Origin: Rhodospirillaceae bacterium
GTDB lineage: Bacteria; Pseudomonadota; Alphaproteobacteria; SHVP01
Length of the DNA: 64,000 nt
Direction: 5' to 3'
Assembly (NCBI GenBank): GCA_002722055.1
Contig: PBKD01000007.1
Location: 62,001 to 126,000, forward strand
In this document: piece by piece, positions 1 to 64,000 of the stretch
Position numbering within the stretch: position 1 is the stretch's first letter
Layout: each line of letters opens with the position of its first letter
Position numbers and translations under genes: made by a program
The notes under the pieces: model-generated
What the model was told of the DNA's origin: nothing
Seen by the model: only the letters and a program-made list of their open reading frames with translations
The model's database searches: none

Positions 1-925
1 GGTTAAATGCCGCCATTTCAGCCGCGTAATCAGGAGGGACAGTTACTGCCTCTTTAGAAACCAATATATAAAATGCATATGGGTCAAGAATTAAATTTTT
101 ATTATTATTTACATAAATTTTTTCCCAAAAATTTTCAAGGTTGTATTCATTAACTTTATCTAGATCGATTAATGAAGTGTATTTTTTTGCTTTGTAACCT
201 ATTATTGTATTGGTATTTTCGCCTGAAAGATCAACAGAAATTGGCACTCCATTTTTAATTCTCTTAGCAAATTCTTTGTCTGTGTATTTACTTTCAACAA
301 GTTTTACCTTTTCATGAAGTCTCCTTGTTGCAGTATCATTAGGTCTTGGTGTGCCTCTTCTTAAACGCATCTGTAATAATTTAGTGCCTTTTGAAACAAT
401 TACGCTAAATGTTCTAGGGCTAATTTCTGCATATAAAAAACCCTTATAACCCTCATTAATTCTATCAAACTCAACACCTTTGTCAGTAATCAATCTTGTA
501 AAAACATCTACTCTTCCAATAGAACTCTTTGGGTTAGCAATCCCAGAAACTCTACTTGGTAGAACAACGCTTTCTTGAAGAGGCACAATATATACAGCTC
601 CTCTTTCAAGCACATTGCCGCCCAATAAATCAATTTTGTGCATTCCTAATGTATCGATTTTTTGCATTACTGTAAAACTTTCACCTGGAAGGAAACTAGC
701 TCTGACTCTATAAGCGTACCGGCTAAGTCGGAGGTCAATACTTGCAGGTTGAATTTGACTTTCTTCTATTTGGTCATCAAGTGAAAAAATAACTTTTTCG
801 TTTATTAGATCTCTAAGCGTTTGAGATGGGAGAACACCAGTAGGGAATATGCCTGAATTACTTAAATCTTTATCCTCTAGGTTTTTATCTTTAAAGAGAT
901 GATTATCTTTTGTAATTTTTTCCAT
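1..925 (-). CDS. dcd: dCTP deaminase, alphaproteobacterial long form (3' end cut by window edge)
   Basis: Deaminates dCTP to dUTP for thymidylate synthesis in the cytoplasm. Translation of the minus strand from the ATG at 925 stays open to position 1, giving about 308 residues with the C-terminus missing. The family core is clear: an IQPASIDLRLS segment (about residues 58-68), an ANPKSSIGRVDVFTRLI segment, and GVEFDRINEGYKGFLYAEISP, which in this family carries the nucleotide-binding and catalytic glutamate region. The protein is the long version typical of alphaproteobacteria, with the deaminase fold followed by a second related half. It is transcribed divergently from thrC. The start is the only nearby ATG, but no strong ribosome site precedes it. 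Confidence 0.88.
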   Translation of the reverse strand, partial: MEKITKDNHLFKDKNLEDKDLSNSGIFPTGVLPSQTLRDLINEKVIFSLDDQIEESQIQPASIDLRLSRYAYRVRASFLPGESFTVMQKIDTLGMHKIDLLGGNVLERGAVYIVPLQESVVLPSRVSGIANPKSSIGRVDVFTRLITDKGVEFDRINEGYKGFLYAEISPRTFSVIVSKGTKLLQMRLRRGTPRPNDTATRRLHEKVKLVESKYTDKEFAKRIKNGVPISVDLSGENTNTIIGYKAKKYTSLIDLDKVNEYNLENFWEKIYVNNNKNLILDPYAFYILVSKEAVTVPPDYAAEMAAFN

Positions 926-1153
926 ATTATATTTGAGATTCCTGTGCATAATGAGAGTAATATATCGTATAAAATAAACTAAAAAAAAATCTAATTTATA
1001 TTTAAAAATATGCCTAGAATAATAGCAAATTTTTTGATAAATGTTTACATAGATCCTTAAATAGATACATATAATTAGTTATTTATGCAATTTTAGCAGA
1101 TTTTTTTGGGGTATTTCAATAATGTGTACTGTTTGTAATATTGGAGAAATTTT

Positions 1154-2563
1154 TTGAAATATATAAGTACTCGGGGGCAATCTGAGCCATTAAATTTTGA
1201 ACAAGTGCTAATGAAAGGTCTAGCGGCTGATAAGGGGCTATACATGCCTGAAACTTGGCCTAGACTATCCTATGAACAAATATCAAACTTGAAGTATTTG
1301 TCTTATGATAAATTAGCTCATGAGTTAATTACTCCCTATGTTGGGGATGTGCTATCTCCTTATGAATTGGAACAAATTATATATAAGTCATATTCATCAT
1401 TTTCAAATAGCGAAATCACACCCTTAATTCAACTAACAAATAAGGAGTATCTTCTAGAGTTATTTCATGGCCCTACTTTGGCGTTTAAAGATTGTGCAAT
1501 GCAACTATTGGGGAGTTTATTTGAGTTTTTTTTAAAAAAAAGAAAAGAAAAAATTACAATAATATGTGCTACCTCAGGAGATACAGGGGCTGCAGCTGTT
1601 GAAGCAATTAAAGATAAGGCCTTTATTGATCTTGTGGTTTTGTTTCCCAAGGGCAGGATATCCGAAGTTCAACAAAGACAAATATCTACCTCTGGTTCAG
1701 AAAATATTCATTCATTAGCAATTGAAGGTAATTTTGATGATTGCCAGTTGATTGTGAAAAACTTATTAAACAATAAAGAATTCTGCAATAAATATAATTT
1801 ATCAGCTGTAAATTCAATAAACTGGGTTAGGGTAATGGCTCAAGTCATATACTATTTTTATGCTGCATTAAAACTAGGAAGCCCTGGAGAAAAAATTAAT
1901 TTCAGTGTTCCAACAGGTAATTTTGGTGATATATTCGCTGGTTTTGTTGCTTTCAAAATGGGTTTACCCATAGAAAAATTATGTATTGCGACAAACTCAA
2001 ATGATGCCCTAGAAAGGTTTTTAACAAAAGGTGAATATGTTGTTGAGAGCGTTAAGGCAACTATAAGTCCTAGTATGGATATACAAATCGCAAGCAATTT
2101 AGAGAGACTACTTTTTGAGTGTTCAGATAGAAATTATAAAATGATAAGAAATATAATGTCTAATTTAAATAATGAAAAAAAGTTTGAAATTGACTATCAT
2201 ACACTTAGTAAAATAAAAGACTTGTTCATTGCTAAAAGTGTGAATGAGGAATTAACTAAAAGAACTATTAAAGACTTCTGGTTGGAATATAACAAATTAA
2301 TCGATCCGCATACTGCTGTAGGATTAAGAGCTGGCAAAAATATATTACCAATAAATGAAAAAATTGTATATTTAGCTACAGCGCATCCATCAAAGTTTCC
2401 TGAAGCTGTAAAAAGTTCTATTGGGTTAGTTCCTGAGATTCCTATAAGTGTAAAAGATATAATTAAAAAGAAAGAAATTTATACCATCTTAGGAAATGAA
2501 GAAAAAGATGTTAAAGAGTATTTTTATGAAAATATATATAATTTATCTAGAGAAGAATTCTAA
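1154..2563 (+). CDS. thrC: Threonine synthase
   Basis: Converts O-phosphohomoserine to threonine, using PLP. The 469-residue protein begins with the family-typical MKYISTRG and carries the PLP lysine in HGPTLAFKD (K112), followed by an SGDTGAAA phosphate-binding loop. The start is TTG at 1154, preceded by GGAG at 1143-1146; no upstream ATG fits. The stop codon overlaps the ATG of the M16 peptidase gene by one base (TAATG), so the two are translationally coupled. thrB, the previous enzyme of the pathway, lies about 3.6 kb away on the other strand. Confidence 0.95.
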   Translation: MKYISTRGQSEPLNFEQVLMKGLAADKGLYMPETWPRLSYEQISNLKYLSYDKLAHELITPYVGDVLSPYELEQIIYKSYSSFSNSEITPLIQLTNKEYLLELFHGPTLAFKDCAMQLLGSLFEFFLKKRKEKITIICATSGDTGAAAVEAIKDKAFIDLVVLFPKGRISEVQQRQISTSGSENIHSLAIEGNFDDCQLIVKNLLNNKEFCNKYNLSAVNSINWVRVMAQVIYYFYAALKLGSPGEKINFSVPTGNFGDIFAGFVAFKMGLPIEKLCIATNSNDALERFLTKGEYVVESVKATISPSMDIQIASNLERLLFECSDRNYKMIRNIMSNLNNEKKFEIDYHTLSKIKDLFIAKSVNEELTKRTIKDFWLEYNKLIDPHTAVGLRAGKNILPINEKIVYLATAHPSKFPEAVKSSIGLVPEIPISVKDIIKKKEIYTILGNEEKDVKEYFYENIYNLSREEF

Positions 2564-3828
2564 TGTCTAATATAGAATTAACTAAACTACCCAATGGCAT
2601 AAGAATAATAAGTGAAAAGGAAAAATACTTTGAAACTATTTCTTTAGGTATATGGATTGATGTGGGATCTAGGAACGAACCAAAAAAACTTAATGGAATT
2701 TCACATCTTTTAGAGCATATGGCTTTTAAAGGTACTAAGAATAGAAGTTCAAAAGAAATTGTTCAAGAAATTGAAAATGTTGGAGGTTATTTGAATGCAT
2801 ATACTTCAAGAGAAAATACAGCATATTATGTAAAAATTTTAAAAAAAGATTTAATTCTAGCAGTAAATATACTGATAGATATTTTAACTAATTCAGTTTT
2901 TGAAGAATTAGAGTTAGAAAAAGAAAAAGACGTGATAAAACAAGAAATTGGTCAATCTAAAGATACTCCAGATGATATTATTTTTGATTATTTTCAGTCA
3001 GTTGCTTTTCCAAATCAACCTATAGGTCGTTCTATACTTGGTACAAGTGAAAATATCAAAAATTTTACACGAGGTACTCTTATTGACTATCTGAGGTCTG
3101 AGTACACTTCAAATAGAATAATTTTTTCTGCTTCAGGGAATATCAATCATGATGAATTAGTTAGTATGATTGCCAATCAGATGAGTGATTATGCCGTTTA
3201 TAAGAGCGATAGTTTTGATAAAGCAAATTATTTTGGAGGAGAATATAGAGAAATTCGTGATCTTGAGCAAGTTCATATTGTTTTAGGAATGGAAGGGGTA
3301 TCATACAATGATGATTATTATTTCTCATCCCAAATTTATTCATCAATTTTAGGTGGAGGAATGTCATCTAGGCTTTTCCAAGAAATTAGGGAAAATAAGG
3401 GCCTATGTTATTCCGTATATTCATTTGCTTCTTCGTACATTGACTCTGGGTTAGTGGGTGTTTATGCAGGTACAAGCTCAAATCAAATTAAAGATTTAAT
3501 TCCTTCTGTCATTGAAGAAATTCATAATATGACAAATTGCGTTACTGATGAAGCTATTGACAGAGCAAAAGCGCAATTAAAAGCTTCAATAGTTATGTCT
3601 CAAGAAAATACTTCGTCTAGATGTGAAAATATTGCAAGACAATTAATTATTCACGATAGGCCTGTTACAAACTCAGAAATAATTTCAAAGATTGAATCTG
3701 TTGATAGACAACAAGTTTTAAATTTTGCAAAGCACATATTAGATAATGGTTTGCCTGTTTTTTCAGCTATTGGACCTGTTAGCAAAGTTGAAAAATTTGA
3801 AAAAATTACTGAAAGATTAAACAATTAA
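2563..3828 (+). CDS. M16 family zinc metallopeptidase (processing-peptidase-like)
   Basis: A zinc protease of the mitochondrial processing peptidase/PqqL group. The inverted zinc motif HLLEH spans residues 48-52, and the distal glutamate is in KQEIGQ (about E128). At 421 residues it matches the usual single-unit bacterial members. The C-terminal half contains the conserved GGGMSSRLFQEIRE segment. There is no signal peptide, so it is probably cytoplasmic. It overlaps thrC by one base and is followed after 15 bp by a GNAT gene. A thrC-M16 peptidase pair is a familiar alphaproteobacterial arrangement. The natural substrate is not known. Confidence 0.92.
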   Translation: MSNIELTKLPNGIRIISEKEKYFETISLGIWIDVGSRNEPKKLNGISHLLEHMAFKGTKNRSSKEIVQEIENVGGYLNAYTSRENTAYYVKILKKDLILAVNILIDILTNSVFEELELEKEKDVIKQEIGQSKDTPDDIIFDYFQSVAFPNQPIGRSILGTSENIKNFTRGTLIDYLRSEYTSNRIIFSASGNINHDELVSMIANQMSDYAVYKSDSFDKANYFGGEYREIRDLEQVHIVLGMEGVSYNDDYYFSSQIYSSILGGGMSSRLFQEIRENKGLCYSVYSFASSYIDSGLVGVYAGTSSNQIKDLIPSVIEEIHNMTNCVTDEAIDRAKAQLKASIVMSQENTSSRCENIARQLIIHDRPVTNSEIISKIESVDRQQVLNFAKHILDNGLPVFSAIGPVSKVEKFEKITERLNN

Positions 3829-3843
3829 ATATCTAAAATAATT

Positions 3844-4443
3844 ATGCGTACATTAACAAATATATTACAAAAAAATATTATTTCATCTCACTTTTCTGGA
3901 GTAGATATTTATCTTAGAACACCACAGTTTTCAGATTTTGTTGAATGGTCAAATTTAAGAAATGAATCCAGAAAATTCTTAGAACCCTGGGAACCAAAAT
4001 GGTCAAAAAACTCACTTACAAAAAGTGATTATAGGCGAAGGATAACTAGACATGAACAAGATATAAGGTATGAGCGTAATATACCATTTTATATATTTAC
4101 TATTAAGGAAGATTTGCTAGTTGGCGGTGTCTCTTTAAGTAATATAAATAGAGGCATAACACAATCATGCTCTTTAGGTTATTGGATAGGAGAAAAATTT
4201 GCAAATCGAGGTTTTATGACTGAGGCAGTCTCTGTTTCAGCAAGTTTTGTTTTTAATATCTTAAAGCTTCATAGGTTAGAAGCTGCTTGTATACCAGAAA
4301 ATATAGCGAGTAGAACAGTGTTAAAAAAGGTTGGTTTTACAGAAGAAGGTTACGCAAGAAAATATTTACAAATTAATGGAGAGTGGAAAGATCATAAGTT
4401 ATTTGCCTTGCTATCAAGTGATAATTATTTGAAGTTAAATTGA
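3844..4443 (+). CDS. GNAT acetyltransferase, RimJ/RimL type
   Basis: Acetyl-CoA-dependent N-acetyltransferase of the group that acetylates ribosomal-protein N-termini. The 199 residues show the RimJ-like order: an N-terminal LRTPQFSDF strand, then YWIGEKFANRGFMTEAV (the acetyl-CoA loop region), HRLEAACIPENIASRTVLKKVGF and a GYARKYLQINGEWKDH tail. It lies 15 bp after the M16 peptidase and is the last gene of the thrC operon. Its actual substrate cannot be told from sequence; a ribosomal protein is the best guess from the family. Confidence 0.85.
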   Translation: MRTLTNILQKNIISSHFSGVDIYLRTPQFSDFVEWSNLRNESRKFLEPWEPKWSKNSLTKSDYRRRITRHEQDIRYERNIPFYIFTIKEDLLVGGVSLSNINRGITQSCSLGYWIGEKFANRGFMTEAVSVSASFVFNILKLHRLEAACIPENIASRTVLKKVGFTEEGYARKYLQINGEWKDHKLFALLSSDNYLKLN

Positions 4444-4453
4444 AAAAAAGTAT

Positions 4454-5020
4454 TTATGCATGACCAGGTGTGTGGTTAAAATGTGATATATTTATACCTA
4501 TAGTTTTTACAGAATTTTTCCATATTTGATCTGTATTCGAAGAGAAAACCAGAGTATGATCTGCAGAAGTATGTAGCCATGTATTTTCTTGTATCTCTCT
4601 CTCAAGTTGCCCCGGTTCCCAGCCAGTATAACCTAGAGTAAATCTAATATTTTGCGGTCCTTTATCATTAGCAATATCTTTAATTATATCAACTGAAGCA
4701 GTAAGGTAGATATGTTCTGTTATGATAATAGTAGAATCAATTTTGTAATCATTAGAATGCAAAATAAAGCCTCTCGCAGACTCGACTGGCCCCCCTGACT
4801 GAATATCAATTTTTTTTTGAGGTTCCTTATGGATATTTAATTCATCTAATATATTTTCAAATTTTAATTCAGACTTTGTTGAATTAATTACTAATCCCAT
4901 AGCACCGTGTTTATTATGTTCACAAATAAAAATAACAGACTCAGTAAATCTTTGATCACCTATATCAGGCATTGCCATAAGCAAGTTACCTTTTAAATTA
5001 AGAATATTTTTATTTAACAT
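4454..5020 (-). CDS. YqgE/AlgH family protein
   Basis: Member of the YqgE/AlgH (UPF0301) family, whose biochemical role is unsettled. Conserved blocks are LKGNLLMAMPDIGDQRFTES near the start, EHNKHGAMGLVINS, SGGPV and FTLGYTGWEPGQLE. The reading frame is open with an ATG at 5086, which would add a 22-residue hydrophobic stretch. Family members normally begin a few residues before the LxGxLLxAMP block, so the ATG at 5020 is preferred. A perfect TATAAT occurs on this strand at 5025-5030, just before that ATG. The gene is convergent with the GNAT gene, with a gap of about 10 bp. Confidence 0.85.
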   Translation of the reverse strand: MLNKNILNLKGNLLMAMPDIGDQRFTESVIFICEHNKHGAMGLVINSTKSELKFENILDELNIHKEPQKKIDIQSGGPVESARGFILHSNDYKIDSTIIITEHIYLTASVDIIKDIANDKGPQNIRFTLGYTGWEPGQLEREIQENTWLHTSADHTLVFSSNTDQIWKNSVKTIGINISHFNHTPGHA

Positions 5021-5185
5021 TTTAATTATAACAAAGAATATAATAAAACATAAAAATATATTAAAATATATATAATTACAATACATGTTGTTTTTTAATA
5101 AAAATATCTAGATTATTTAACGTCATAGTTTATAATTGGAAAAGTATTATAACTTCAATATTTATTAGATTAGAGGGTAGTAGTA

Positions 5186-5671
5186 ATGACTATTAAAGAA
5201 GGTGACAAAATACCTAATGTTCAACTCAAAGTAATGACAGAAAAAGGTGTAGGAGATATTTCAACTGAGGAGATATTCAGTAATAAAAAGGTGGTTTTAT
5301 TTAGTGTACCTGGTGCTTTTACACCCACATGTTCCGCTCAGCACTTACCAGGGTTTATTGATCATGCTGATCAAATAAAGGATAAGAGTGTTGATACGAT
5401 TATATGTATCTCTGTAAACGATGCTTTTGTTATGGATGCTTGGGGCAAAGACAGAGGCGCAGGGGATAAAGTCCTTATGGTTGCTGATGGTAATGGAGAC
5501 TTTGCAAAAGCTTTAGGCTTAGAATTAGATGCAAAAGGATTTGGTTTAGGTATGAGGAGTCAAAGATTTTCTATGATTGTTGAAAATGGTTCAATATCAA
5601 AACTAAATGTTGAAGAAGGTGGGGGATTTGAAGTCAGTAAAGCAGAGGTAATACTTGAACAACTTGGATAA
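5186..5671 (+). CDS. Peroxiredoxin, Prx5/AhpC-TSA family
   Basis: Reduces hydrogen peroxide and organic peroxides. The 161 residues contain the signature VPGAFTPTCSAQHLPGF with the peroxidatic cysteine at C49, and a later GMRSQRFSMI segment typical of the Prx5 (glutaredoxin/thioredoxin-linked) group. No other cysteine is obvious as a resolving residue, so it is probably a 1-Cys-type enzyme reduced by an external thiol. The ribosome site is GAGGG about 10 bases before the ATG. The gene stands alone and ends at a strong hairpin terminator shared with rnhA. Confidence 0.93.
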   Translation: MTIKEGDKIPNVQLKVMTEKGVGDISTEEIFSNKKVVLFSVPGAFTPTCSAQHLPGFIDHADQIKDKSVDTIICISVNDAFVMDAWGKDRGAGDKVLMVADGNGDFAKALGLELDAKGFGLGMRSQRFSMIVENGSISKLNVEEGGGFEVSKAEVILEQLG

Positions 5672-5678
5672 AAAAATT

Positions 5679-5711
5679 AAATGAGTGGGTTTTTAACCCA
5701 CTCATTTTCTC
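5679..5711. terminator. Bidirectional intrinsic terminator between peroxiredoxin gene and rnhA
   Basis: A perfect 13-bp stem (5679-5691 paired with 5695-5707) with a 3-base loop. It is followed by a T-rich tail for the plus strand and preceded by AAAAAATT, which serves as the U-tract for the minus strand. The rnhA stop codon (5702-5704) lies inside the right arm, so the hairpin is part of both transcripts' ends. Confidence 0.88.
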
Positions 5712-6133
5712 ATAATTGCATTTCTTGCTAAAAAATCTGCTTTATCGTTCCATTTATCTCCAGAATGTCCTTTAACCCATTTCCAAATAATTTTTTTTTC
5801 TGCAGATAAAGTATCTAATCTTCTCCATAAGTCTTCATTCTTTACAGGTTTTTTTGAAGAATTTAGCCAGTTATTTTTTTTCCAATTCATTATCCACTTT
5901 GTTATTCCGTTCATAACGTATGTAGAATCAGTGAAGATTTCTAATTCTTCTTCTGTATCTAAATACTGTAGAGATTTAATTACAGCTTGTAACTCCATTC
6001 TATTATTTGTTGAATTTTTATCATATCCAGATATTTCATCAACCCTATCTTCACAAATTATTACAGCGCCCCATCCTCCTGGTCCAGGATTACCAGAACA
6101 TGCTCCGTCTGTATAAACTTTATACTTAGCCAT
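5702..6133 (-). CDS. rnhA: Ribonuclease HI
   Basis: Cleaves the RNA strand of RNA-DNA hybrids. The 143-residue protein has the whole canonical set: YTDGACSGNPGPGGWGA at the N-terminus (D9), NNRMELQA (catalytic Glu), FTDSTYV (Asp), then WKWVKGHSGDKWNDKAD (His and final Asp region). Length matches E. coli RNase HI without extra domains. Its start overlaps the thrB stop by 8 bases, so thrB-rnhA form one operon. The stop lies within a terminator hairpin. Confidence 0.97.
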   Translation of the reverse strand: MAKYKVYTDGACSGNPGPGGWGAVIICEDRVDEISGYDKNSTNNRMELQAVIKSLQYLDTEEELEIFTDSTYVMNGITKWIMNWKKNNWLNSSKKPVKNEDLWRRLDTLSAEKKIIWKWVKGHSGDKWNDKADFLARNAIMRK

Positions 6134-7088
6134 TTATATATTCATTAAAAGAGGTTACATTTCTGTGATATTTTAATTTCTTTAAATATTCTTCAGGGTC
6201 CTTTGGTTTAACTAATGCCCCGTCAACTAGATTAATAGAGTCATAAATTCTGGTCAAAAGAAATCTCAAAGAGGCTCCTCTTGAAAGAATTGGCAATATT
6301 TTTTTTTCCTCATCATTTAATTTTCTATGTTTTTCATAACCATTTAATAAAGCTGAAGATTTATTTTTATCTAAAAAGTTTATTTCATTAAAACACCAGG
6401 CATTAATAGCTATAGCTATATCGTAAGCAAAAAAATCGTTACATGCAAAATAAAAGTCAATAACCCCGCTTATATTATCCTTATCAAAAAAGACGTTATC
6501 AGGGAAAAGATCGGCATGAATAATTCCATTAGGTAAATCAATTGGCCAATTGTGTGTTAAAAACTCTATTTCTTCAGAAATTATATTAATCAAATTTTTA
6601 TCAGAAAAATTTTTTTCATCATTAAATTTTTTAAATAATTCCCTCCAGCCCAATATAGATAATTTATTTTTTCTTTTCATGCTGAAGCTTGAGGACTCCT
6701 TATGAATAATACTAAGGTAAGAACCTGCTTGCTTGCAGTGTTTAGTTGAAGGGCTATCAATAGATTTTCCCGATAAAAAACTGAATATTGCTGATGGTTT
6801 ACCTTTAATTGAACTTAATACATATCCTTCTTTATTATAAATAGGTTTTGGACATGGAAATTTATTTTCATTTAAATGAGTCATTAAATTTAAAAAAAAA
6901 GGAAGATCTTTTTCTGTTACTCTTTTTTCATAGATAGTTAAAATAAATTTATTACTTTTAGTTTCAATAAAATAATTGGTATTTTCTACACCTTCAGTTA
7001 TACCGTTCCATGTTATGAGATCATCTAGATCATAAGATTCTAGAAAATTTATCAAATCATCATGCGTTATTTTAGTATATACTGCCAT
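6126..7088 (-). CDS. thrB: Homoserine kinase, aminoglycoside-phosphotransferase fold
   Basis: Phosphorylates homoserine in threonine synthesis. This is the alphaproteobacterial ThrB of the APH/choline-kinase fold, not the GHMP type. It shows MAVYTKITHDDL at the start, WNGITEGVENTNYFIET, the catalytic loop IIHADLFPDNVFF (H-x-D and N) and VIDFYFA for metal binding. An ATG at 7100 would add four residues (MEAR). Homologues begin with MAVYT, so the ATG at 7088 is chosen. It is co-transcribed with rnhA. The ispH gene that often precedes thrB in alphaproteobacteria is absent here. Confidence 0.93.
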   Translation of the reverse strand: MAVYTKITHDDLINFLESYDLDDLITWNGITEGVENTNYFIETKSNKFILTIYEKRVTEKDLPFFLNLMTHLNENKFPCPKPIYNKEGYVLSSIKGKPSAIFSFLSGKSIDSPSTKHCKQAGSYLSIIHKESSSFSMKRKNKLSILGWRELFKKFNDEKNFSDKNLINIISEEIEFLTHNWPIDLPNGIIHADLFPDNVFFDKDNISGVIDFYFACNDFFAYDIAIAINAWCFNEINFLDKNKSSALLNGYEKHRKLNDEEKKILPILSRGASLRFLLTRIYDSINLVDGALVKPKDPEEYLKKLKYHRNVTSFNEYING

Positions 7089-7361
7089 TCTAGCTTCCAT
7101 TCATTTTTTAGGCAGATAAACCTTTATTTTTAGAAATATCAGGGTTAAGATTTGTATCATTTTAAACTATTAAATAAAAATATTAGCATTTTTTTGGAAA
7201 TTTTCAAATTTTATTTCCTCTTACTTTATATAGTTCAATATTTAGTATATTTAATTTTCACCTTAAATAATGTGTTATAAAAAAATTTAAGAATAATTTT
7301 CTTTTATTTAATACATTTGTATACTATAAAATACTTTTTAGTATTCTCCACGGTAAAGCTG

Positions 7362-7913
7362 ATGCAAAAAATCTATTATACTTATAAATTAATTATAATT
7401 TTGATAATATGTATTTTCTTTATTTCTAGCTGTTCACAAAAACCGCAACCTCCATGTCCTAAAGCTATGGTTTTATCTGAGGCTTCTTCAGTTACTACAT
7501 TTATGCCTGGGAAAGGAAGAGATATTACTGATATAGAAACAGAAACATTTATTAATCAAGTAGTAAGAAGATGTATTTACAAGGGCTCTACCGTAAGTGT
7601 TAGAACTTTGATTAAATTTGAGTCTACAAAAGGTCCGCGTTATAAAAAAAATATTAAAGAATTAAATTTCTTTGTAGCTGTATTGGATAAAGAAGAAAAT
7701 ATTGTTGGTAAGGAAATTTTCACCTTAGAAATTCCTTATACAAAAAACTCCCGTAAAAGTCAGGTTTTAGATAATATAGAGCAAATAATTCCTATTAAAC
7801 CTAGTTTAAGAGGATTAGATTATACTATTCTTGTTGGTTTCCAATTAGAACCACTAGAACTAATTTATAATAAACAACAGAGAAAATCAGGATACAAAAA
7901 AAGATTGCCTTAG
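7362..7913 (+). CDS. Small predicted lipoprotein of unknown function
   Basis: A protein of about 183 residues with a hydrophobic signal ending in the lipobox FISSC, so it is predicted to be lipid-anchored in the envelope. The mature part starts SQKPQPPCPKAMVLSEAS and contains FMPGKGRDITDIE, a pattern I associate with an uncharacterised alphaproteobacterial lipoprotein family. The frame is open from a TTG at 7317, but the ATG at 7362 puts the positively charged N-terminus directly before the hydrophobic stretch. It sits alone between thrB (divergent) and the glycine riboswitch. No function is proposed. Confidence 0.8.
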   Translation: MQKIYYTYKLIIILIICIFFISSCSQKPQPPCPKAMVLSEASSVTTFMPGKGRDITDIETETFINQVVRRCIYKGSTVSVRTLIKFESTKGPRYKKNIKELNFFVAVLDKEENIVGKEIFTLEIPYTKNSRKSQVLDNIEQIIPIKPSLRGLDYTILVGFQLEPLELIYNKQQRKSGYKKRLP

Positions 7914-7974
7914 ATAAAAGCACTTGCTGATAATTAAAAATAAATATAGAATGTAGGTAAATCAGATGAATTTT

Positions 7975-8148
7975 GCGGGAGAGATCAGTTTATTTGACGC
8001 CGAAGGAGCAATTACCCCGAAAACTCTCAGGCAAATAGGACCGCAAAAGGATGAAACTCTGGAAAGTTGATTAGCAATTTATTGTTAATCTCACCGAAGG
8101 TGCAGAGCATTTATGCTAAATCTCTTCAGGTTCCACGACAGAGGGGGA
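7975..8148 (+). ncRNA. Tandem glycine riboswitch (two aptamers)
   Basis: Cis-acting RNA in the gcvT leader. Aptamer 1 begins GCGGGAGAGA at 7975 and shows CGCCGAAGGAGCAA, CCCCGAAAACTCTCAGGCAAA, a GGACCGC closing segment and CTCTGGAAAG. After a short linker, aptamer 2 shows CACCGAAGGTGCAGAGC, TCTCTTCAGGTTCCACGACAGAGGGG. These are the paired conserved cores known for cooperative glycine riboswitches, placed directly before glycine-cleavage genes. By family knowledge it is an ON switch that lets gcv genes be expressed when glycine is high. Confidence 0.96.
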
Positions 8149-8178
8149 ATATTGCGTTTATCGCATAATTATGTCGTG
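8134..8178 (+). promoter_or_regulatory. Putative expression-platform hairpin of the glycine riboswitch
   Basis: CACGACA at 8134-8140, inside the 3' end of aptamer 2, is perfectly complementary to TGTCGTG at 8172-8178. The latter lies just before the TGTGAG ribosome-site region of gcvT. Pairing of the two would compete with folding of aptamer 2 and would hide the region next to the gcvT start. No T-run follows, which suggests translational rather than transcriptional control. The mechanism is inferred. Confidence 0.55.
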
Positions 8179-8187
8179 TGAGAATAA

Positions 8188-9294
8188 ATGAAGAAAGAAG
8201 AGCCTACTAACAAAACTAAGTTATTTGATTTCCACGCTGTTTATGGAGCAAGGTTTATCGAATTTGCTGACTATTTAGTTCCTCTTGCTTATGGAACAGG
8301 TACAATTAAAGAATCAATCGTTTCTAGGCAAAGTGCCTCAGTTTTTGATGTATCACATATGGGGCAAATGCTTATAACTGGTGATAACGCTAGTTCGGAA
8401 TTAGACAAGTTAGTTCCGTCTAATATAAATTCTCTTGAATTGAATAAGTCCTGTTATAGTGTTTTGTTAAATCAAGATGGTGGAATAATAGATGATTTGA
8501 TAATTACAAAAAAAATAAATGGATTGTCATTAGTGGTTAATGCAGCACAAAAAGCACAAGTTATAGATATTTTTAATGAGAAATTATCTTCAAAAGTTAT
8601 ATGTAAAGTTCTAGATAATAATTCTCTAATTTCTATTCAAGGTCCAAAATCAAACGAAGTTTTAGAAAAATATTTTAAAGAAATAAATAAAATTAAATTT
8701 ATGCGTGGATGTGAATCAGAACTAGATGGAGTTAATGTTTATATCTCTAGATCCGGATATACAGGTGAGGATGGGTTTGAAATAAGTATACCAAATAATA
8801 AAGTTGAAAATTTTATGGAGTCATTAATAGATAATTCTACGGTGAATCTTGCAGGCTTTGGTGCAAGAGATGTTCTAAGAATAGAGGCTGGTCTATGTTT
8901 ATATGGTCAGGATATAAATACAAATATTTCACCAATTGAAGCTGGTTTAGGATGGGTTATAAGTAAGAAAAAACTTAATGATCTATCGTTTATAGGGTCA
9001 ACAGTTTTGAAAAATCAGATTAAGTCAGGTCCGAAAATGCGTAGGATAGGTATTGCTCTAAATGATAAAGTTATACCAAGAAATGGATCAAATATATTTA
9101 ACCTTAAAAATAAAAAAGTTGGTTTTGTAACGAGTGGTTGTTTCTCCCCTAACCTTTCAAGATCTATCTGTATGGGCTTTATCTCATCTTCAGAAGCTCT
9201 AGATCAGGAAATTTTTTTAGTAGAGGTTAGAAATAAAATGTTTGATGGCAAAATTGTTAAAATGCCATTTATTCCACACAAATATAAGAAATGA
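8188..9294 (+). CDS. gcvT: Glycine cleavage system T protein (aminomethyltransferase)
   Basis: Tetrahydrofolate-dependent step of glycine cleavage, releasing ammonia and methylene-THF from the H-protein arm. The 368 residues contain VFDVSHMGQM near residues 53-62, a SRSGYTGEDGFEI block and a GARDVLRIEAGLCLYGQD block, all diagnostic of GcvT and in the right order. The ATG at 8188 lies about 40 bases after the riboswitch. It is the first gene of a compact gcvT-H-PA-PB operon, so riboswitch control covers all four genes. Confidence 0.95.
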   Translation: MKKEEPTNKTKLFDFHAVYGARFIEFADYLVPLAYGTGTIKESIVSRQSASVFDVSHMGQMLITGDNASSELDKLVPSNINSLELNKSCYSVLLNQDGGIIDDLIITKKINGLSLVVNAAQKAQVIDIFNEKLSSKVICKVLDNNSLISIQGPKSNEVLEKYFKEINKIKFMRGCESELDGVNVYISRSGYTGEDGFEISIPNNKVENFMESLIDNSTVNLAGFGARDVLRIEAGLCLYGQDINTNISPIEAGLGWVISKKKLNDLSFIGSTVLKNQIKSGPKMRRIGIALNDKVIPRNGSNIFNLKNKKVGFVTSGCFSPNLSRSICMGFISSSEALDQEIFLVEVRNKMFDGKIVKMPFIPHKYKK

Positions 9295-9318
9295 ATTGAA
9301 ATAGTTATCGGAGGTAAA

Positions 9319-9693
9319 ATGAAACAAATAAAATTTACTAAAGAACATGAATGGGTAAAACTTGATAATGAACATGTTTATGTTGGTATAACAGATTTTG
9401 CTCAAAAGCAGCTCGGTGATGTTGTTTTCATTCAATTACCTGATATAGGTTTAGATTTTAAAATTGGGGAAGAAGTAGCTGTAATAGAGTCTGTGAAAGC
9501 AGCGAGTGAAATTTATGCCCCAGTTTCTGGTAGAATAATTGAAGTTAATGAGATTCTTAATGATAGTCCAGATATAATTAATAGTGATGCTGAAGAAAAT
9601 GGATGGATTTGGAAAATGGCAATTTCAGATTTTAGCCAGCTTGATAACTTGATGGATAAAAGCGAGTATTCTAGCTTTGTGAGTGAGAATTAG
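9319..9693 (+). CDS. gcvH: Glycine cleavage system H protein (lipoyl carrier)
   Basis: Carries the aminomethyl group on a lipoyl arm between the P, T and L proteins. The 124-residue protein has the lipoylation site in AVIESVKAASEIYAP (K60) and the usual hybrid-motif fold, with a GWIWKM strand near the C-terminus. A GGAGG ribosome site lies 6 bases before the ATG. It is followed by gcvPA after only 2 bases. Confidence 0.97.
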   Translation: MKQIKFTKEHEWVKLDNEHVYVGITDFAQKQLGDVVFIQLPDIGLDFKIGEEVAVIESVKAASEIYAPVSGRIIEVNEILNDSPDIINSDAEENGWIWKMAISDFSQLDNLMDKSEYSSFVSEN

Positions 9694-9695
9694 TA

Positions 9696-11045
9696 ATGCG
9701 TTATCTTCCACATACAAATAAAATAAGACAGGAAATGTTTGAAGAAATTGGTATTAAGAATATAGACGAGCTTTTTGTTGATATTCCTAAAGGTAGTTTG
9801 TTAGGTGAAGAAGTAGGAATACCGAAGCATAAAAGTGAGCTAGAGGTTGAAAATATTTTAAAAAATATTTCAAAAAAAAATATTAGTGTTTCATCTGCTT
9901 TAAATTTTATAGGAGCTGGTGCATATTATCACCACGTTCCCGCAGCAGTAGATCATATAATTCAGCGAAGTGAATTTTTAACATCTTATACCCCCTATCA
10001 ACCAGAGATAAGTCAGGGTACTCTTCAGTATTTATTTGAATTTCAAACACAAATATCTCTTTTAACAGGTATGGAGGTCTCTAACGCGTCGATGTATGAT
10101 GGAGCTTCTGCTTGTGCAGAGGCAGTCCTTATGGCACAAAGAGTAAATAAAAGAAAAAAAGTTATTTATTCAGGTTACTTACACCCTCACTATATAGAGA
10201 CATCAAAGACATATACAAAGTATAGCGGAGTCAAAAATATATTTTTGCCACTAAATACTAATTCTAAATCTGAGGATTTTATTGATCATATAGATGAAGA
10301 TGTGTGTTGTATTATTGTTCAAAATCCTGATTTTCTAGGAAATATTAAAAATTTTAATGATCTTTCCGAGCATTGTAAAAAATTTGGCGTTTTACTCATT
10401 GTTGTTGTAACGGAAATCTTATCTTTAGGAGTTGTGAACTCTCCCGGGTCTATAGGGGCTGATATAGTTGTAGGAGAAGCGCAATCAATTGGAAATAATT
10501 TAAACTTTGGCGGGCCATATTTAGGTTTTTTTTCTACAAGAAAAAAGTTTGTTAGGCAAATGCCTGGTAGAATAGTTGGTCAAACTAGTGATGTTAATGG
10601 TAATAGAGGTTTTGTTTTGACACTCTCAACACGTGAGCAGCACATAAGAAGAGATAAAGCTACAAGTAATATATGCACAAACTCAGGTTTATGCTCTCTT
10701 GCATTTACGATACATATGTCATTACTTGGTGAAGAGGGTTTGAGAAGGCTTTCAAAGTTAAATCATATTAAAGCTGTAAATCTCTCACAAAAAATCAAAG
10801 ATATAGATGGTGTTTCTTTAGTTAATAAGAATTTTTTTAATGAATTTACTATTTCCCTTCCAAAATCTGCCACAAGTATAATAGATAGTTTAATAGATAA
10901 AAATATTTTAGCAGGAGTTCCTCTTACAAGGTTCTATCCAAATAGAGAAGACTTGAAAAACTATTTAATAATTGCAGTAACAGAAATGATTGATGATCAA
11001 CAGATGGATAACTTTATTGCTGCCTTGAGAGGAGAGTTAATATGA
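9696..11045 (+). CDS. gcvPA: Glycine dehydrogenase (decarboxylating) subunit 1
   Basis: N-terminal half of the split P protein, which decarboxylates glycine with PLP bound on the partner subunit. The 449 residues start MRYLPHTNKIRQEMFEEIG and contain SFIGAGAYYHH-type (here NFIGAGAYYHHVPA), PYQPEISQGTLQ and ASMYDGASACAEA blocks. The ending overlaps gcvPB by four bases (ATGA), as is usual for subunits made in equal amounts. Confidence 0.96.
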   Translation: MRYLPHTNKIRQEMFEEIGIKNIDELFVDIPKGSLLGEEVGIPKHKSELEVENILKNISKKNISVSSALNFIGAGAYYHHVPAAVDHIIQRSEFLTSYTPYQPEISQGTLQYLFEFQTQISLLTGMEVSNASMYDGASACAEAVLMAQRVNKRKKVIYSGYLHPHYIETSKTYTKYSGVKNIFLPLNTNSKSEDFIDHIDEDVCCIIVQNPDFLGNIKNFNDLSEHCKKFGVLLIVVVTEILSLGVVNSPGSIGADIVVGEAQSIGNNLNFGGPYLGFFSTRKKFVRQMPGRIVGQTSDVNGNRGFVLTLSTREQHIRRDKATSNICTNSGLCSLAFTIHMSLLGEEGLRRLSKLNHIKAVNLSQKIKDIDGVSLVNKNFFNEFTISLPKSATSIIDSLIDKNILAGVPLTRFYPNREDLKNYLIIAVTEMIDDQQMDNFIAALRGELI

Positions 11046-12550
11046 ATTCAAGATCGAGGGCTCACTCATTCAAATCTGCTGTAAACTCAAACAAAGAAAC
11101 TGAATTAAATACTCAAAGTCTGATTTTCGAATTAGGAAGCACAGAAAAAAGCGGAGTAGATATTGAAAATTGTGAATTTAGTTCAAACTTAATTGGTGAA
11201 TCTTTGCGAAATAAAAAAATAGGCTTACCAGGTTTGTCGGAGCCAGAGGCTATAAGGTATTTCGTAAACTTATCCAAAAAAAACTATTCTATAGATGAGG
11301 GTATTTATCCACTTGGTTCTTGCACTATGAAACATAATCCAAGATTAAATGAAAAATTAGCTAGGTTAGACGGTTTTGCTAATTTACATCCTCTTCAGCC
11401 AGTAAATACTATTCAAGGAGTTCTTGAGCTTATGTTTGAACTCTCAAAGAATTTACTAGAAATAACTGGGATGGAAGCTGTAGCCTTATCTCCAGCTGCT
11501 GGAGCACAAGGAGAGTTGTGTGGTATTTTAGCTATTAAGCAAGCACTTGAAAATAAAAGAGAGAATAGGTCAAAAATTTTGGTACCTGACTCAGCACATG
11601 GTACCAACCCCTCTACTGCCGCACTATGCGGTTATGAAATTGAGTCAGTCCCAAGCAACCCATCGGGGAGAATTAATCTAGACATTTTAATAGAAAAACT
11701 TAACGATAAAGTTGCTGCTTTAATGCTAACTAACCCTAATACCTGTGGTCTTTTTGAGAATGATATTTTAAAGATTGCAGAAGAAGTACATAAAAGAGGC
11801 GCATACCTTTATTGTGATGGAGCAAACTTTAATGCGATAGTTGGTAAAGTAAAGCCAAGTTCTTTGGGCATTGATGCAATGCATTTAAACCTTCATAAGA
11901 CATTTTCTACTCCTCATGGAGGTGGAGGGCCTGGTTCTGGCCCTGTTGTAGTTTCAAAACAGCTTTCTTCATTTTTGCCAGTGCCAATGATTAAAAAAAT
12001 AAATGATAAATTTGAAATAATTGAAAATGAAAACAAAAATACTAACTCATTTGGTAGGCTTAAAGCATTTCATGGTCAAGTAGGTATGTTTATTAGAGCT
12101 TATTCATATATATTAAGTCATGGCTCAGATGGATTAAAGCAGGTTGCTGAAGATGCTGTTTTAAATGCTAATTATATTCAATCAAAATTAAAGGAACATT
12201 TAACAGTCAAATATCCAGGCTTTTGTATGCATGAGGTTTTATTTGATGATCAATTTCTTAAAGGAACTGAAGTTTCAACTTTAGATTTTGCTAAAGCAAT
12301 GATAGATAAAGGAATTCATCCAATGACTATATATTTCCCATTAATTGCAAGTGGAGCAATGCTTACTGAACCTACAGAAACAGAATCAAAAAAGGATCTT
12401 GATAATTTTTGTGAAAAAATAATTGATTTAGCTAAGAAGGCAAAAGAAGGTAATAGAAATTTATTTAGCTCCTCTCCAACTAAAGCTGTTTTAGGTAGGC
12501 TTAATGAAACTGCTGCAGCAAGAGATTTAATTTTAACTTACTCAGAGTGA
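11042..12550 (+). CDS. gcvPB: Glycine dehydrogenase (decarboxylating) subunit 2
   Basis: PLP-binding half of the split P protein. It shows YPLGSCTMKHNPR, ALSPAAGAQGELCG, DSAHGTNPSTAA and the PLP lysine in NLHKTFSTPHGGGGPGSGP (about K285), and ends normally at 502 residues. The last 13 bases overlap the end of the convergent alpha/beta hydrolase gene, so no separate terminator separates them. Confidence 0.96.
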   Translation: MNSRSRAHSFKSAVNSNKETELNTQSLIFELGSTEKSGVDIENCEFSSNLIGESLRNKKIGLPGLSEPEAIRYFVNLSKKNYSIDEGIYPLGSCTMKHNPRLNEKLARLDGFANLHPLQPVNTIQGVLELMFELSKNLLEITGMEAVALSPAAGAQGELCGILAIKQALENKRENRSKILVPDSAHGTNPSTAALCGYEIESVPSNPSGRINLDILIEKLNDKVAALMLTNPNTCGLFENDILKIAEEVHKRGAYLYCDGANFNAIVGKVKPSSLGIDAMHLNLHKTFSTPHGGGGPGSGPVVVSKQLSSFLPVPMIKKINDKFEIIENENKNTNSFGRLKAFHGQVGMFIRAYSYILSHGSDGLKQVAEDAVLNANYIQSKLKEHLTVKYPGFCMHEVLFDDQFLKGTEVSTLDFAKAMIDKGIHPMTIYFPLIASGAMLTEPTETESKKDLDNFCEKIIDLAKKAKEGNRNLFSSSPTKAVLGRLNETAAARDLILTYSE

Positions 12551-13386
12551 TTATTAAGCCATTTTGCAATTTTGTCTGCTTTAATATTTATTGAACTATC
12601 TGAAGATATTAAACAGTTTTCTGCATTAGGAGAGAATTTAACGGCTTCATCCTTATATTTATTTAAGGGATCATTTTCGTCGTATATTAGCATGAGAGGT
12701 TGTGTGATCTTTTGAAGCTGTTCTCTTTTAGGGTATTTAAATGCGGCCCTGTAAGCTAAGTGATAGGTTTCAATCGATTTCAAGACCTCTACAGTTGAGT
12801 CATGAAGTTTATCAGCTGATTGCAAGCCATTTAAACGTTGATTGTTTTTATTTTTCTTATACCACGGGAAAAAGAAGTTCTGATCTCTAATAAAGTGCCA
12901 TGCCCAGTTTATTTGATTTCCCATTAAGTCAGGTTTTACTTCAGGAGTATAATTTTCTAACATATCTAATTTTTCATCTTCATCATACATACCTATACCA
13001 TCTATAATAATGTTATTTACATATTTTGGATTATTTATAGCAAGATCCATTGCAATTGAACCTCCTGTATGTGTTCCGTAAATATTAACTTTATTTATAT
13101 TAAGTTTAATTAATTGTCTTTTTAGAGCGTTCGAATAATATTCAATATCTGGTTTATCTACATTAGGTTTGCATGAGTCTCCATTACCTAATGTATCCGG
13201 GGCATACAAAGTCGCGATATTATTATGTTTACTTAGCTCAAACATTAACTGTGTCAAACTTATAGATGATGTTGGCGAAGCATGAATTAAAACTAATGGC
13301 AAAGTGCAACCATTTAATTCGCCAATGTGGCGATAATGAACTTGGCCTTCGTCGATATTTACAAAATTTCTTAAAACTTCAACCAT
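12538..13386 (-). CDS. Alpha/beta-hydrolase-fold protein with altered catalytic triad
   Basis: The 282-residue protein has the fold landmarks: an oxyanion-hole LVLIHASPTSS (residues 31-41), a nucleophile elbow and an acid-containing LMLIYDENDPLN (D236/D239). The elbow reads YGTHTGGS, so the expected Ser of G-x-S-x-G is His (H106). No His lies in the usual place near the end: the C-terminus reads SPNAENCLISSDSSINIK, and the only late His is H280. It may therefore not be a normal serine hydrolase. It sits 77 bp downstream of atpF on the same strand and overlaps the gcvPB end. Function is unknown. Confidence 0.8.
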   Translation of the reverse strand: MVEVLRNFVNIDEGQVHYRHIGELNGCTLPLVLIHASPTSSISLTQLMFELSKHNNIATLYAPDTLGNGDSCKPNVDKPDIEYYSNALKRQLIKLNINKVNIYGTHTGGSIAMDLAINNPKYVNNIIIDGIGMYDEDEKLDMLENYTPEVKPDLMGNQINWAWHFIRDQNFFFPWYKKNKNNQRLNGLQSADKLHDSTVEVLKSIETYHLAYRAAFKYPKREQLQKITQPLMLIYDENDPLNKYKDEAVKFSPNAENCLISSDSSINIKADKIAKWLNNHSE

Positions 13387-13463
13387 AATAAATTAGATTA
13401 CATAAAAATATATTTACTTGCAAATAGACGATATCAATTTTTATAAAAAAATTAAAATATGAT

Positions 13464-13958
13464 TTATATATTGAGAAAATCTTTGTCTATTTTGTTAGAT
13501 GCTTCTTTAACTAGTTTCTTGTTATTATTGTCAGTAATATTTTCTTCAATTAAAGCTTTACTTGCATTTATCGAAATATCAATAATAGAGTTTTTAATAT
13601 CTTGTATGACTCTCTCTTTTGCTTGAGATATTTTTTCTTCAGCAGTTTTTTTTCTTCTTTCAAGTAACTTTTTATGATTTTGAATTGAGCTATTTAGGGT
13701 ACTATTTGTATCGTCCCTAGCTTTTTGAACAATTTTAGCTATTTCATTTTCAGAGTCTTGCTTCTTTTTCTGATAATCTGCTAATAGTGACTGTGCTTGT
13801 TCCCTTAAATTTCTAGCCTCATCAAGTTCATTCTTGATTAATTCAGCTCTATTATCAAGTGCTTGAACAATCTTTGACCACCCAAATCGAAATAGGATAA
13901 CTAAAAAAAGTATAAATGCGACGGCAACCCAAGTTTCAGCTTCTTTAAATATATACAT
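13464..13958 (-). CDS. atpF: ATP synthase F0 subunit b
   Basis: Peripheral-stalk subunit linking F0 to F1. The 164 residues have one N-terminal membrane helix (about residues 9-27, WVAVAFILFLVILFRFGW) followed by a long charged coiled coil rich in Glu, Lys and Gln. The order after atpF' identifies it as the b rather than b' subunit. Its ATG overlaps the atpF' stop by one base. The F1 genes are not in this window, as usual for alphaproteobacteria, where F0 and F1 lie apart. Confidence 0.93.
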   Translation of the reverse strand: MYIFKEAETWVAVAFILFLVILFRFGWSKIVQALDNRAELIKNELDEARNLREQAQSLLADYQKKKQDSENEIAKIVQKARDDTNSTLNSSIQNHKKLLERRKKTAEEKISQAKERVIQDIKNSIIDISINASKALIEENITDNNNKKLVKEASNKIDKDFLNI

Positions 13959-14452
13959 TAGCTTGCCTGTTTGCCTAGTTGTTCGTCGATTTTAATTTTT
14001 ATATTTTTCTGATCAAAATCTTTATTTAAAATTGTTTTAGTTAATTTATGCACAAGCTCTGACGTAATCTCTTTGATCTCTAAATTAGTTTTGGTTTTGA
14101 TATCGTGAATAGATGATTCGGCTTCTTTAGTTAACTTTTCAAGCATCAATTCAAATTCACTATTAAGAGATTTTATATCAGAGGAAATTTTGTTTTTTCC
14201 TTCCTCAATAATCTGATTAGCTGATATATGTGCTTTTTCAATTTCCCTCTCATAAGTTTCTAAGACTTCTTGAGCTTGATTTCTCAATTTTTCTGCTTCT
14301 TCTAAGTCAGAGGCTATCCTATCTTGTCTTTGCTCAAGCACATCAGCGATTTTTGGTAATATTACTCGAGACATAATTAAGTAGAGAGCTACAAAAGTCA
14401 AAAACAACCATACAAGTTGAGGAATAAAGGTACCGTAGTCTAATTGAGGCAT
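13958..14452 (-). CDS. atpF': ATP synthase F0 subunit b'
   Basis: Second, divergent peripheral-stalk subunit found in alphaproteobacteria, cyanobacteria and chloroplasts. It starts MPQLDYGTFIPQLVWLFLTF, the typical b' membrane-helix start, and continues as a heptad-rich helix (ADVLEQRQDRIASDLEEAEKLR). At 164 residues it equals its b partner, and it lies between atpE and atpF in the expected order. One base overlaps the next gene. Confidence 0.94.
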   Translation of the reverse strand: MPQLDYGTFIPQLVWLFLTFVALYLIMSRVILPKIADVLEQRQDRIASDLEEAEKLRNQAQEVLETYEREIEKAHISANQIIEEGKNKISSDIKSLNSEFELMLEKLTKEAESSIHDIKTKTNLEIKEITSELVHKLTKTILNKDFDQKNIKIKIDEQLGKQAS

Positions 14453-14474
14453 TTTATTTTATTATTTATATTTT

Positions 14475-14699
14475 CTAACCAAACAATATTAGAAATGCAA
14501 TAACTAGAGCAAAAAGTGCGATAGCTTCAGTTAATGCGAAACCTAATAAGACATTACCAAACATTTTTGGTGCTGCAGATGGGTTTCTTATCCCGGCAGA
14601 TACATAATTACCAAAAATAATGCCTATTCCTATTCCTACTCCAGCTAAACCAATTGTGGCTAAACCGGCTCCTATTTGTTTTGCTGCTTCTAATTCCAT
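14475..14699 (-). CDS. atpE: ATP synthase F0 subunit c
   Basis: Proton-carrying rotor-ring subunit. The 74 residues form two membrane helices joined by the polar loop RNPSAAP. The ion-binding acid is E58 in [13 protein letters not shown]. The first helix has a glycine-rich [17 protein letters not shown] packing motif. No extra sodium-binding pattern is evident, so proton use is likely. The ATG is preceded by AAAGGAGT, the best ribosome site in this operon, consistent with the need for many copies per complex. Confidence 0.97.
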
Positions 14700-14746
14700 T
14701 TTATACTCCTTTAATTTTGTTAATGTATTTTAGTTTAAGTTAAATA

Positions 14747-15511
14747 TCAATGATGTAAATGCAAAGCATCATTTAAATATAGGCATGTTAAGACTGCAAA
14801 AACATAAGCCTGCAAACATGCTACTATCAGTTCAAGGCCATAAAGAGCAACAGTTACTACTAGTGGCCCAATCCCTAAAAATCCTAATGCCACAACAAAG
14901 CCACCAAATACTTTGAGCAAAGTATGTCCTGCCATCATATTAGCAAATAATCTTACACTAAGAGTTATTGGTCTAACTAAATAGGATATTAATTCAATAA
15001 TAATTAGAAGAGGTGCTAGTGCTACTGGTATACCTTTGGGGACAAATAAAGTAAAAAATTTCATTTTGTGTTTCACTAAGCCAATAATTGTAACGCCAAT
15101 AAATACAACCATTGCTAGTGCAAAAGTAACGATTATATGGCTAGTTACGGTAAAACTGTATGGGATCAAACCTAAAACATTTGAAAATAATATAAAAATA
15201 AATAATGTAAAAATAAAAGGGAAGTAAGGTTTTCCATCTTGGCTTGCATTGTCTCTCACCATATTTGCTATAAACTCGTATAAAAGTTCAGAAATAGATT
15301 GAAGACGGTTAGGTACAAGTGAGCTTCTTCTAACTCCAAGAGATAGAACAAGAGTGGATACTAAAACAACTAGTAGCATCCAGAAAGAAGAATTAGTAAA
15401 TGAGACGTTAACATTTCCAAAGTGCATAGGCGCTATTGAATGTATTTCAAATTGTTTTAAGGGGCTTCCAGCTGCATTGGCTGTACTAATAAATATACTA
15501 AAAAAACTCAA
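14747..15511 (-). CDS. atpB: ATP synthase F0 subunit a
   Basis: Membrane subunit forming the proton half-channels. The conserved Arg is in YLVRPITLSVRLFANMMAGH, and the C-terminal helix carries ELIVACLQAYVFAVL. The start is TTG at 15511, supported by GAGAGGG 5-11 bases upstream. This gives an N-terminal MSFFSIFISTANAAGSPLKQ, whose TANAA resembles a signal-peptidase site. Many homologues begin close to SPLxQFEI, so a short processed leader is possible. The neighbouring gene upstream is atpI. Confidence 0.94.
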   Translation of the reverse strand: MSFFSIFISTANAAGSPLKQFEIHSIAPMHFGNVNVSFTNSSFWMLLVVLVSTLVLSLGVRRSSLVPNRLQSISELLYEFIANMVRDNASQDGKPYFPFIFTLFIFILFSNVLGLIPYSFTVTSHIIVTFALAMVVFIGVTIIGLVKHKMKFFTLFVPKGIPVALAPLLIIIELISYLVRPITLSVRLFANMMAGHTLLKVFGGFVVALGFLGIGPLVVTVALYGLELIVACLQAYVFAVLTCLYLNDALHLHH

Positions 15512-15534
15512 TTTATCCCTCTCAATTAATAATG

Positions 15535-15840
15535 TTAGTTAATATTATCTTTTTCTATGACTTTAATAATCTTAAATACTGATTTCAATCCAGCAGTTAT
15601 GCCCAAAACCAAAAAAACTAATAAAAACCATGGTGTACTATCAAACAATTTATCAACATACCAGCCTATAAAACCACACACACCAATAGAGGCAACCATT
15701 TCAAGAGCAACTCTCATTCCTAATCCAATAAGTTTAGAGTTAGGTTGTTTGTCTTCTATTTTAGCATCTTTTGTTTTACTTTTGGCAGAACTTATTCTTT
15801 CCCCTAATTTTTTTAAATTATCATCTTTATATTTTTTCAA
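15535..15840 (-). CDS. atpI: AtpI/AtpZ-type ATP synthase assembly protein
   Basis: Small membrane protein encoded first in the F0 operon; in studied bacteria it helps assemble the c-ring or supply Mg2+. The 101 residues have a charged N-terminal third (DDNLKKLGERISSAK), then two membrane helices (VALEMVASIGVCGFIGWYVD and PWFLLVFLVLGITAGLKSV) of the AtpZ/I type. The start is a TTG at 15840. An ATG eight bases upstream is out of frame and meets a stop after three codons. Confidence 0.87.
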   Translation of the reverse strand: MKKYKDDNLKKLGERISSAKSKTKDAKIEDKQPNSKLIGLGMRVALEMVASIGVCGFIGWYVDKLFDSTPWFLLVFLVLGITAGLKSVFKIIKVIEKDNIN

Positions 15841-15900
15841 ATCTTCATAACTTTCTAAGTTTTGGAGATTTATGATTTATTTTTAAAATCTTGTATTCGA

Positions 15901-15929
15901 AGATTAATATCAGTCATTTCTTAAGTCAA
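15901..15929 (-). promoter_or_regulatory. Candidate promoter of the F0 ATP-synthase operon
   Basis: On the minus strand TTGACT (15924-15929) is followed after 17 bases by TAATCT (15901-15906), about 60 bases upstream of the atpI start. The -35 matches consensus at five of six positions, the -10 less well. It is the only convincing -35 in the 137-bp gap between smc and atpI. Confidence 0.42.
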
Positions 15930-15977
15930 GATGCTATGTAGTTTATAACTTATTGATTATAATAGATAATTATATTA

Positions 15978-18900
15978 TTAAACTGCTTCCTTCATATCAG
16001 AAGCTCTTTCAAGGTCTACTGAGACTAGTTGAGATACGCCTTTCTCTTCCATAGTTACCCCGTATAATCTGTTCATTCTAGACATTGTTATTGTGTTATG
16101 TGTGATTATGAGAAATCTTGTTTTTAAATTATCTATTATTCTTTCTATCAAGTCACAAAATTTATGAACATTTGAATCATCTAGTGGCGCATCAACTTCA
16201 TCAAGCACACAAATAGGAGCAGGGTTAGTTTTGAATACCGCAAAAAGAAGTGCAATTGCTGCTAGTGCTTGCTCTCCCCCTGACAATAAAGACATAGACT
16301 GAAGTTTTTTTCCCGGTGGACTTACCATTATCTCTAAGCCTGCTTCTAATGGATCCTCAGATTCGACCAGCTTCAGGTGAGCTTTTCCTCCATCGAATAA
16401 TGTTACAAAAAATTCTTTAAAATAATTATTAACAGATTCAAAAGATTTGGTCATCCTTTCTCTTCCTTCTTTATTAAGATCACTAATCCCTCTTCTTAAT
16501 CTCGAAATTGCACCTAATAAATCACTTTTTTCAGAATTCAAAGTATTAAGTTGCTCCAAGGTTTCTTCGGTTTCAATATCTGCACGCAAATTAACTGGAC
16601 CCATCCTCTCTCTTTCATTCCTCAATCTAGTAATTTTTAACTCAATATCTTCTACTAAAGGCATATCTTTATTTTTGTCAAATTCAGATTTACTAAGAGC
16701 CTCCTGAGGTTCACAGTCTAGCTTTTCACGGATAGATTGCACAATAGATTGTAAATTTTGAGTTGCCAGTTCAACTACAGATTGCTCTTTTACTCTTTCT
16801 TCTCTCGACTGAGAAAGTTTTATTTGTGCTTCTTTGGATTGCTTCTCTGCTTGAAGGAGTTCTTTTTCAATTTCATTTAAATTATCACTAGTCTCACGTT
16901 TTTTTGCCTCAGCATGTTCTATTTTAGTCATTAACTCATCACGAGCTATTGAAATTATCTCTGGGTTTGACTGTAAATCTTCAATATCATTTATAGTTGA
17001 ATAATTTTTTTCTTTTAATTTTGATAAGTATTTTTCTATCTCAACTTTTTTATTATTAATAGTCATTAATTCATTTTCTATTTGTTCTAGTCTAACTGAA
17101 TTAGACCTAGACTCATGTTCAATTTGAATTTGATGATTCTCAATTTCTCTTAATGACTTATTAATATTTTTTAGTTTTTCCTGAACATTGCTCATTTTAG
17201 TTATAGATTTCAATTTATCATTATGCTGATCTTTTTTAAAATTATCTGATTCTGGTTTGTAATTAATTATTTGCTCTAAATTATCTAGTCCTGTTTTTCC
17301 TTTTATAAGCTCTGATTGGTATAAATTAATTATCTCTCTATTTTTCTCTATTTCGTCAATAATTAATCCTACATTATTTTGTGCGATTTCTTCTTCACGA
17401 TGAGCTGTATTAGTTAATACTTCTGCTTGTGAAAATAAATTATTTTTTTCCTGTAATATTTCATTAGCGTTTTTTAGGTTACTCTTTAATTCTTTAAGTT
17501 TGTTTAATTGATTAAGTCTATCAGCAGATGAAATATTTGACTTCTCAGAGGATACAAAGCCATCCCACCTCCAAACAAAACCGTCTTTATTTACAATTCT
17601 TTGGCCTTGTTTTAATTCTTCAATTACTTTATCAGGAGCAATCCCCTCAATTAAACCTATTTGAGATAATCTTCTATTCAGTACATCTGGACCTTGTACA
17701 TAATTACTTAATGGGTCAACCTCCTTGGGTAAAGCTGGAGGGTTTTCGTACTCTGGGAGACTTAGCCAATATGCGGTCGCACCTTCATCAGTTGCTGCAT
17801 TTAAATCATCACCAATTGCAGCTCCAAGGGCTTTCTCATACCCAGGCCTAACTGACACGGAGTCAATTATTTTAGGCCATAGGTCATCTTCTCCAATATT
17901 TAAAAATTCAGATAGTGTATTAATCTCTGCCTCTAGTGCTGTTACTTTTGACTCAACATTCGCTAGATTATCTCTTGCTAATTGCCTATTTGCAAAAGCC
18001 CTACTTCTGTTTTCACTTGCTTTTATGGCTTCACTCCTTGCTACTGATACTTTCTCAGATAGTTCCTCGTTTATAACAGATGTAATTTCTTGAGATACCA
18101 CTTGTAGTTTTTCTTCTGCCTGTTCTTTTTCAGAATTAAGTTCAAAAATCTTTTTTGCTATTTCTTGTTTTTTTTCATTTTCTTGATTTTTAAATTCATT
18201 TATTTTTAGTCTTTCATTAATTATTAAACCTCTTGACGTATTTAATTCTTGAAGGTTTTTTTCTTCACGGTAAATATCATCCTTGATTTCTGAAAGTCTT
18301 TGTTTATTTCTATCTAAATCGATCTTACTTCTCTCTTCTTTGTCTAAGAGTTTGTCTCTTTCAACATATAGCCTTTGTACGGTAGCTGCGGATTCTGCAG
18401 CTAATTCTCTTGATTTTGAAATCGTAGTTGTGATTTTTTCGTAGTCAGTTGATTTTTTTTCAGCTTCAGAGGTAAGTGCGGTGACTTTATTATTAGACGA
18501 AGAAAATGCTAATTCAGAATCTTTAAGTCTTTCAGCGGCATCTAACCATTTAAGATGAAGAATTAGGGCTTCAGCTTTTCTAATATGTCCAGAAATATTT
18601 CTATACCTATTTGCTTGTCGAGATTGTCTTTTCAAACTTTTAATTTGCGACTCAAGTGTTTCTAGAACGTCTTCTACTCTATCAAGATTAGTTTCGGCTG
18701 CTTTAAGTCTCAATTCAGCTTCATGTCTTCTAGAGTGAAGCCCTTTAATACCTGCAGCTTCTTCAAGGATTGATCTTCTCTCTTGAGGTTTAGAGTTAAT
18801 GATTGAGCCAATCTTCCCTTGCCCTACTAAAGCAGTTGATTGTGAGCCTATATTTTCGTCAGCAAATAAAAGTTGTAAGTCCCTTGCTCTTACATCTTTT

Positions 18901-19232
18901 CCATTTATGAGATATCTAGAACCTAATTCTCTCTCTATTCTTCTTGAAACGACAACTTCATCATTTCCATCATTATCGGCCAAAAATAGTTGCACTTCTG
19001 CCAAGTTTCTGGAAGGCCTTCTGTCTGTTCCATTAAAAATGACATCGTCCATTTCTGAACCGCGTATTCTTTTGGCAGAAGATTCTCCCATAACCCATTT
19101 AAGAGATTCAACAATATTTGACTTGCCACAACCATTAGGGCCTACAATGCCAGTTGTGCCTTGAGAAATTTTAAGCTCTGTAGGGTCAACAAATGATTTG
19201 AAACCAGTAATTCTAATTCTTGAAAAATCCAT
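15978..19232 (-). CDS. smc: Chromosome segregation protein SMC
   Basis: Condensin ATPase that compacts and organises the chromosome. The 1084 residues show Walker A GPNGCGKSN (about 32-40), a long coiled coil and a hinge near residues 450-570 (DDLWPKIIDSVSVRPGYEKALGAAIGDDL). A second coil, the ABC signature LLSGGEQALAAIALLFAVF and Walker B PICVLDEVDAPLDDSNV follow. It is somewhat short for SMC (usually about 1150-1190), the arms being the likely place of shortening. It lies 20 bp downstream of the dsbA-like gene, a known alphaproteobacterial pairing. ScpA/ScpB are not in the window. Confidence 0.96.
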   Translation of the reverse strand: MDFSRIRITGFKSFVDPTELKISQGTTGIVGPNGCGKSNIVESLKWVMGESSAKRIRGSEMDDVIFNGTDRRPSRNLAEVQLFLADNDGNDEVVVSRRIERELGSRYLINGKDVRARDLQLLFADENIGSQSTALVGQGKIGSIINSKPQERRSILEEAAGIKGLHSRRHEAELRLKAAETNLDRVEDVLETLESQIKSLKRQSRQANRYRNISGHIRKAEALILHLKWLDAAERLKDSELAFSSSNNKVTALTSEAEKKSTDYEKITTTISKSRELAAESAATVQRLYVERDKLLDKEERSKIDLDRNKQRLSEIKDDIYREEKNLQELNTSRGLIINERLKINEFKNQENEKKQEIAKKIFELNSEKEQAEEKLQVVSQEITSVINEELSEKVSVARSEAIKASENRSRAFANRQLARDNLANVESKVTALEAEINTLSEFLNIGEDDLWPKIIDSVSVRPGYEKALGAAIGDDLNAATDEGATAYWLSLPEYENPPALPKEVDPLSNYVQGPDVLNRRLSQIGLIEGIAPDKVIEELKQGQRIVNKDGFVWRWDGFVSSEKSNISSADRLNQLNKLKELKSNLKNANEILQEKNNLFSQAEVLTNTAHREEEIAQNNVGLIIDEIEKNREIINLYQSELIKGKTGLDNLEQIINYKPESDNFKKDQHNDKLKSITKMSNVQEKLKNINKSLREIENHQIQIEHESRSNSVRLEQIENELMTINNKKVEIEKYLSKLKEKNYSTINDIEDLQSNPEIISIARDELMTKIEHAEAKKRETSDNLNEIEKELLQAEKQSKEAQIKLSQSREERVKEQSVVELATQNLQSIVQSIREKLDCEPQEALSKSEFDKNKDMPLVEDIELKITRLRNERERMGPVNLRADIETEETLEQLNTLNSEKSDLLGAISRLRRGISDLNKEGRERMTKSFESVNNYFKEFFVTLFDGGKAHLKLVESEDPLEAGLEIMVSPPGKKLQSMSLLSGGEQALAAIALLFAVFKTNPAPICVLDEVDAPLDDSNVHKFCDLIERIIDNLKTRFLIITHNTITMSRMNRLYGVTMEEKGVSQLVSVDLERASDMKEAV

Positions 19233-19252
19233 AATTATTTACTCAAATTTTC

Positions 19253-19855
19253 TTATCTATTAATTATTTCATCAACTATTTTTTTAAAAGTCTCTTGGTC
19301 TAACCCACCAGGGTACTGTTTCCCATTAATAATTAGAGTTGGTGTGCTGTTGATATTGTATTTTTCTTCACCTTTCTTTCTCGACAATAAAACCTCATTT
19401 GCAATTTTTTTATTTTCTAGGCAAGAATAAAAATTTTCTTTATTAAGCCCGGCTATAGAAGAAATTTTTTGCAACCCTACTACCGGGTCTTTGGAAGCTA
19501 TCCATGTTTTTTGTTGCTCAAAAAGAAATTTAACAAAACCAAAATATTTTTCTTCGTTATTATTAGCTATACAGTGACTAATTATTGATGCTCGATATGC
19601 AACCCCATCAAGGGGAAAATCCCTAAGAATAAACTTAACTTTAGAAGTTTTAATATATTTTTCATTAATAAAAGGAAAGGTTTCATTGTGAAATTTTGCA
19701 CAATGAGAGCAAGTTAAAGACATATATTCTATAACTTCTACAGGAGAATCATTTGATCCAATAGCAACCCCATCACTTATAGTGTTAGAGCTAGTCTGCA
19801 ATGTAAAAAATAATGTTAAAATAAATGTAAAGCAAATAAGCATTCTTTGTGTCAT
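19253..19855 (-). CDS. DsbA-family periplasmic thiol-disulfide protein
   Basis: Predicted exported thioredoxin-fold oxidoreductase. Residues 1-22 form a signal peptide (MLICFTFILTLFFTLQ region). The active site is CSHC in YMSLTCSHCAKFHNETFP, and NINSTPTLIINGKQYPGG supplies the cis-Pro loop and C-terminal strand. The 200-residue length fits the DsbA/Com1-like thioredoxin_4 family. It probably oxidises or isomerises disulfides in the periplasm. AGGAGG (minus strand, 19862-19867) is an excellent ribosome site, and a good promoter lies just upstream. smc follows after 20 bp. Confidence 0.9.
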   Translation of the reverse strand: MTQRMLICFTFILTLFFTLQTSSNTISDGVAIGSNDSPVEVIEYMSLTCSHCAKFHNETFPFINEKYIKTSKVKFILRDFPLDGVAYRASIISHCIANNNEEKYFGFVKFLFEQQKTWIASKDPVVGLQKISSIAGLNKENFYSCLENKKIANEVLLSRKKGEEKYNINSTPTLIINGKQYPGGLDQETFKKIVDEIINR

Positions 19856-19880
19856 TTAAAACCTCCTATACAACATCTAG

Positions 19881-19909
19881 ATTATACGAATGGATGTTCT
19901 TTGACACAA
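19881..19909 (-). promoter_or_regulatory. Sigma-70-like promoter for dsbA-like gene and smc
   Basis: On the minus strand TTGTGT (19904-19909), a spacer of exactly 17 bases and a perfect TATAAT (19881-19886) lie about 26 bases before the dsbA-like ATG, with AGGAGG between them. This is one of the cleanest promoters in the window and probably also drives smc. Confidence 0.68.
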
Positions 19910-19976
19910 GTCCCAGAATCCTTGACTTTATAATGATATTATATTTTTTTACTTATTATCAAAGATTTTTAATAAA

Positions 19977-20453
19977 TCACTTATTTATTTTGCTAGTTAG
20001 AGCTGTTTGTCCAAGCTTTGCAAGTGCGGAGGAAAGTTCATCAGAATTCAAATTTTCTGTCTTTTTTATTAGTAGTTTATCATATTTATCAAGGTTTTTA
20101 GTTGTATAATAATTTTTTTTAGGTGGTTTTTTTGGAATAGGAGCTTGAAGAAGTGTTAAGGTGCCAATTGCGTTATAGCCAAGGAAAACATTAATTTTTT
20201 CAATTAATTTGTCCTGAATATGTTGTAATTCTAAAGCAAATGCTGGGTCAGTTTTAATAATTAAATTTCCAGGGGAATTTTCATTAGGAAATTTTTTATA
20301 TGTTATCCTATGTGGTATAGTTTTCATCCATATTGTTTGCCCTACAATTAATCTCCACTTAATAGCAATTTCTTTAAATGGCTTTCCTCGGCGTATAAAA
20401 GCTTTAGAGGATGCAATTTCAATTAGTTGGGATAGTTTTTTTATTTTTTTCAT
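19977..20453 (-). CDS. DUF721 (DciA-like) protein
   Basis: Belongs to the DUF721 family; DciA members help load the replicative helicase. The 158 residues show the family core WRLIVGQTIWMKTIPHRITYKK followed by LIIKTDPAFALELQHIQDKLIEKINVFLGYNAIGTLTLLQAP, then a lysine-rich tail. It is encoded between mutY (divergent) and the dsbA-smc pair, a conserved alphaproteobacterial neighbourhood. A role as helicase loader is inferred from the family and not shown here. Confidence 0.8.
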   Translation of the reverse strand: MKKIKKLSQLIEIASSKAFIRRGKPFKEIAIKWRLIVGQTIWMKTIPHRITYKKFPNENSPGNLIIKTDPAFALELQHIQDKLIEKINVFLGYNAIGTLTLLQAPIPKKPPKKNYYTTKNLDKYDKLLIKKTENLNSDELSSALAKLGQTALTSKINK

Positions 20454-20554
20454 TTATTTATGATATCAATTTAATAAAATATATAATCATAATCTTAGAC
20501 ATTGGATGACAATTTGTTAAGCATATTTGTTTAAAGTTCGAAAAATATTGGAAG

Positions 20555-21622
20555 ATGTTAGTGATAAATAATAATACTGAACTTGATATAGAGAAAATGT
20601 CACAAGTGTTGATGAAATGGTATGATGTTAATGCCAGAATACTTCCTTGGAGAAATAAATCAAAAAATTCACCATATCATATATGGATAAGTGAAATTAT
20701 GCTCCAACAAACAACTGTTAAGGCAGTAATACCTAAATTTAAATCATTCATAAAGAGGTGGCCAGACATAAAAAAACTATCTTTAGCATCAATAGACGAA
20801 ATTTTACATGAGTGGCAAGGGCTTGGATATTATACTAGAGCTCATAATATTTTCAGATCAGCATTAATTATAAGTAAAAATTATAATGGCAGACTCCCAA
20901 AAAATATCGATTCTTTGAAGGAATTGCCTGGGATAGGTGATTACACTGCAGGTGCAGTTGCATCTATTGCTTTCTCAATACCTGTCTTGCCAGTAGATGT
21001 AAATATAGAGAGAGTTTTAGCAAGAATTAATGGGTTATTTAAAAACGAAAAAAATTTTAAATCTAAAGTCAATAATGTTGCTAAATTATTCTATGAGTCA
21101 AAAAGACCAGGCGACTTGACTCAAGCATTTATGGATTTTGGTGCAATTATTTGTAAGCCTAATAATCCATTATGTGAGATTTGCCCTTTATCTAAATTTT
21201 GTCTTTCCTTTAGAAAAAAGATTGTAGGTAAGGTTCCTGGTAAGAAATATCTTAAAAGTAGAAAAAAAAGATATGGCGTTGTTTTTTTTGTCATAAACAA
21301 TAAAAATCAAATTCTTTTTAGAAAAAGAAAAAATTCAAAAATTCTTAGAGGTATGATGGAGCTTCCAATGACGCCTTTATCCAAACACAAATGGAATTTA
21401 AATTCTTTAGATCAATACTACCCTATAAAATGTGAGTGGGAGGATAATAATATTTTTGTAAAAGCTCCTATTAGTGGTTTTCAGCTTGAAATAAAAATAT
21501 TATTTTCAAGGATGGGTATTCAGGAAAATGGGGAATGGGTTGCTTTGGATAATATTGGAAGTTATGCTATTCCATCAATTTTCAAAAAAATTATCAATAA
21601 AGTTTTAAAGGAGTTACCGTAG
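20555..21622 (+). CDS. mutY: A/G-specific adenine DNA glycosylase
   Basis: Removes adenine mispaired with 8-oxoguanine. The domain order is complete: catalytic Glu region ISEIMLQQTTVKAV, helix-hairpin-helix LPGIGDYTAGAVASIAF, catalytic Asp in VLPVDVNIERVLAR, and the 4Fe-4S loop with cysteine spacing C-x6-C-x2-C-x5-C (about residues 200-216). A C-terminal NUDIX-like MutT domain (RYGVVFFVINNKNQILFRKRK) reads 8-oxoG. Length is 355, normal for the family. It is transcribed away from the DUF721 gene and converges on ccrM with a 6-bp gap. Confidence 0.96.
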   Translation: MLVINNNTELDIEKMSQVLMKWYDVNARILPWRNKSKNSPYHIWISEIMLQQTTVKAVIPKFKSFIKRWPDIKKLSLASIDEILHEWQGLGYYTRAHNIFRSALIISKNYNGRLPKNIDSLKELPGIGDYTAGAVASIAFSIPVLPVDVNIERVLARINGLFKNEKNFKSKVNNVAKLFYESKRPGDLTQAFMDFGAIICKPNNPLCEICPLSKFCLSFRKKIVGKVPGKKYLKSRKKRYGVVFFVINNKNQILFRKRKNSKILRGMMELPMTPLSKHKWNLNSLDQYYPIKCEWEDNNIFVKAPISGFQLEIKILFSRMGIQENGEWVALDNIGSYAIPSIFKKIINKVLKELP

Positions 21623-21628
21623 CCTCAG

Positions 21629-22732
21629 TTAGGCATTAATTTCATTTCTTAACTTTTCTCTAAAATAATCTATCGGAACAATTTTTTTATCATCGTAATA
21701 ATGCCAAAAATCCCAACCATTACATGAGGTTGATCCAAGAAGAGACGCTCCAACTTTATGAATCGATCCTGATATAGATTTATCTAATAGTAATGTGGTT
21801 AAGCTACCATCAGCTCTAATTTTTGCGAAATATTTTTTTTTATTATCAAATAATATTGTGCCTGGTTTCAGAAGTCCACTTTCGATTATCTGGCCAAATG
21901 GAATTCTGGGCCTAGATTTTTTTGATTCTGTTAAACTCAAAGTTTCACTATCAAAAGAAGATATATTCTTTAATCTTTGCTTGCTTACCATCACATAATT
22001 TATATCTTTTTCAATGCCTATGAATTTTCTGTTTAATCTCTTTGCAACCGAGGCTGTGGTCCCTGAACCTGAAAATGGATCTAAGATTATATCTCCAACT
22101 TTTGTTGATGATAGGATCACTCTTGATAGTAGAGCTTCAGGTTTTTGTGTTGAGTGAGCTTTTTTTCCGTTAATTTTTATTCTTTCACGTCCTCTACATG
22201 TTGGAAGTATCCAGTCAGATCGCATTTGCAACTCATCATTAAGAGATTTCATTGCATTATAATTAAAATTGTAATTTTTATTATTCTTGTTTTTTGATGA
22301 CCATATAAGTGTTTCATGGGCGTTTGTAAATCTTCGACCTCTAAAATTTGGCATTGGATTTGATTTGATCCATATAATATCATTTAGTAACCAAAATCCT
22401 AAATCCTGAAGTTTTGAGCCTATTCTGAATATATTATGGTAAGAACCAATAACCCAAATAGTCCCATTATCTTTTAGAATTCTTTTTGCTTGTTTTAGCC
22501 AACTAATAGTAAATTTATCATAATCATCAAATGATTCAAATTTATCCCAATCTTCGTTAACACCTTTAACTAAAGTATTATTTGGTCTTCTTAGATTATT
22601 ATTGATCTGAAGATTGTATGGAGGGTCAGCAAAGATTAGGTCAATAGAAGTGTCAGGAATATCCTTAAGAATATCAAGGCAGTTACCAGGAATTATTCTA
22701 TTCAAGAAGTTATTTATCTCTATTTTTTCCAT
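21629..22732 (-). CDS. ccrM: CcrM-type adenine-N6 DNA methyltransferase (GANTC)
   Basis: Beta-class methyltransferase. The catalytic motif DPPYNL (about residues 36-41) comes before the AdoMet motif DPFSGSGTT (about 218-226), the beta-class order. The C-terminal 80 residues (LLKPGTILFD to STSCNGWDFWHYY) are the extra domain typical of CcrM, which marks GANTC sites and helps time the alphaproteobacterial cell cycle. GGGGGA precedes the ATG. A 20-bp perfect palindrome lies 52 bp upstream. It converges on mutY and is downstream of rnhB on the same strand. Specificity is inferred from the family. Confidence 0.95.
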   Translation of the reverse strand: MEKIEINNFLNRIIPGNCLDILKDIPDTSIDLIFADPPYNLQINNNLRRPNNTLVKGVNEDWDKFESFDDYDKFTISWLKQAKRILKDNGTIWVIGSYHNIFRIGSKLQDLGFWLLNDIIWIKSNPMPNFRGRRFTNAHETLIWSSKNKNNKNYNFNYNAMKSLNDELQMRSDWILPTCRGRERIKINGKKAHSTQKPEALLSRVILSSTKVGDIILDPFSGSGTTASVAKRLNRKFIGIEKDINYVMVSKQRLKNISSFDSETLSLTESKKSRPRIPFGQIIESGLLKPGTILFDNKKKYFAKIRADGSLTTLLLDKSISGSIHKVGASLLGSTSCNGWDFWHYYDDKKIVPIDYFREKLRNEINA

Positions 22733-22783
22733 AAATCCCCCGAATTTTTTTACTTATCCTTGTGCAGGTTTATGTTTTCGTCA

Positions 22784-22803
22784 AGACACAATATATTGTG
22801 TCT
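22784..22803. promoter_or_regulatory. 20-bp perfect palindrome upstream of ccrM, putative operator
   Basis: AGACACAATATATTGTGTCT is its own reverse complement with no mismatch and no spacer. It lies in the 97-bp gap between rnhB (stop at 22830) and ccrM (start at 22732). On the minus strand it directly abuts a TTGACG -35-like hexamer (22779-22784), although the following -10 is poor. There is no T-run after it on either strand, so it is unlikely to be a terminator. A homodimer-binding operator for ccrM is the favoured reading. Confidence 0.6.
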
Positions 22804-22829
22804 ATTTAGGATAATAATTGAATATAAAG

Positions 22830-23435
22830 TTATTTCTTCTTTAGCGGTTTAAAAGTCAGTCTGTGGTGTGGTGATGGTCCAAATAATGTTAGGCCGAGTC
22901 GGTGCTTAATAGAAGAATATCCAAAATTATTTCCCCAATCATAATTTGGGTAATAGTAGTGAAGTTTTTTAAGATGACGATCTCTTGTAACTTTAGCAAT
23001 TATTGAGGCTGCAGCTATAGAAAGTGACTTTGTATCTCCCTTAACAATCGTAATCTTTTTACAAGGTAATTGAGGTGCCTTATTACCATCTATCAGTGCA
23101 GAACCTGGAAGTTTAGATATTTTCCAGGAAAGATTTAAAAATGATCGACGCATTGCAAGAAGTGTAGCCTGCAAAATATTTAATCTATCAATTTCCTGTG
23201 CAGTTGCCATTGAAACCCCATATGAACTTGTTTGAATAATTTTTTGATACAATTTTTCTCTTGATTTTTGGTTTAACGATTTAGAATCATTAATTCCAGA
23301 TGGGATATTCTCTTTATCAAGTATAACCGATGCGGCATACACTGGACCAGCAAGAGGGCCTCGACCTGCCTCATCAATTCCCACTATGTCTCCATTAATT
23401 GTAGACTCAATATCAAAGTTAGGTTTATTCTTCAT
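22830..23435 (-). CDS. rnhB: Ribonuclease HII
   Basis: Excises ribonucleotides and RNA primers from DNA. The family core is visible: GIDEAGRGPLAGPVYAASV (catalytic D-E pair), GINDSKSLNQKSREKLY, SALIDGNKAPQLP (third acid), KGDTKSLSIAAASIIAKVTRD (fourth acid) and a C-terminal PHHRLTFKP. At 201 residues it is complete. It is transcribed toward ccrM and divergently from a glycosyltransferase gene, as often seen beside ccrM in alphaproteobacteria. Confidence 0.96.
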   Translation of the reverse strand: MKNKPNFDIESTINGDIVGIDEAGRGPLAGPVYAASVILDKENIPSGINDSKSLNQKSREKLYQKIIQTSSYGVSMATAQEIDRLNILQATLLAMRRSFLNLSWKISKLPGSALIDGNKAPQLPCKKITIVKGDTKSLSIAAASIIAKVTRDRHLKKLHYYYPNYDWGNNFGYSSIKHRLGLTLFGPSPHHRLTFKPLKKK

Positions 23436-23494
23436 TAATTTAGTTTTCTGTTTAAATATTAGATTAAAAAAATTAATAATTTTTTGTTAAGTTT

Positions 23495-24166
23495 ATGATT
23501 AAATTAAATATAGTTATTCCTACATTAAATTCTGAAAAAACTCTTTTTAATACCATAAGTCGAGTAGTAGATAAAGCAGAGGTCTATGTGATTGATGGAG
23601 GGTCATCAGATAGTACCAAAGATATTGCAACTAGTTTGAATGCTTTGTTTACAGTAACGAAGCCAAGTAGAGGTCTTCAACTTTCAACGGGAGCAAATTT
23701 AATATATGATGGGTGGATTTTGTTTATCCATTCGGATACCTTTTTAAGCGAAGGTTGGTATGATGAAGTTATAAAGTTTATTCAAAAATCGGATTCTAAA
23801 AAAAAAGCTGGCTATTTTAAATTTAAATTTGATGATAATGGTTTATTTGCAAAGCTAATTGAAGCCTTTGTAGGTTTGCGTTGTAGATTTTTTTCTTTAC
23901 CTTATGGAGATCAATGTCTATTAATTCATAAAAGCCTTTACACAATGGTAGGAGGCTTTAAATCAATATCTTTAATGGAGGATGTAGACTTAATATCTCG
24001 TTTGGATAAAAAAAATTTATATAATATTCCAGTATTTGCGATTACTTCATCTTCTAGATATAAAAAGAGAGGTTACTTGTATAATATAATTAAAAACTTT
24101 TTATGTCTAATAATGTTTAAACTTGGTTTTTCAATTAATCTAATAAAGTTAATTTATGAAAGTTAA
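23495..24166 (+). CDS. Glycosyltransferase family 2 (TIGR04283-like)
   Basis: Predicted sugar transferase of the GT-A fold. It shows LNIVIPTLNSEKTL at the N-terminus, VIDGGSSDSTKDIA, LFIHSDTFL (metal-binding acid) and PYGDQCLLIHKSLYTMVGGFKSISLMEDVDLISRL. These are the markers of the small transferases named TIGR04283, whose genes are regularly next to a TIGR04282 partner, as here. The last 11 bases overlap that partner gene. Substrate unknown. The short hydrophobic C-terminus may associate with the membrane. Confidence 0.85.
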   Translation: MIKLNIVIPTLNSEKTLFNTISRVVDKAEVYVIDGGSSDSTKDIATSLNALFTVTKPSRGLQLSTGANLIYDGWILFIHSDTFLSEGWYDEVIKFIQKSDSKKKAGYFKFKFDDNGLFAKLIEAFVGLRCRFFSLPYGDQCLLIHKSLYTMVGGFKSISLMEDVDLISRLDKKNLYNIPVFAITSSSRYKKRGYLYNIIKNFLCLIMFKLGFSINLIKLIYES

Positions 24167-24764
24167 TAATCATCTTATTATTTTCTCTAAAATTCCGCGT
24201 TATGCTATAGTTAAAAAAAGGCTAGCAAAAGAGATTGGCAACATAGAGGCCCTAAGGTTCTATGATAGCTTACTAAAAAAAAACATAAGAAATTTAGGTG
24301 GGGATACAAGATGGAATTGTTGGCTTGCTTTATCAGATATGAGGGCTAAGTTTAGAAGAGATAAAAGTTGGCGTTGTAAGTTCTTTTTTCAAGGTCATGG
24401 GAGTTTAGGTTCTAAGATGGAGAAATGTTTTAAAACTGTTCCAGATGGGAACACTATACTAGTTGGAGGGGATATCCCTAATTTAGCTAAAGTAAATATA
24501 TCAAACGCTTTTAACAAACTCAGGTTTTATGACCTAGTTCTTGGCCCTTCTTTTGATGGTGGCTTTTGGTTGATTGGTATTAGGGGTAATATGATCTTGA
24601 GAAGAAAAAATATTACCAATCTTTTTGAGTCTGTTAGGTGGTCCTCTGAGCACGCGCTTAGTGATACTATAAAAAATATTACAAATAGAAAATTATGTTT
24701 ATTAAACTATAAAAATGATATTGATACTTATGCAGATTTAAAGATGAGTAAATATTTAACTTAA
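24156..24764 (+). CDS. TIGR04282 / DUF2064 family nucleotidyltransferase-like protein
   Basis: A 202-residue protein of the DUF2064 family, related in fold to CofC-type nucleotidyltransferases. Visible marks are IFSKIPRYAIVKKRLAKEIG (basic N-terminal nucleotide-binding segment), GGDIPNL, and LVLGPSFDGGFWLIGIR. It overlaps the upstream GT2 gene by 11 bases, the standard pairing for TIGR04283/TIGR04282, implying a two-step modification of an unidentified acceptor. It converges with moaB, with three TCTAA repeats in the 12-bp gap and moaB stop. Confidence 0.8.
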   Translation: MKVNNHLIIFSKIPRYAIVKKRLAKEIGNIEALRFYDSLLKKNIRNLGGDTRWNCWLALSDMRAKFRRDKSWRCKFFFQGHGSLGSKMEKCFKTVPDGNTILVGGDIPNLAKVNISNAFNKLRFYDLVLGPSFDGGFWLIGIRGNMILRRKNITNLFESVRWSSEHALSDTIKNITNRKLCLLNYKNDIDTYADLKMSKYLT

Positions 24765-24776
24765 AAATAATCTAAT

Positions 24777-25298
24777 CTAATCTAACCTAGGTATTAGTTC
24801 TATAAAGTTACATGGTTTATGCCGGTTATCGAGTTGAAATTTAAGTATCTCATCCCAAGCGTCTTTACATGCATTTGGTGATCCAGGAACTGAAAAAATG
24901 TATGTATTCCCTGAAACACAGGCAATAGCTCTGGATTGAAGAGTTGAAGTGCCTATTTTTTGATAGCTAATCATTCTGAATAGTTCTCCAAAGCCATCGA
25001 TTATTTTATCAGAGATTAAGCTTATCGCTTCAGGTGTAACATCTCTTTTAGTGATCCCAGTTCCGCCCGTTGTAATAATAATATTTACATCTGGATCGTT
25101 AATCCATGTCTTTAATTTTATAGTAATCTCATCTATTTCATCAATTGCAATTGATCTTGAATACAAGGTGTGGCCTGCTTTTTGAAGTCTATTTACCAAT
25201 AAATCTCCTGACTCATCATTTTTTTCTTCTCTTGAATCTGAAATAGTTAAAATACATATTTTACATGGAATAAATTTTATACTCTCATCGATTGTCAA
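24777..25298 (-). CDS. moaB: Molybdenum cofactor biosynthesis protein B
   Basis: MoaB/MogA-fold protein that binds molybdopterin. The 173 residues show CKICILTISDSREEKNDESGD, IITTGGTGITKRDVTPEA (the pterin-binding loop), DGFGELFRMISYQKIGTSTLQSRAIACV and FSVPGSPNACKDAWDEI. No other Moco gene lies in the window. It is the last gene of a minus-strand series (uracil-DNA glycosylase, lytic transglycosylase, moaB) with short gaps, a conserved alphaproteobacterial order. Confidence 0.92.
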   Translation of the reverse strand: MTIDESIKFIPCKICILTISDSREEKNDESGDLLVNRLQKAGHTLYSRSIAIDEIDEITIKLKTWINDPDVNIIITTGGTGITKRDVTPEAISLISDKIIDGFGELFRMISYQKIGTSTLQSRAIACVSGNTYIFSVPGSPNACKDAWDEILKFQLDNRHKPCNFIELIPRLD

Positions 25299-25314
25299 AT
25301 CAATCTCCCTATTT

Positions 25315-27174
25315 TTAATTACCTAAATTTGAAATTTTATTTAAAGTATTATCCTGGCTGATATATTTTGGCCACCTCCCCTCAACAATATCTAATAGTG
25401 AGGGTTTGTCTTGATTAAATCTCATTCGATAAATCCATAAGTTGGCCAGAACTCTCTCAATAAATATTCTTGTTTCTCTTGCCGGTATACTCTCAATAAA
25501 TAATAACGGATCACTATTATAGGGAGTGGTTGCTAGCCATTTATTTAAATTACTTGGCCCAGCATTATATGCAGCTGTTAGAAGAAATAGATTATTTTTA
25601 AGTTTTTCATTTTTCATAAGTATTTGTACATATTTCTGACCAAGTTTTAAGTTTAGATTTGGTTCATAAAGTTTATATTTATGATTATGCCTTAGGCTTC
25701 TATCTTTTGCCACAAAACTAGCTGTCCTTGGCATTAATTGCATAAGGCCTCTTGCTCCTGCATGGCTTTTTGCTTTTGAATTAAATCGGGATTCTTGTCT
25801 AATAAAAGCATATACAAGAGCCTCGTCCAAAATAAACTTACTATAATTCTTCCAATCTGGTATTGGGTATGCGGAAATATCAAAATGTTTATTTTTATAG
25901 TCTAAATTTTTTACAGCTAATTTAATACTTGAATTAGGTAATTTAAGTTTATTAGCTAATTTCAGCAATGCATCAGATTGTTCAAAGTTCGCTGAGGGTA
26001 TTAGATTGAATGCCTCCTTATCTGCAAGGAATACCTCGTCAACTTCCTTTAAAGCAATTATTCTTTGTATTGAGTTATATTTTTTTAAAATATCAAAATC
26101 TTTAGATAAAAATTGTGTTTTAACATTTGAGATATATATTTCTTCTCCTAGCAGAGTTTTACAGATCATCCCATAGAATGTTCTTGTTTGTTTAGAGCCA
26201 AATTTAAGCCAGTAAATAAATTTATCAGGGTTTTTATTTCTTAAACTTGCTCTAGATGCCCAAAATGAAGCTGCTGAAACATTCCATGGCGAGATAAAAT
26301 CTGATTGTGCTAATTTTTCAAAATGGTATTGTGATTTTTTGTATTTCTTTAATCTCCAGGCTGAAAGTCCTGCAATCCAATCAGAAAAAATAATTTTATC
26401 TCTTGATCTGCTGGCTACTGCAGAAGCTAACTCAAAAGCTTTATGATCATTATCACCTCTAAAATACCATTTTTCAGCTATTGCAAATAAGAGCTCATCC
26501 CTTTGTTTTTTTGTTAAACTTTTATTAGATAATTTATAAATTCTATTTTCTGATTTAGTAAGAATATCTCTTTTAATATTAGATTTAATTGAGTTGTAAA
26601 GTTGTCTCGATCTTTTAGATACTTTATCCCTTTTTTTATAAGAATTATTTGAAGGTTTTTTCAATTGCAATGTTTCAGTAAATTTTTTTTTATTATTAAA
26701 ACTACTTTTAAGAGGTGTTAGAGGGTTTTTATAGCCTTTTGGTTGTCTTTTTTTAGCTAATCGATAAATTCTATTTGAACCGGGAAGTTCTCTATATTTT
26801 TTCAACCAATTGGATAGTTCACTATAAGTTGATCTATAGGATGTTGGGTGCATATATTTCTGAAATAATACATGCCCCATTAGAATATCATTATCAATTT
26901 CTTGGATATACTTTCTCGATATATCCCATTTACCTTTTTTTTGAAAGTAGAAAATCTTTTTATATCTATCTATATCTTTTATAGATAGAACTCCATATTC
27001 TCTATTTAATTTTTGATCATTATATTCAGGTATAGGAGGCTTATGTAAGGGTATTCTAATAGATTTAGAAAGCAAAGGGTTTGGTAATATCATACAATAA
27101 AAAATAGCTATCATTATAAACTTATATTTTTTTAAAAAGTTATAGATATTTATTATGAATCTATTGAGTTGCAT
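25315..27174 (-). CDS. Soluble-type lytic murein transglycosylase (Slt70-like)
   Basis: Cleaves peptidoglycan with formation of anhydromuramic ends. An N-terminal hydrophobic segment (FIMIAIFYCMILPNPLL, about residues 19-35) acts as signal or anchor. A long alpha-helical superhelix region with several WKxxxY-type repeats follows. The C-terminal catalytic domain begins about residue 450 with FIRQESRFNSKAKSHAGARGLMQLMP, in which the Glu of QESRF is catalytic. AAYNAGPSNLNKW completes the goose-type lysozyme fold. Length is 619, close to E. coli Slt70 (about 645). Confidence 0.93.
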   Translation of the reverse strand: MQLNRFIINIYNFLKKYKFIMIAIFYCMILPNPLLSKSIRIPLHKPPIPEYNDQKLNREYGVLSIKDIDRYKKIFYFQKKGKWDISRKYIQEIDNDILMGHVLFQKYMHPTSYRSTYSELSNWLKKYRELPGSNRIYRLAKKRQPKGYKNPLTPLKSSFNNKKKFTETLQLKKPSNNSYKKRDKVSKRSRQLYNSIKSNIKRDILTKSENRIYKLSNKSLTKKQRDELLFAIAEKWYFRGDNDHKAFELASAVASRSRDKIIFSDWIAGLSAWRLKKYKKSQYHFEKLAQSDFISPWNVSAASFWASRASLRNKNPDKFIYWLKFGSKQTRTFYGMICKTLLGEEIYISNVKTQFLSKDFDILKKYNSIQRIIALKEVDEVFLADKEAFNLIPSANFEQSDALLKLANKLKLPNSSIKLAVKNLDYKNKHFDISAYPIPDWKNYSKFILDEALVYAFIRQESRFNSKAKSHAGARGLMQLMPRTASFVAKDRSLRHNHKYKLYEPNLNLKLGQKYVQILMKNEKLKNNLFLLTAAYNAGPSNLNKWLATTPYNSDPLLFIESIPARETRIFIERVLANLWIYRMRFNQDKPSLLDIVEGRWPKYISQDNTLNKISNLGN

Positions 27175-27187
27175 TTTTAACCATTTA

Positions 27188-27922
27188 CTATAATTTTTCT
27201 ATTTTATCTTTAATTTTTAGGAGGTCTTCCCAAGCTTGTTTTTTTTGACTTGGTTGCCGGAGTAAATATGCTGGATGAAAAATTGGTAGCGTGTCTATTT
27301 CTTGAAATTTAAACCACTTGCCTCTTAATCTTGTTATACCTAAGTCATTTTGAAGAATTGCAGATGCTGCTGAACCTCCAACTAATACTAATATTTTGGG
27401 ATAAACCAATTCAATATGTCTATATACGAATGGTTTAAATGCTTCAATCTCATCGATACTTGGCTTCCTATTTCCTGGAGGTCTCCATGGTATAATATTT
27501 GTGATGTAAGTTTCAGATCTATTTATTCCAATAGAGTTTAGCATTTTATTTAAAAGTTTACCCGCAGCTCCCACAAACGGTTCTCCAGATATATCCTCTT
27601 CCTCTCCTGGTGCTTCTCCTATTAGCATCAATTTGCTTCCAACTTTCCCACTCCCAAATACTAAGTTTTTTGCTGTTTTTTTTATATTACATCTATCAAA
27701 TGATTGAATAGCAATTTTTAATTCTTCCAAATTGTTATATTCTTTAATATTTGGGTAGTTTATTTCTTCCTTAACAAAATCATTATTTTCTTGGTTACGA
27801 TTCACCTTAACTTGGGCATTTGAGGAGTTTTTAAGGCTATTTTGGGCTTTTTCTTCTAACAGCGCATCAGCGCCGGCATCTAAGTGCCATTCTAAAAAAG
27901 ATATATTTTGATCTTTTATCAT
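27188..27922 (-). CDS. Uracil-DNA glycosylase, family 4-like, lacking Fe-S cysteines
   Basis: Excises uracil from DNA. The motifs LMLIGEAPGEEEDISGEPFVG, TNIIPWRPPGNRKPS and IFHPAYLLRQPSQKKQAWEDL are those of the SPO1-type/family 4 glycosylases. Family 4 enzymes described biochemically hold a 4Fe-4S cluster through four cysteines, but this 244-residue protein has only one cysteine (DRCNIKK). A cluster held in the usual way is therefore not possible. The N-terminal FLEWHLDAGADALLEE stretch is typical of alphaproteobacterial versions. It is divergent from the ETF-QO gene. Confidence 0.88.
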   Translation of the reverse strand: MIKDQNISFLEWHLDAGADALLEEKAQNSLKNSSNAQVKVNRNQENNDFVKEEINYPNIKEYNNLEELKIAIQSFDRCNIKKTAKNLVFGSGKVGSKLMLIGEAPGEEEDISGEPFVGAAGKLLNKMLNSIGINRSETYITNIIPWRPPGNRKPSIDEIEAFKPFVYRHIELVYPKILVLVGGSAASAILQNDLGITRLRGKWFKFQEIDTLPIFHPAYLLRQPSQKKQAWEDLLKIKDKIEKL

Positions 27923-28033
27923 AAGATTTTTATCATACCATAGACTTTTATTGATTTTCTAGTTTGTATATTTATATAACTATAATGAATTTAATTGTTT
28001 TAATTCTTGCTAAGGTATTTAGGAATAATTTTT

Positions 28034-29701
28034 ATGACAAATGTGACTAATGAGGCTGTTGAAAGAGAATCTATGCATTATGATGTAGTGATTGTAGGGG
28101 GCGGGCCATCTGGACTTTCAGCAGCCATTAGATTAAAGCAACTTAGTAAAGAAAAAAATAAGGATATTTCTGTTTGTGTTGTTGAAAAAGGAGCTGAAAT
28201 AGGGGCGCATATTTTATCAGGTGCTGTTATTGACCCAAAAGCTCTTTTTGAATTATTTCCTGATCTTGATCTTAAAAATACACCTTTAAAAACTAAAGTT
28301 TCTTCTGACAGATTTGTTTTTTTAACAAAGAAAAGTTCATTTTCTTTACCAAATTTTTTGCTACCACCTCTAATGCACAATAATGGTAATTATATTATTA
28401 GTTTAGGAAATTTATGTAGATGGCTATCGGAAAAAGCTGAAGATTTAGGTGTAGAAATATTTCCTGGTTTTTCAGTCTCTGATGCGGTTTATGATGAATC
28501 TGGTTCAGTAATAGGTGTTGTTACTGGGGATATGGGTATTTCTAAAAGTAATACAAGAAAAGACAGCTTTGAACCTGGGGTAGAACTCTTAGCTCCAAAT
28601 ATAATTGTAGCAGAAGGTGCACGAGGCTCATTAACAAAAAAACTAATCAAAAAATTTAAATTGGATAAATCGAGTGATGAACCAAAATTTGGCTTGGGTT
28701 TAAAAGAATTATGGGAAGTAGATGAGGCAAAGCATAATCTTGGCAAGGTAGATCATTTTGTAGGCTGGCCTCTAGATAATAGAACCGGAGGAGGCGGTTT
28801 TATGTATAACCTAGAAGACAACCAAATATCAATTGGTTTCGTGGTGCATTTGAATTACCAAAACCCATATATTTCACCATTTGAAGAGTTTCAAAAATTT
28901 AAAACACATCCCAAAATTTCATCAATTCTTCAAGGTGGTAAGCGTGTATCTTACGGTGCAAGGGTAATTACTGAAGGTGGGCTTCAATCAATACCTAAAA
29001 TGGTGTTTCCAGGTGGAATAATTGTTGGTTGCGCAGCGGGCCAAGTTAATGTTCCAAGAATTAAGGGTACACATAATGCTATGAAAAGTGGAATATTATC
29101 AGCAGAAGCTATTTTTGATTGCTTTAATGACCAGAAGAAAACTATCGAAAGTTTTGAAAAAAACTGGAGATCATCATGGATCTATAAGGATTTATTTTTA
29201 GTTAGAAATGCAAAACCATTGCTTGCAAAATTTGGAACTATTATTGGTGGTTTTCTTGGAGTATTAGATATGTGGTTAAGTACATTTGGAATAAATTTAG
29301 GAACTTTGAAACACCTTAAAGCCGATCATGAAACTTTAAGACCAGCATCTGAGTATAATCCAATAGTGTACCCAAAACCTGATGGCAAATTAACTTTTGA
29401 TAGGCTTTCATCAGTATTTATATCAAATACCAATCATGAGGAAGATCAACCTGTTCACTTAAAGTTAATCGACTCTTCAATTCCAATTAAGAAAAACCTT
29501 CCAAAGTACAACGAGCCTTCCCAATTATATTGCCCTGCTGGAGTTTATGAGGTTGTAACTGAAGAGGGTAAGAGTCCAAAATTTGTTATTAATGGGCAAA
29601 ATTGTATTCATTGTAAAACCTGTGATGTGAAAGATCCTGAACAAAATATAACTTGGACAGTCCCTGAGGGTGGTGGTGGTCCCAATTACCCCAATATGTA
29701 A
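28034..29701 (+). CDS. Electron transfer flavoprotein-ubiquinone oxidoreductase
   Basis: Passes electrons from ETF to ubiquinone at the inner membrane. An FAD dinucleotide fold (YDVVIVGGGPSGLSAAIRL) sits near the N-terminus. GGGFMYNLEDNQISIGFVV and the PGGIIVGCAAGQVNVPRIKGTHNAMKSG block are typical. The C-terminal 4Fe-4S region reads CPAGVYEVV then CIHCKTCDVKDPEQNITW, ending in the usual GGGGPNYPNM. A TTG at 28007 is in frame, but the ATG at 28034 with TAGGAA before it is preferred (555 residues). The ETF alpha/beta genes are not in this window. Confidence 0.95.
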   Translation: MTNVTNEAVERESMHYDVVIVGGGPSGLSAAIRLKQLSKEKNKDISVCVVEKGAEIGAHILSGAVIDPKALFELFPDLDLKNTPLKTKVSSDRFVFLTKKSSFSLPNFLLPPLMHNNGNYIISLGNLCRWLSEKAEDLGVEIFPGFSVSDAVYDESGSVIGVVTGDMGISKSNTRKDSFEPGVELLAPNIIVAEGARGSLTKKLIKKFKLDKSSDEPKFGLGLKELWEVDEAKHNLGKVDHFVGWPLDNRTGGGGFMYNLEDNQISIGFVVHLNYQNPYISPFEEFQKFKTHPKISSILQGGKRVSYGARVITEGGLQSIPKMVFPGGIIVGCAAGQVNVPRIKGTHNAMKSGILSAEAIFDCFNDQKKTIESFEKNWRSSWIYKDLFLVRNAKPLLAKFGTIIGGFLGVLDMWLSTFGINLGTLKHLKADHETLRPASEYNPIVYPKPDGKLTFDRLSSVFISNTNHEEDQPVHLKLIDSSIPIKKNLPKYNEPSQLYCPAGVYEVVTEEGKSPKFVINGQNCIHCKTCDVKDPEQNITWTVPEGGGGPNYPNM

Positions 29702-29725
29702 TCATACAAATTTGAGTTTATTTTT

Positions 29726-31453
29726 ATGAGAATTTTTATCAGAGAACATTTAAAAAAAATTTTTAAGCTATATTTTTGCTATTATTCGATTTTAATTTCT
29801 ATTTCTTTTTTTATAATTAATCATAACGCATTTGCGGAAAGCTCCTTTAATAAAAATTCGAAATTTATTTCCTTAAATAAATATGGAGATTACTTAGCTG
29901 GTTCATATGCATCTCAGATAGGTGATGCAGTTTATGCGGCTAAATATTATAAAAATGTTCTTGAGGTTCATCCAAAAAATTACGAATTAAAAATTAAAAC
30001 AATAAAATTATTACTTATTGCTGGCAAAGTAGAGGGAGCTAAAGATCTATATAACTCATTAAAAGATATTGATAGAACTGAAGAAATAATAAAAATATTT
30101 GGCTTAACAATTGATTTAAAAAATAATAACTATTCTTCTGCGAAAAAAAAAATAGATTTGGTATCTAACGAGGGTTTAGGGAGGTTTCTTAAACCTATTT
30201 TAAAGTTATGGATTTATGCTGGCTTAGGTGATGAAAAACAAATAAATAAATTAATTAATGAAATTAATGTTAATAGTAAATTTACTTCGTTTAATAACTA
30301 CCATAAAGCATTGGTTTATGATTTAATTAATCATCCAGATACTGAAAATGTCTATGAAACTCTTATTGAAAGCCCAGAAACTCGTTCAATAAGGGCTATT
30401 CAGTCCTACGCACTATATCTAAAAAGGGTAGGAAAAAAAGATAAAAGCCTCTCAATAGTAAATAGTTATTTAAAACAAAATTCAGATAATCCAATTATTG
30501 AACATGCACGTTATAATTATTTTAATAATAATACTCAAAGAAATATTATTAGTATAAATTATGGATTTGCTGAAGTATTTTATGCAACAGCAAAGGCTTT
30601 ATCTGAGGCTGAAGATTTTGCTCTTAGTTCAATTTTCATAAGGTTATCTATAATTTTACGTCCAGAATCTAGTGTCTCATATGTGTTGCTTAATGAAATT
30701 CTAGAACAACGAGGTAAATGGGATTTAGCAATTGAACCATTAAAAAAAATTAAACCTAATACTCCCTTAGGTGAGTATTCTAAAATTAAAATCGCTAGAA
30801 ACTTAAATAGACTGTCTAGGGAAAAGGATGCGCTCAAAGTTTTAAATGACTATCTTGAAATTAATCCAGAGTCTGCCAAAGTATACGAAGCCTTAGGTGA
30901 CCTATTTAGGTCCCAAAAAATGTGGAATAAGGCAGTAGATAATTATAATAAAGCAATAAACAAGAAGAGATTAATTAATCAAAAAGATTGGAGAATTTTC
31001 TATTCTCTTGGTATTTCATATGAGAGAGCGAAAAAGTGGCAAGAGGCAGAGCCGAACTTCAAAAAAGCTCTTGAACTCAATCCGGATCAACCGCTTGTAA
31101 TGAATTACTTAGGTTACTCATGGGTTGAGCAAGGTAAAAATTTAAATGAGGCCCTGAAAATGATACAAAAAGCAGTAATGTTAAGACCAAGGGATGGTTA
31201 TATTGTAGATAGTTTAGGCTGGGCCTTTTTTCGCTTGGGTGAGTTTGATGATGCTGTTAAGAACTTAGAGAGAGCAGTAACTCTCGAACCAGAAGATTCT
31301 ATAATAAATGAGCATCTTGGTGACGCTTATTGGAAGGTAGGAAGATTTAGAGAAGCAATTTTTCAGTGGAGAAGGGCTCTTGAGTTTGGACCAGAAAAAG
31401 CTGCTATTCCCAAAATTAAACTCAGAATTGAAAAAGGTTTGACAAAAATATAA
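29726..31453 (+). CDS. Exported TPR-repeat protein
   Basis: The 575-residue protein has a signal peptide (hydrophobic stretch about 15-33, ending NAFAES) and then tetratricopeptide repeats. The clearest are in the last 220 residues (AKVYEALGDLFRSQKMWNKAVDNYNKAI; WQEAEPNFKKALELNPDQP; FDDAVKNLERAVTLEPED; FREAIFQWRRALEFGPE). It probably acts in the periplasm as a scaffold. It begins 24 bp after the ETF-QO gene and is followed by ispE. ETF-QO/TPR/ispE is a recurrent alphaproteobacterial order. No enzymatic motif is seen. Confidence 0.88.
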   Translation: MRIFIREHLKKIFKLYFCYYSILISISFFIINHNAFAESSFNKNSKFISLNKYGDYLAGSYASQIGDAVYAAKYYKNVLEVHPKNYELKIKTIKLLLIAGKVEGAKDLYNSLKDIDRTEEIIKIFGLTIDLKNNNYSSAKKKIDLVSNEGLGRFLKPILKLWIYAGLGDEKQINKLINEINVNSKFTSFNNYHKALVYDLINHPDTENVYETLIESPETRSIRAIQSYALYLKRVGKKDKSLSIVNSYLKQNSDNPIIEHARYNYFNNNTQRNIISINYGFAEVFYATAKALSEAEDFALSSIFIRLSIILRPESSVSYVLLNEILEQRGKWDLAIEPLKKIKPNTPLGEYSKIKIARNLNRLSREKDALKVLNDYLEINPESAKVYEALGDLFRSQKMWNKAVDNYNKAINKKRLINQKDWRIFYSLGISYERAKKWQEAEPNFKKALELNPDQPLVMNYLGYSWVEQGKNLNEALKMIQKAVMLRPRDGYIVDSLGWAFFRLGEFDDAVKNLERAVTLEPEDSIINEHLGDAYWKVGRFREAIFQWRRALEFGPEKAAIPKIKLRIEKGLTKI

Positions 31454-31510
31454 AGTAAACAATATATATTTGTTTCTCAAAATATTTCTTCAAATGAAAA
31501 ATCAATTATT

Positions 31511-32362
31511 ATGTATGAACCAAAAATAATTACAAAAAAAGCACATGCTAAAATAAATCTTTTTTTGCACATATTATCTAAACGAAATGATAATTTTCAT
31601 GAGTTAGAAAGTTTAGTAAGTTTTACTGAATTTGGAGATAAAGTTTCTGTTTGGGAGAGTGATAGTTTAGAGTTTATTTTTGAAGGTCCAATGGCTCATG
31701 GGCTGCCCCCTTTAAAGGAAAATATTATATATAAAGCGGTTATGTTATTAAAGAAAAGATATAAAATATCTTTAGGGGCAAAAATTAAAGTAGAAAAAAA
31801 TATTCCTATTGCCGGAGGTTTAGGTGGTGGAACAAGTGATGCTGCCACGGTACTAAATTGCCTAATTGATTTATGGAATATCAAAGTATCTAAAAAAGAA
31901 TTAATGAAAGAGTTTGTTTCGTTAGGAGCTGACTTTCCAGTTTGCTTTTATGGAAATAATGCTTTGGTAAAAGGAATTGGGGATGTATGTATGCCATTAA
32001 AACAAATGTATTCTTATCCAATATTACTTATAAACCCAAAAAAAAAATTAGATTCTAAAGTTATTTTTTCTGAGGTTGATTTGTCATATTGTTATAAAAA
32101 GTCAATTCTTAAATGTGATTTTCTAAAAAATTATAAAAATTATAAAAATGATTTGTTACCATTTGCAAATAACCGTGTACCCCAAATCATGGAAATAATA
32201 GATTTATTATTATTATCAGATGGATGCATTTCGGCAAAACTTAGTGGAAGTGGACCAACATGTTTTGGAATATTTGATAGTGAAAAAAATTTATATAAGG
32301 CAAACAATATATTTAGAGAAAGATATGATTGGTGGGTGGTGCCTACTTCTATGTTAGGGTGA
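31511..32362 (+). CDS. ispE: 4-diphosphocytidyl-2-C-methyl-D-erythritol kinase
   Basis: GHMP-family kinase of the MEP isoprenoid pathway. It shows AKINLFLHILSKRNDNFHELESLV at the start, the ATP loop IPIAGGLGGGTSDAATVL (about residues 96-113), GADFPVCFYG and the C-terminal KLSGSGPTCFGIF. Length is 283, as usual. The adjacent lipoprotein gene starts two bases after its stop when the ATG at 32365 is used. Confidence 0.95.
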   Translation: MYEPKIITKKAHAKINLFLHILSKRNDNFHELESLVSFTEFGDKVSVWESDSLEFIFEGPMAHGLPPLKENIIYKAVMLLKKRYKISLGAKIKVEKNIPIAGGLGGGTSDAATVLNCLIDLWNIKVSKKELMKEFVSLGADFPVCFYGNNALVKGIGDVCMPLKQMYSYPILLINPKKKLDSKVIFSEVDLSYCYKKSILKCDFLKNYKNYKNDLLPFANNRVPQIMEIIDLLLLSDGCISAKLSGSGPTCFGIFDSEKNLYKANNIFRERYDWWVVPTSMLG

Positions 32363-32364
32363 TT

Positions 32365-33150
32365 ATGAAGAAAATTATAACTTTTATTTTTTTGATTTTA
32401 TTTTTTGGTTGTTCAAGCACTAATAGCTACTCAGACATAGAGCTAACATGGGAAAAAGCATTGATATTTATTCCTGGAGATAAAAAGAAATCTACTCAAA
32501 ATGATTTAAGAGTTGAGCAAATTAAAATAACAGATTTAGAATTTCAAAAAAAGATGCCTCTGCTTCTATATCTTCATGGTTGCACAGGCCTCGGTGATGG
32601 TGCTTTTCTAAGAAAACTATCATCTATGGGTTTAGTTGTTATTGCTCCTGATAGTTTTGCGCGAAGCTTCCGTCCAATGCAATGTAACCCAAGAACTAAG
32701 AAAGGTGGAAAGAATTTATTTATTTATGACTTTAGATCTGCCGAGTTAACATTTGCGTTAGAAAAAATTTCTGAAATAAAGTGGATTGATTTTGACAATT
32801 TATTTCTTTTTGGGGTAAGTGAGGGTGCTGTAACTGCGTCCTTATTTAGAGGAAATGTATTTAATGGAAGAATTATTGCTCAGTGGACATGTACGGGAGC
32901 TCCATTAGTCGAAGGTATAGGCGCTCCAAAAAACGAACCAATTCTTGCTATAGTAAAAGAAAATGATCCTTATTACGCATCAAATAATACTAAATCTCAG
33001 GAAGGAAATTGTGGTAGATTCATGTTTGATAGGTTAAATTCAAAATCAATAATTCTAAAAAATTCATTTGGAGAAGACCCTCATAACGTACTAAACAGTG
33101 ATGAATCTCTCTCTGAGATAAGATACTTTATTAAGAGAAATTTGCGCTAA
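32365..33150 (+). CDS. Lipoprotein with dienelactone-hydrolase-like alpha/beta-hydrolase fold
   Basis: The signal ends in a lipobox (LILFFGCSS), so it is predicted to be lipid-anchored. The mature part has LLLYLHGCTGLGDG (oxyanion loop), FGVSEGAVTASLF (G-x-S-x-G nucleophile elbow), an acid candidate in AIVKENDPYY and His in DPHNVL, so the triad looks complete. A longer frame opens upstream inside ispE, but the ATG at 32365 gives the expected charged start MKKIITF. Substrate is unknown. It is the last gene before the polysaccharide region. Confidence 0.82.
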   Translation: MKKIITFIFLILFFGCSSTNSYSDIELTWEKALIFIPGDKKKSTQNDLRVEQIKITDLEFQKKMPLLLYLHGCTGLGDGAFLRKLSSMGLVVIAPDSFARSFRPMQCNPRTKKGGKNLFIYDFRSAELTFALEKISEIKWIDFDNLFLFGVSEGAVTASLFRGNVFNGRIIAQWTCTGAPLVEGIGAPKNEPILAIVKENDPYYASNNTKSQEGNCGRFMFDRLNSKSIILKNSFGEDPHNVLNSDESLSEIRYFIKRNLR

Positions 33151-33178
33151 ATTAAGTTTTATTATTAGGATATGATTG

Positions 33179-34441
33179 ATGAAGAGATATAAAATTTGTG
33201 TGATTGGCTTGGGTTACGTCGGCTTACCATTAGCTCACTCTCTTTCAGTTTATCATGATGTAATTGGCTATGACTCGAATAGTAAACGTATAGGTGAGCT
33301 TAAAAGATTTCATGATAGGACTGGTGAGATTAGTTATGATGATTTAAACAATACTGAATTAAAACTAACACCTGATCCCAAAAATATAAAAGATAGAAAT
33401 GTTTATATTATTACAGTTCCAACCCCTATAAATGAACAGAAGCAACCAGATTTAACAGCTGTTATTGAATCGTCCAAACTAGTAGGAGAAAAAATAAAAC
33501 CAGGTTCGATTGTTGTGTACGAGAGTACTGTGTACCCTGGAGTTACTGAAGAAGAATGTGGTCCAATAATCGAGCAGGTTTCGGGCTTAGTATGTGGAAA
33601 GGATTTTTGGTTAGGTTATTCTCCTGAAAGAATTAACCCTGGTGATTCTGTTCATAGTTTATCTGAGATAACTAAAGTTGTTTCGGGTCAGAATGAAGAA
33701 ATTACCGAAATTTTATCAGGTATTTACGGTAGTATAAATAAAGGGAAAATTTTTAAGGCTACCAGTATTAAGGTAGCTGAGGCAGCAAAAGTCATTGAGA
33801 ATACTCAAAGAGATATAAATATCGCTTTTGTAAATGAAATTTCAATGATTTTTAGCAATCTTGGTTTATCCACATTAGACATTTTAGAAACAGCAAAAAC
33901 AAAATGGAATTTTCTGGATTTTAGGCCTGGCTTAGTAGGAGGCCATTGTATTGGTGTAGACCCTTTTTATCTTGCTTATAAAGCTCAGGAAATTGGGGTA
34001 AACCCAGAGATAATTTTAGCAGGTAGACGAATCAACGACAATATGGGTAAGTTTATAGCCAAGAAGATTATGCAAGAACTAGCAGTAGGGGATAATATAA
34101 TTATTTTAGGTTTTACGTTTAAAGAAAACGTTACAGATATAAGAAATACAAAAGTAATAGATATATATAATACTTTAAACAAATCAGGATTCAAAGTAGA
34201 GATTAGTGACCCAAAAGCTGACAAAAATGAAGTTAAAGAGGTCCATGATATTGATTTAGTTTCAATAAAAAAAGAAAAAAAATATGAAGCTATTATTATT
34301 GCTGTTCAGCATGAAGAATATAGGAAACTTTCAATAGAAGATTTAGGTGCTTTTTTAAATCCGAAAGGCTTAATTTTTGATTTAAAGGGTATATTGAGGG
34401 CAGAAGATAATTCTAAAGGCATTAGAATTATCTCTTTTTAA
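33179..34441 (+). CDS. tviB: UDP-N-acetylglucosamine 6-dehydrogenase, TviB/WbpA type
   Basis: NAD-dependent oxidation of UDP-GlcNAc (or GalNAc) to the uronic acid. N-terminal NAD fold ICVIGLGYVGLPLAHS; VPTPINEQKQPDLT; YESTVYPGVTEEECGPI; GYSPERINPGDS; catalytic Cys in RPGLVGGHCIGVDPFY; and ILGFTFKENVTDIRNT. This set matches TviB/WbpA much better than UDP-glucose dehydrogenases. The ATG at 33179 follows AGGA by 8 bases; a TTG three bases earlier is less likely. It opens the sugar-nucleotide block. The WlbA/B/C-like genes downstream would use its product. Confidence 0.9.
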   Translation: MKRYKICVIGLGYVGLPLAHSLSVYHDVIGYDSNSKRIGELKRFHDRTGEISYDDLNNTELKLTPDPKNIKDRNVYIITVPTPINEQKQPDLTAVIESSKLVGEKIKPGSIVVYESTVYPGVTEEECGPIIEQVSGLVCGKDFWLGYSPERINPGDSVHSLSEITKVVSGQNEEITEILSGIYGSINKGKIFKATSIKVAEAAKVIENTQRDINIAFVNEISMIFSNLGLSTLDILETAKTKWNFLDFRPGLVGGHCIGVDPFYLAYKAQEIGVNPEIILAGRRINDNMGKFIAKKIMQELAVGDNIIILGFTFKENVTDIRNTKVIDIYNTLNKSGFKVEISDPKADKNEVKEVHDIDLVSIKKEKKYEAIIIAVQHEEYRKLSIEDLGAFLNPKGLIFDLKGILRAEDNSKGIRIISF

Positions 34442-35648
34442 TTTTGGTTGAGCACATATCAATTGTAAGTGAAAGGGAAATACATAACATTATAGTTGCA
34501 AGCCACCATGCTTGCCAGACTCCAAAATTTAATATTAAAGGAGGGGTTATGGAGCCCACTAAAGACATCCCTATAGCTTTTTGATATATATTTTTTATTT
34601 TATTAATTATTCTTATTGAAGAATATAATAAGCCTAATAATAACAGAACTCCTACTCCTCCTAATTCTAGCCAGATTTGGATAACTGCATTGTGAGGATG
34701 TAAGGGTAGTGCGTCAGGAGCATAATTTTCGTTTTTACGCATTTGTTCTATCTTGTCATTTTTTGCCCCTAAATATCTGGAAGAGTCAAACCCTAAGCCG
34801 AAAGGTAGGTGCTTTATAGCAGCATTAGAGGAATACTCCCAAATACCAATTCTATGTTCATGAGGTGAGCTAAGAAATATTTCATTTTGTCTTAATTTTT
34901 GAATTGTTAGAATGTTGCTTGAAATAAAAGGAGCAAACAAAACGTATATTGAAAAAGAAATAAGTATAAAATTACAAAATTTATTTCCAAATACAAAAAT
35001 AAATAGTGCAAAAGATACACCAAGTAACATTCCAACTAGAGCTGCAGTCATTGGGAGAGAAATAATTGAAATTAAACTAATTATGAGAAAAATTAATCCT
35101 AATTTTTTATTTAACATATAAATGTATATTGCAAAGGGTGTTGCTAGGATAGACAGTATTACAGTTCCCCTTGCCACTTTCTCCAGAATTTGGCTTTCAT
35201 GTATATCAATTATGTTTTTAATGATAATCCCACTTGAAAGTGACTCTATTAGAAAAATTATTATCATAACTATACAAGAAAGTATTGCAGAATTGAGGAG
35301 GCGTTTTTTATTAGTATCACTTAAATTATAAATATTTATTGAAAATGATATACCTAAAAAAATAATTACAAAAGTTTTGAGGCACTTCCAATATTGATTT
35401 TCAGGCCCCCAAATATTAGAAATAAATGACCAGGCAAATAATATTAAAAATAAGATTATTAATATTTTTATGTCATTTTTTGTAGAGGTTTTAAGATAAT
35501 ATTTATTTAGAATAATTATTGAAGAAATTGAGAGAAGAATAACTATACCGTTACTAGCTAATGGAGCAGTTAAACCTAATAAAATAATTATAAATGAGCA
35601 TAAATATACTCTAATGCTCAAAATATTGTCATTTTGAAGAAAATTCAA
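34428..35648 (-). CDS. O-antigen polymerase/ligase-like membrane protein
   Basis: A protein of about 406 residues with around ten hydrophobic segments and one large polar loop. That loop carries HEHRIGIWEYSSNAAIKHLPFGLGF and LPLHPHNAVIQIWLELGGVGVLLLL, the H-x-H-N...W-x-E-x-G pattern of the Wzy_C/O-antigen ligase family. It should polymerise or ligate the polysaccharide at the periplasmic face. The frame opens at a TTG at 35660, but GGAGG at 35654-35658 fits the next TTG (35648) with a 5-base spacing. It lies against the flow of its neighbours, its end overlapping the dehydrogenase gene by 14 bases. Ligase and polymerase cannot be told apart here. Confidence 0.82.
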   Translation of the reverse strand: MNFLQNDNILSIRVYLCSFIIILLGLTAPLASNGIVILLSISSIIILNKYYLKTSTKNDIKILIILFLILFAWSFISNIWGPENQYWKCLKTFVIIFLGISFSINIYNLSDTNKKRLLNSAILSCIVMIIIFLIESLSSGIIIKNIIDIHESQILEKVARGTVILSILATPFAIYIYMLNKKLGLIFLIISLISIISLPMTAALVGMLLGVSFALFIFVFGNKFCNFILISFSIYVLFAPFISSNILTIQKLRQNEIFLSSPHEHRIGIWEYSSNAAIKHLPFGLGFDSSRYLGAKNDKIEQMRKNENYAPDALPLHPHNAVIQIWLELGGVGVLLLLGLLYSSIRIINKIKNIYQKAIGMSLVGSITPPLILNFGVWQAWWLATIMLCISLSLTIDMCSTKIKKR

Positions 35649-35843
35649 AAATACCTCCAATTTCTATCTATTTACATTTAAATATTTATTACATGAGTAT
35701 TATATTTATAATTAATGGTAACTTTTCCTTTATTATAGAAGAAGCTTAATTTTTTTATTTGAAGCCAAATGATACTTGTTTATTTACTATTTACAGTGCA
35801 TAAAAATGTAATCTTTTTTAATCTTTTTTGAAAGTAATAATAA

Positions 35844-36854
35844 TTGAATAAAATTAGAAATTTAGAGAATTCTTTGGATATAAAGGTTGCAGTAGTAGGT
35901 TGCGGTTACTGGGGTAAAAATCTTGTAAGAACTTTTTCGGAAACTGGTAGTCTCCATGCGTTATATGATTCTAACAGTAACTTAGCAAATGAGCTTTCTA
36001 AAAAATATGATGTTAAATATGAGTTATTTGAAAATTTGCTTGATGACAAGGGTATTAATGCTGTTGCTATAGCTACACCGGCTATAACTCACTATAAATT
36101 AGCAAAGGCCGCTCTTATGTCAGGGAAAGATGTTTTTGTTGAGAAACCGATTGCTTTAAATATTAATGATGCCGAAGAATTAGTTAAAATTGCTAAAGAA
36201 AAAAATAAAATTTTAATGGTTGGTCATCTGCTTCATTATCACCCAGGTTTTTTAAAATTAAAAGAGATGGTCGATTCTGGAAAATTAGGTCAACTTCAGT
36301 ATATTTATTCCAATAGATTAAATCTTGGTAAATTTAGAAAAGAAGAAAATATTTTATGGAGTTTTGCTCCACATGACGTTTCAATGATACTAAATCTATT
36401 TCAATCTTTACCAGAGAAGGTTACAGCTATAGGAAGCACTTATCTTCAGAATAAGATAGCTGATGTTACAACAACCCACTTAAAATTTCCTAATGGTAAA
36501 AATGCACACATATATGTATCTTGGCTTCATCCATATAAAGAGCAAAAATTAGTGGTAATTGGAGATAAAGGGATGGCAGTTTTTGATGATGGAAGAGATT
36601 GGAGTAATAAATTATCTTTTTATGCTCATGAAGTTTGTTGGAGTGATGATCTTCCAATTCCTAAGCCAGCTAAGGCTGAAATGATAGAAATTGCTGAATC
36701 AGAACCTTTAAAATTAGAAGTAGAGCACTTTATAGAATCCGTTGCAAAAAGAACTAAGCCACGCACTGATGGTACTGAAGGAAAGATGGTTCTAAGTGTT
36801 TTAGATGCTGCAGAAAAATCAATGAATTTAAAAACGGCGATTGAGCTATGCTAA
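35844..36854 (+). CDS. Gfo/Idh/MocA oxidoreductase, WlbA/WbpB-like
   Basis: Predicted NAD-dependent 3-oxidation of UDP-GlcNAcA. Rossmann start VAVVGCGYWGKNLVRTF, FVEKPIALN (the EKP motif of the family), and MVGHLLHYHPGFLKLKEM. In the Pseudomonas/Bordetella diacetamido-uronic acid pathway, such an enzyme works with a 6-dehydrogenase, an aminotransferase and an acetyltransferase, and all four kinds of gene are present here. The start is TTG at 35844 with only a weak ribosome site; a later TTG (35872) is also possible. It overlaps the next gene by 7 bases. Confidence 0.85.
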   Translation: MNKIRNLENSLDIKVAVVGCGYWGKNLVRTFSETGSLHALYDSNSNLANELSKKYDVKYELFENLLDDKGINAVAIATPAITHYKLAKAALMSGKDVFVEKPIALNINDAEELVKIAKEKNKILMVGHLLHYHPGFLKLKEMVDSGKLGQLQYIYSNRLNLGKFRKEENILWSFAPHDVSMILNLFQSLPEKVTAIGSTYLQNKIADVTTTHLKFPNGKNAHIYVSWLHPYKEQKLVVIGDKGMAVFDDGRDWSNKLSFYAHEVCWSDDLPIPKPAKAEMIEIAESEPLKLEVEHFIESVAKRTKPRTDGTEGKMVLSVLDAAEKSMNLKTAIELC

Positions 36855-37447
36855 AGAAATATAATAACATTAAGGGAGAAGTTTTTTTTGCACATAATAC
36901 TGCGATCATCGATGCTCCTGACAATATTGGTAAAGATACAAAAATTTGGCATTTTTCCCATATTTTTAATAAAACTATTATAGGTAGTAATTGTGTAGTT
37001 GGTCAAAATGTAATGATAGGCCCAGAGGTTGAGGTTGGAAATAATTGTAAAGTTCAAAATAATGTAAGTATTTATAAAGGTGTGGAGCTAGCCGACGAAG
37101 TTTTTTGTGGCCCAAGTTGTGTGTTTACTAATGTTGTCAGCCCAAGAGCGTTCATAGAAAAGAAAAATGAATTTTTAATTACAAAAGTTGCTAAGGGGGC
37201 AACTATCGGGGCTAACGCAACAATAATTTGTGGAGTAAATATAGGGGAGTATAGCCTTATTGGTGCTGGTTCGGTGGTCACTAGGGATGTTCCCTCATTT
37301 GGTCTGGTCGTAGGAAACCCTGCACGTCAGATTGGTTGGGTAGGGCACTTTGGTGAAAAACTAGATAATGAGCTAATATGCCCTTCAACTGGTCGAGAAT
37401 ATGAAGAAAAAGTACCTGGTATATTGATAGAAAAAGAAACTAAGTGA
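36848..37447 (+). CDS. Left-handed beta-helix N-acetyltransferase, WlbB/WbpD-like
   Basis: Hexapeptide-repeat acetyltransferase of 199 residues, with repeats such as VGQNVMIGPEVEVGNNCKVQ and ATIGANATIICGVNIGEYSLIGAGSVVTRDV forming the beta helix, and GNPARQIGWVG at its end. These features are shared with WbpD/WlbB, which acetylate the 3-amino group of UDP-GlcNAc3NA. It lies between the WlbA-like gene (7-base overlap) and the aminotransferase. It should complete the diacetamido sugar after the aminotransferase step. Confidence 0.87.
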   Translation: MLKKYNNIKGEVFFAHNTAIIDAPDNIGKDTKIWHFSHIFNKTIIGSNCVVGQNVMIGPEVEVGNNCKVQNNVSIYKGVELADEVFCGPSCVFTNVVSPRAFIEKKNEFLITKVAKGATIGANATIICGVNIGEYSLIGAGSVVTRDVPSFGLVVGNPARQIGWVGHFGEKLDNELICPSTGREYEEKVPGILIEKETK

Positions 37448-37455
37448 GTTTAATA

Positions 37456-38586
37456 ATGAATATTCCATTTATTGACCTTGATGCACAAAAACAATTTTTA
37501 GGTCAAAAGATTGAAGACGCAGTTTCAAATGTTTTGAAACATAAAAAATTTATAAACGGGCCTGAAGTAAGTGAATTTGAAAAACTTATGTCTGAGTTTT
37601 CACATGTGAATGAGGTTATTACATGTGGAAGTGGAACAGATGCATTACTGCTTCCTTTAATGGCTATAGGTGTTGGAAAAGGGGATGCAGTATTTGTTCC
37701 TTCTTTCACTTTTGTTGCAACTGCAGAAGTTGTCTCTATGCTGAACGCAACACCTGTATTTGTTGATGTTGATATAAATACATTTAATATCGATCCGCAA
37801 AAACTAGAGGAAGCTATTATATTTTCAAAAAAAATTGGTTTAAGCCCTAAGGTAATTATACCTGTTGATTTATTTGGGCAACCAGCTCCTTATGAAGAAA
37901 TAAATCAAATAGCTAGTCAATTTTCATTGGATGTTATTTCAGATGCTGCGCAAAGTTTTGGGGGAATGCAGAGTGATAAACCCGTAGGGACTTTAACAAA
38001 AATAACATCAACAAGTTTTTTTCCTTCAAAACCACTAGGTTGCTATGGAGATGGTGGTGCAGTATTAACAAATGATGAGACACTAGCAAATATTTTGAGG
38101 TCTTTAAGATCTCACGGATCTGGGCAAAATAAATATGATAATGTTAGAATTGGAGTTAATAGTAGATTAGACACCATACAAGCAGCAGTTTTGATTGAAA
38201 AAATTAAAATTTTAAGAATTGAAATTGAAAAAAGAAATCAAGTTGCACACAAATATACTGATGGAATAGATAATAAAATTGATAGACCTCTTATTCAAGA
38301 TGGTAATTACTCTGCTTGGGCGCAGTATACTATTAAAACAAAAAACAGAGACGAATTATCTGAATATTTATTTCAAAAGGGTATCCCGACAGTTGTTTAT
38401 TATCCCAAACCTTTGCATTTGCAATCAGCTTATAGTAGCTTTCCAAGGTATCCGGAAGATCTAAAAGTGTCTGAGTATTTATCTGAATCAGTTTTGAGTC
38501 TTCCTATGCATCCTTATCTTTCATCAGATGACCAAGAGCGTATAATTGGACTGATAAATGAATATAATAAAGTGAAAAAATCATGA
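37456..38586 (+). CDS. DegT/DnrJ/EryC1 aminotransferase, WlbC/WbpE-like
   Basis: PLP-dependent sugar aminotransferase. Marks are FIDLDAQKQFLG at the start, CGSGTDALLLPLMAIG, FTFVATAEVV, SDAAQSFGG and the PLP lysine in TSFFPSKPLGCYGDGGA. It would install the 3-amino group in the diacetamido-uronic acid pathway. The frame opens at a GTG (37444), but the ATG at 37456 gives the standard MNIPFIDL start and avoids overlap with the upstream stop. Its stop overlaps the SDR gene by four bases. Confidence 0.88.
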   Translation: MNIPFIDLDAQKQFLGQKIEDAVSNVLKHKKFINGPEVSEFEKLMSEFSHVNEVITCGSGTDALLLPLMAIGVGKGDAVFVPSFTFVATAEVVSMLNATPVFVDVDINTFNIDPQKLEEAIIFSKKIGLSPKVIIPVDLFGQPAPYEEINQIASQFSLDVISDAAQSFGGMQSDKPVGTLTKITSTSFFPSKPLGCYGDGGAVLTNDETLANILRSLRSHGSGQNKYDNVRIGVNSRLDTIQAAVLIEKIKILRIEIEKRNQVAHKYTDGIDNKIDRPLIQDGNYSAWAQYTIKTKNRDELSEYLFQKGIPTVVYYPKPLHLQSAYSSFPRYPEDLKVSEYLSESVLSLPMHPYLSSDDQERIIGLINEYNKVKKS

Positions 38587-39578
38587 AATTAATTGGAAAA
38601 AAATGTGTTGTAATAGGAGGCGCTGGCCTAATTGGTTCTCATACTGTAGATAAATTATTAAAGCATGATATCAAAGAATTAATTGTTTTTGATAATTTTG
38701 TCAGAGGAACAAATCAAAATCTTGAATTAGCTTTTAAGGATCCAAGAGTTAGAGTATTTGAGGCAGGGGGCGATATAAGAAATATTGATATTTTAAATTC
38801 AGCATTAAAAGGGGCAGATTGTGTTTTTCATTTTGCAGCTCTATGGCTTCTGCAGTGTTATGAGTTTCCTAGGGCAGCTTTTGATGTGAATATAGCAGGA
38901 ACATATAATGTTCTGGAGGCTTGTAGAGATAATGAAGTCAAAAAATTAGTTTTTTCGTCTTCAGCCTCAGTGTATGGAGATGCTATTGAAGAGCCTATGA
39001 AGGAAAGTCACCCATTTAATAATAAAACTTTCTATGGGGCTACTAAAATAGCATGTGAAGCGATGTGCACCGCTTTTTATGACCGCTATCAACTTCCATA
39101 TGTTGGTTTGAGATATATGAATGTTTATGGTCCTAGACAAGATTATAAAGGAGCATATATTGCTGTCATAATGAAAATGTTAGACTCTATTGATAGGGGC
39201 GAAGCATTAAAGGTTTTTGGAGATGGAAGTCAGGCATACGATTTTATATCTGTTCATGATTGTGCTCAAGCTAACATATGTGCAATGGAGTCAAATATTG
39301 AAGATAAATTTTATAACGTTGGCACAGGAGAAAGAACTTCGATTAAAGAGCTCGCAGTATTAGTTAATAAATTAACATGCAATCCAAAAGGGATAGAGTA
39401 CCTCCCTGAGGGTAAGACTTTTGTAAAAAATAGGATAGCAGATATTAAAAATGCGAGGGATGATATAGGCTTTCTTGCAAAAGTTCCTTTAGATCAAGGT
39501 ATTAAAGATTTGATCTTGTGGAGAAACTCTCACAAAGCTGAGGTAGAGCAAAGAAGAAAAGCTGCAGGTGTCGATTAA
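38583..39578 (+). CDS. NAD-dependent sugar epimerase/dehydratase (extended SDR)
   Basis: Rossmann start CVVIGGAGLIGSHTVDKLL (GxxGxxG), Ser of SSSASVYGD and catalytic Y-x3-K in FYGATKIACEAM, followed by GLRYMNVYGPRQ and a sugar-binding DFISVHDCAQA. This is the UDP-hexose epimerase/dehydratase type; the exact reaction is not settled by sequence. The pair with the following DegT aminotransferase (one-base overlap) suggests a 4-keto or 4-amino sugar, separate from the 3-amino pathway upstream. Confidence 0.86.
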   Translation: MKLIGKKCVVIGGAGLIGSHTVDKLLKHDIKELIVFDNFVRGTNQNLELAFKDPRVRVFEAGGDIRNIDILNSALKGADCVFHFAALWLLQCYEFPRAAFDVNIAGTYNVLEACRDNEVKKLVFSSSASVYGDAIEEPMKESHPFNNKTFYGATKIACEAMCTAFYDRYQLPYVGLRYMNVYGPRQDYKGAYIAVIMKMLDSIDRGEALKVFGDGSQAYDFISVHDCAQANICAMESNIEDKFYNVGTGERTSIKELAVLVNKLTCNPKGIEYLPEGKTFVKNRIADIKNARDDIGFLAKVPLDQGIKDLILWRNSHKAEVEQRRKAAGVD

Positions 39579-40729
39579 TGAATTATGTAAAAGGTAGAAC
39601 TATTCAGATTTCTGAGCCTGTGACCGGTAAAGAAGAATTAGATGCATTATCAGTACCATTAGAAACAGGATGGTTGACTCAAGGTCCAAAAGTTAAAGAA
39701 TTTGAAAACCATTTTGCAAATATGCATTCTACTAAATTTGCTTTTGCGACAACAAGTTGCACTACATCCTTACATCTTGCCCTTTCTTCAATTGATATAA
39801 TGCCTGGAGATGAAGTAATAGTTCCTGCTTTTACTTGGGTATCTACTGCTAACGTAGTAGTTTATTGTGGTGCTAAGCCAGTATTTGTTGATGTTAGAGC
39901 AGATACTTACAACATTGATTTTGAAAAGATAAAGGACAATATTTCATCTAAAACTAAAGCAATAATTCCAGTTCACCTCTTCGGTTTATGTGCTGACATG
40001 GATGAAATAAATTCTTGCTTACCAAAAGGAGTAAAAGTTATTGAAGATGCAGCTTGTGCAGTAGGGGCTAGTTATAAGAATAGAATGTCAGGTTCCTTAG
40101 GAGATTTTGGCGCATTTAGTTTTCATCCAAGAAAAATAATAACTACCGGTGAGGGAGGAATGATAACAACTAATGATGAGTATTTAGCTAAAAAGGCTGA
40201 GATACTTAGAAATCATGGTGCTAGCATCTCAGAGGAAAAAAGGCACCAGGGCGCGAAACCCTACTTACTACCAGATTTTGATGTATTAGGTTTTAATTAC
40301 AGAATGACTGATCTTCAAGGTGCGGTTGGTTTGGCACAGTTGGGTAAACTTGATAATTTTTTATCCGAAAGAAAGAAATGGGCGGAATGGTATTTGGGTG
40401 AAATTTCTGATATTCCATGGATTAACCTTCCTAATTTTAATCATAATTACGATCATTCATGGCAAGCTTTTGTTGTTGTAATTGATGAAGAAAAATCTCC
40501 ATTTTCTAGAAATGAAATTATGGAGAAACTTTTAGAAGCTGGAATTAGCACTAGACCAGGAACGCATGCTGTAACAAATTTGGGTTACTATAGAGACAAA
40601 TTTAGGACTAAAAAGTCAGATTTTCCTGTAGCTACTATGTTAGAGGATTGTTCATTGGCTCTTCCTTTACATAATAAAATGGATATAGAAGATTTTGAAT
40701 ACATTTCAAAAATAATCCATAGTATTTAA
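39578..40729 (+). CDS. DegT/DnrJ/EryC1 aminotransferase (second copy)
   Basis: PLP-dependent sugar aminotransferase, 383 residues. It shows LETGWLTQGPKVKEFENHF, FTWVSTANVVVYCGAKPVFVDV, EDAACAVGAS and the PLP lysine in FSFHPRKIITTGEGGMI. That lysine region (HPRK) differs from the FPSK of the upstream aminotransferase, so the two should act on different keto sugars, most likely C4 here. It overlaps the SDR gene by one base and is followed by the AsnB-type gene after 5 bases. Confidence 0.88.
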   Translation: MNYVKGRTIQISEPVTGKEELDALSVPLETGWLTQGPKVKEFENHFANMHSTKFAFATTSCTTSLHLALSSIDIMPGDEVIVPAFTWVSTANVVVYCGAKPVFVDVRADTYNIDFEKIKDNISSKTKAIIPVHLFGLCADMDEINSCLPKGVKVIEDAACAVGASYKNRMSGSLGDFGAFSFHPRKIITTGEGGMITTNDEYLAKKAEILRNHGASISEEKRHQGAKPYLLPDFDVLGFNYRMTDLQGAVGLAQLGKLDNFLSERKKWAEWYLGEISDIPWINLPNFNHNYDHSWQAFVVVIDEEKSPFSRNEIMEKLLEAGISTRPGTHAVTNLGYYRDKFRTKKSDFPVATMLEDCSLALPLHNKMDIEDFEYISKIIHSI

Positions 40730-40734
40730 TTTTT

Positions 40735-42630
40735 ATGTGCGGTGTTACAGGTTATATAAATTTAAATGGAGAACCAGCTTCTCCATCCATTTTAAAAAAA
40801 ATGATAGATTTGATTTCACATCGTGGTCCTGACGATAATGGTTACTTTATTTCAGGTGCAGTCGGTCTAGGTCATGCCAGGTTATCTATTATTGATTTAA
40901 GTAAAGCTGGAAAACAGCCAATGGAAACTAGGGATAAAAGGTTTGTAATTAGCTACAATGGAGAAGTTTATAATTTTAAAGAATTAAGAAAAGAGCTTGA
41001 GTCTTTAGGTCATGATTTTAAATCAAATACTGATTCTGAAGTTGTTCTATATGCGTTTGCGACGTGGGGTATGTCAGCAATAGAAAAATTTAATGGTATG
41101 TTTGCATTTGCTATATGGGACAAGCATAAAAAAAAATTATATCTTGTTCGGGATAGATTTGGGATAAAACCATTATATTATTATTATTCCAAATCGTGTC
41201 TTATTTTTGCTTCAGAATCAAAAGCCTTTTTAGCTCATCCTGAATACAAGCCAGAAGTATGTAAGAATGGTTTATTGGAGTATATTACTTTCCAGAATTA
41301 TTTTACTTCAAGAACTTTATTTAAAAATGTAAATTTAATTCCTCCAGCAAAAATTTTGTGTTTTGATTATCTTAATAAATCTCTAGATTTTACATCTTAC
41401 TGGGACTTTTTGTTTGACGAGTCTCTTAAATCTTCAAGTATAAATGATTTAGAAGAAGAACTTGATTTTCTTTTTTCAAGATCAGTAAGTAGACAACTAG
41501 TTTCAGATGTTAATGTAGGTGCTTTTTTAAGTGGTGGAATAGATTCAGGTGCAATTACTGCTATAGCCTCTAAAAAATTAAAAAACATGAATACATTTAC
41601 TGTAGGGTTTGACTTAAATTCTGCATCTGGTATTGAGCTAGCATACGATGAGAGGGGAAATGCTAAGCATATGTCTGAAACTTTTCAGACCAATCATAAT
41701 GAGATTATATTAAAATCAGGTGATATGGAAAATGCCATGAAAAAATTGATTTGGCATTTGGATGAACCAAGAGTTGGACAATGTTACCCTAACTTTTATG
41801 CTTCTGAGTTAGCAAGTAGTCATTCAAAAGTTGTTCTAGCAGGCACTGGAGGAGATGAACTATTTGGAGGCTATCCTTGGAGATATTATAGAGGAGCCAT
41901 AGCATCGAATTTCACAGACTATTTAGAAAACTATTTTGAATTTTGGCAAAGACTAATTCCCCCATCTCATTATAGTAAGATGCTGAGGCCTCTAAAAGAT
42001 ATTAGTGATAGTATGGATATAAAAAAAATTTTTTTTGACATATTCTCTTTAGAGTCAACCAAGATTGAAAGACCAGAAGATTATATCAACTATTCTTTAT
42101 ATTTAGAGTCTAAAACTTTTTTACATGGCCTTTTAGTTGTCGAAGACAAACTTTCGATGGCACACAGTCTTGAAACAAGAGTACCTTTTTTAGATAATGA
42201 TTTAGTTAATTTTGCTATGTCTCTTCCAGTAAATGTTAAATTGGATAATTTAAATAATGTTGTTAAAATGAACGAGAACGAGCCTGGAAAAGTAGAACAA
42301 TATTTCCAGAAAACTAAAGATGGAAAACTTATACTTAGAAAAGTTATGAAAAAATATGTGCCAAATGAAGTATCAAATAGGCAGAAGCAAGGCTTTTCGG
42401 GGCCAGATGCAAGCTGGTTCAGAGGCGAAAGTATAGACTATGTAAGAGATACACTTTTAAACAATAATGCTAAAATCTACGATTTTTTTGATAAACAAAC
42501 TGTCCATAGTTTGCTTGAAGATCATCTAAGCGGGAAAAATAATAGGAGATTACTAATTTGGTCTTTACTATCACTTGAGACATGGCACGATATATTTATT
42601 AAAGGTTCTTGGAAGAGCGGTAAGATTTAA
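40735..42630 (+). CDS. asnB: AsnB-type glutamine-dependent amidotransferase
   Basis: Class-B asparagine synthetase fold. Cys2 of MCGVTGYI is the glutaminase nucleophile, followed by ISHRGPDDNGYF and SYNGEVYNF. The synthetase domain has the PP-loop SGGIDSGAITAIASKKL (about residues 264-280) and LAGTGGDELFGGYPW. In polysaccharide clusters such proteins (WbpS-like) often amidate a sugar carboxylate instead of aspartate; placement beside uronic-acid genes favours that here (inference). It stops directly before the ATG of the next gene. Confidence 0.88.
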   Translation: MCGVTGYINLNGEPASPSILKKMIDLISHRGPDDNGYFISGAVGLGHARLSIIDLSKAGKQPMETRDKRFVISYNGEVYNFKELRKELESLGHDFKSNTDSEVVLYAFATWGMSAIEKFNGMFAFAIWDKHKKKLYLVRDRFGIKPLYYYYSKSCLIFASESKAFLAHPEYKPEVCKNGLLEYITFQNYFTSRTLFKNVNLIPPAKILCFDYLNKSLDFTSYWDFLFDESLKSSSINDLEEELDFLFSRSVSRQLVSDVNVGAFLSGGIDSGAITAIASKKLKNMNTFTVGFDLNSASGIELAYDERGNAKHMSETFQTNHNEIILKSGDMENAMKKLIWHLDEPRVGQCYPNFYASELASSHSKVVLAGTGGDELFGGYPWRYYRGAIASNFTDYLENYFEFWQRLIPPSHYSKMLRPLKDISDSMDIKKIFFDIFSLESTKIERPEDYINYSLYLESKTFLHGLLVVEDKLSMAHSLETRVPFLDNDLVNFAMSLPVNVKLDNLNNVVKMNENEPGKVEQYFQKTKDGKLILRKVMKKYVPNEVSNRQKQGFSGPDASWFRGESIDYVRDTLLNNNAKIYDFFDKQTVHSLLEDHLSGKNNRRLLIWSLLSLETWHDIFIKGSWKSGKI

Positions 42631-43200
42631 ATGAATAAAGAAAACAAAGAAAAATTAATTCTGGAACTTCAGAACGTATATAAAAAAATCGATAATTCTT
42701 TAATGCAAAACTTTGATAGAAGCTTATCTTTTCAAGACGGAATGTTTGATAGATGGGAAAGGGCAAAAAGATTAGGTTTTTCTGATGGTGCCAGTATTTA
42801 TAACTCAAGTCTTGTATACGGGAATGTAGAAGTAGATAAAAATACTTGGATAGGGCCTTATACTATTCTAGATGGTTCTGGGGGTGGTATAACAATTGGT
42901 CAGTTCTGTTCTATTTCTGCGGGAGTTCATATTTACACTCATGATACGGTAATGTGGGCTCTCTCCGGAGGTATTAAGAAAAGAAAGATTGGTTCTGTTA
43001 TTATTGGGAATAATACTTATGTTGGAAGTAAAACTGTAATAACACTCGGAGTTACTCTAGGTTCCAGGTGTCTTATAGGTGCAGGATCTTTAGTTAATAA
43101 AAGTTTTCCTGATAATTCGATAATTCTTGGAACACCTGCAAAAAAAGTTGGGACAGTAAAACTTGATAAAAATGATGAAGTAATTTTAGAGTATGACTAA
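42631..43200 (+). CDS. Hexapeptide-repeat acyltransferase
   Basis: A 189-residue left-handed beta-helix transferase. Repeats include VYGNVEVDKNTWIGPYTILDGSGGGITIGQFCSIS and GSVIIGNNTYVGSKTVITLGVTLGSRCLIGAGSLV. HIYTHDTVMWALSGG includes the His usual for acetyl transfer in CatB/NodL-like enzymes. The N-terminal 60 residues are helical and not typical of the family. Start and stop abut neighbours exactly (TAAATG before, one-base overlap after). It probably O-acetylates the polysaccharide or a sugar precursor. Confidence 0.82.
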   Translation: MNKENKEKLILELQNVYKKIDNSLMQNFDRSLSFQDGMFDRWERAKRLGFSDGASIYNSSLVYGNVEVDKNTWIGPYTILDGSGGGITIGQFCSISAGVHIYTHDTVMWALSGGIKKRKIGSVIIGNNTYVGSKTVITLGVTLGSRCLIGAGSLVNKSFPDNSIILGTPAKKVGTVKLDKNDEVILEYD

Positions 43201-44006
43201 TGAATAATATAGATAGACACTTAGATTCTCTTGAAAACGAGAGTATTTTCATCCTTCGTGAAGCTTACAATAAAATTAAACCCTTAGCTATGTTATGGTC
43301 TTTGGGTAAAGATTCTGGTGTTATGATTTGGCTAGCTAAAAAAGCTTTCTTTGGTCATATCCCATTTCCCTGTATTCATATTGATACAGAGAAAAAATTC
43401 CCTGAGATGTATGAGTTTAGAAGCAGATATTCAAAAGATTGGAATTTGAACTTAGATCTAGGATTCTGTCCTTCGATCGAGAAGATAGATCAATCTCTTC
43501 CTCCAGCGGCAAGATCTGCCGCTAGAAAGACTGCGGGTTTAAAGAAAAAGGTAAATGAATTAAAACTTAGAGGTTTGATTGCAGGAATAAGAAGAGATGA
43601 AGAGGGTAACAGGGCTAAAGAAAGATTTTTTAGTCCTAGAGATAAAAACGGAAATTGGGACTTAAATGATCAGCCTCCAGAATTTTGGGGTCATTATAAT
43701 TCTATTATTCAAGAAGGTTCGCATGTAAGAATTCATCCACTTTTGGAATGGACTGAGATTGATATTTGGAATTATATAAAAAGAGAAAATATACCTGTTG
43801 TTCCATTGTATTTTTCTAAAAATGGCAAAAGATATCGTTCTCTTGGAGATAAAGATATAACAAATCCAATAAATAGTAATGCTTCAAATATTGATGAGAT
43901 TATAAAAGAGTTAGAAAAAACACGTATATCAGAAAGATCAGGTAGAGCTATGGATCATGAAGCTGAAGATGCATTTGAAAGACTCAGAACTGATGGATAT
44001 TTATAA
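43200..44006 (+). CDS. cysD: Sulfate adenylyltransferase small subunit
   Basis: Catalytic ATP-sulfurylase subunit making adenosine phosphosulfate. The PP-loop is [20 protein letters not shown], followed by [19 protein letters not shown] and the CysD-specific [24 protein letters not shown] and [22 protein letters not shown]. The length of 268 is slightly below the common 300. It is paired with a CysN-CysC fusion two bases later. Its position between polysaccharide genes, with no cysH, cysI or cysJ nearby, suggests sulfate activation for sulfation rather than cysteine synthesis (inference). Confidence 0.93.
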
Positions 44007-44008
44007 GT

Positions 44009-45889
44009 ATGTTTTTAAATTCAAACTTTAAAATTGTTGTTGTAGGTCATGTTGATCATGGTAAATCAACTATTATAGGTAGGTTGCTTGCTGATACTGG
44101 CTCTTTACCCGATGGAAAATTAGATCAGATCAAAATCTCCTCAGAAAAGAGGGGCATGCCATTTGAGTGGGCTTTTATCTTAGATGCTTTTCAATCTGAG
44201 AGAAACCAGGGAATAACAATTGATACTACAAAGGTATTTTTTAAGTCAAAAAAAAGAAAATATATAATTATTGATTGTCCAGGGCATAAAGAGTTTTTGA
44301 AAAATATGATCACTGGTGCAGCCAGTGCTGATGTGGGTATTTTAGTTATTGATGCCTTTGAGGGCATTAAAGAACAATCGAAAAAACATGCCTACTTACT
44401 TAAGCTAATAGGAATCAAAAGAGTGATAGTAGTTATAAATAAAATGGACAAAATAAATGATCATCAAAAACTTTTTGATGATCTAGGGGATAACGTAATT
44501 AAATATCTTAACTCAATAGAATTAGATGTGATAGATGTTATCCCTGTTTCTGCTCGTGAAGGCGATGGTATCACTACAAAGTCAGCAAAGTATACATGGA
44601 AGAGTTTTCCTACTTTATTAGAATCATTAGATGAACTGGATGAGAGTCTCGATAGTGATAGACAGCCTCTTAGGTTGCCCATACAAGATGTATATAAATT
44701 TGATGATAGAAGAATTCTAGTTGGTAAAGTAGAGAGTGGTAAAATAAAGGTTGGAGATAAGTTAATTTTCTCACCTTCAAATAAATTTTCGGAAGTAAAC
44801 TCAATTGAAACTTGGGGAAAGAAACAAAATATATCATCAGTTTCTAGAGGTTTTTCAGTTGGGATTACACTTAAAGACCAACTATTCATAGAAAGAGGTG
44901 AAGTGGCCTCACATATCAGTAAGAAAGATATGCCAACAGAGACTGATATTTTTAAGGCTAGAGTTTTTTATCTTGGTACAAGTCCATTAATTGCCGGTCA
45001 ATCGTATTTAATGGAATGTGGAACCTGTTCAGTTACTGTATTTATTCAAGAAATTATTTCAATCATTTCTACGGATGACTTAAGTCATAGTAAATCATCA
45101 AATGTGAAAAAAAATCAGGTTGCTGAATTAGTAATTAGATCTGAAAAAATTATTGCTATTGATGAGTTTATAAATATTTCAGCAACAGGAAGGTTCATCC
45201 TAATAGATCAAAAAAGAATTGTTGCAGGTGGTTTAATTAGTATGGATGGCTATGCTGATCAAAGAGCCTTAGAAACTTCTTTTTCGAAGAATTTAACTAG
45301 TGTTGAACATAGAGTAAGTATTGAAGAAAGAGCGAAAAAAAATCAGCATATTGGAGGAGTTTTTTGGTTAACAGGTTTATCCGGTTCAGGAAAATCTACA
45401 ATTGCACTTGATGTCGAGAGAAGACTTTTTGAGGCAGGCTATCAGGTATACTTGCTTGATGGTGATAATGTCAGAGAAGGTTTGAACTCAAATTTAAGTT
45501 TTTCACCTGAAGATAGATCTGAAAATATCAGAAGAGTAGGAGAAGTTGCACTTTTGTTTGCTAATGCAGGTTTCATAGTTTTAAGTGCATTTATTACTCC
45601 CTATATTTCTGATAGAGCAAGGCTAAAGCGTAATTTGTCAAAAAAAACACAATTTCATGAGATCTATATTGAGTCATCGCTTAAAGTGTGTGAGCAGAGA
45701 GACCCTAAGGGTTTGTATAGAAAAGCTCGTACCGGTGAAATCAAAGATTTTACAGGAATAGACTCTCCCTATGATGTTCCAATAAACCCTGATTTAGTAA
45801 TTAATACTAACAATGAAGATAAGTATTTATCTTCATCTAAATTGGAAAAATATATTCATAAAAATCTTGGTTTTTTGCTAAAAACATAA
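44009..45889 (+). CDS. cysNC: Bifunctional sulfate adenylyltransferase large subunit / APS kinase
   Basis: NodQ-type fusion. The N-terminal GTPase (CysN) has GHVDHGKST (residues 13-21), DCPGHKEF and NKMD loops and an EF-Tu-like domain. The C-terminal APS kinase (CysC) starts around residue 445 with [18 protein letters not shown] and contains [26 protein letters not shown] and [21 protein letters not shown]. With CysD it would make PAPS, the sulfate donor for sulfotransferases. The fused form is the one recruited for nodulation-factor sulfation in rhizobia. It is the last gene before a 210-bp gap. Confidence 0.94.
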
Positions 45890-46035
45890 CAACTTGTACA
45901 TATATGTTGTATTTATGCAACAATAATTTTCATAATTAAAAAAATTCCTTAACTTTATCTTCATACTATTGTGAAAATAATCACACAATATTAGTTTATA
46001 AAGCGTAGTAAATACTTATGTTGACTAATCAGTAT
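45890..46035 (+). promoter_or_regulatory. Intergenic region with inverted repeats upstream of the GfcA-like gene
   Basis: A weak hairpin (TGTTG at 45905-45909 with CAACA at 45918-45922, then an AT-rich tail) may end the cysNC transcript. Further on, TATTGTG (45967-45973) and CACAATA (45984-45990) form a 7-bp inverted repeat with a 10-base spacer, 24 bp overall, or about two helical turns, as expected for a dimeric regulator. The dyad is centred about 65 bases upstream of the proposed -10 element. The same heptamer makes up the palindrome upstream of ccrM. Confidence 0.4.
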
Positions 46036-46063
46036 TTGTATACTAAAAACTACTTAATATAAT
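46036..46063 (+). promoter_or_regulatory. Promoter of the GfcA/YjbE-like gene
   Basis: TTGTAT (46036-46041), 16 bases, then a perfect TATAAT (46058-46063), about 37 bases before the ATG at 46100. GGAGG (46087-46091), 8 bases before that ATG, is an ideal ribosome site. A TTGACT at 46021 has no -10 at usable spacing. Together they point to a strongly expressed short mRNA. Confidence 0.62.
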
Positions 46064-46099
46064 TTTTACAGTTTAGCTCGTTAATTGGAGGTTTGCTTA

Positions 46100-46507
46100 A
46101 TGTTTTCGAAAAAGATACTTGCGAGCGTAAGTGCAATTGCTCTTCTACTTTTAGTAAGTGGAGCCCCAGCCGTTGTCAGTGCATCTGACACAGTTGTCAA
46201 CAAAGGGCAGATTTTCAAGACCGGTAAAGGTGTTGCTGCTGGTCAAAGCGCTGCAGCTGGCGGTGCTGGAGGTGCTGGTTCAGGGTTAACCGGAGCTCTT
46301 GGAACACTCGGTGCCGGTTCTGTAGCAGCTGGTGTTGCTGTTGCTGCCGCCATTGGAGTTGCAGTTGCCGCAGTAGTTGATGACTCATCCACTACAACCG
46401 CTACATCTACAACAGTTACTTGTTTCCAATGTCGTGCAGGAATTCTTATACTTGGTTCAGAATCTGGATTTAACGATTTTGCAACAAGGTTTGTATTGTT
46501 ACCATAG
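46100..46507 (+). CDS. Small secreted Gly/Ala/Thr-rich protein, GfcA/YjbE-like
   Basis: The 135-residue product has a signal peptide (MFSKKILASVSAIALLLLVS, predicted cleavage after VVSA, residue 28). A Gly/Ala segment (44-92) ends in a glycine-zipper-like hydrophobic stretch (GAGSVAAGVAVAAAIGVAVA), followed by a Thr/Ser tract (96-107), CFQC (108-111) and a nonpolar tail. This layout resembles GfcA and YjbE of the E. coli gfc and yjb capsule operons, whose role is unknown, and YjbF and YjbH homologues are adjacent. Codons are richer in G and C than the neighbours'. It has its own promoter, GGAGG site and terminator. The CxxC-containing tail is not something I recall in GfcA. Confidence 0.72.
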   Translation: MFSKKILASVSAIALLLLVSGAPAVVSASDTVVNKGQIFKTGKGVAAGQSAAAGGAGGAGSGLTGALGTLGAGSVAAGVAVAAAIGVAVAAVVDDSSTTTATSTTVTCFQCRAGILILGSESGFNDFATRFVLLP

Positions 46508-46533
46508 GACAAGTAACCTAACGGAATTCATAG

Positions 46534-46564
46534 AGCGGGCGATTTTATCGCCCGCTTTTTTTTT
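46534..46564 (+). terminator. Strong intrinsic terminator after the GfcA-like gene
   Basis: A perfect 10-bp GC-rich stem AGCGGGCGAT/ATCGCCCGCT (46534-46543 with 46547-46556), a 3-base loop and nine T residues. It is the most GC-rich hairpin in the window and isolates the GfcA-like gene from the downstream SLBB gene. The yjbF stop lies immediately beside it at 46563, so it is also the end of the convergent yjbF gene. Confidence 0.93.
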
Positions 46565-47252
46565 ATGCTGCTGGCTTTAAAACCTCAATAACTATTGGTG
46601 AAAACTCTCTTGATACATGCTGAACTGACTTCCAAACCATTCCAGTATTCGGATCAACCCAGAATAAGTTATCAAATTTCCAGTTTAGGTTTTTTGCAGT
46701 ACAAGTTTCTCTAATTAGGATAGTTTCAAAATCAATATCATAAATATTAACTATTTGTGAACCTTCGTATGAGAAGTTTGATAGTATTTTAACTGTTTTT
46801 GGATATATTGAGTTTTTGCCTTTAAAGTCAATATTCCTCTCATAAACTTTATGGTTTTCTTTTTTATGAAGACCTAAATATATTGGATCAGTGTTAATGG
46901 GTATTGTATCAATAATTGTTTCTGGTAGTCCTGCGGTTTTAAGAATTCTACCTTTCTTTATTCCAAGGACTACACCATCAGCTGCCAACCAAAATTGTTC
47001 ATTATTTTCCACTCTCCAAAGGACTAATAGGCTTTTTGGGCCCTTTCCTATCTTTGCTGATATAGACGCATACGGTAATTTCGTTATATATTCCCTTGTA
47101 AATGGTGGAGAAGGGCGGTCTTGAAAGGTGAGCTTGTATGCATCTATAATTGTTCTTGTAAGCCTGTTTTCACCACAGCTTGACAAAAGTACTGAAGCTA
47201 GTGATCCTCTAATAAACCATCTTCTGGAGATATGTAGTTGACTTTTAATCAT
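46563..47252 (-). CDS. yjbF: YjbF/GfcB family outer-membrane lipoprotein
   Basis: Group-4-capsule-type lipoprotein. MIKSQLHISRRWFIRGSLAS carries a twin-arginine-like SRRWFIRG followed by lipobox LLSSC, suggesting Tat export and lipidation. The mature part shows LPYASISAKIGKGPKSLLVL, QFWLAADGVVLGIKKGRILKTAGLPE and a C-terminal FWVDPNTGMVWKSVQHV, the order of E. coli GfcB/YjbF. The frame opens at a TTG (47267), but ATG 47252 is preferred. It converges on the GfcA-like gene and its 5' end overlaps the divergent SLBB gene by 15 bases. Confidence 0.87.
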   Translation of the reverse strand: MIKSQLHISRRWFIRGSLASVLLSSCGENRLTRTIIDAYKLTFQDRPSPPFTREYITKLPYASISAKIGKGPKSLLVLWRVENNEQFWLAADGVVLGIKKGRILKTAGLPETIIDTIPINTDPIYLGLHKKENHKVYERNIDFKGKNSIYPKTVKILSNFSYEGSQIVNIYDIDFETILIRETCTAKNLNWKFDNLFWVDPNTGMVWKSVQHVSREFSPIVIEVLKPAA

Positions 47253-50096
47253 AAAAAAATATACCAAATATTATTATCTAAAATTTCTATTTTAGCTGTT
47301 GTATTGATTTTGTCACCTGTTGAAATTGCAAAAAGTCAATCAAGCGTAGATTCAACTTTAGGTTCTCTTTTGCAATCAATAGATCAAATTTCAAGAGATA
47401 CTAGAAATAATATTCTCCCTGCTCCAAATGTTTTGGATTCAGTAAGGAATAATAGCAAATCATCAGGAACTTTAACCGGAGCAGAAACTAGACTTAATAG
47501 TACAGAATCTATTATTGCTTCTGCTTTCTGTAAAGGTGAAATAAAAAAAGAAGACCCTAGAATGTTGCTTTTGAAAGATAAATTTTCGATAGTAGAACAA
47601 GATTTTTGTAAAAGGTCAGGTAGTGTTATCCCCTTATATGGTTATGATATTTTTGATGGTAGGTTGAGATCGTCAGGGTTAACAACTGGTGAAATTAATG
47701 ATGATTATATTATTGGTATTGGAGATACTCTTGTTTATACATTCGTTGGTGCTTTATCAAATACAGCTTCAGTAGTAGTTAATACACAGGGATCTGTGGT
47801 TCTTGAGAAACTCCCTCCTATTCCTGCTGCTGGAAAAACACTTGGTGAGTTCAAAAAACTATTGCAGGAGCAGATAAATCTTTATTTCGGAGCTACTGAA
47901 TCTTATGTCAGTATCGGTAGAATAAGAGAAATATCAGTGATAGTAACTGGTGAGGTCAAAACACCTGGTCAGCATCGTGTTACTGCGCTTTCTTCGATCC
48001 TTGATACAATAGCTGTTGCAGGTGGTGTGAAAAAAACTGGTTCGCTAAGACGAATTAAATTAAAGAGAAATAAAAAAATAATTGATATAGACCTGTATAA
48101 TTTAATTCAAGGCGTATCAAACTTACCAAAGATTTCTATGAAAGAAGGAGATCAAATTATTGTGCCTACAATAGGTCCTGTAGTAGGAATAGTAGGTGAT
48201 ATAAAAAGACCTGCTCTTATTGAATTAAGCTCAGATGATTCATCTATTGATTTAGAGAGCCTTTTGAAATTTGGCGGAAGAGAGATAAGGCCTAGAGGAA
48301 ATATATACACTCTATCTACCTTTGATGAAAATGGCAGTCAAAGTGTCAAAAGCATAGAAAGTAGTTACAATTTTATGGATGGTGATTTGCTCGTTGTATC
48401 AAGAGGTCGTGAGTCTGTGGTTGGTGGAGTATGGTTAACTGGCCATGTCTCGATTCCTGGTCGAAGAGTTTTAAATATTAATAATAAAGTAAGTTCATTA
48501 TTAGGAGATAATGCTGCTAATCTCAAAAGAAACCCTTATCTCCTATTTGCCGTGCTTGAGACGGTTGATTCTAATACAAAATCTAGGAGGTTTTTTGGTT
48601 TAGATTTACAGAGAATTCTAAGTAAACAAGAAGATTTTAGGCTGATTGATGGTGATAATCTGATTGTTTTAAGTAAAAAAGATATAGATTTTTTATCATC
48701 AGATCGTGTGCAGTCGATATTGATTCAAAATAAAGATTCAATAACAATAAATAATTCTAGTCAAAATACAAATAATCAGTCAACTACATTTAATCAGAAT
48801 AGTTCTATAACATCAGTTGCAGTTTTATCTGATTTAGCAAATAAGGTTTCTGGTTTAACTGGGTCTTTAGGTAATATACCTGATAATCAAAACCAGCAAG
48901 TTCAAGTGAATCAGAAACAAGAAACAGAAACTTTAAACTGTAATTCATTAATAGAACTTAGAAATCTTGTTAAAGATTTTGGTGCAAAAAGGTTTTCTAA
49001 TGCAATTATTTCAACTGCTTTAACAAGTAAACAAACATCATTAAGTAATTTATCATGTCCAAAAGTTTTTGATGAAAACCCTGGCCTTTTGGCATATGTT
49101 TTAGAGTATGCAGTTTTAATATTAGGTGAAGTAAGGGAGCCTGGGATTTATCCAATAACCGAAGTGCCGATGGCATCTCTAGTCTCAGTTGCGGGTGGTT
49201 TGACTAGAGATGCTGATTTGACTAGAACTGAAATGTCAAATTTTGCTGTTAAAGGTCCAACTGATGCCAGGCAGCTTTTAAACCTAACCAATATTTCATT
49301 AAATGATATTTTTGTTAAACCAGCAGATGTAATCCGATTTAGTTCAAAGCCTAGTTTAAGAGGAAGTGGTCCTGTAGTGGTCAGTGGGGCTGTAGCTCAA
49401 CCAGGCACATATCAAATAAGGAGTGGTGAGAGAGTATCAGAATTGATTCAGAGAGCAGGAGGGCTTACTAATATAGCTTATCCATACGGTGCCGTATTTT
49501 TAAGAGAGAGTATAGCCAAAGCGGAGAAAGATGCTTTAATTAGGTTAACTAGAGAGTTGAATGCAGCTCTTGTTGCTGCTGCTACTAATAGAAGAGTTGA
49601 CGCAGAATCTATTGCAGCACTTTCTGGATTAGCGAGAACTCTTAATACAGCTCCTGCCACTGGCAGAATGGTTATAGAGGCAGATCCTACTGTGCTAATT
49701 TCTAAACCTGAGCTTGATGTAATACTTGAACCAGGGGATTTATTATTTATTCCTCGAAGGCCAAGTTCAGTTTTAGTAACTGGAGATGTTTTAAATCCTG
49801 GAGCAATGCAATTTTTTCCTGGTAAATCTGTAGGAGAATATATTAACTCTGCAGGGGGGTATCAGCGGTCAGCCGATAAGAATAAAGTTTTTGTTGTTCT
49901 TCCTAATGGTTCTGCTCAACCAGCAGGTAATTTTTTCTTTCAATACGCTGAAGCTCAAGTTCCTCCAGGCAGTACTGTAGTCGTTCCAAAAGATGCAACA
50001 CCATTTGACGCGTTTAACTTAACAAGAGAAGTTTCTCAAGTATTTAGTCAATTAGCAGTTGCAGCTGCAGCATTAAAGGTAATTGCAGGAAACTAA
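47238..50096 (+). CDS. Wza-like polysaccharide export protein with multiple SLBB domains
   Basis: The 952-residue product has a signal peptide (MTFNHKKIYQ, then hydrophobic to AKSQ), a Poly_export segment at about 152-230 (DDYIIGIGDTLVYTF), and six SLBB-like units. Each unit carries a recurring hydrophobic-G-x-[VI]-x-x-P-G/A pattern, near residues 234 (TGEVKTPGQ), 317, 398, 627 (LGEVREPGI), 713 (SGAVAQPGT) and 846 (TGDVLNPGA). An Asn/Gln-rich linker (about 495-570) splits them. It probably forms the outer-membrane/periplasmic export channel and may include the GfcC/YjbG function. The TTG start at 47238 is supported by GGAGA 7 bases upstream. Confidence 0.87.
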   Translation: MTFNHKKIYQILLSKISILAVVLILSPVEIAKSQSSVDSTLGSLLQSIDQISRDTRNNILPAPNVLDSVRNNSKSSGTLTGAETRLNSTESIIASAFCKGEIKKEDPRMLLLKDKFSIVEQDFCKRSGSVIPLYGYDIFDGRLRSSGLTTGEINDDYIIGIGDTLVYTFVGALSNTASVVVNTQGSVVLEKLPPIPAAGKTLGEFKKLLQEQINLYFGATESYVSIGRIREISVIVTGEVKTPGQHRVTALSSILDTIAVAGGVKKTGSLRRIKLKRNKKIIDIDLYNLIQGVSNLPKISMKEGDQIIVPTIGPVVGIVGDIKRPALIELSSDDSSIDLESLLKFGGREIRPRGNIYTLSTFDENGSQSVKSIESSYNFMDGDLLVVSRGRESVVGGVWLTGHVSIPGRRVLNINNKVSSLLGDNAANLKRNPYLLFAVLETVDSNTKSRRFFGLDLQRILSKQEDFRLIDGDNLIVLSKKDIDFLSSDRVQSILIQNKDSITINNSSQNTNNQSTTFNQNSSITSVAVLSDLANKVSGLTGSLGNIPDNQNQQVQVNQKQETETLNCNSLIELRNLVKDFGAKRFSNAIISTALTSKQTSLSNLSCPKVFDENPGLLAYVLEYAVLILGEVREPGIYPITEVPMASLVSVAGGLTRDADLTRTEMSNFAVKGPTDARQLLNLTNISLNDIFVKPADVIRFSSKPSLRGSGPVVVSGAVAQPGTYQIRSGERVSELIQRAGGLTNIAYPYGAVFLRESIAKAEKDALIRLTRELNAALVAAATNRRVDAESIAALSGLARTLNTAPATGRMVIEADPTVLISKPELDVILEPGDLLFIPRRPSSVLVTGDVLNPGAMQFFPGKSVGEYINSAGGYQRSADKNKVFVVLPNGSAQPAGNFFFQYAEAQVPPGSTVVVPKDATPFDAFNLTREVSQVFSQLAVAAAALKVIAGN

Positions 50097-50118
50097 ATTA
50101 ACTTTGGTTAAATATTTT

Positions 50119-53010
50119 ATGAAATTTAAATTATTCATTTTCGTTCCAATTGTTACTGCACTCTTAGTACTCATAAAGCCAAATATATCAAAAGCAGATT
50201 TTTTTCAAGAATTTCAGCCATCTGCATCAGATTATGGAGGAATAGGTTTATTCCAAACAAGGTCAGCAAGATTCGCTAAAGACTCAACATTTGAATTTTC
50301 TAGGTCGTATGTCCCACCATATGAGAGATGGTTAGTTAATATTCAAATTTTACCTTGGCTAGAAGGTACTTTTAGATACACATCCATAGAAAATAGGAAT
50401 TTTCTTGGAGGAAACTTTATTGTTGGTACGACATTTAAAGATAGAGCTATCGATTTTAAATTTCTTCTTCTAGAAGAAGATTTTTTATTTCCTCAAGTAG
50501 CTTTAGGTTTTCAAGACTTTTTAGGAACAGGTCTATTCTCTGGTGAGTATCTTGTTGCATCAAAAAGATTTGGAGATTTAGATTTTTCTTTTGGGGTTGG
50601 TTGGGGTTATACAGCAGGTTCAGGAACTAGGGATAAAGAACAGCCTGCTGGGCTAAGGAGGAATAACCCTTTTATAAATTTTTCAGATAGTTTTAAAAGC
50701 AGAAGTTCTGGAAATAGACAAGGAGGTTCATTCGCACCAGGTGCCTGGTTTTCAGGAGATGAAATTTCATTTTTTACAGGTATAGAATATTTTACTCCCA
50801 TTAAAGGTTTAACCTTTAAGATCGAGAGCGATCCACATAATTATTCTAGTGAACCTGTAGGTAATGATTTAGATCAGTCTTCAAATATTAATTGGGGTTT
50901 TAATTATCGAGGTTTCAATTGGCTTGATGTTGCTTTTGCGAGGCAAAGGGGTGAAGAATGGATGTTAAGATTCGGCCTTAGAGCCAATTTGAATGATCAA
51001 GGAATCCCAAAATTAATGGACGAGCCCCCGAACAAACTAAAGGTTAGAAAAAAAACTCTATCCAGTCGAAAAAGTGATATAGGTGTTGACCCCTCTAATA
51101 TTAAAAAAAATGATAAAAAATTGCAGCCCTGGTTCTACGATAGGTATAGACCTTCAAATGATAATCTAAGAATTTCTACTCTCAGAAAAATTTTAAATGA
51201 AGATGGAATAGATGTGATAAAATTAAACTTTAGAGATGGGTCAATCTTCATTGAAGTTTTTAGTGAATTTGATGAGAGGAGCATTGCTCAAATAATATCG
51301 ACTCATTCTGATTTATATATAAAAAGTATAATTGTTAAAAATAAAAATATTACTCATGAATTTGATATCAATGATCTAAAAAATACACTTGCTATAGATA
51401 ATTTATTTTACCAATTAAATAAAAGTGGTTGGCAAGTAACTGAAGTTAAAATCAATCAGGATGTAATGATAGTTTATGTTATCCCCTTATTAGGTAATTT
51501 TCCTGTCAGAACAATAGACAAGAAATTTGTAATTTTACCACCAGGAATAAAAAATATAAAAATTACTACTATTTTTGAAAACACAGCACGTGATATCACA
51601 ACAAATGTGATTACTGACAATAGAAAAGATAGTTTAGAAAAAACTCGTACACAAAAAAATTATGATAATTTTGAAATAAAATTAAAGAGAAATTCAAAAA
51701 ATGAAAATGAATCAAGTAATTTTTTTACTCAATTAAGGGACGCGTTTACTGGAGGGTCTAGTCTAAGAAAATTATTTGGTGATGGTGTCCCTTATAAGTG
51801 GAATAATTCAATTATAGCTGAAAATATAATTAGTGATCTCGAAGAAGATGAAATCAAAATTAAGAAAATATTATTTAAAGAAAATATAGTAACAGTACAT
51901 ATTTTTAGGGGCAGATATCGAACAGTTCCAAAAAATTTAGGTAGAGTTCTAAGGGTAGTATCAGAGAATGTATATGAGGATATTGAGACAATAAATTTAG
52001 TTCTAGAGTCACCAGCAGGTGAAGTTGCAAGATTTTCTATAAGAAGAGAACAGTTTGAAAAAGCAATATTAAATCAAGGTAGTGCTCAAGAAGTGTGGAG
52101 TACAGCATCGATTGAACGGCCTAAAGGTAGTTGGTCAAAAGATGGAGAAATTTTTAATAATACTTTATATCCAGACATGAGGTGGAGTATTAAGCCCGGA
52201 ATTCAGCAACATATTGGTGGAGGGGACCAATTCTTATTGCATCAGTTATTTGCAAATGTTGCTGCAAAGATATCTTTTGCAGATGGCTTTGATATTGATG
52301 CAGCCTTTGCTCTTGATTTATTCGATAATTTTGATCGCATAACAATACCAAGTGATTCAAGATTACCAAAGGTAAGATCAGAAATCAAAAATTACCTTCA
52401 AACAGGAAAGACCACTATCAGAAAATTAAGAGTAAACTATATGTTTAGTCCATTGACAGATATATATACACGATTAACAGCTGGATATTTTGAAATGATG
52501 TTTGGAGGTTTTGGCGCAGAGGTTCTATATCGTCCATTTGGTAAACGATATGCGTATGGAGTAGATATAAATTATGCAAGGAAAAGAAATTTTGACCAAT
52601 TATGGGGGTTTCAGGACTTTACAACAAAAACAGGTCATTTCAATTTTTACTATAATTCACCTTTTTATAATATAAATACTGTAACGCATATAGGTAGATA
52701 TCTTGCTGGAGATGATGGAATAACGCAAATCTTTTATAGGAGGTTCAAAAGTGGGATTAGTTCAGGGGTGTGGGCCACAATAACAAATATTCCGTTTAAA
52801 ACATTTGGTGAAGGAAGTTTTGATAAAGGCTTTTTTATAAATGTACCTTTAGATTTATTTTCAACAAGAGAAAATACTTTTCATGGAGTTTTTGGTTTTA
52901 GGCCTCTTACTAAAGATGGTGGTCAAATGTTGGATATTAAAAAATTACATGACCATGTAGCTATTTTCCCAGATGAAATAGCAAGAGACTGGAAGTATAT
53001 TTTAGAATAA
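50119..53010 (+). CDS. yjbH: YjbH/GfcD family outer-membrane protein
   Basis: A large (about 963 residues) exported protein with signal peptide (LFIFVPIVTALLVLI, ending ISKA). The N-terminal block DYGGIGLFQTRSARFAKDSTF, LPWLEGTFRYTS, FKDRAIDFKFLLLEE and TGLFSGEYLVASKRFGDLDFSFGVGWGY is the hallmark of YjbH/GfcD. The C-terminal third is rich in alternating aromatic beta strands and fits a porin-like barrel. A lysine/asparagine-rich middle (about 325-350) looks like a linker. The frame opens at a TTG inside the SLBB gene; the ATG at 50119 is preferred. It should work with the SLBB exporter and YjbF. Confidence 0.9.
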   Translation: MKFKLFIFVPIVTALLVLIKPNISKADFFQEFQPSASDYGGIGLFQTRSARFAKDSTFEFSRSYVPPYERWLVNIQILPWLEGTFRYTSIENRNFLGGNFIVGTTFKDRAIDFKFLLLEEDFLFPQVALGFQDFLGTGLFSGEYLVASKRFGDLDFSFGVGWGYTAGSGTRDKEQPAGLRRNNPFINFSDSFKSRSSGNRQGGSFAPGAWFSGDEISFFTGIEYFTPIKGLTFKIESDPHNYSSEPVGNDLDQSSNINWGFNYRGFNWLDVAFARQRGEEWMLRFGLRANLNDQGIPKLMDEPPNKLKVRKKTLSSRKSDIGVDPSNIKKNDKKLQPWFYDRYRPSNDNLRISTLRKILNEDGIDVIKLNFRDGSIFIEVFSEFDERSIAQIISTHSDLYIKSIIVKNKNITHEFDINDLKNTLAIDNLFYQLNKSGWQVTEVKINQDVMIVYVIPLLGNFPVRTIDKKFVILPPGIKNIKITTIFENTARDITTNVITDNRKDSLEKTRTQKNYDNFEIKLKRNSKNENESSNFFTQLRDAFTGGSSLRKLFGDGVPYKWNNSIIAENIISDLEEDEIKIKKILFKENIVTVHIFRGRYRTVPKNLGRVLRVVSENVYEDIETINLVLESPAGEVARFSIRREQFEKAILNQGSAQEVWSTASIERPKGSWSKDGEIFNNTLYPDMRWSIKPGIQQHIGGGDQFLLHQLFANVAAKISFADGFDIDAAFALDLFDNFDRITIPSDSRLPKVRSEIKNYLQTGKTTIRKLRVNYMFSPLTDIYTRLTAGYFEMMFGGFGAEVLYRPFGKRYAYGVDINYARKRNFDQLWGFQDFTTKTGHFNFYYNSPFYNINTVTHIGRYLAGDDGITQIFYRRFKSGISSGVWATITNIPFKTFGEGSFDKGFFINVPLDLFSTRENTFHGVFGFRPLTKDGGQMLDIKKLHDHVAIFPDEIARDWKYILE

Positions 53011-53025
53011 GAAATTAAGAATCAA

Positions 53026-54171
53026 ATGAATAAAAAAATTCTTTATATAATTAATGAGGGTTATTTTTTCCTATCGCATAAAAAAGAATTAGCGCAACAA
53101 ATGAAAAATCGTGGTTACAAAGTTCATGTTGCTGTTCCTAAAGATCATGTGTGGGCTCCAAAAAATTTTTCAAATAATGAGTTATTGAAGAGTGGTTTTA
53201 TTCTTCATGAATATGATCTGTCTAGAAGAGGTCAAAATATTTTTTTTGAAATTAAAAGTTTTTTCCAGATATTAAATATAATTATTCATGTAAAACCATC
53301 AATATTACATCTTATGACAATTAAGCCAATAATTTATGGTGGCATTATATCAATTTTTTTTTCTAAAATTATAAAAGTATTTAGTATCACAGGCCTAGGT
53401 CAAGCTTTTACTGAAAAAACTGTTTATGCTAATATGAGAAGGTTCATAATTCTCAAAATCTTTAAATATATTTTTATATCTAACAAGTCTTATCTAATTG
53501 TACAAAATTCATATGATTTAAATGAAATTATCGAAAGAAATGTAATTGATAGAAATAGGCTTTTTCTTATAAAAGGTTCTGGAGTTAACTTAAATGAATT
53601 TCCTTTCACAGAAGAAAAAAATACTGATATACCAAGAGTTATTCTTGCCTCAAGACTTCTTTGGGAGAAAGGAATTAAACAATTTGTAGATGCTGCTAGA
53701 ATATTAAAGAATAATAAAATTAATGTAAGATTTATTTTAGTTGGAGATACGCATGAATCAAATCCTCGCTCAGTTCCTAAAAATATAATCAAAAAGTGGG
53801 TAAAAAATGATCTAATCGAGTGGTGGGGAAGAAAAGAAAATATGCCTCAAATAATTTCTGAATGTAAAATAGTATGTCTTCCAACAGATTATGGTGAAGG
53901 TGTCCCAAAAATTCTTTTAGAATCTGCTGCTATGGGAAGGGCTCTAGTTGTCTCAGATAATCCTGGTTGTAGAGAGATTGTAACTGACCGTGTATCTGGA
54001 CTGATTGCAAAAGGAGGAGCACCAGAAGAAATAGCTCGGTGTATAAAAGAATTGCTTACCGATTCTGAGCTAAGGAAAAATTTAATCTTGGGTGCCCATA
54101 ATAAAATAGTTAAAGAATTCTCTTCTAAAATAATCATAGATGAAACTATAAAAATATATGAAAATGTTTAG
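53026..54171 (+). CDS. Glycosyltransferase family 4
   Basis: GT-B sugar transferase of 381 residues. It shows KKELAQQMKNRGYKVHVAVP (acceptor domain start), SITGLGQAFT, RVILASRLLWEKGIKQFVDAARIL, and the donor-binding E-x7-E region PTDYGEGVPKILLESAAMGRALVVSDNPGCREIV. This resembles CapM/PglA-type enzymes of capsule assembly. It starts 15 bp after yjbH and converges on a membrane gene with a 4-bp gap. The sugar transferred is unknown. Confidence 0.9.
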   Translation: MNKKILYIINEGYFFLSHKKELAQQMKNRGYKVHVAVPKDHVWAPKNFSNNELLKSGFILHEYDLSRRGQNIFFEIKSFFQILNIIIHVKPSILHLMTIKPIIYGGIISIFFSKIIKVFSITGLGQAFTEKTVYANMRRFIILKIFKYIFISNKSYLIVQNSYDLNEIIERNVIDRNRLFLIKGSGVNLNEFPFTEEKNTDIPRVILASRLLWEKGIKQFVDAARILKNNKINVRFILVGDTHESNPRSVPKNIIKKWVKNDLIEWWGRKENMPQIISECKIVCLPTDYGEGVPKILLESAAMGRALVVSDNPGCREIVTDRVSGLIAKGGAPEEIARCIKELLTDSELRKNLILGAHNKIVKEFSSKIIIDETIKIYENV

Positions 54172-54175
54172 CAAA

Positions 54176-55324
54176 TTACTTTATTCTATTTTTTTTTAAC
54201 CATTTTTCATGAATGTTCTGTGATAGAAAGTATACTGCTAAAACACCTATAAAAGGAATTATACCAGTTCTATATCTAATTGCTGTTCCTGGATTCATTA
54301 CTCCAAATGGATATGAAGCAAATAGTATCCAGAATAATGTAAAGATTACTGCAATAAATAGAACCGCTGAAGCATTTTTTGAGTGGTATAGAACAAATAT
54401 CATTAGGAAAATTAATATTAACATACCTTCTAAAAAACCGAGAAGATGAAGTTTATTATTATTTAAAAGAGCTTCTTTATATGTGGGGCCAACAAGAGCC
54501 ATAATCATACCCTTCGGACTTTTCCATATATAATCACCTTTTTCTTTCCAAAATACTTCTCTTGTGCTTCTTCCTCCTGCTAATCCATCATCACCACTAT
54601 AAACGAGAGTTTTATGAGTAAGGTTAACAAAGTTTTTCGGTATAAATATTAGTGTTATATCATTAAGCCTATCTCTTTCAATATATAGAAAGCTCAAGGA
54701 CATTAGGCCTGCTAGTAAAATTATGAAGCTTTTTTGGTGTATTTTGTTTCCTAATATGACTGTAAAATAAATGAAAAGAAAAGCTGGTAAATACTGAGCC
54801 TTAAAAATTAAAAGTAAAATAGCGCTAAGTAATTCCTTTATATTTGGCAGCTTATTTTTTTTTGTTATTTTTATTAAGTATGCAGTTACTATTCCTACAG
54901 CAAAGACTACAATTGCTTCTTTTCCAGCTATAGATGACCATATTGTAAAAGATGGCATAACGAGAAGAAATAAAACCCATTTTCTATGTTGTGGCTCAAG
55001 TGCTTTAAGTACTGCTATAATACCTATAAACGCTATTGTTTGAAAAAATAAATTAATAATTAAAGCCATGCCAAAATAGCTATTTAGATAATAACCCAAG
55101 GCAAGTGTCAATTGAGTAGCAAACTTTCTGGGGGCATCTATTAAGACTGTTAAACTAAGTACTGAAGATTCTCCAGATAGATCAGATGCAAAATCACCTC
55201 CTAAAATATATGTTTGATTATCACCAAGTGTAGTTATTCTAGATAAATAGATGTCAGCTATAACTGTTATAGAAGTTCGGTAAAAATAGAGAATTATATA
55301 TATTAATTGCCAAGATATTTTCAT
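54176..55324 (-). CDS. Multi-spanning membrane protein, probable Wzy/EpsG-like polymerase
   Basis: A 382-residue protein with around nine hydrophobic segments and a mid-protein loop, MPSFTIWSSIAGKEAIVVFAVGIVTAYLI, that recurs in polysaccharide polymerases of the EpsG/Wzy type. A periplasmic stretch holds VYSGDDGLAGGRSTREVFWKEKGDYIW. It overlaps the chain-length gene by 4 bases, and polymerase plus chain-length regulator is a common pair. Sequence conservation in this class is low, so the assignment rests on topology and context. It differs from the 34428-35648 polymerase/ligase. Confidence 0.66.
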   Translation of the reverse strand: MKISWQLIYIILYFYRTSITVIADIYLSRITTLGDNQTYILGGDFASDLSGESSVLSLTVLIDAPRKFATQLTLALGYYLNSYFGMALIINLFFQTIAFIGIIAVLKALEPQHRKWVLFLLVMPSFTIWSSIAGKEAIVVFAVGIVTAYLIKITKKNKLPNIKELLSAILLLIFKAQYLPAFLFIYFTVILGNKIHQKSFIILLAGLMSLSFLYIERDRLNDITLIFIPKNFVNLTHKTLVYSGDDGLAGGRSTREVFWKEKGDYIWKSPKGMIMALVGPTYKEALLNNNKLHLLGFLEGMLILIFLMIFVLYHSKNASAVLFIAVIFTLFWILFASYPFGVMNPGTAIRYRTGIIPFIGVLAVYFLSQNIHEKWLKKNRIK

Positions 55325-56247
55325 CTTCTATTTGGAGATTCAATTATAAATAAAGCATATAAGGTTAAAATCATAAAACCAAAAAAAATTGAAATAATTA
55401 TAGGGACACCAAACATAAATCTAATATTAGGAGCTGTAGGAGTTCTGGAAACATAAACTGGTTCTATAATTTTTGCTGCGTATGGCTCAGAGCTATCAAG
55501 AAGCATTACTCTATTTTGTTCTTCTTTTAGAAGCGTGATTAATATTTGCCTTTGGTCAACTCTTTTTTCTACATTTAGTTTTTTTAATAGGTATTTAAGT
55601 CTTTCATTGACATATAATTGGTCTTTCTCTCTGATAAGTGAATCAGCTTCAAAATAAATCATTTCTAGATATTCTTTTGCTTTATTCTTGTCTTTATGTG
55701 CAAAAATTACTTCTATAAAACCTAAATCAGTATCTTCGAATTCAATCGAACCTGAAATAAAACCTGCCAAGGACTCAATGTCTGGTTCGGTCCATTTAGG
55801 TTGTTTAAAGAAAGCTCTTCTAGATTCAGATCTTTCAAAGTCTTTTCCCGAAGGAATCATCCATTCACCAGATTTAGTGTCCCAACTTTCTGAGAAAACT
55901 TGAGGTAAAAGATTATATTTTTCTTGAAGACGCTCAGCTAAGAATGGAGATTCCAAAACTAATTTTAGCCTACTTAATTTCGGACTTAACCCGGATTCAC
56001 TATTTGAAAAAGCAAAGAGAATTTGGCTGATTTCAGATGTTTGCCGCGTCTTTCCCTCATTATTAGCTATAACAATTTTTGCTTCATAATGTGGTCTGAA
56101 ATTTTTAAGATCTCTATAACCAAAGAAAAGACCAATTAAGATTAGAGGGATTAATATCCATATCCACCTTAACCATACTTTAAAAATAAATCTAATATCC
56201 ACTACATCATTGTGAGTGAATGCAGAGCTGGTATTTTGGTTTTTCAT
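55321..56247 (-). CDS. Wzz-type polysaccharide chain-length / co-polymerase protein
   Basis: The 308-residue protein has the two-helix layout of polysaccharide co-polymerases: TM1 at about residues 30-47 (WIWILIPLILIGLFFGY), a large periplasmic coiled-coil domain, and TM2 near 277-303 (FMFGVPIIISIFFGFMILTLY). It is preceded by a proline-rich EPVYVSRTPTAPN, the usual pre-TM2 motif. No tyrosine-kinase domain is fused, and no separate Etk/Wzc kinase is in the window. It probably sets chain length for the neighbouring polymerase. Confidence 0.83.
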   Translation of the reverse strand: MKNQNTSSAFTHNDVVDIRFIFKVWLRWIWILIPLILIGLFFGYRDLKNFRPHYEAKIVIANNEGKTRQTSEISQILFAFSNSESGLSPKLSRLKLVLESPFLAERLQEKYNLLPQVFSESWDTKSGEWMIPSGKDFERSESRRAFFKQPKWTEPDIESLAGFISGSIEFEDTDLGFIEVIFAHKDKNKAKEYLEMIYFEADSLIREKDQLYVNERLKYLLKKLNVEKRVDQRQILITLLKEEQNRVMLLDSSEPYAAKIIEPVYVSRTPTAPNIRFMFGVPIIISIFFGFMILTLYALFIIESPNRR

Positions 56248-56286
56248 CTAATTATAATTTCCTAAAAAAATTTCTTTATTAAAAAT

Positions 56287-57258
56287 TTATGAACCCCTGT
56301 ATGATTTAATTATACTTGGAGTAATTAATAATAATGCAAAAGATCCAAAGGTTAAATAGGAAAAAGCAGTTATTCCTTGTAAAAGTATGGAATATGCAAA
56401 AGCTTGGTTTATCCCAATGTCATACAAACCAAAAGTAACAATTGCTGAAATCTGATATAACCCAATGTAACCTGGTGTAGCGGGTAAAATTGATGCAAAA
56501 GACATTATCACCAAATATAGTGCAACAGATATTAGAGGAAGGCTCCAGCCCAAGGATAGCATCACAAACCAAATAGATAACATGTCAAAAAGGGCTACAA
56601 GTAAAAAAATAAATAAAAATGAAAAAGGTGCTTTTGATAGAGTTTCTATAATTTCTATAGAATTTAATATTAATTTTTTAAATAGTTTAAAAAATTTACC
56701 CTCATTTTTTGAGTAAGAATTCAAGTAATTTTTTATAGAATATTTATATAAAAAACCTATGAAGGAAATAGATATCAAAATTATAAAAACTATTATAGAA
56801 AAAAATTGAATGGGTTTAAGTTGATCAGGTAAATTAACAAATGGTATTATTAAAACCATGATGCTAGAAATTATTAGGAAATCAGTTGCTCTATCTGTTA
56901 TTGACAGCAAAGTTATTTTTATTGCATTTTTATTACCTAATTTATAAACTACCCATATTCTAATTAGTTCACCTGCTCTAAATGGAATTAAAAAATTCCC
57001 CATATAACCTATGAAGACTGCTTTTATAAATAAATGGATTTCCTTTTTAGGATAAGTAGATATCTTCCACCATCTAAATGAACGAACAAAGATACTAGCT
57101 AGGATAGAAAGGCATCCAAAAATTAAATATTTAAAGGATACCGTTTTAATTATTTCCCATGTTTCGGTCCAATCAATAATATTTAATATTATTGATACGA
57201 TAATAGATGTCAAAACTATACCAATAATTAAAGATATTATATTTTTTTTGTTTATCAT
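56287..57258 (-). CDS. Lysylphosphatidylglycerol-synthase-TM/UPF0104 family membrane protein
   Basis: A 323-residue membrane protein with about eight hydrophobic segments. The landmarks are SFRWWKIS, YMGNFLIPFRAGELIRIWVVY, SITDRATDFLII and ILPATPGYIGLYQ, the standard LPG_synthase_TM (flippase-like) pattern. Members in capsule clusters are suspected lipid or glycan transporters, but direct proof is scarce. It lies 39 bp upstream of the chain-length gene on the same strand and is divergent from the wecB-like gene. It could stand in for the absent Wzx flippase (inference). Confidence 0.83.
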   Translation of the reverse strand: MINKKNIISLIIGIVLTSIIVSIILNIIDWTETWEIIKTVSFKYLIFGCLSILASIFVRSFRWWKISTYPKKEIHLFIKAVFIGYMGNFLIPFRAGELIRIWVVYKLGNKNAIKITLLSITDRATDFLIISSIMVLIIPFVNLPDQLKPIQFFSIIVFIILISISFIGFLYKYSIKNYLNSYSKNEGKFFKLFKKLILNSIEIIETLSKAPFSFLFIFLLVALFDMLSIWFVMLSLGWSLPLISVALYLVIMSFASILPATPGYIGLYQISAIVTFGLYDIGINQAFAYSILLQGITAFSYLTFGSFALLLITPSIIKSYRGS

Positions 57259-57322
57259 ATATTCTTTTTAGCATTTAATTTCTTTTTGATATATAACTGT
57301 TTTAGAAGAAAGAGTAATAATT

Positions 57323-58441
57323 ATGGTTAAGCCATCAGTCTGGGTGATTGTGGGTACAAGGCCCGAATGTATCAAACAAGCGCCAGTTTATAAATCTCTT
57401 GTAGAAAGAGATAAATTTAATGTAAAGTTAGTTGGAACTGGTCAACATCAGGAGCTGCTGAATAGTGCTTTAGATATTTATAATCTTAATCTTGATTTTT
57501 CATTTAATTCAATGATTTCAGGGCAAAGTTTATCAGAGCTTTCATTAAGAGTTATAAAGGGGTTTAATGATATAGTAAAAAAATCAGAGGCGCCTGATTG
57601 CATAATCGTTCAAGGCGACACAACAACCGCTTGTTTTACAGCTATTTCAGCTTTTCAACATGGTATTAAGGTTTTTCACAATGAGGCAGGCTTAAGAACT
57701 AACGATAATCTAAATCCATTTCCAGAAGAGTCAAATAGAAAGATAATAACAAATTTAGCTACACTTCATTTTACTCCAACAAAGAAATCATTTGATAACT
57801 TAGTTAGTGAAGGTGTCGATAAAAAAAATATATTTACTGTGGGCAACTCAGGGATAGATAGTTTTTTTTGGGCTCTCAAACAAAAATGCCCTATAGAAAT
57901 TAGAAATATCATAACTAAATCAATAGATAAAAAAAATATTCCATGTCTAATTACAGCACATAGGAGAGAGTCAGCTGGAGAAGGTTTTGAATCAATCTTT
58001 ACTGGGTTAAAAGAATTTATAGGTAAAAATAAGGATTATAAGTTTTTTTTTCCAACTCATCCAAACGATTTAGGCAGGTTGTCTATAAACAAAATCTTTG
58101 GTGAATGTGAGAATATATCAATCATAAATCCTTTAGATTATATTTCATTAGTACATCTTTTAAATTTTTCTAAACTTGTTCTTACTGACTCAGGTGGTAT
58201 TCAAGAAGAAGCTGCTACATTAGGCTGCCCTACAGTTGTCTGTAGAAAAAAAACTGAAAGGGTGGAGGCTTTAGAATTAGGAATTGCCAAAATATCTGGT
58301 TACAATAATAAAAAAGTTTTTGAGAGCTTAAAATGGGCTGCAAGCTTGAATATTGATAAGAGAAAATGGGTAAATAGGCCTTATGGAGATGGAAATACAT
58401 CAGAAAAAATTTGTAATATTTTAGATCAATACTTTTATTAG
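57323..58441 (+). CDS. wecB: UDP-N-acetylglucosamine 2-epimerase (WecB/WbpI type)
   Basis: Non-hydrolysing 2-epimerase of 372 residues. VIVGTRPECIKQAPVYKSL, TGQHQELLNSAL, VQGDTTTACFTAISAF, HNEAGLRTNDNLNPFPEESNRKI, TAHRRES and LTDSGGIQEEAATLGCPTVV are the family blocks, with catalytic acid and His residues in place. Given the WbpA/B/D/E-like genes upstream it may act on UDP-GlcNAc3NAcA to give the manno form (WbpI role) rather than on UDP-GlcNAc; sequence alone does not settle this. Confidence 0.91.
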   Translation: MVKPSVWVIVGTRPECIKQAPVYKSLVERDKFNVKLVGTGQHQELLNSALDIYNLNLDFSFNSMISGQSLSELSLRVIKGFNDIVKKSEAPDCIIVQGDTTTACFTAISAFQHGIKVFHNEAGLRTNDNLNPFPEESNRKIITNLATLHFTPTKKSFDNLVSEGVDKKNIFTVGNSGIDSFFWALKQKCPIEIRNIITKSIDKKNIPCLITAHRRESAGEGFESIFTGLKEFIGKNKDYKFFFPTHPNDLGRLSINKIFGECENISIINPLDYISLVHLLNFSKLVLTDSGGIQEEAATLGCPTVVCRKKTERVEALELGIAKISGYNNKKVFESLKWAASLNIDKRKWVNRPYGDGNTSEKICNILDQYFY

Positions 58442-58473
58442 TATCCTATTTTTAAATTTAAGAAATTATTAGA

Positions 58474-59226
58474 ATGAGTAACATAAAACTTGATACAAAA
58501 AATATTATTTTACTACTTCCTGTATTTAATGAAGGTAAAAGTATTTACGATTTATTGTTAAATGTAAAAAAATATTTAAATCATAAGGTTAAAGTTATAA
58601 TTGTCGATGATAAAAGTACTGATGATAGTTTAGATTGGATAAAAAAATTTATTTTAAAGGAAAATAGTTTAGATATTGAAATAATTTACCATCAACAAAA
58701 TCAAGGACTGGGTGGTGCACTAAATTCAGGACTAAAGTATTGTTTAGACAATCTAAATTTTGATATATTAGTAACTATGGATGGAGATAATACACATGAT
58801 CCGTCCTTGATATCATTAATGGTTAAAGAGATTGAGTCAGGCAAAGATATTGTAGTGGCATCGAGGTATAGGCAAGGTGCATTGGTAGAAGGTATCCCAA
58901 AATTTAGAATGTTTTTAAGTTTAGCAGCAAGAATTTGTTACTCTATTGCATGGAATTTTCATGGAATAAGGGATTATACATGTTTGTATAGAGCGTATTC
59001 TATCTCTGTTCTAGAGAAAACCTTTGAATCTAGAAACCATACCCACCTTAATGAAAAGGGTTTTTTAGCGAGCACAGAGCTACTTAGGTTAGTATTTAAA
59101 TCATCAAAAAATGTTACAGAAATTCCAATAATTATAAATTATTCAAATAAATTACAACCATCTAGCATGAAAATATTTAAAACAATATTTAAAACCTTGA
59201 AGGTTTTAATTTTTAAATTTGATTAG
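58474..59226 (+). CDS. Glycosyltransferase family 2, dolichol-phosphate-mannose-synthase-like
   Basis: GT-A transferase of 250 residues. It shows IILLLPVFNEGKSIYDLL, VIIVDDKSTDDSLDWI, QQNQGLGGALNSGLKYCL, the metal-binding MDGDNTHDP and VASRYRQGALVEG. The C-terminal PIIINYSNKLQPSSMKIFKTI resembles the DPM1/ArnC group, which loads sugars onto polyprenyl phosphate. It is the only such enzyme here. No membrane tail follows, so it is probably peripheral. The end overlaps the convergent GT4 gene by 14 bases. Confidence 0.86.
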   Translation: MSNIKLDTKNIILLLPVFNEGKSIYDLLLNVKKYLNHKVKVIIVDDKSTDDSLDWIKKFILKENSLDIEIIYHQQNQGLGGALNSGLKYCLDNLNFDILVTMDGDNTHDPSLISLMVKEIESGKDIVVASRYRQGALVEGIPKFRMFLSLAARICYSIAWNFHGIRDYTCLYRAYSISVLEKTFESRNHTHLNEKGFLASTELLRLVFKSSKNVTEIPIIINYSNKLQPSSMKIFKTIFKTLKVLIFKFD

Positions 59227-60337
59227 ATTTATCAGAGCATAATGAAATATATAAATTATGATATTTTTTTGTCATAACTTCTGAAGAAAAATTATTAATT
59301 ATTTTTTTTCTTAAATTCTCTCCCTTCTCTTCGATTCTTATTTGAGACATTTCTTGAATCATTTTCATTTTCTTTGATATTTCTAAAGAATCTCCAGGAA
59401 TAGTAATTAAATCAGAATCATCTAGTAATATCTTGGTGTCTCCAACATTTGTTGCAATAACTGGCACTTCACAAGACATAGCTTCTGCAATAACTGTTGG
59501 GAATCCTTCGCTGTAAGAAGTGGAAACCAAAGTGTCTAATGATGAAATAATTATCTCAATATTTTCCATTTGTTCAAAGAGTGAAATCTTGTCTTTAAGA
59601 TTGAGATTTTTTATTTTATTAAGTATTTTCTTTGATTTAGTAACTCCAGATCCAACTATAATGCCATGACAATCTGTAACCATTGATATTGCCTCTAAGA
59701 AATCTAAATGCCCTTTGATTGGATCATCTCTAGCAATAAGACCAAAGAGGGTAGTATTATTATTAATTCCCAATGAATTTTTGTATTTTATCTTATCCAT
59801 TTTTTTAAAAGTTCTTGTGTTGATACCGTTATATATAAGTATTGATTTGTCTTTTTTATATCCTCTAATTTCGTGACTTAAAATTCCAGCTTTAGAATTA
59901 TAAATAATTTTATTTGGGACGAATGATAATAAGCTTAGTAATCTTAAAAGTATAAAATTTTTTCCTCTATCGTAACGCCCAGCCATATCAGAACATCTAA
60001 TATTCCATAACAATTTTGGTTTATTTCTTAAAAAAATATAAATTAAAGTTACAATTAAATCTGAATGGTATAACCAGGTTTGAATAATATCAGGGGATAA
60101 ATTTTTAATTATTTTATATAATTTAATAATTTGAAAAAATAATTTGAGGTTTATCTCTATTGGACATTTGTAGTAAGAATCTGCATAGGTTCTGATTCTT
60201 TTTTCGTAGATACTTCCTCTGCCTAATGAAATTACATAATGTTTTATATTATTATCTTGATTTTTAATTATACTTAGTAAGCAAGATTGAGCACCCCCAG
60301 CGCCAAGTCCGGTAATGATATGTAAAACCTTATTCAT
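59213..60337 (-). CDS. Glycosyltransferase family 4 (tandem copy A)
   Basis: A 374-residue GT-B transferase with HIITGLGAGGAQSCLLSII at the start, LWNIRCSDMAGRYDRG in the acceptor domain, and LIYNGINTRTFKK. The donor-domain E-x7-E region reads GFPTVIAEAMSCEVPVIATNVGD. It is clearly paralogous to the upstream neighbour (shared IRxSDM, YNSxAGI/NAI, YNGIDT and EAMSC blocks). The 8-base overlap with that gene fits a tandem duplication followed by divergence. Donor sugar unknown. Confidence 0.9.
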   Translation of the reverse strand: MNKVLHIITGLGAGGAQSCLLSIIKNQDNNIKHYVISLGRGSIYEKRIRTYADSYYKCPIEINLKLFFQIIKLYKIIKNLSPDIIQTWLYHSDLIVTLIYIFLRNKPKLLWNIRCSDMAGRYDRGKNFILLRLLSLLSFVPNKIIYNSKAGILSHEIRGYKKDKSILIYNGINTRTFKKMDKIKYKNSLGINNNTTLFGLIARDDPIKGHLDFLEAISMVTDCHGIIVGSGVTKSKKILNKIKNLNLKDKISLFEQMENIEIIISSLDTLVSTSYSEGFPTVIAEAMSCEVPVIATNVGDTKILLDDSDLITIPGDSLEISKKMKMIQEMSQIRIEEKGENLRKKIINNFSSEVMTKKYHNLYISLCSDKSNQI

Positions 60338-61463
60338 GATTATTCAATTGGTGATATTTCAAATATAGTTTTTCTGATTTTTTTAACATAATTTCTTTTG
60401 AATAGTTATTAATAATTCTATTTCTTTGATCAAGGCCAATTTCAATTCGTTCTTCAACATTTTTATCATATATGTATAACCAGCAATTAGCTAATTCATA
60501 GGGATCTCTAGGTTTTGATATTAATTGATCATCCCCAATAATTTCTCTTGAGTCTCCCGTATCTGTAGCAGTAGATGGAGTGCCACAAGACATTCCTTCT
60601 GCAATCGCATTTGGGAAACCTTCACCAAATGCAGAAGAAAGGGTATTTATATCAAAAGCAGGGTATACTTTATTCGTTTCAGTAATATTAGTTTCAATAA
60701 TAAAGTAGTCTTTCATGCCATAATAATTAATTATATTTTTAAGTTCTTTTTTATCATTAGTTATTAGAACAAATCTAATATTTTTTTTATTCTTTAAAAT
60801 GATTTTAGAAGCTTTAACAAAAGTCTGATGGTCTTTTTTAGGGTCGTATCTAGCAACCATGCCAATTATAAATAATTCTTCATCAAATCCCCATTTATTT
60901 CGGTATTGTTTCCTAAAATCATCTGAATTAATAAAAATTTTGGTATCGATCCCATTTTGAATTACAGAATATATGCCTTTATAGCCTGAAATATCATTAT
61001 TTTTTATTGCATTAAATGAATTATACACTATTTCATTTGGGTATGTGCTAAGTTTATATTCCATTAATTTTGAAATAGTTCTCAATTTACTATATTTAGT
61101 TAAATCCATATCTGATGATCTTATACCCCAAATAAGGGTAGACTTTGGATAGAATAACTTATAGATCGAAGAGAAGATATTTGGCGAGTCAAGAAAGGAA
61201 TGAATTATATCAGGTTTTATTTTATTGATATTAGAAATAAATTTATATAAAAAAGTAATTACATCATATCTGTTTTTCTTTCCAATAAAAATTATTTCTA
61301 TATTCCTGTCTTTTGCTAATTTAATTAGTTCGCCTTTGTTGTAAAAAGAAATGATTACTACTTTAAATTTTTTCTGATTTAAGCCAGATGCAATTTCAAT
61401 AACCTGTCTTTCTGTCCCGCCAGTTTCTAATGACCTAAGAATAATTGCTACTTTAATTTTCAA
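60330..61463 (-). CDS. Glycosyltransferase family 4 (tandem copy B)
   Basis: A 377-residue GT-B transferase. VAIILRSLETGGTERQVIEIASGL is the nucleotide-sugar-transferase start, followed by LIWGIRSSDMDLTKYSK, VIQNGIDTKIFINSDDF, ARYDPKKDHQTFVKASKIIL and GEGFPNAIAEGMSCGTPSTATDTGDSREI. It lies 9 bp downstream of the second asnB-like gene and overlaps copy A by 8 bases. Sequential transfer of two related sugars by A and B is a reasonable guess, no more. Confidence 0.9.
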   Translation of the reverse strand: MKIKVAIILRSLETGGTERQVIEIASGLNQKKFKVVIISFYNKGELIKLAKDRNIEIIFIGKKNRYDVITFLYKFISNINKIKPDIIHSFLDSPNIFSSIYKLFYPKSTLIWGIRSSDMDLTKYSKLRTISKLMEYKLSTYPNEIVYNSFNAIKNNDISGYKGIYSVIQNGIDTKIFINSDDFRKQYRNKWGFDEELFIIGMVARYDPKKDHQTFVKASKIILKNKKNIRFVLITNDKKELKNIINYYGMKDYFIIETNITETNKVYPAFDINTLSSAFGEGFPNAIAEGMSCGTPSTATDTGDSREIIGDDQLISKPRDPYELANCWLYIYDKNVEERIEIGLDQRNRIINNYSKEIMLKKSEKLYLKYHQLNNHE

Positions 61464-61472
61464 TTCATTTTC

Positions 61473-63314
61473 TCAATTGTTATAAAATAAATTTACATTA
61501 GAATTGTCTATAATATTTGAATTAATAAACTTTCTTTTCCATACTTCAAAAAAAATTAGTCTTAAGAGTAGCTTCGAATTATCAGAAATTTTTTTCCTGT
61601 GTTCATCAATAAGAAAATTAATATATTTATGATTAAAATAACCTTGATTAATAAATTTACTATCGGACAATAAGTCTAAATATGATCCTAGTCCTTTCGA
61701 ATTGTTTAACCAAACGTTATAGGGTAGAACGAACCCCATTTTCTTTCTATTTATAAAATTATCAGGAAAGTATTTTGATGCTATTTGCTTAAGAATTCTT
61801 TTTTGTGTTTTATTTTTAATTTTTTCTTCTGGTATAATTTGGTTAAGAATTTTAAAAAGTTTTACATTACAAAATGGTACTCTTGTTTCCACAGATCCTG
61901 CCATAGACATTCTATCTTGCCTCTCTAGCAATGATTGTAAATAGCGTGTTTGATCAATATAGGTAAGTTGATTTAAGAATGAAAAACTATTAACTCTACG
62001 ATAACTATAGGATCCTATTTTTTTTATTTCTTTATTTAACATATTTTCTAGTTGACTAATATTACCTAATATTGAAATATTTTTTAACTCATCATAGCGC
62101 AATGTATTTTTCAGTGTCTTAAATTTCCATATATTAGGAATCAAATAGGGAGGTACTTTCAAATCCTTTATAGTTTCGGAGGTTTTGCTCAGAGTGGATC
62201 TTATGTACCTAGAGTAACCCAGGAAAAGCTCATCAGCTCCTTCTCCAGTAAGAATTACTTTAGATGTCTCTTTAGCATAGATACATAGAAGCATTAAGAA
62301 AACGCATGCTCCATGAATTACAGGCATATCCATATGCCAGGTTGCTTTTTCAAGACTGCCTATAAAGTCATTTTCATTTAGAACTAATTCAAAATGTTTT
62401 GTGCCATATTTATTTTTAATATAGTCTTGATATTTTTTTTCGCTGTTTGCATCTTCCAATGCCACAGAATATGTTCGAATATTTGAGTCATTTTTTGAGA
62501 GTAATGCTGTAATATAGCTAGAATCTAGCCCGCCACTTAGTTGTATATTATATCCGACGTCACTTCTTGTATGTCTGATTATGCTATTATCTAATTCATA
62601 TTCTATTTTTTCATAATCAATATAAGATGTAGGTTTAGATAGAGTATCTAAGTGATTATAGTACTCATAATTTCTTTTTTCTTCTTCTCTTTGAATTTGA
62701 ATGTAGTTTCCAGCATTGACTCTTTTTACATCATTATAGATAGTTTCTTCGCCAGAAATATATCTGTACATTATTTGTTCATAGATTTTTTTCTCATTTA
62801 TAGAAAGATTTTTTATATTAAGAAAAGCTTTTATTTCGCTTGAAAAAACTATACCTTCGTTTGTTTCTAGGTAAAAAAGTGGTTTTATACCTAATTGATC
62901 TCTTACAGCGTAAGCTGTATATTTTTTATTGTCTACTAGAACAAATGCGAACATGCCTTCAAAAATATTAAAACTTTCTATACCCCATTTATCAAAAGCA
63001 TTTATTATTACTTCCGTATCGCCCTTTGACTTAAAAGTATAGCCCATTTTTATTAAGTCTGACCTTATCTCAAGATAATTATATATTTCTCCATTAAAAG
63101 TAATAGAATACCTATTATCTAAACTATAAAATGGTTGAGAGCTTTTTTTTAAGTCAATAATTGACAATCTTTTATGTGCTAATCCATACCAATCTTCTAT
63201 TGCTATTCCTTCTCCATCTGGTCCTCGATGGCTTAATGAGTCAATTATTTTTTTTAAAACTATTTTGTTAACTTTAAAATTTTTTTTTGGAAATACAGCA
63301 ACTATACCGCACAT
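61473..63314 (-). CDS. asnB: AsnB-type glutamine-dependent amidotransferase (second copy)
   Basis: A 613-residue class-B asparagine synthetase fold. Cys2 of MCGIVAVF, LSHRGPDGEGIAIED, TFNGEIYNYLEIRS; PP-loop SGGLDSSYITALLSK (about residues 261-275); LTGEGADELFLGYSRY; VETRVPFCNVKLF near the C-terminus. It is a different lineage from the copy at 40735 (different loop residues and C-terminus). It lies among glycosyltransferases, so amidation of a polymer sugar is plausible, but a true asparagine synthetase cannot be excluded. Confidence 0.88.
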   Translation of the reverse strand: MCGIVAVFPKKNFKVNKIVLKKIIDSLSHRGPDGEGIAIEDWYGLAHKRLSIIDLKKSSQPFYSLDNRYSITFNGEIYNYLEIRSDLIKMGYTFKSKGDTEVIINAFDKWGIESFNIFEGMFAFVLVDNKKYTAYAVRDQLGIKPLFYLETNEGIVFSSEIKAFLNIKNLSINEKKIYEQIMYRYISGEETIYNDVKRVNAGNYIQIQREEEKRNYEYYNHLDTLSKPTSYIDYEKIEYELDNSIIRHTRSDVGYNIQLSGGLDSSYITALLSKNDSNIRTYSVALEDANSEKKYQDYIKNKYGTKHFELVLNENDFIGSLEKATWHMDMPVIHGACVFLMLLCIYAKETSKVILTGEGADELFLGYSRYIRSTLSKTSETIKDLKVPPYLIPNIWKFKTLKNTLRYDELKNISILGNISQLENMLNKEIKKIGSYSYRRVNSFSFLNQLTYIDQTRYLQSLLERQDRMSMAGSVETRVPFCNVKLFKILNQIIPEEKIKNKTQKRILKQIASKYFPDNFINRKKMGFVLPYNVWLNNSKGLGSYLDLLSDSKFINQGYFNHKYINFLIDEHRKKISDNSKLLLRLIFFEVWKRKFINSNIIDNSNVNLFYNN

Positions 63315-63352
63315 AAATGTTACCCTTTTTGATAAGTGTATATCTAAATTAA

Positions 63353-64000
63353 TTAAGAATTAAGAATATTATAAAATCTCATACAAAACTCTTGCTTAGC
63401 TTCAACAGATTTTAAATAATATAGATATTTACTTTGAGCTACCTCAGCTATTCTTATTGTTTCGCTATAATTGTCAATTGTTTCTTCCAATTTTTCAATC
63501 AAGTCAGAAAAATCCCAATTAAATGGTATATAAGTCTCATTCTGAATATAAAAATTAGGGTAAGTTTCAAGATGTTCCATATTAGGTTTAAGCAATATTC
63601 CCCCTTCTATAAAAGTCTCAAAATCTCTAAGTGAAAATTCACCCCAACCAAATGGTGAAACAACTATTTTACTATTTTTTATCTCTTTTATATACTTATA
63701 AATTGAAACTCTATCCAATTGATATTTTCTTTCCAATTTTTTTTTTAATAGTTTTCTATGAAATGCGATTGTCTCTCTGCTGTAATTTGTAGATATTCTA
63801 CAGAAAACGTCAATATCTCTTTCTATGCTTGGGCTTTTAAATAATTGAGGCCAATTTAAAAGTTGTTTGATTGGAATTTTTTTATATAAATTTGCTATGC
63901 GCCTTCCTATAAAACCATAATTTGCCAGACCATAGTTCCAAGAAACTTTAATTTTATCAATATATTCATTTTTAAGTATAGGTGTTGAATAAAATTCATC
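63353..64000 (-). CDS. Glycosyltransferase-like protein, N-terminus cut by window edge
   Basis: The minus-strand frame is open from the TAA at 63353 to the right edge, giving 215 C-terminal residues. The tract KIVVSPFGWGEFSLRDFETFIEGGILLKPNMEHLETYP matches the donor-domain end of exostosin-like or group-1 transferases, with SxxGWGExxxRxFE and a GxxLLKP pocket. A TTG at 63736 can be read as a start, but the frame continues upstream through 88 more sense codons, including DEFYSTPILKNEY at the edge, so that internal start is rejected. It lies upstream of asnB copy 2 on the same strand. Confidence 0.72.
   Translation of the reverse strand, partial: DEFYSTPILKNEYIDKIKVSWNYGLANYGFIGRRIANLYKKIPIKQLLNWPQLFKSPSIERDIDVFCRISTNYSRETIAFHRKLLKKKLERKYQLDRVSIYKYIKEIKNSKIVVSPFGWGEFSLRDFETFIEGGILLKPNMEHLETYPNFYIQNETYIPFNWDFSDLIEKLEETIDNYSETIRIAEVAQSKYLYYLKSVEAKQEFCMRFYNILNS

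Follow-up and report, generated by a model that had tools for sequence, protein, structure and literature searches.

A small GfcA/YjbE-like gene converges on yjbF in alphaproteobacterial polysaccharide export loci and shares a C-terminal module with FecR-domain proteins

In at least 13 alphaproteobacterial families the usual layout of a gfc/yjb-type polysaccharide export locus is a convergent pair, in which the gene for a small secreted protein and yjbF face each other on opposite strands. We describe this layout from a 64-kb stretch of DNA (the window) of a marine SHVP01 bacterium, whose draft genome comprises 2.16 Mb in 15 contigs and to which the MAG MarineAlpha2_Bin1 is the nearest named relative found. 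An unexpected further finding, new here, is that the C-terminal module of the small GfcA-like protein is shared with FecR-domain proteins. The explanation we favour, with somewhat better than even confidence, is that the small protein is the GfcA/YjbE counterpart and assists polysaccharide export from within the envelope, with a C-terminal anchor or sorting module at its core. The content of the locus, its conserved arrangement, the layout of the protein, the sharing of the module with FecR-domain proteins and its co-occurrence with yjbF are observed here, and the envelope location, docking and glycosylation or attachment are inferred.

The locus in the window is an ordinary alphaproteobacterial gfc/yjb-type polysaccharide export locus, consisting of the small gene (+), yjbF (−), a GfcC-ended outer-membrane polysaccharide export (OPX) gene (+) and yjbH (+). 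The small gene occupies positions 46100–46507 of the forward strand, with its ATG at 46100, and encodes a GfcA/YjbE-like secreted protein of 135 aa. The yjbF/gfcB lipoprotein gene lies on the minus strand (46563–47252), as a sequence-only reading of this DNA had stated; its product matches PF11102 with an E-value of 4.5e-38 (131.3 bits against a cut-off of 25.9) and has a lipobox-like LLSSC, so that both the HMM score and the lipoprotein signal place it in the YjbF/GfcB family. The stop codons of these two convergent genes are separated by 55 bp. The OPX gene (47238–50096, forward strand; PF02563, PF10531, PF22461 and PF06251) encodes Poly_export and SLBB domains followed by GfcC at the C-terminus. 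This is the composition of Class 2 OPX proteins, which are KpsD-like and GfcC-ended (PMC9603273), although the product is longer, at 952 aa, and has four SLBB stretches. The yjbH/gfcD outer-membrane barrel gene follows at 50083–53010 on the forward strand (PF06082, E-value 5.9e-175). The yjbF and OPX genes stand head-to-head and their 5' ends overlap by 15 bp if the apparent start codons, TTG at 47238 and ATG at 47252, are used; the same overlap is seen in the sister species, G001. The capsule export genes are immediately preceded by cysD and cysNC (43200–45889), for sulfate activation to PAPS, and this pair is also found near yjbF or yjbH in G001, G007, G041, G169 and G086. Its position beside the export genes hints that the exported polysaccharide may be sulfated.

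We evaluated the arrangement in loci defined by PF11102 matches from Alphaproteobacteria and the wider phylum. Small genes were sought by layout only, namely a signal peptide, a Gly/Ala/Val segment and a Ser/Thr/Asp/Asn tail. A strict version of this detector missed the 135-aa protein on account of its C-terminal extension, and a relaxed version finds it. The detector yielded 17 candidates across 326 kb, 16 of them in yjbF loci; the remaining one was a homologue of the 135-aa protein from a genome that gave no yjbF match. The small gene was convergent with, and 3' of, yjbF in 23 of the 33 alphaproteobacterial yjbF loci, spanning 13 families; at two more loci (L085 and L144, family f23) it was 3' of yjbF on the same strand. 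Outside Alphaproteobacteria, by contrast, it was co-directional with yjbF and 5' of it at every locus (15/15), in agreement with the earlier statement that the E. coli-type equivalents run in one direction. In loci read over a longer distance, the genes usually stood in the order small gene, yjbF, OPX-GfcC, yjbH, with yjbF the only one inverted (L038, L040, L041, L043, L051, L053 and L055), while L050 and L044/L045 retained the convergent pair with OPX and yjbH elsewhere or not found nearby. The sequence-only reading had regarded the locus as rearranged in this organism and had proposed looking for the same gene order in other Alphaproteobacteria. That search succeeded, and a rearrangement in a single genome is rejected by conservation in 13 families: the state in the window is typical of the class, the gene order being intact apart from the strand of yjbF. 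In a literature search covering sources other than subscription journals and preprints, we found no description of this alphaproteobacterial arrangement.

Small genes were also found in other contexts. Tandem pairs of small GfcA-like genes converge on yjbF at L027, L029, L030 and L087. Five genomes with yjbF and no local small gene (G019, G194, G654, G695 and G724) have one elsewhere. Homologues that do not adjoin yjbF occur in G005, in G008 as a second copy, and in G009, and these count against the explanation that we favour. A second group of small-protein paralogues (AQSQASKTGLGVSRQ...SSASSTN) occurs in genus g4 (L122:8671–8949, L123:9468–9773 and L042:1207–1488) and is not beside yjbF where read.

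The 135-aa protein begins with a predicted signal peptide (residues ~1–28) and continues with a Gly/Ala-rich linker carrying a FKTGKG.AAGQ motif, a hydrophobic Ala/Gly/Val helix (~73–93) and a DD plus Thr tail (94–107). The description of a short secreted protein of GfcA/YjbE layout is thereby borne out: the signal-peptide-like N-terminus, Gly/Ala/Val segment and Thr tail are all present. The apparent dG of the helix is +1.3, and members of the alphaproteobacterial set range from about −0.8 to +3.1. The helix is thus marginal for membrane insertion, which fits either retention in the envelope or passage through the membrane. An AlphaFold model of the protein is of low confidence (mean pLDDT 54.9); helices are called, including a membrane-type helix at 72–94 at low pLDDT. 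Beyond the Thr tail lies a genus-specific, Cys-containing extension of 28 residues (108–135), which, like the poor model, weighs against the favoured explanation. Compared with G001, its identities at the three codon positions are 0.655/0.793/0.724, indicating little constraint, and there is no indel until the last few codons; it is probably a recent addition to the tail. The CFQC motif remarked on earlier is present at residues 108–111. It is nevertheless no family feature: the sister species has CRQC, the motif is missing from the homologues read beyond G001, and a functional family motif is rejected for an extension that is confined to the genus and weakly constrained.

To what extent the small protein belongs with GfcA/YjbE depends on how the family is drawn. 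Searched against Pfam and NCBIfam, the 135-aa protein gave no match, and neither it nor six other alphaproteobacterial members matched the Pfam YjbE model PF11106 (cut-off 27.9 bits). Enterobacterales-type members used as controls matched at 2.3e-32 and 1.2e-33, and another member of gammaproteobacterial type fell just under the cut-off, showing that the model is narrow. In a profile-profile comparison of mature sequences with hhalign, the alphaproteobacterial set scored 36.6 against gammaproteobacterial YjbE/GfcA. When columns were shuffled 100 times, each within its own block (linker, helix or tail), the median score was 12.5 and the maximum 22.9; seven whole-column shuffles scored about 125, as alignment artefacts of 2–6 columns. 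Because the within-block shuffles score lower, the match goes beyond composition and layout, and likeness of layout as its sole cause is rejected. Although the protein misses PF11106, the profile comparison links it to YjbE/GfcA, and the condition named as refuting the earlier reading, an unrelated family and an unconserved gene order, does not hold. We regard the small protein as GfcA/YjbE-like in a broad sense and outside PF11106, a placement based on sequence comparison in which low-complexity composition weakens any claim of homology.

The comparison with GfcA/YjbE of the E. coli group 4 capsule and yjbEFGH systems points the same way. Common to both are the signal peptide, the Gly/Ala/Val stretch, the acidic step, a Ser/Thr-rich (here Thr) tail with a polar or basic last residue, and the yjbF/gfcB neighbour, with gfcC and gfcD/yjbH functions also encoded in the locus. 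The alphaproteobacterial protein differs in having a longer linker with a KTG.GxAAGQ motif and, in the 135-aa member, the 28 extra residues after the tail. The small gene also lies on the opposite strand, 3' of yjbF, whereas the E. coli gene is the first of a co-directional operon. This missing co-directionality is a class difference of arrangement, not of content.

The region upstream of the small gene (45920–46099, forward strand), comprising its promoter or 5' leader, is constrained. It is 94% identical to G001, compared with 83% over the 10-kb region and 67–77% at third codon positions of the flanking genes, which indicates that the leader is under selection. An Rfam scan over the small-gene region found no family at gathering score, with weak matches overlapping the terminator hairpin, and a riboswitch or known sRNA there is rejected on this basis. 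Within the leader is a CRP-like palindrome, TGTGAAAATAATCACA (45970–45985, forward strand), noticed post hoc, which is a candidate operator. It is the sole perfect match in the window and the sole perfect TTGTGAN6TCACA in the genome, is kept in G001, and the source genome encodes a CRP/FNR-type HTH protein. The site is absent upstream of small-gene homologues outside the genus, and a general role in regulating these genes is accordingly rejected.

The sequence-only reading had credited the small gene with its own −35/−10, an ideal GGAGG and the strongest terminator in the window, and had taken the apparently strong expression to suggest that the cell requires the protein in large amounts, as a structural or secreted component and not as an assembly factor. 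The ribosome-binding site is as described, with GGAGG at 46087–46091, 8 nt before the ATG and unchanged in G001. So is the terminator (46532–46560, forward strand; 46532–46558 plus a T-run), whose 12-bp stem with 7 G-C pairs has an MFE of −22.4 kcal/mol (z −3.55) and has the most G-C pairs among terminator-like sites in scans over the whole window. The promoter is less clear. Candidate boxes do lie within the conserved leader, read from the sequence as TTGACT-17-TAAAAA (46021–46049), of which TTGACT is conserved in G001, and a perfect TATAAT (46058–46063) with a poor −35. They are weak, however, and a sigma-70-like scan (at least 9/12, with required −10 bases) of the forward strand just upstream of the gene returned no site. 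As the scan reported no terminator-like site between cysNC and the small gene, co-transcription from cysNC is possible. Codon usage on Gly/Ala/Val/Thr/Ser is average (0.593 against a window median of 0.580), and the figure is low when every codon is counted (0.60 against 0.70). With average-to-low codon bias and weak sigma-70 boxes, strong expression is unsupported, and so is a need for the protein in bulk.

A rival reading is that the small protein is itself a bulk secreted structural product, for example the subunit of a matrix or of an amyloid-like fibre, with a FapF-like N-terminal YjbH barrel as its exporter. The protein is secreted and rich in Gly, Ala and Thr, its gene looks monocistronic with a terminator and a good Shine–Dalgarno sequence, and a helix so marginally hydrophobic could pass through the Sec channel. 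Fold recognition has also likened the N-terminal half of GfcD/YjbH to the amyloid exporter FapF, the C-terminal half resembling a polysaccharide porin (PMC9603273). In EPEC, deletion of gfcA abolishes the group 4 capsule and plasmid-borne gfcA restores it (PMC3853201), a requirement that does not decide between a bulk component and an assembly factor. We consider the fibre improbable, since codon usage and promoter give no sign of high expression, neither repeats nor an amyloid-type Gln/Asn pattern were seen in the protein, and its module also caps FecR-domain proteins (below), which is ill-fitting for a fibre subunit. Far less credible again is mutual regulation of the small-gene and yjbF transcripts by antisense overlap. 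The short gap between the convergent stop codons and the conservation of the arrangement in 13 families would suit it, but the strong forward terminator ends the small-gene transcript ahead of yjbF, and terminator-like sites follow 14 of 23 alphaproteobacterial small-gene homologues, contrary to what regulation of this kind would require.

The C-terminal module consists of the Ala/Gly/Val helix, an acidic step, the Thr tail and a terminal Asn/Arg/Gln, preceded by Thr in most members. A helix-plus-tail alignment searched against 367 alphaproteobacterial genomes matched in 24. Of these, 21 have yjbF, compared with 33 of 385 genomes in the yjbF survey (Fisher ~8e-23, a value that is approximate since the two samples, 367 and 385, are not identical). 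The module also ends secreted PF04773 FecR-domain proteins in five genomes, G034, G194, G574, G654 and G724 (L121:11203–12057, L154:6363–7178, L156:6618–7454, L160:197–1063 and L162:5770–6588). In G654 the FecR protein and the small protein end in the same 25 residues (25/25); the DNA of the two tails is also similar, so that gene conversion is possible. SDDD...VDPCPSSTCG is common to the FecR tail of G574 and the small-protein tail of G659, two genomes of one genus. The two coding sequences differ at many synonymous positions, pointing to selection at the protein level. G659 and G574 also encode short secreted proteins of a third type (YPPLVSD... ARTSRYAKLLK), which end similarly in a DDDD-Ser/Thr tail (L161:6409–6813 and L151:390–848). 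Neighbours of the FecR-module genes differ by genome and are not consistently polysaccharide genes, which counts against an accessory model and led us to reject the idea that they belong to a single capsule operon. Recurrence of the tail on larger secreted proteins hints at an envelope targeting or attachment signal.

Such recurrence invites comparison with PEP-CTERM and GlyGly-CTERM, which likewise place a C-terminal hydrophobic helix and short tail on otherwise different secreted proteins. The helix and Thr tail might, on that concept, be a dedicated C-terminal sorting signal that is cleaved or conjugated by a hypothetical yjb/gfc enzyme, with the small protein as carrier or decoy. Two protein types with lineage-matched tails, such as the unusual VDPCPSSTCG ending within one genus, would agree with this, as would co-occurrence with yjbF and the Thr-Asn/Arg/Gln terminus of most members. 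We nonetheless think it unlikely. The module has no PEP or GlyGly signature and no basic end cluster, its tail is Thr-rich, and it matched none of the curated CTERM sorting models in NCBIfam or Pfam. The G654 tail identity may have arisen by gene conversion of the DNA, and G034 and G574 carry FecR-module genes and gave no yjbF match.

These data allow us to propose how the small protein, as the GfcA/YjbE counterpart and envelope accessory, might act. It would carry a cleavable signal peptide and cross the inner membrane by Sec export. The marginally hydrophobic Ala/Gly/Val helix would then keep it in the envelope, as an anchor or through oligomerisation, from where a disordered Thr-rich tail would be presented. 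From the features of the module we infer its docking to, or processing or glycosylation by, the YjbF/OPX/YjbH machine, after which the envelope-held protein may act as an accessory to the exported glycan or as the point where it is attached. In the literature, interactions among GfcB, GfcC and GfcD are established, and Larson et al. put forward glycosylation of GfcA at Ser/Thr residues, with GfcD exporting the glycan (PMC8592465). The loss of the EPEC capsule on gfcA deletion, cited above, also favours this explanation.

A class-wide rule, in which yjbF is flipped and the small gene convergent in Alphaproteobacteria, can aid annotation of a gene that is easily missed because it is short, of low complexity and without a Pfam match. 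If the same tail is processed or glycosylated alike on FecR proteins and on the small protein, the function of GfcA would become accessible. More speculatively, and with rather low confidence, GfcA/YjbE-like proteins may be the smallest carriers of a C-terminal module, not described before, for sorting or glycan attachment, which is shared with FecR-domain secreted proteins and read by the YjbF/OPX/YjbH machine. Were this true, the capsule system would be a protein-anchoring or protein-glycan conjugation system besides a polysaccharide exporter.
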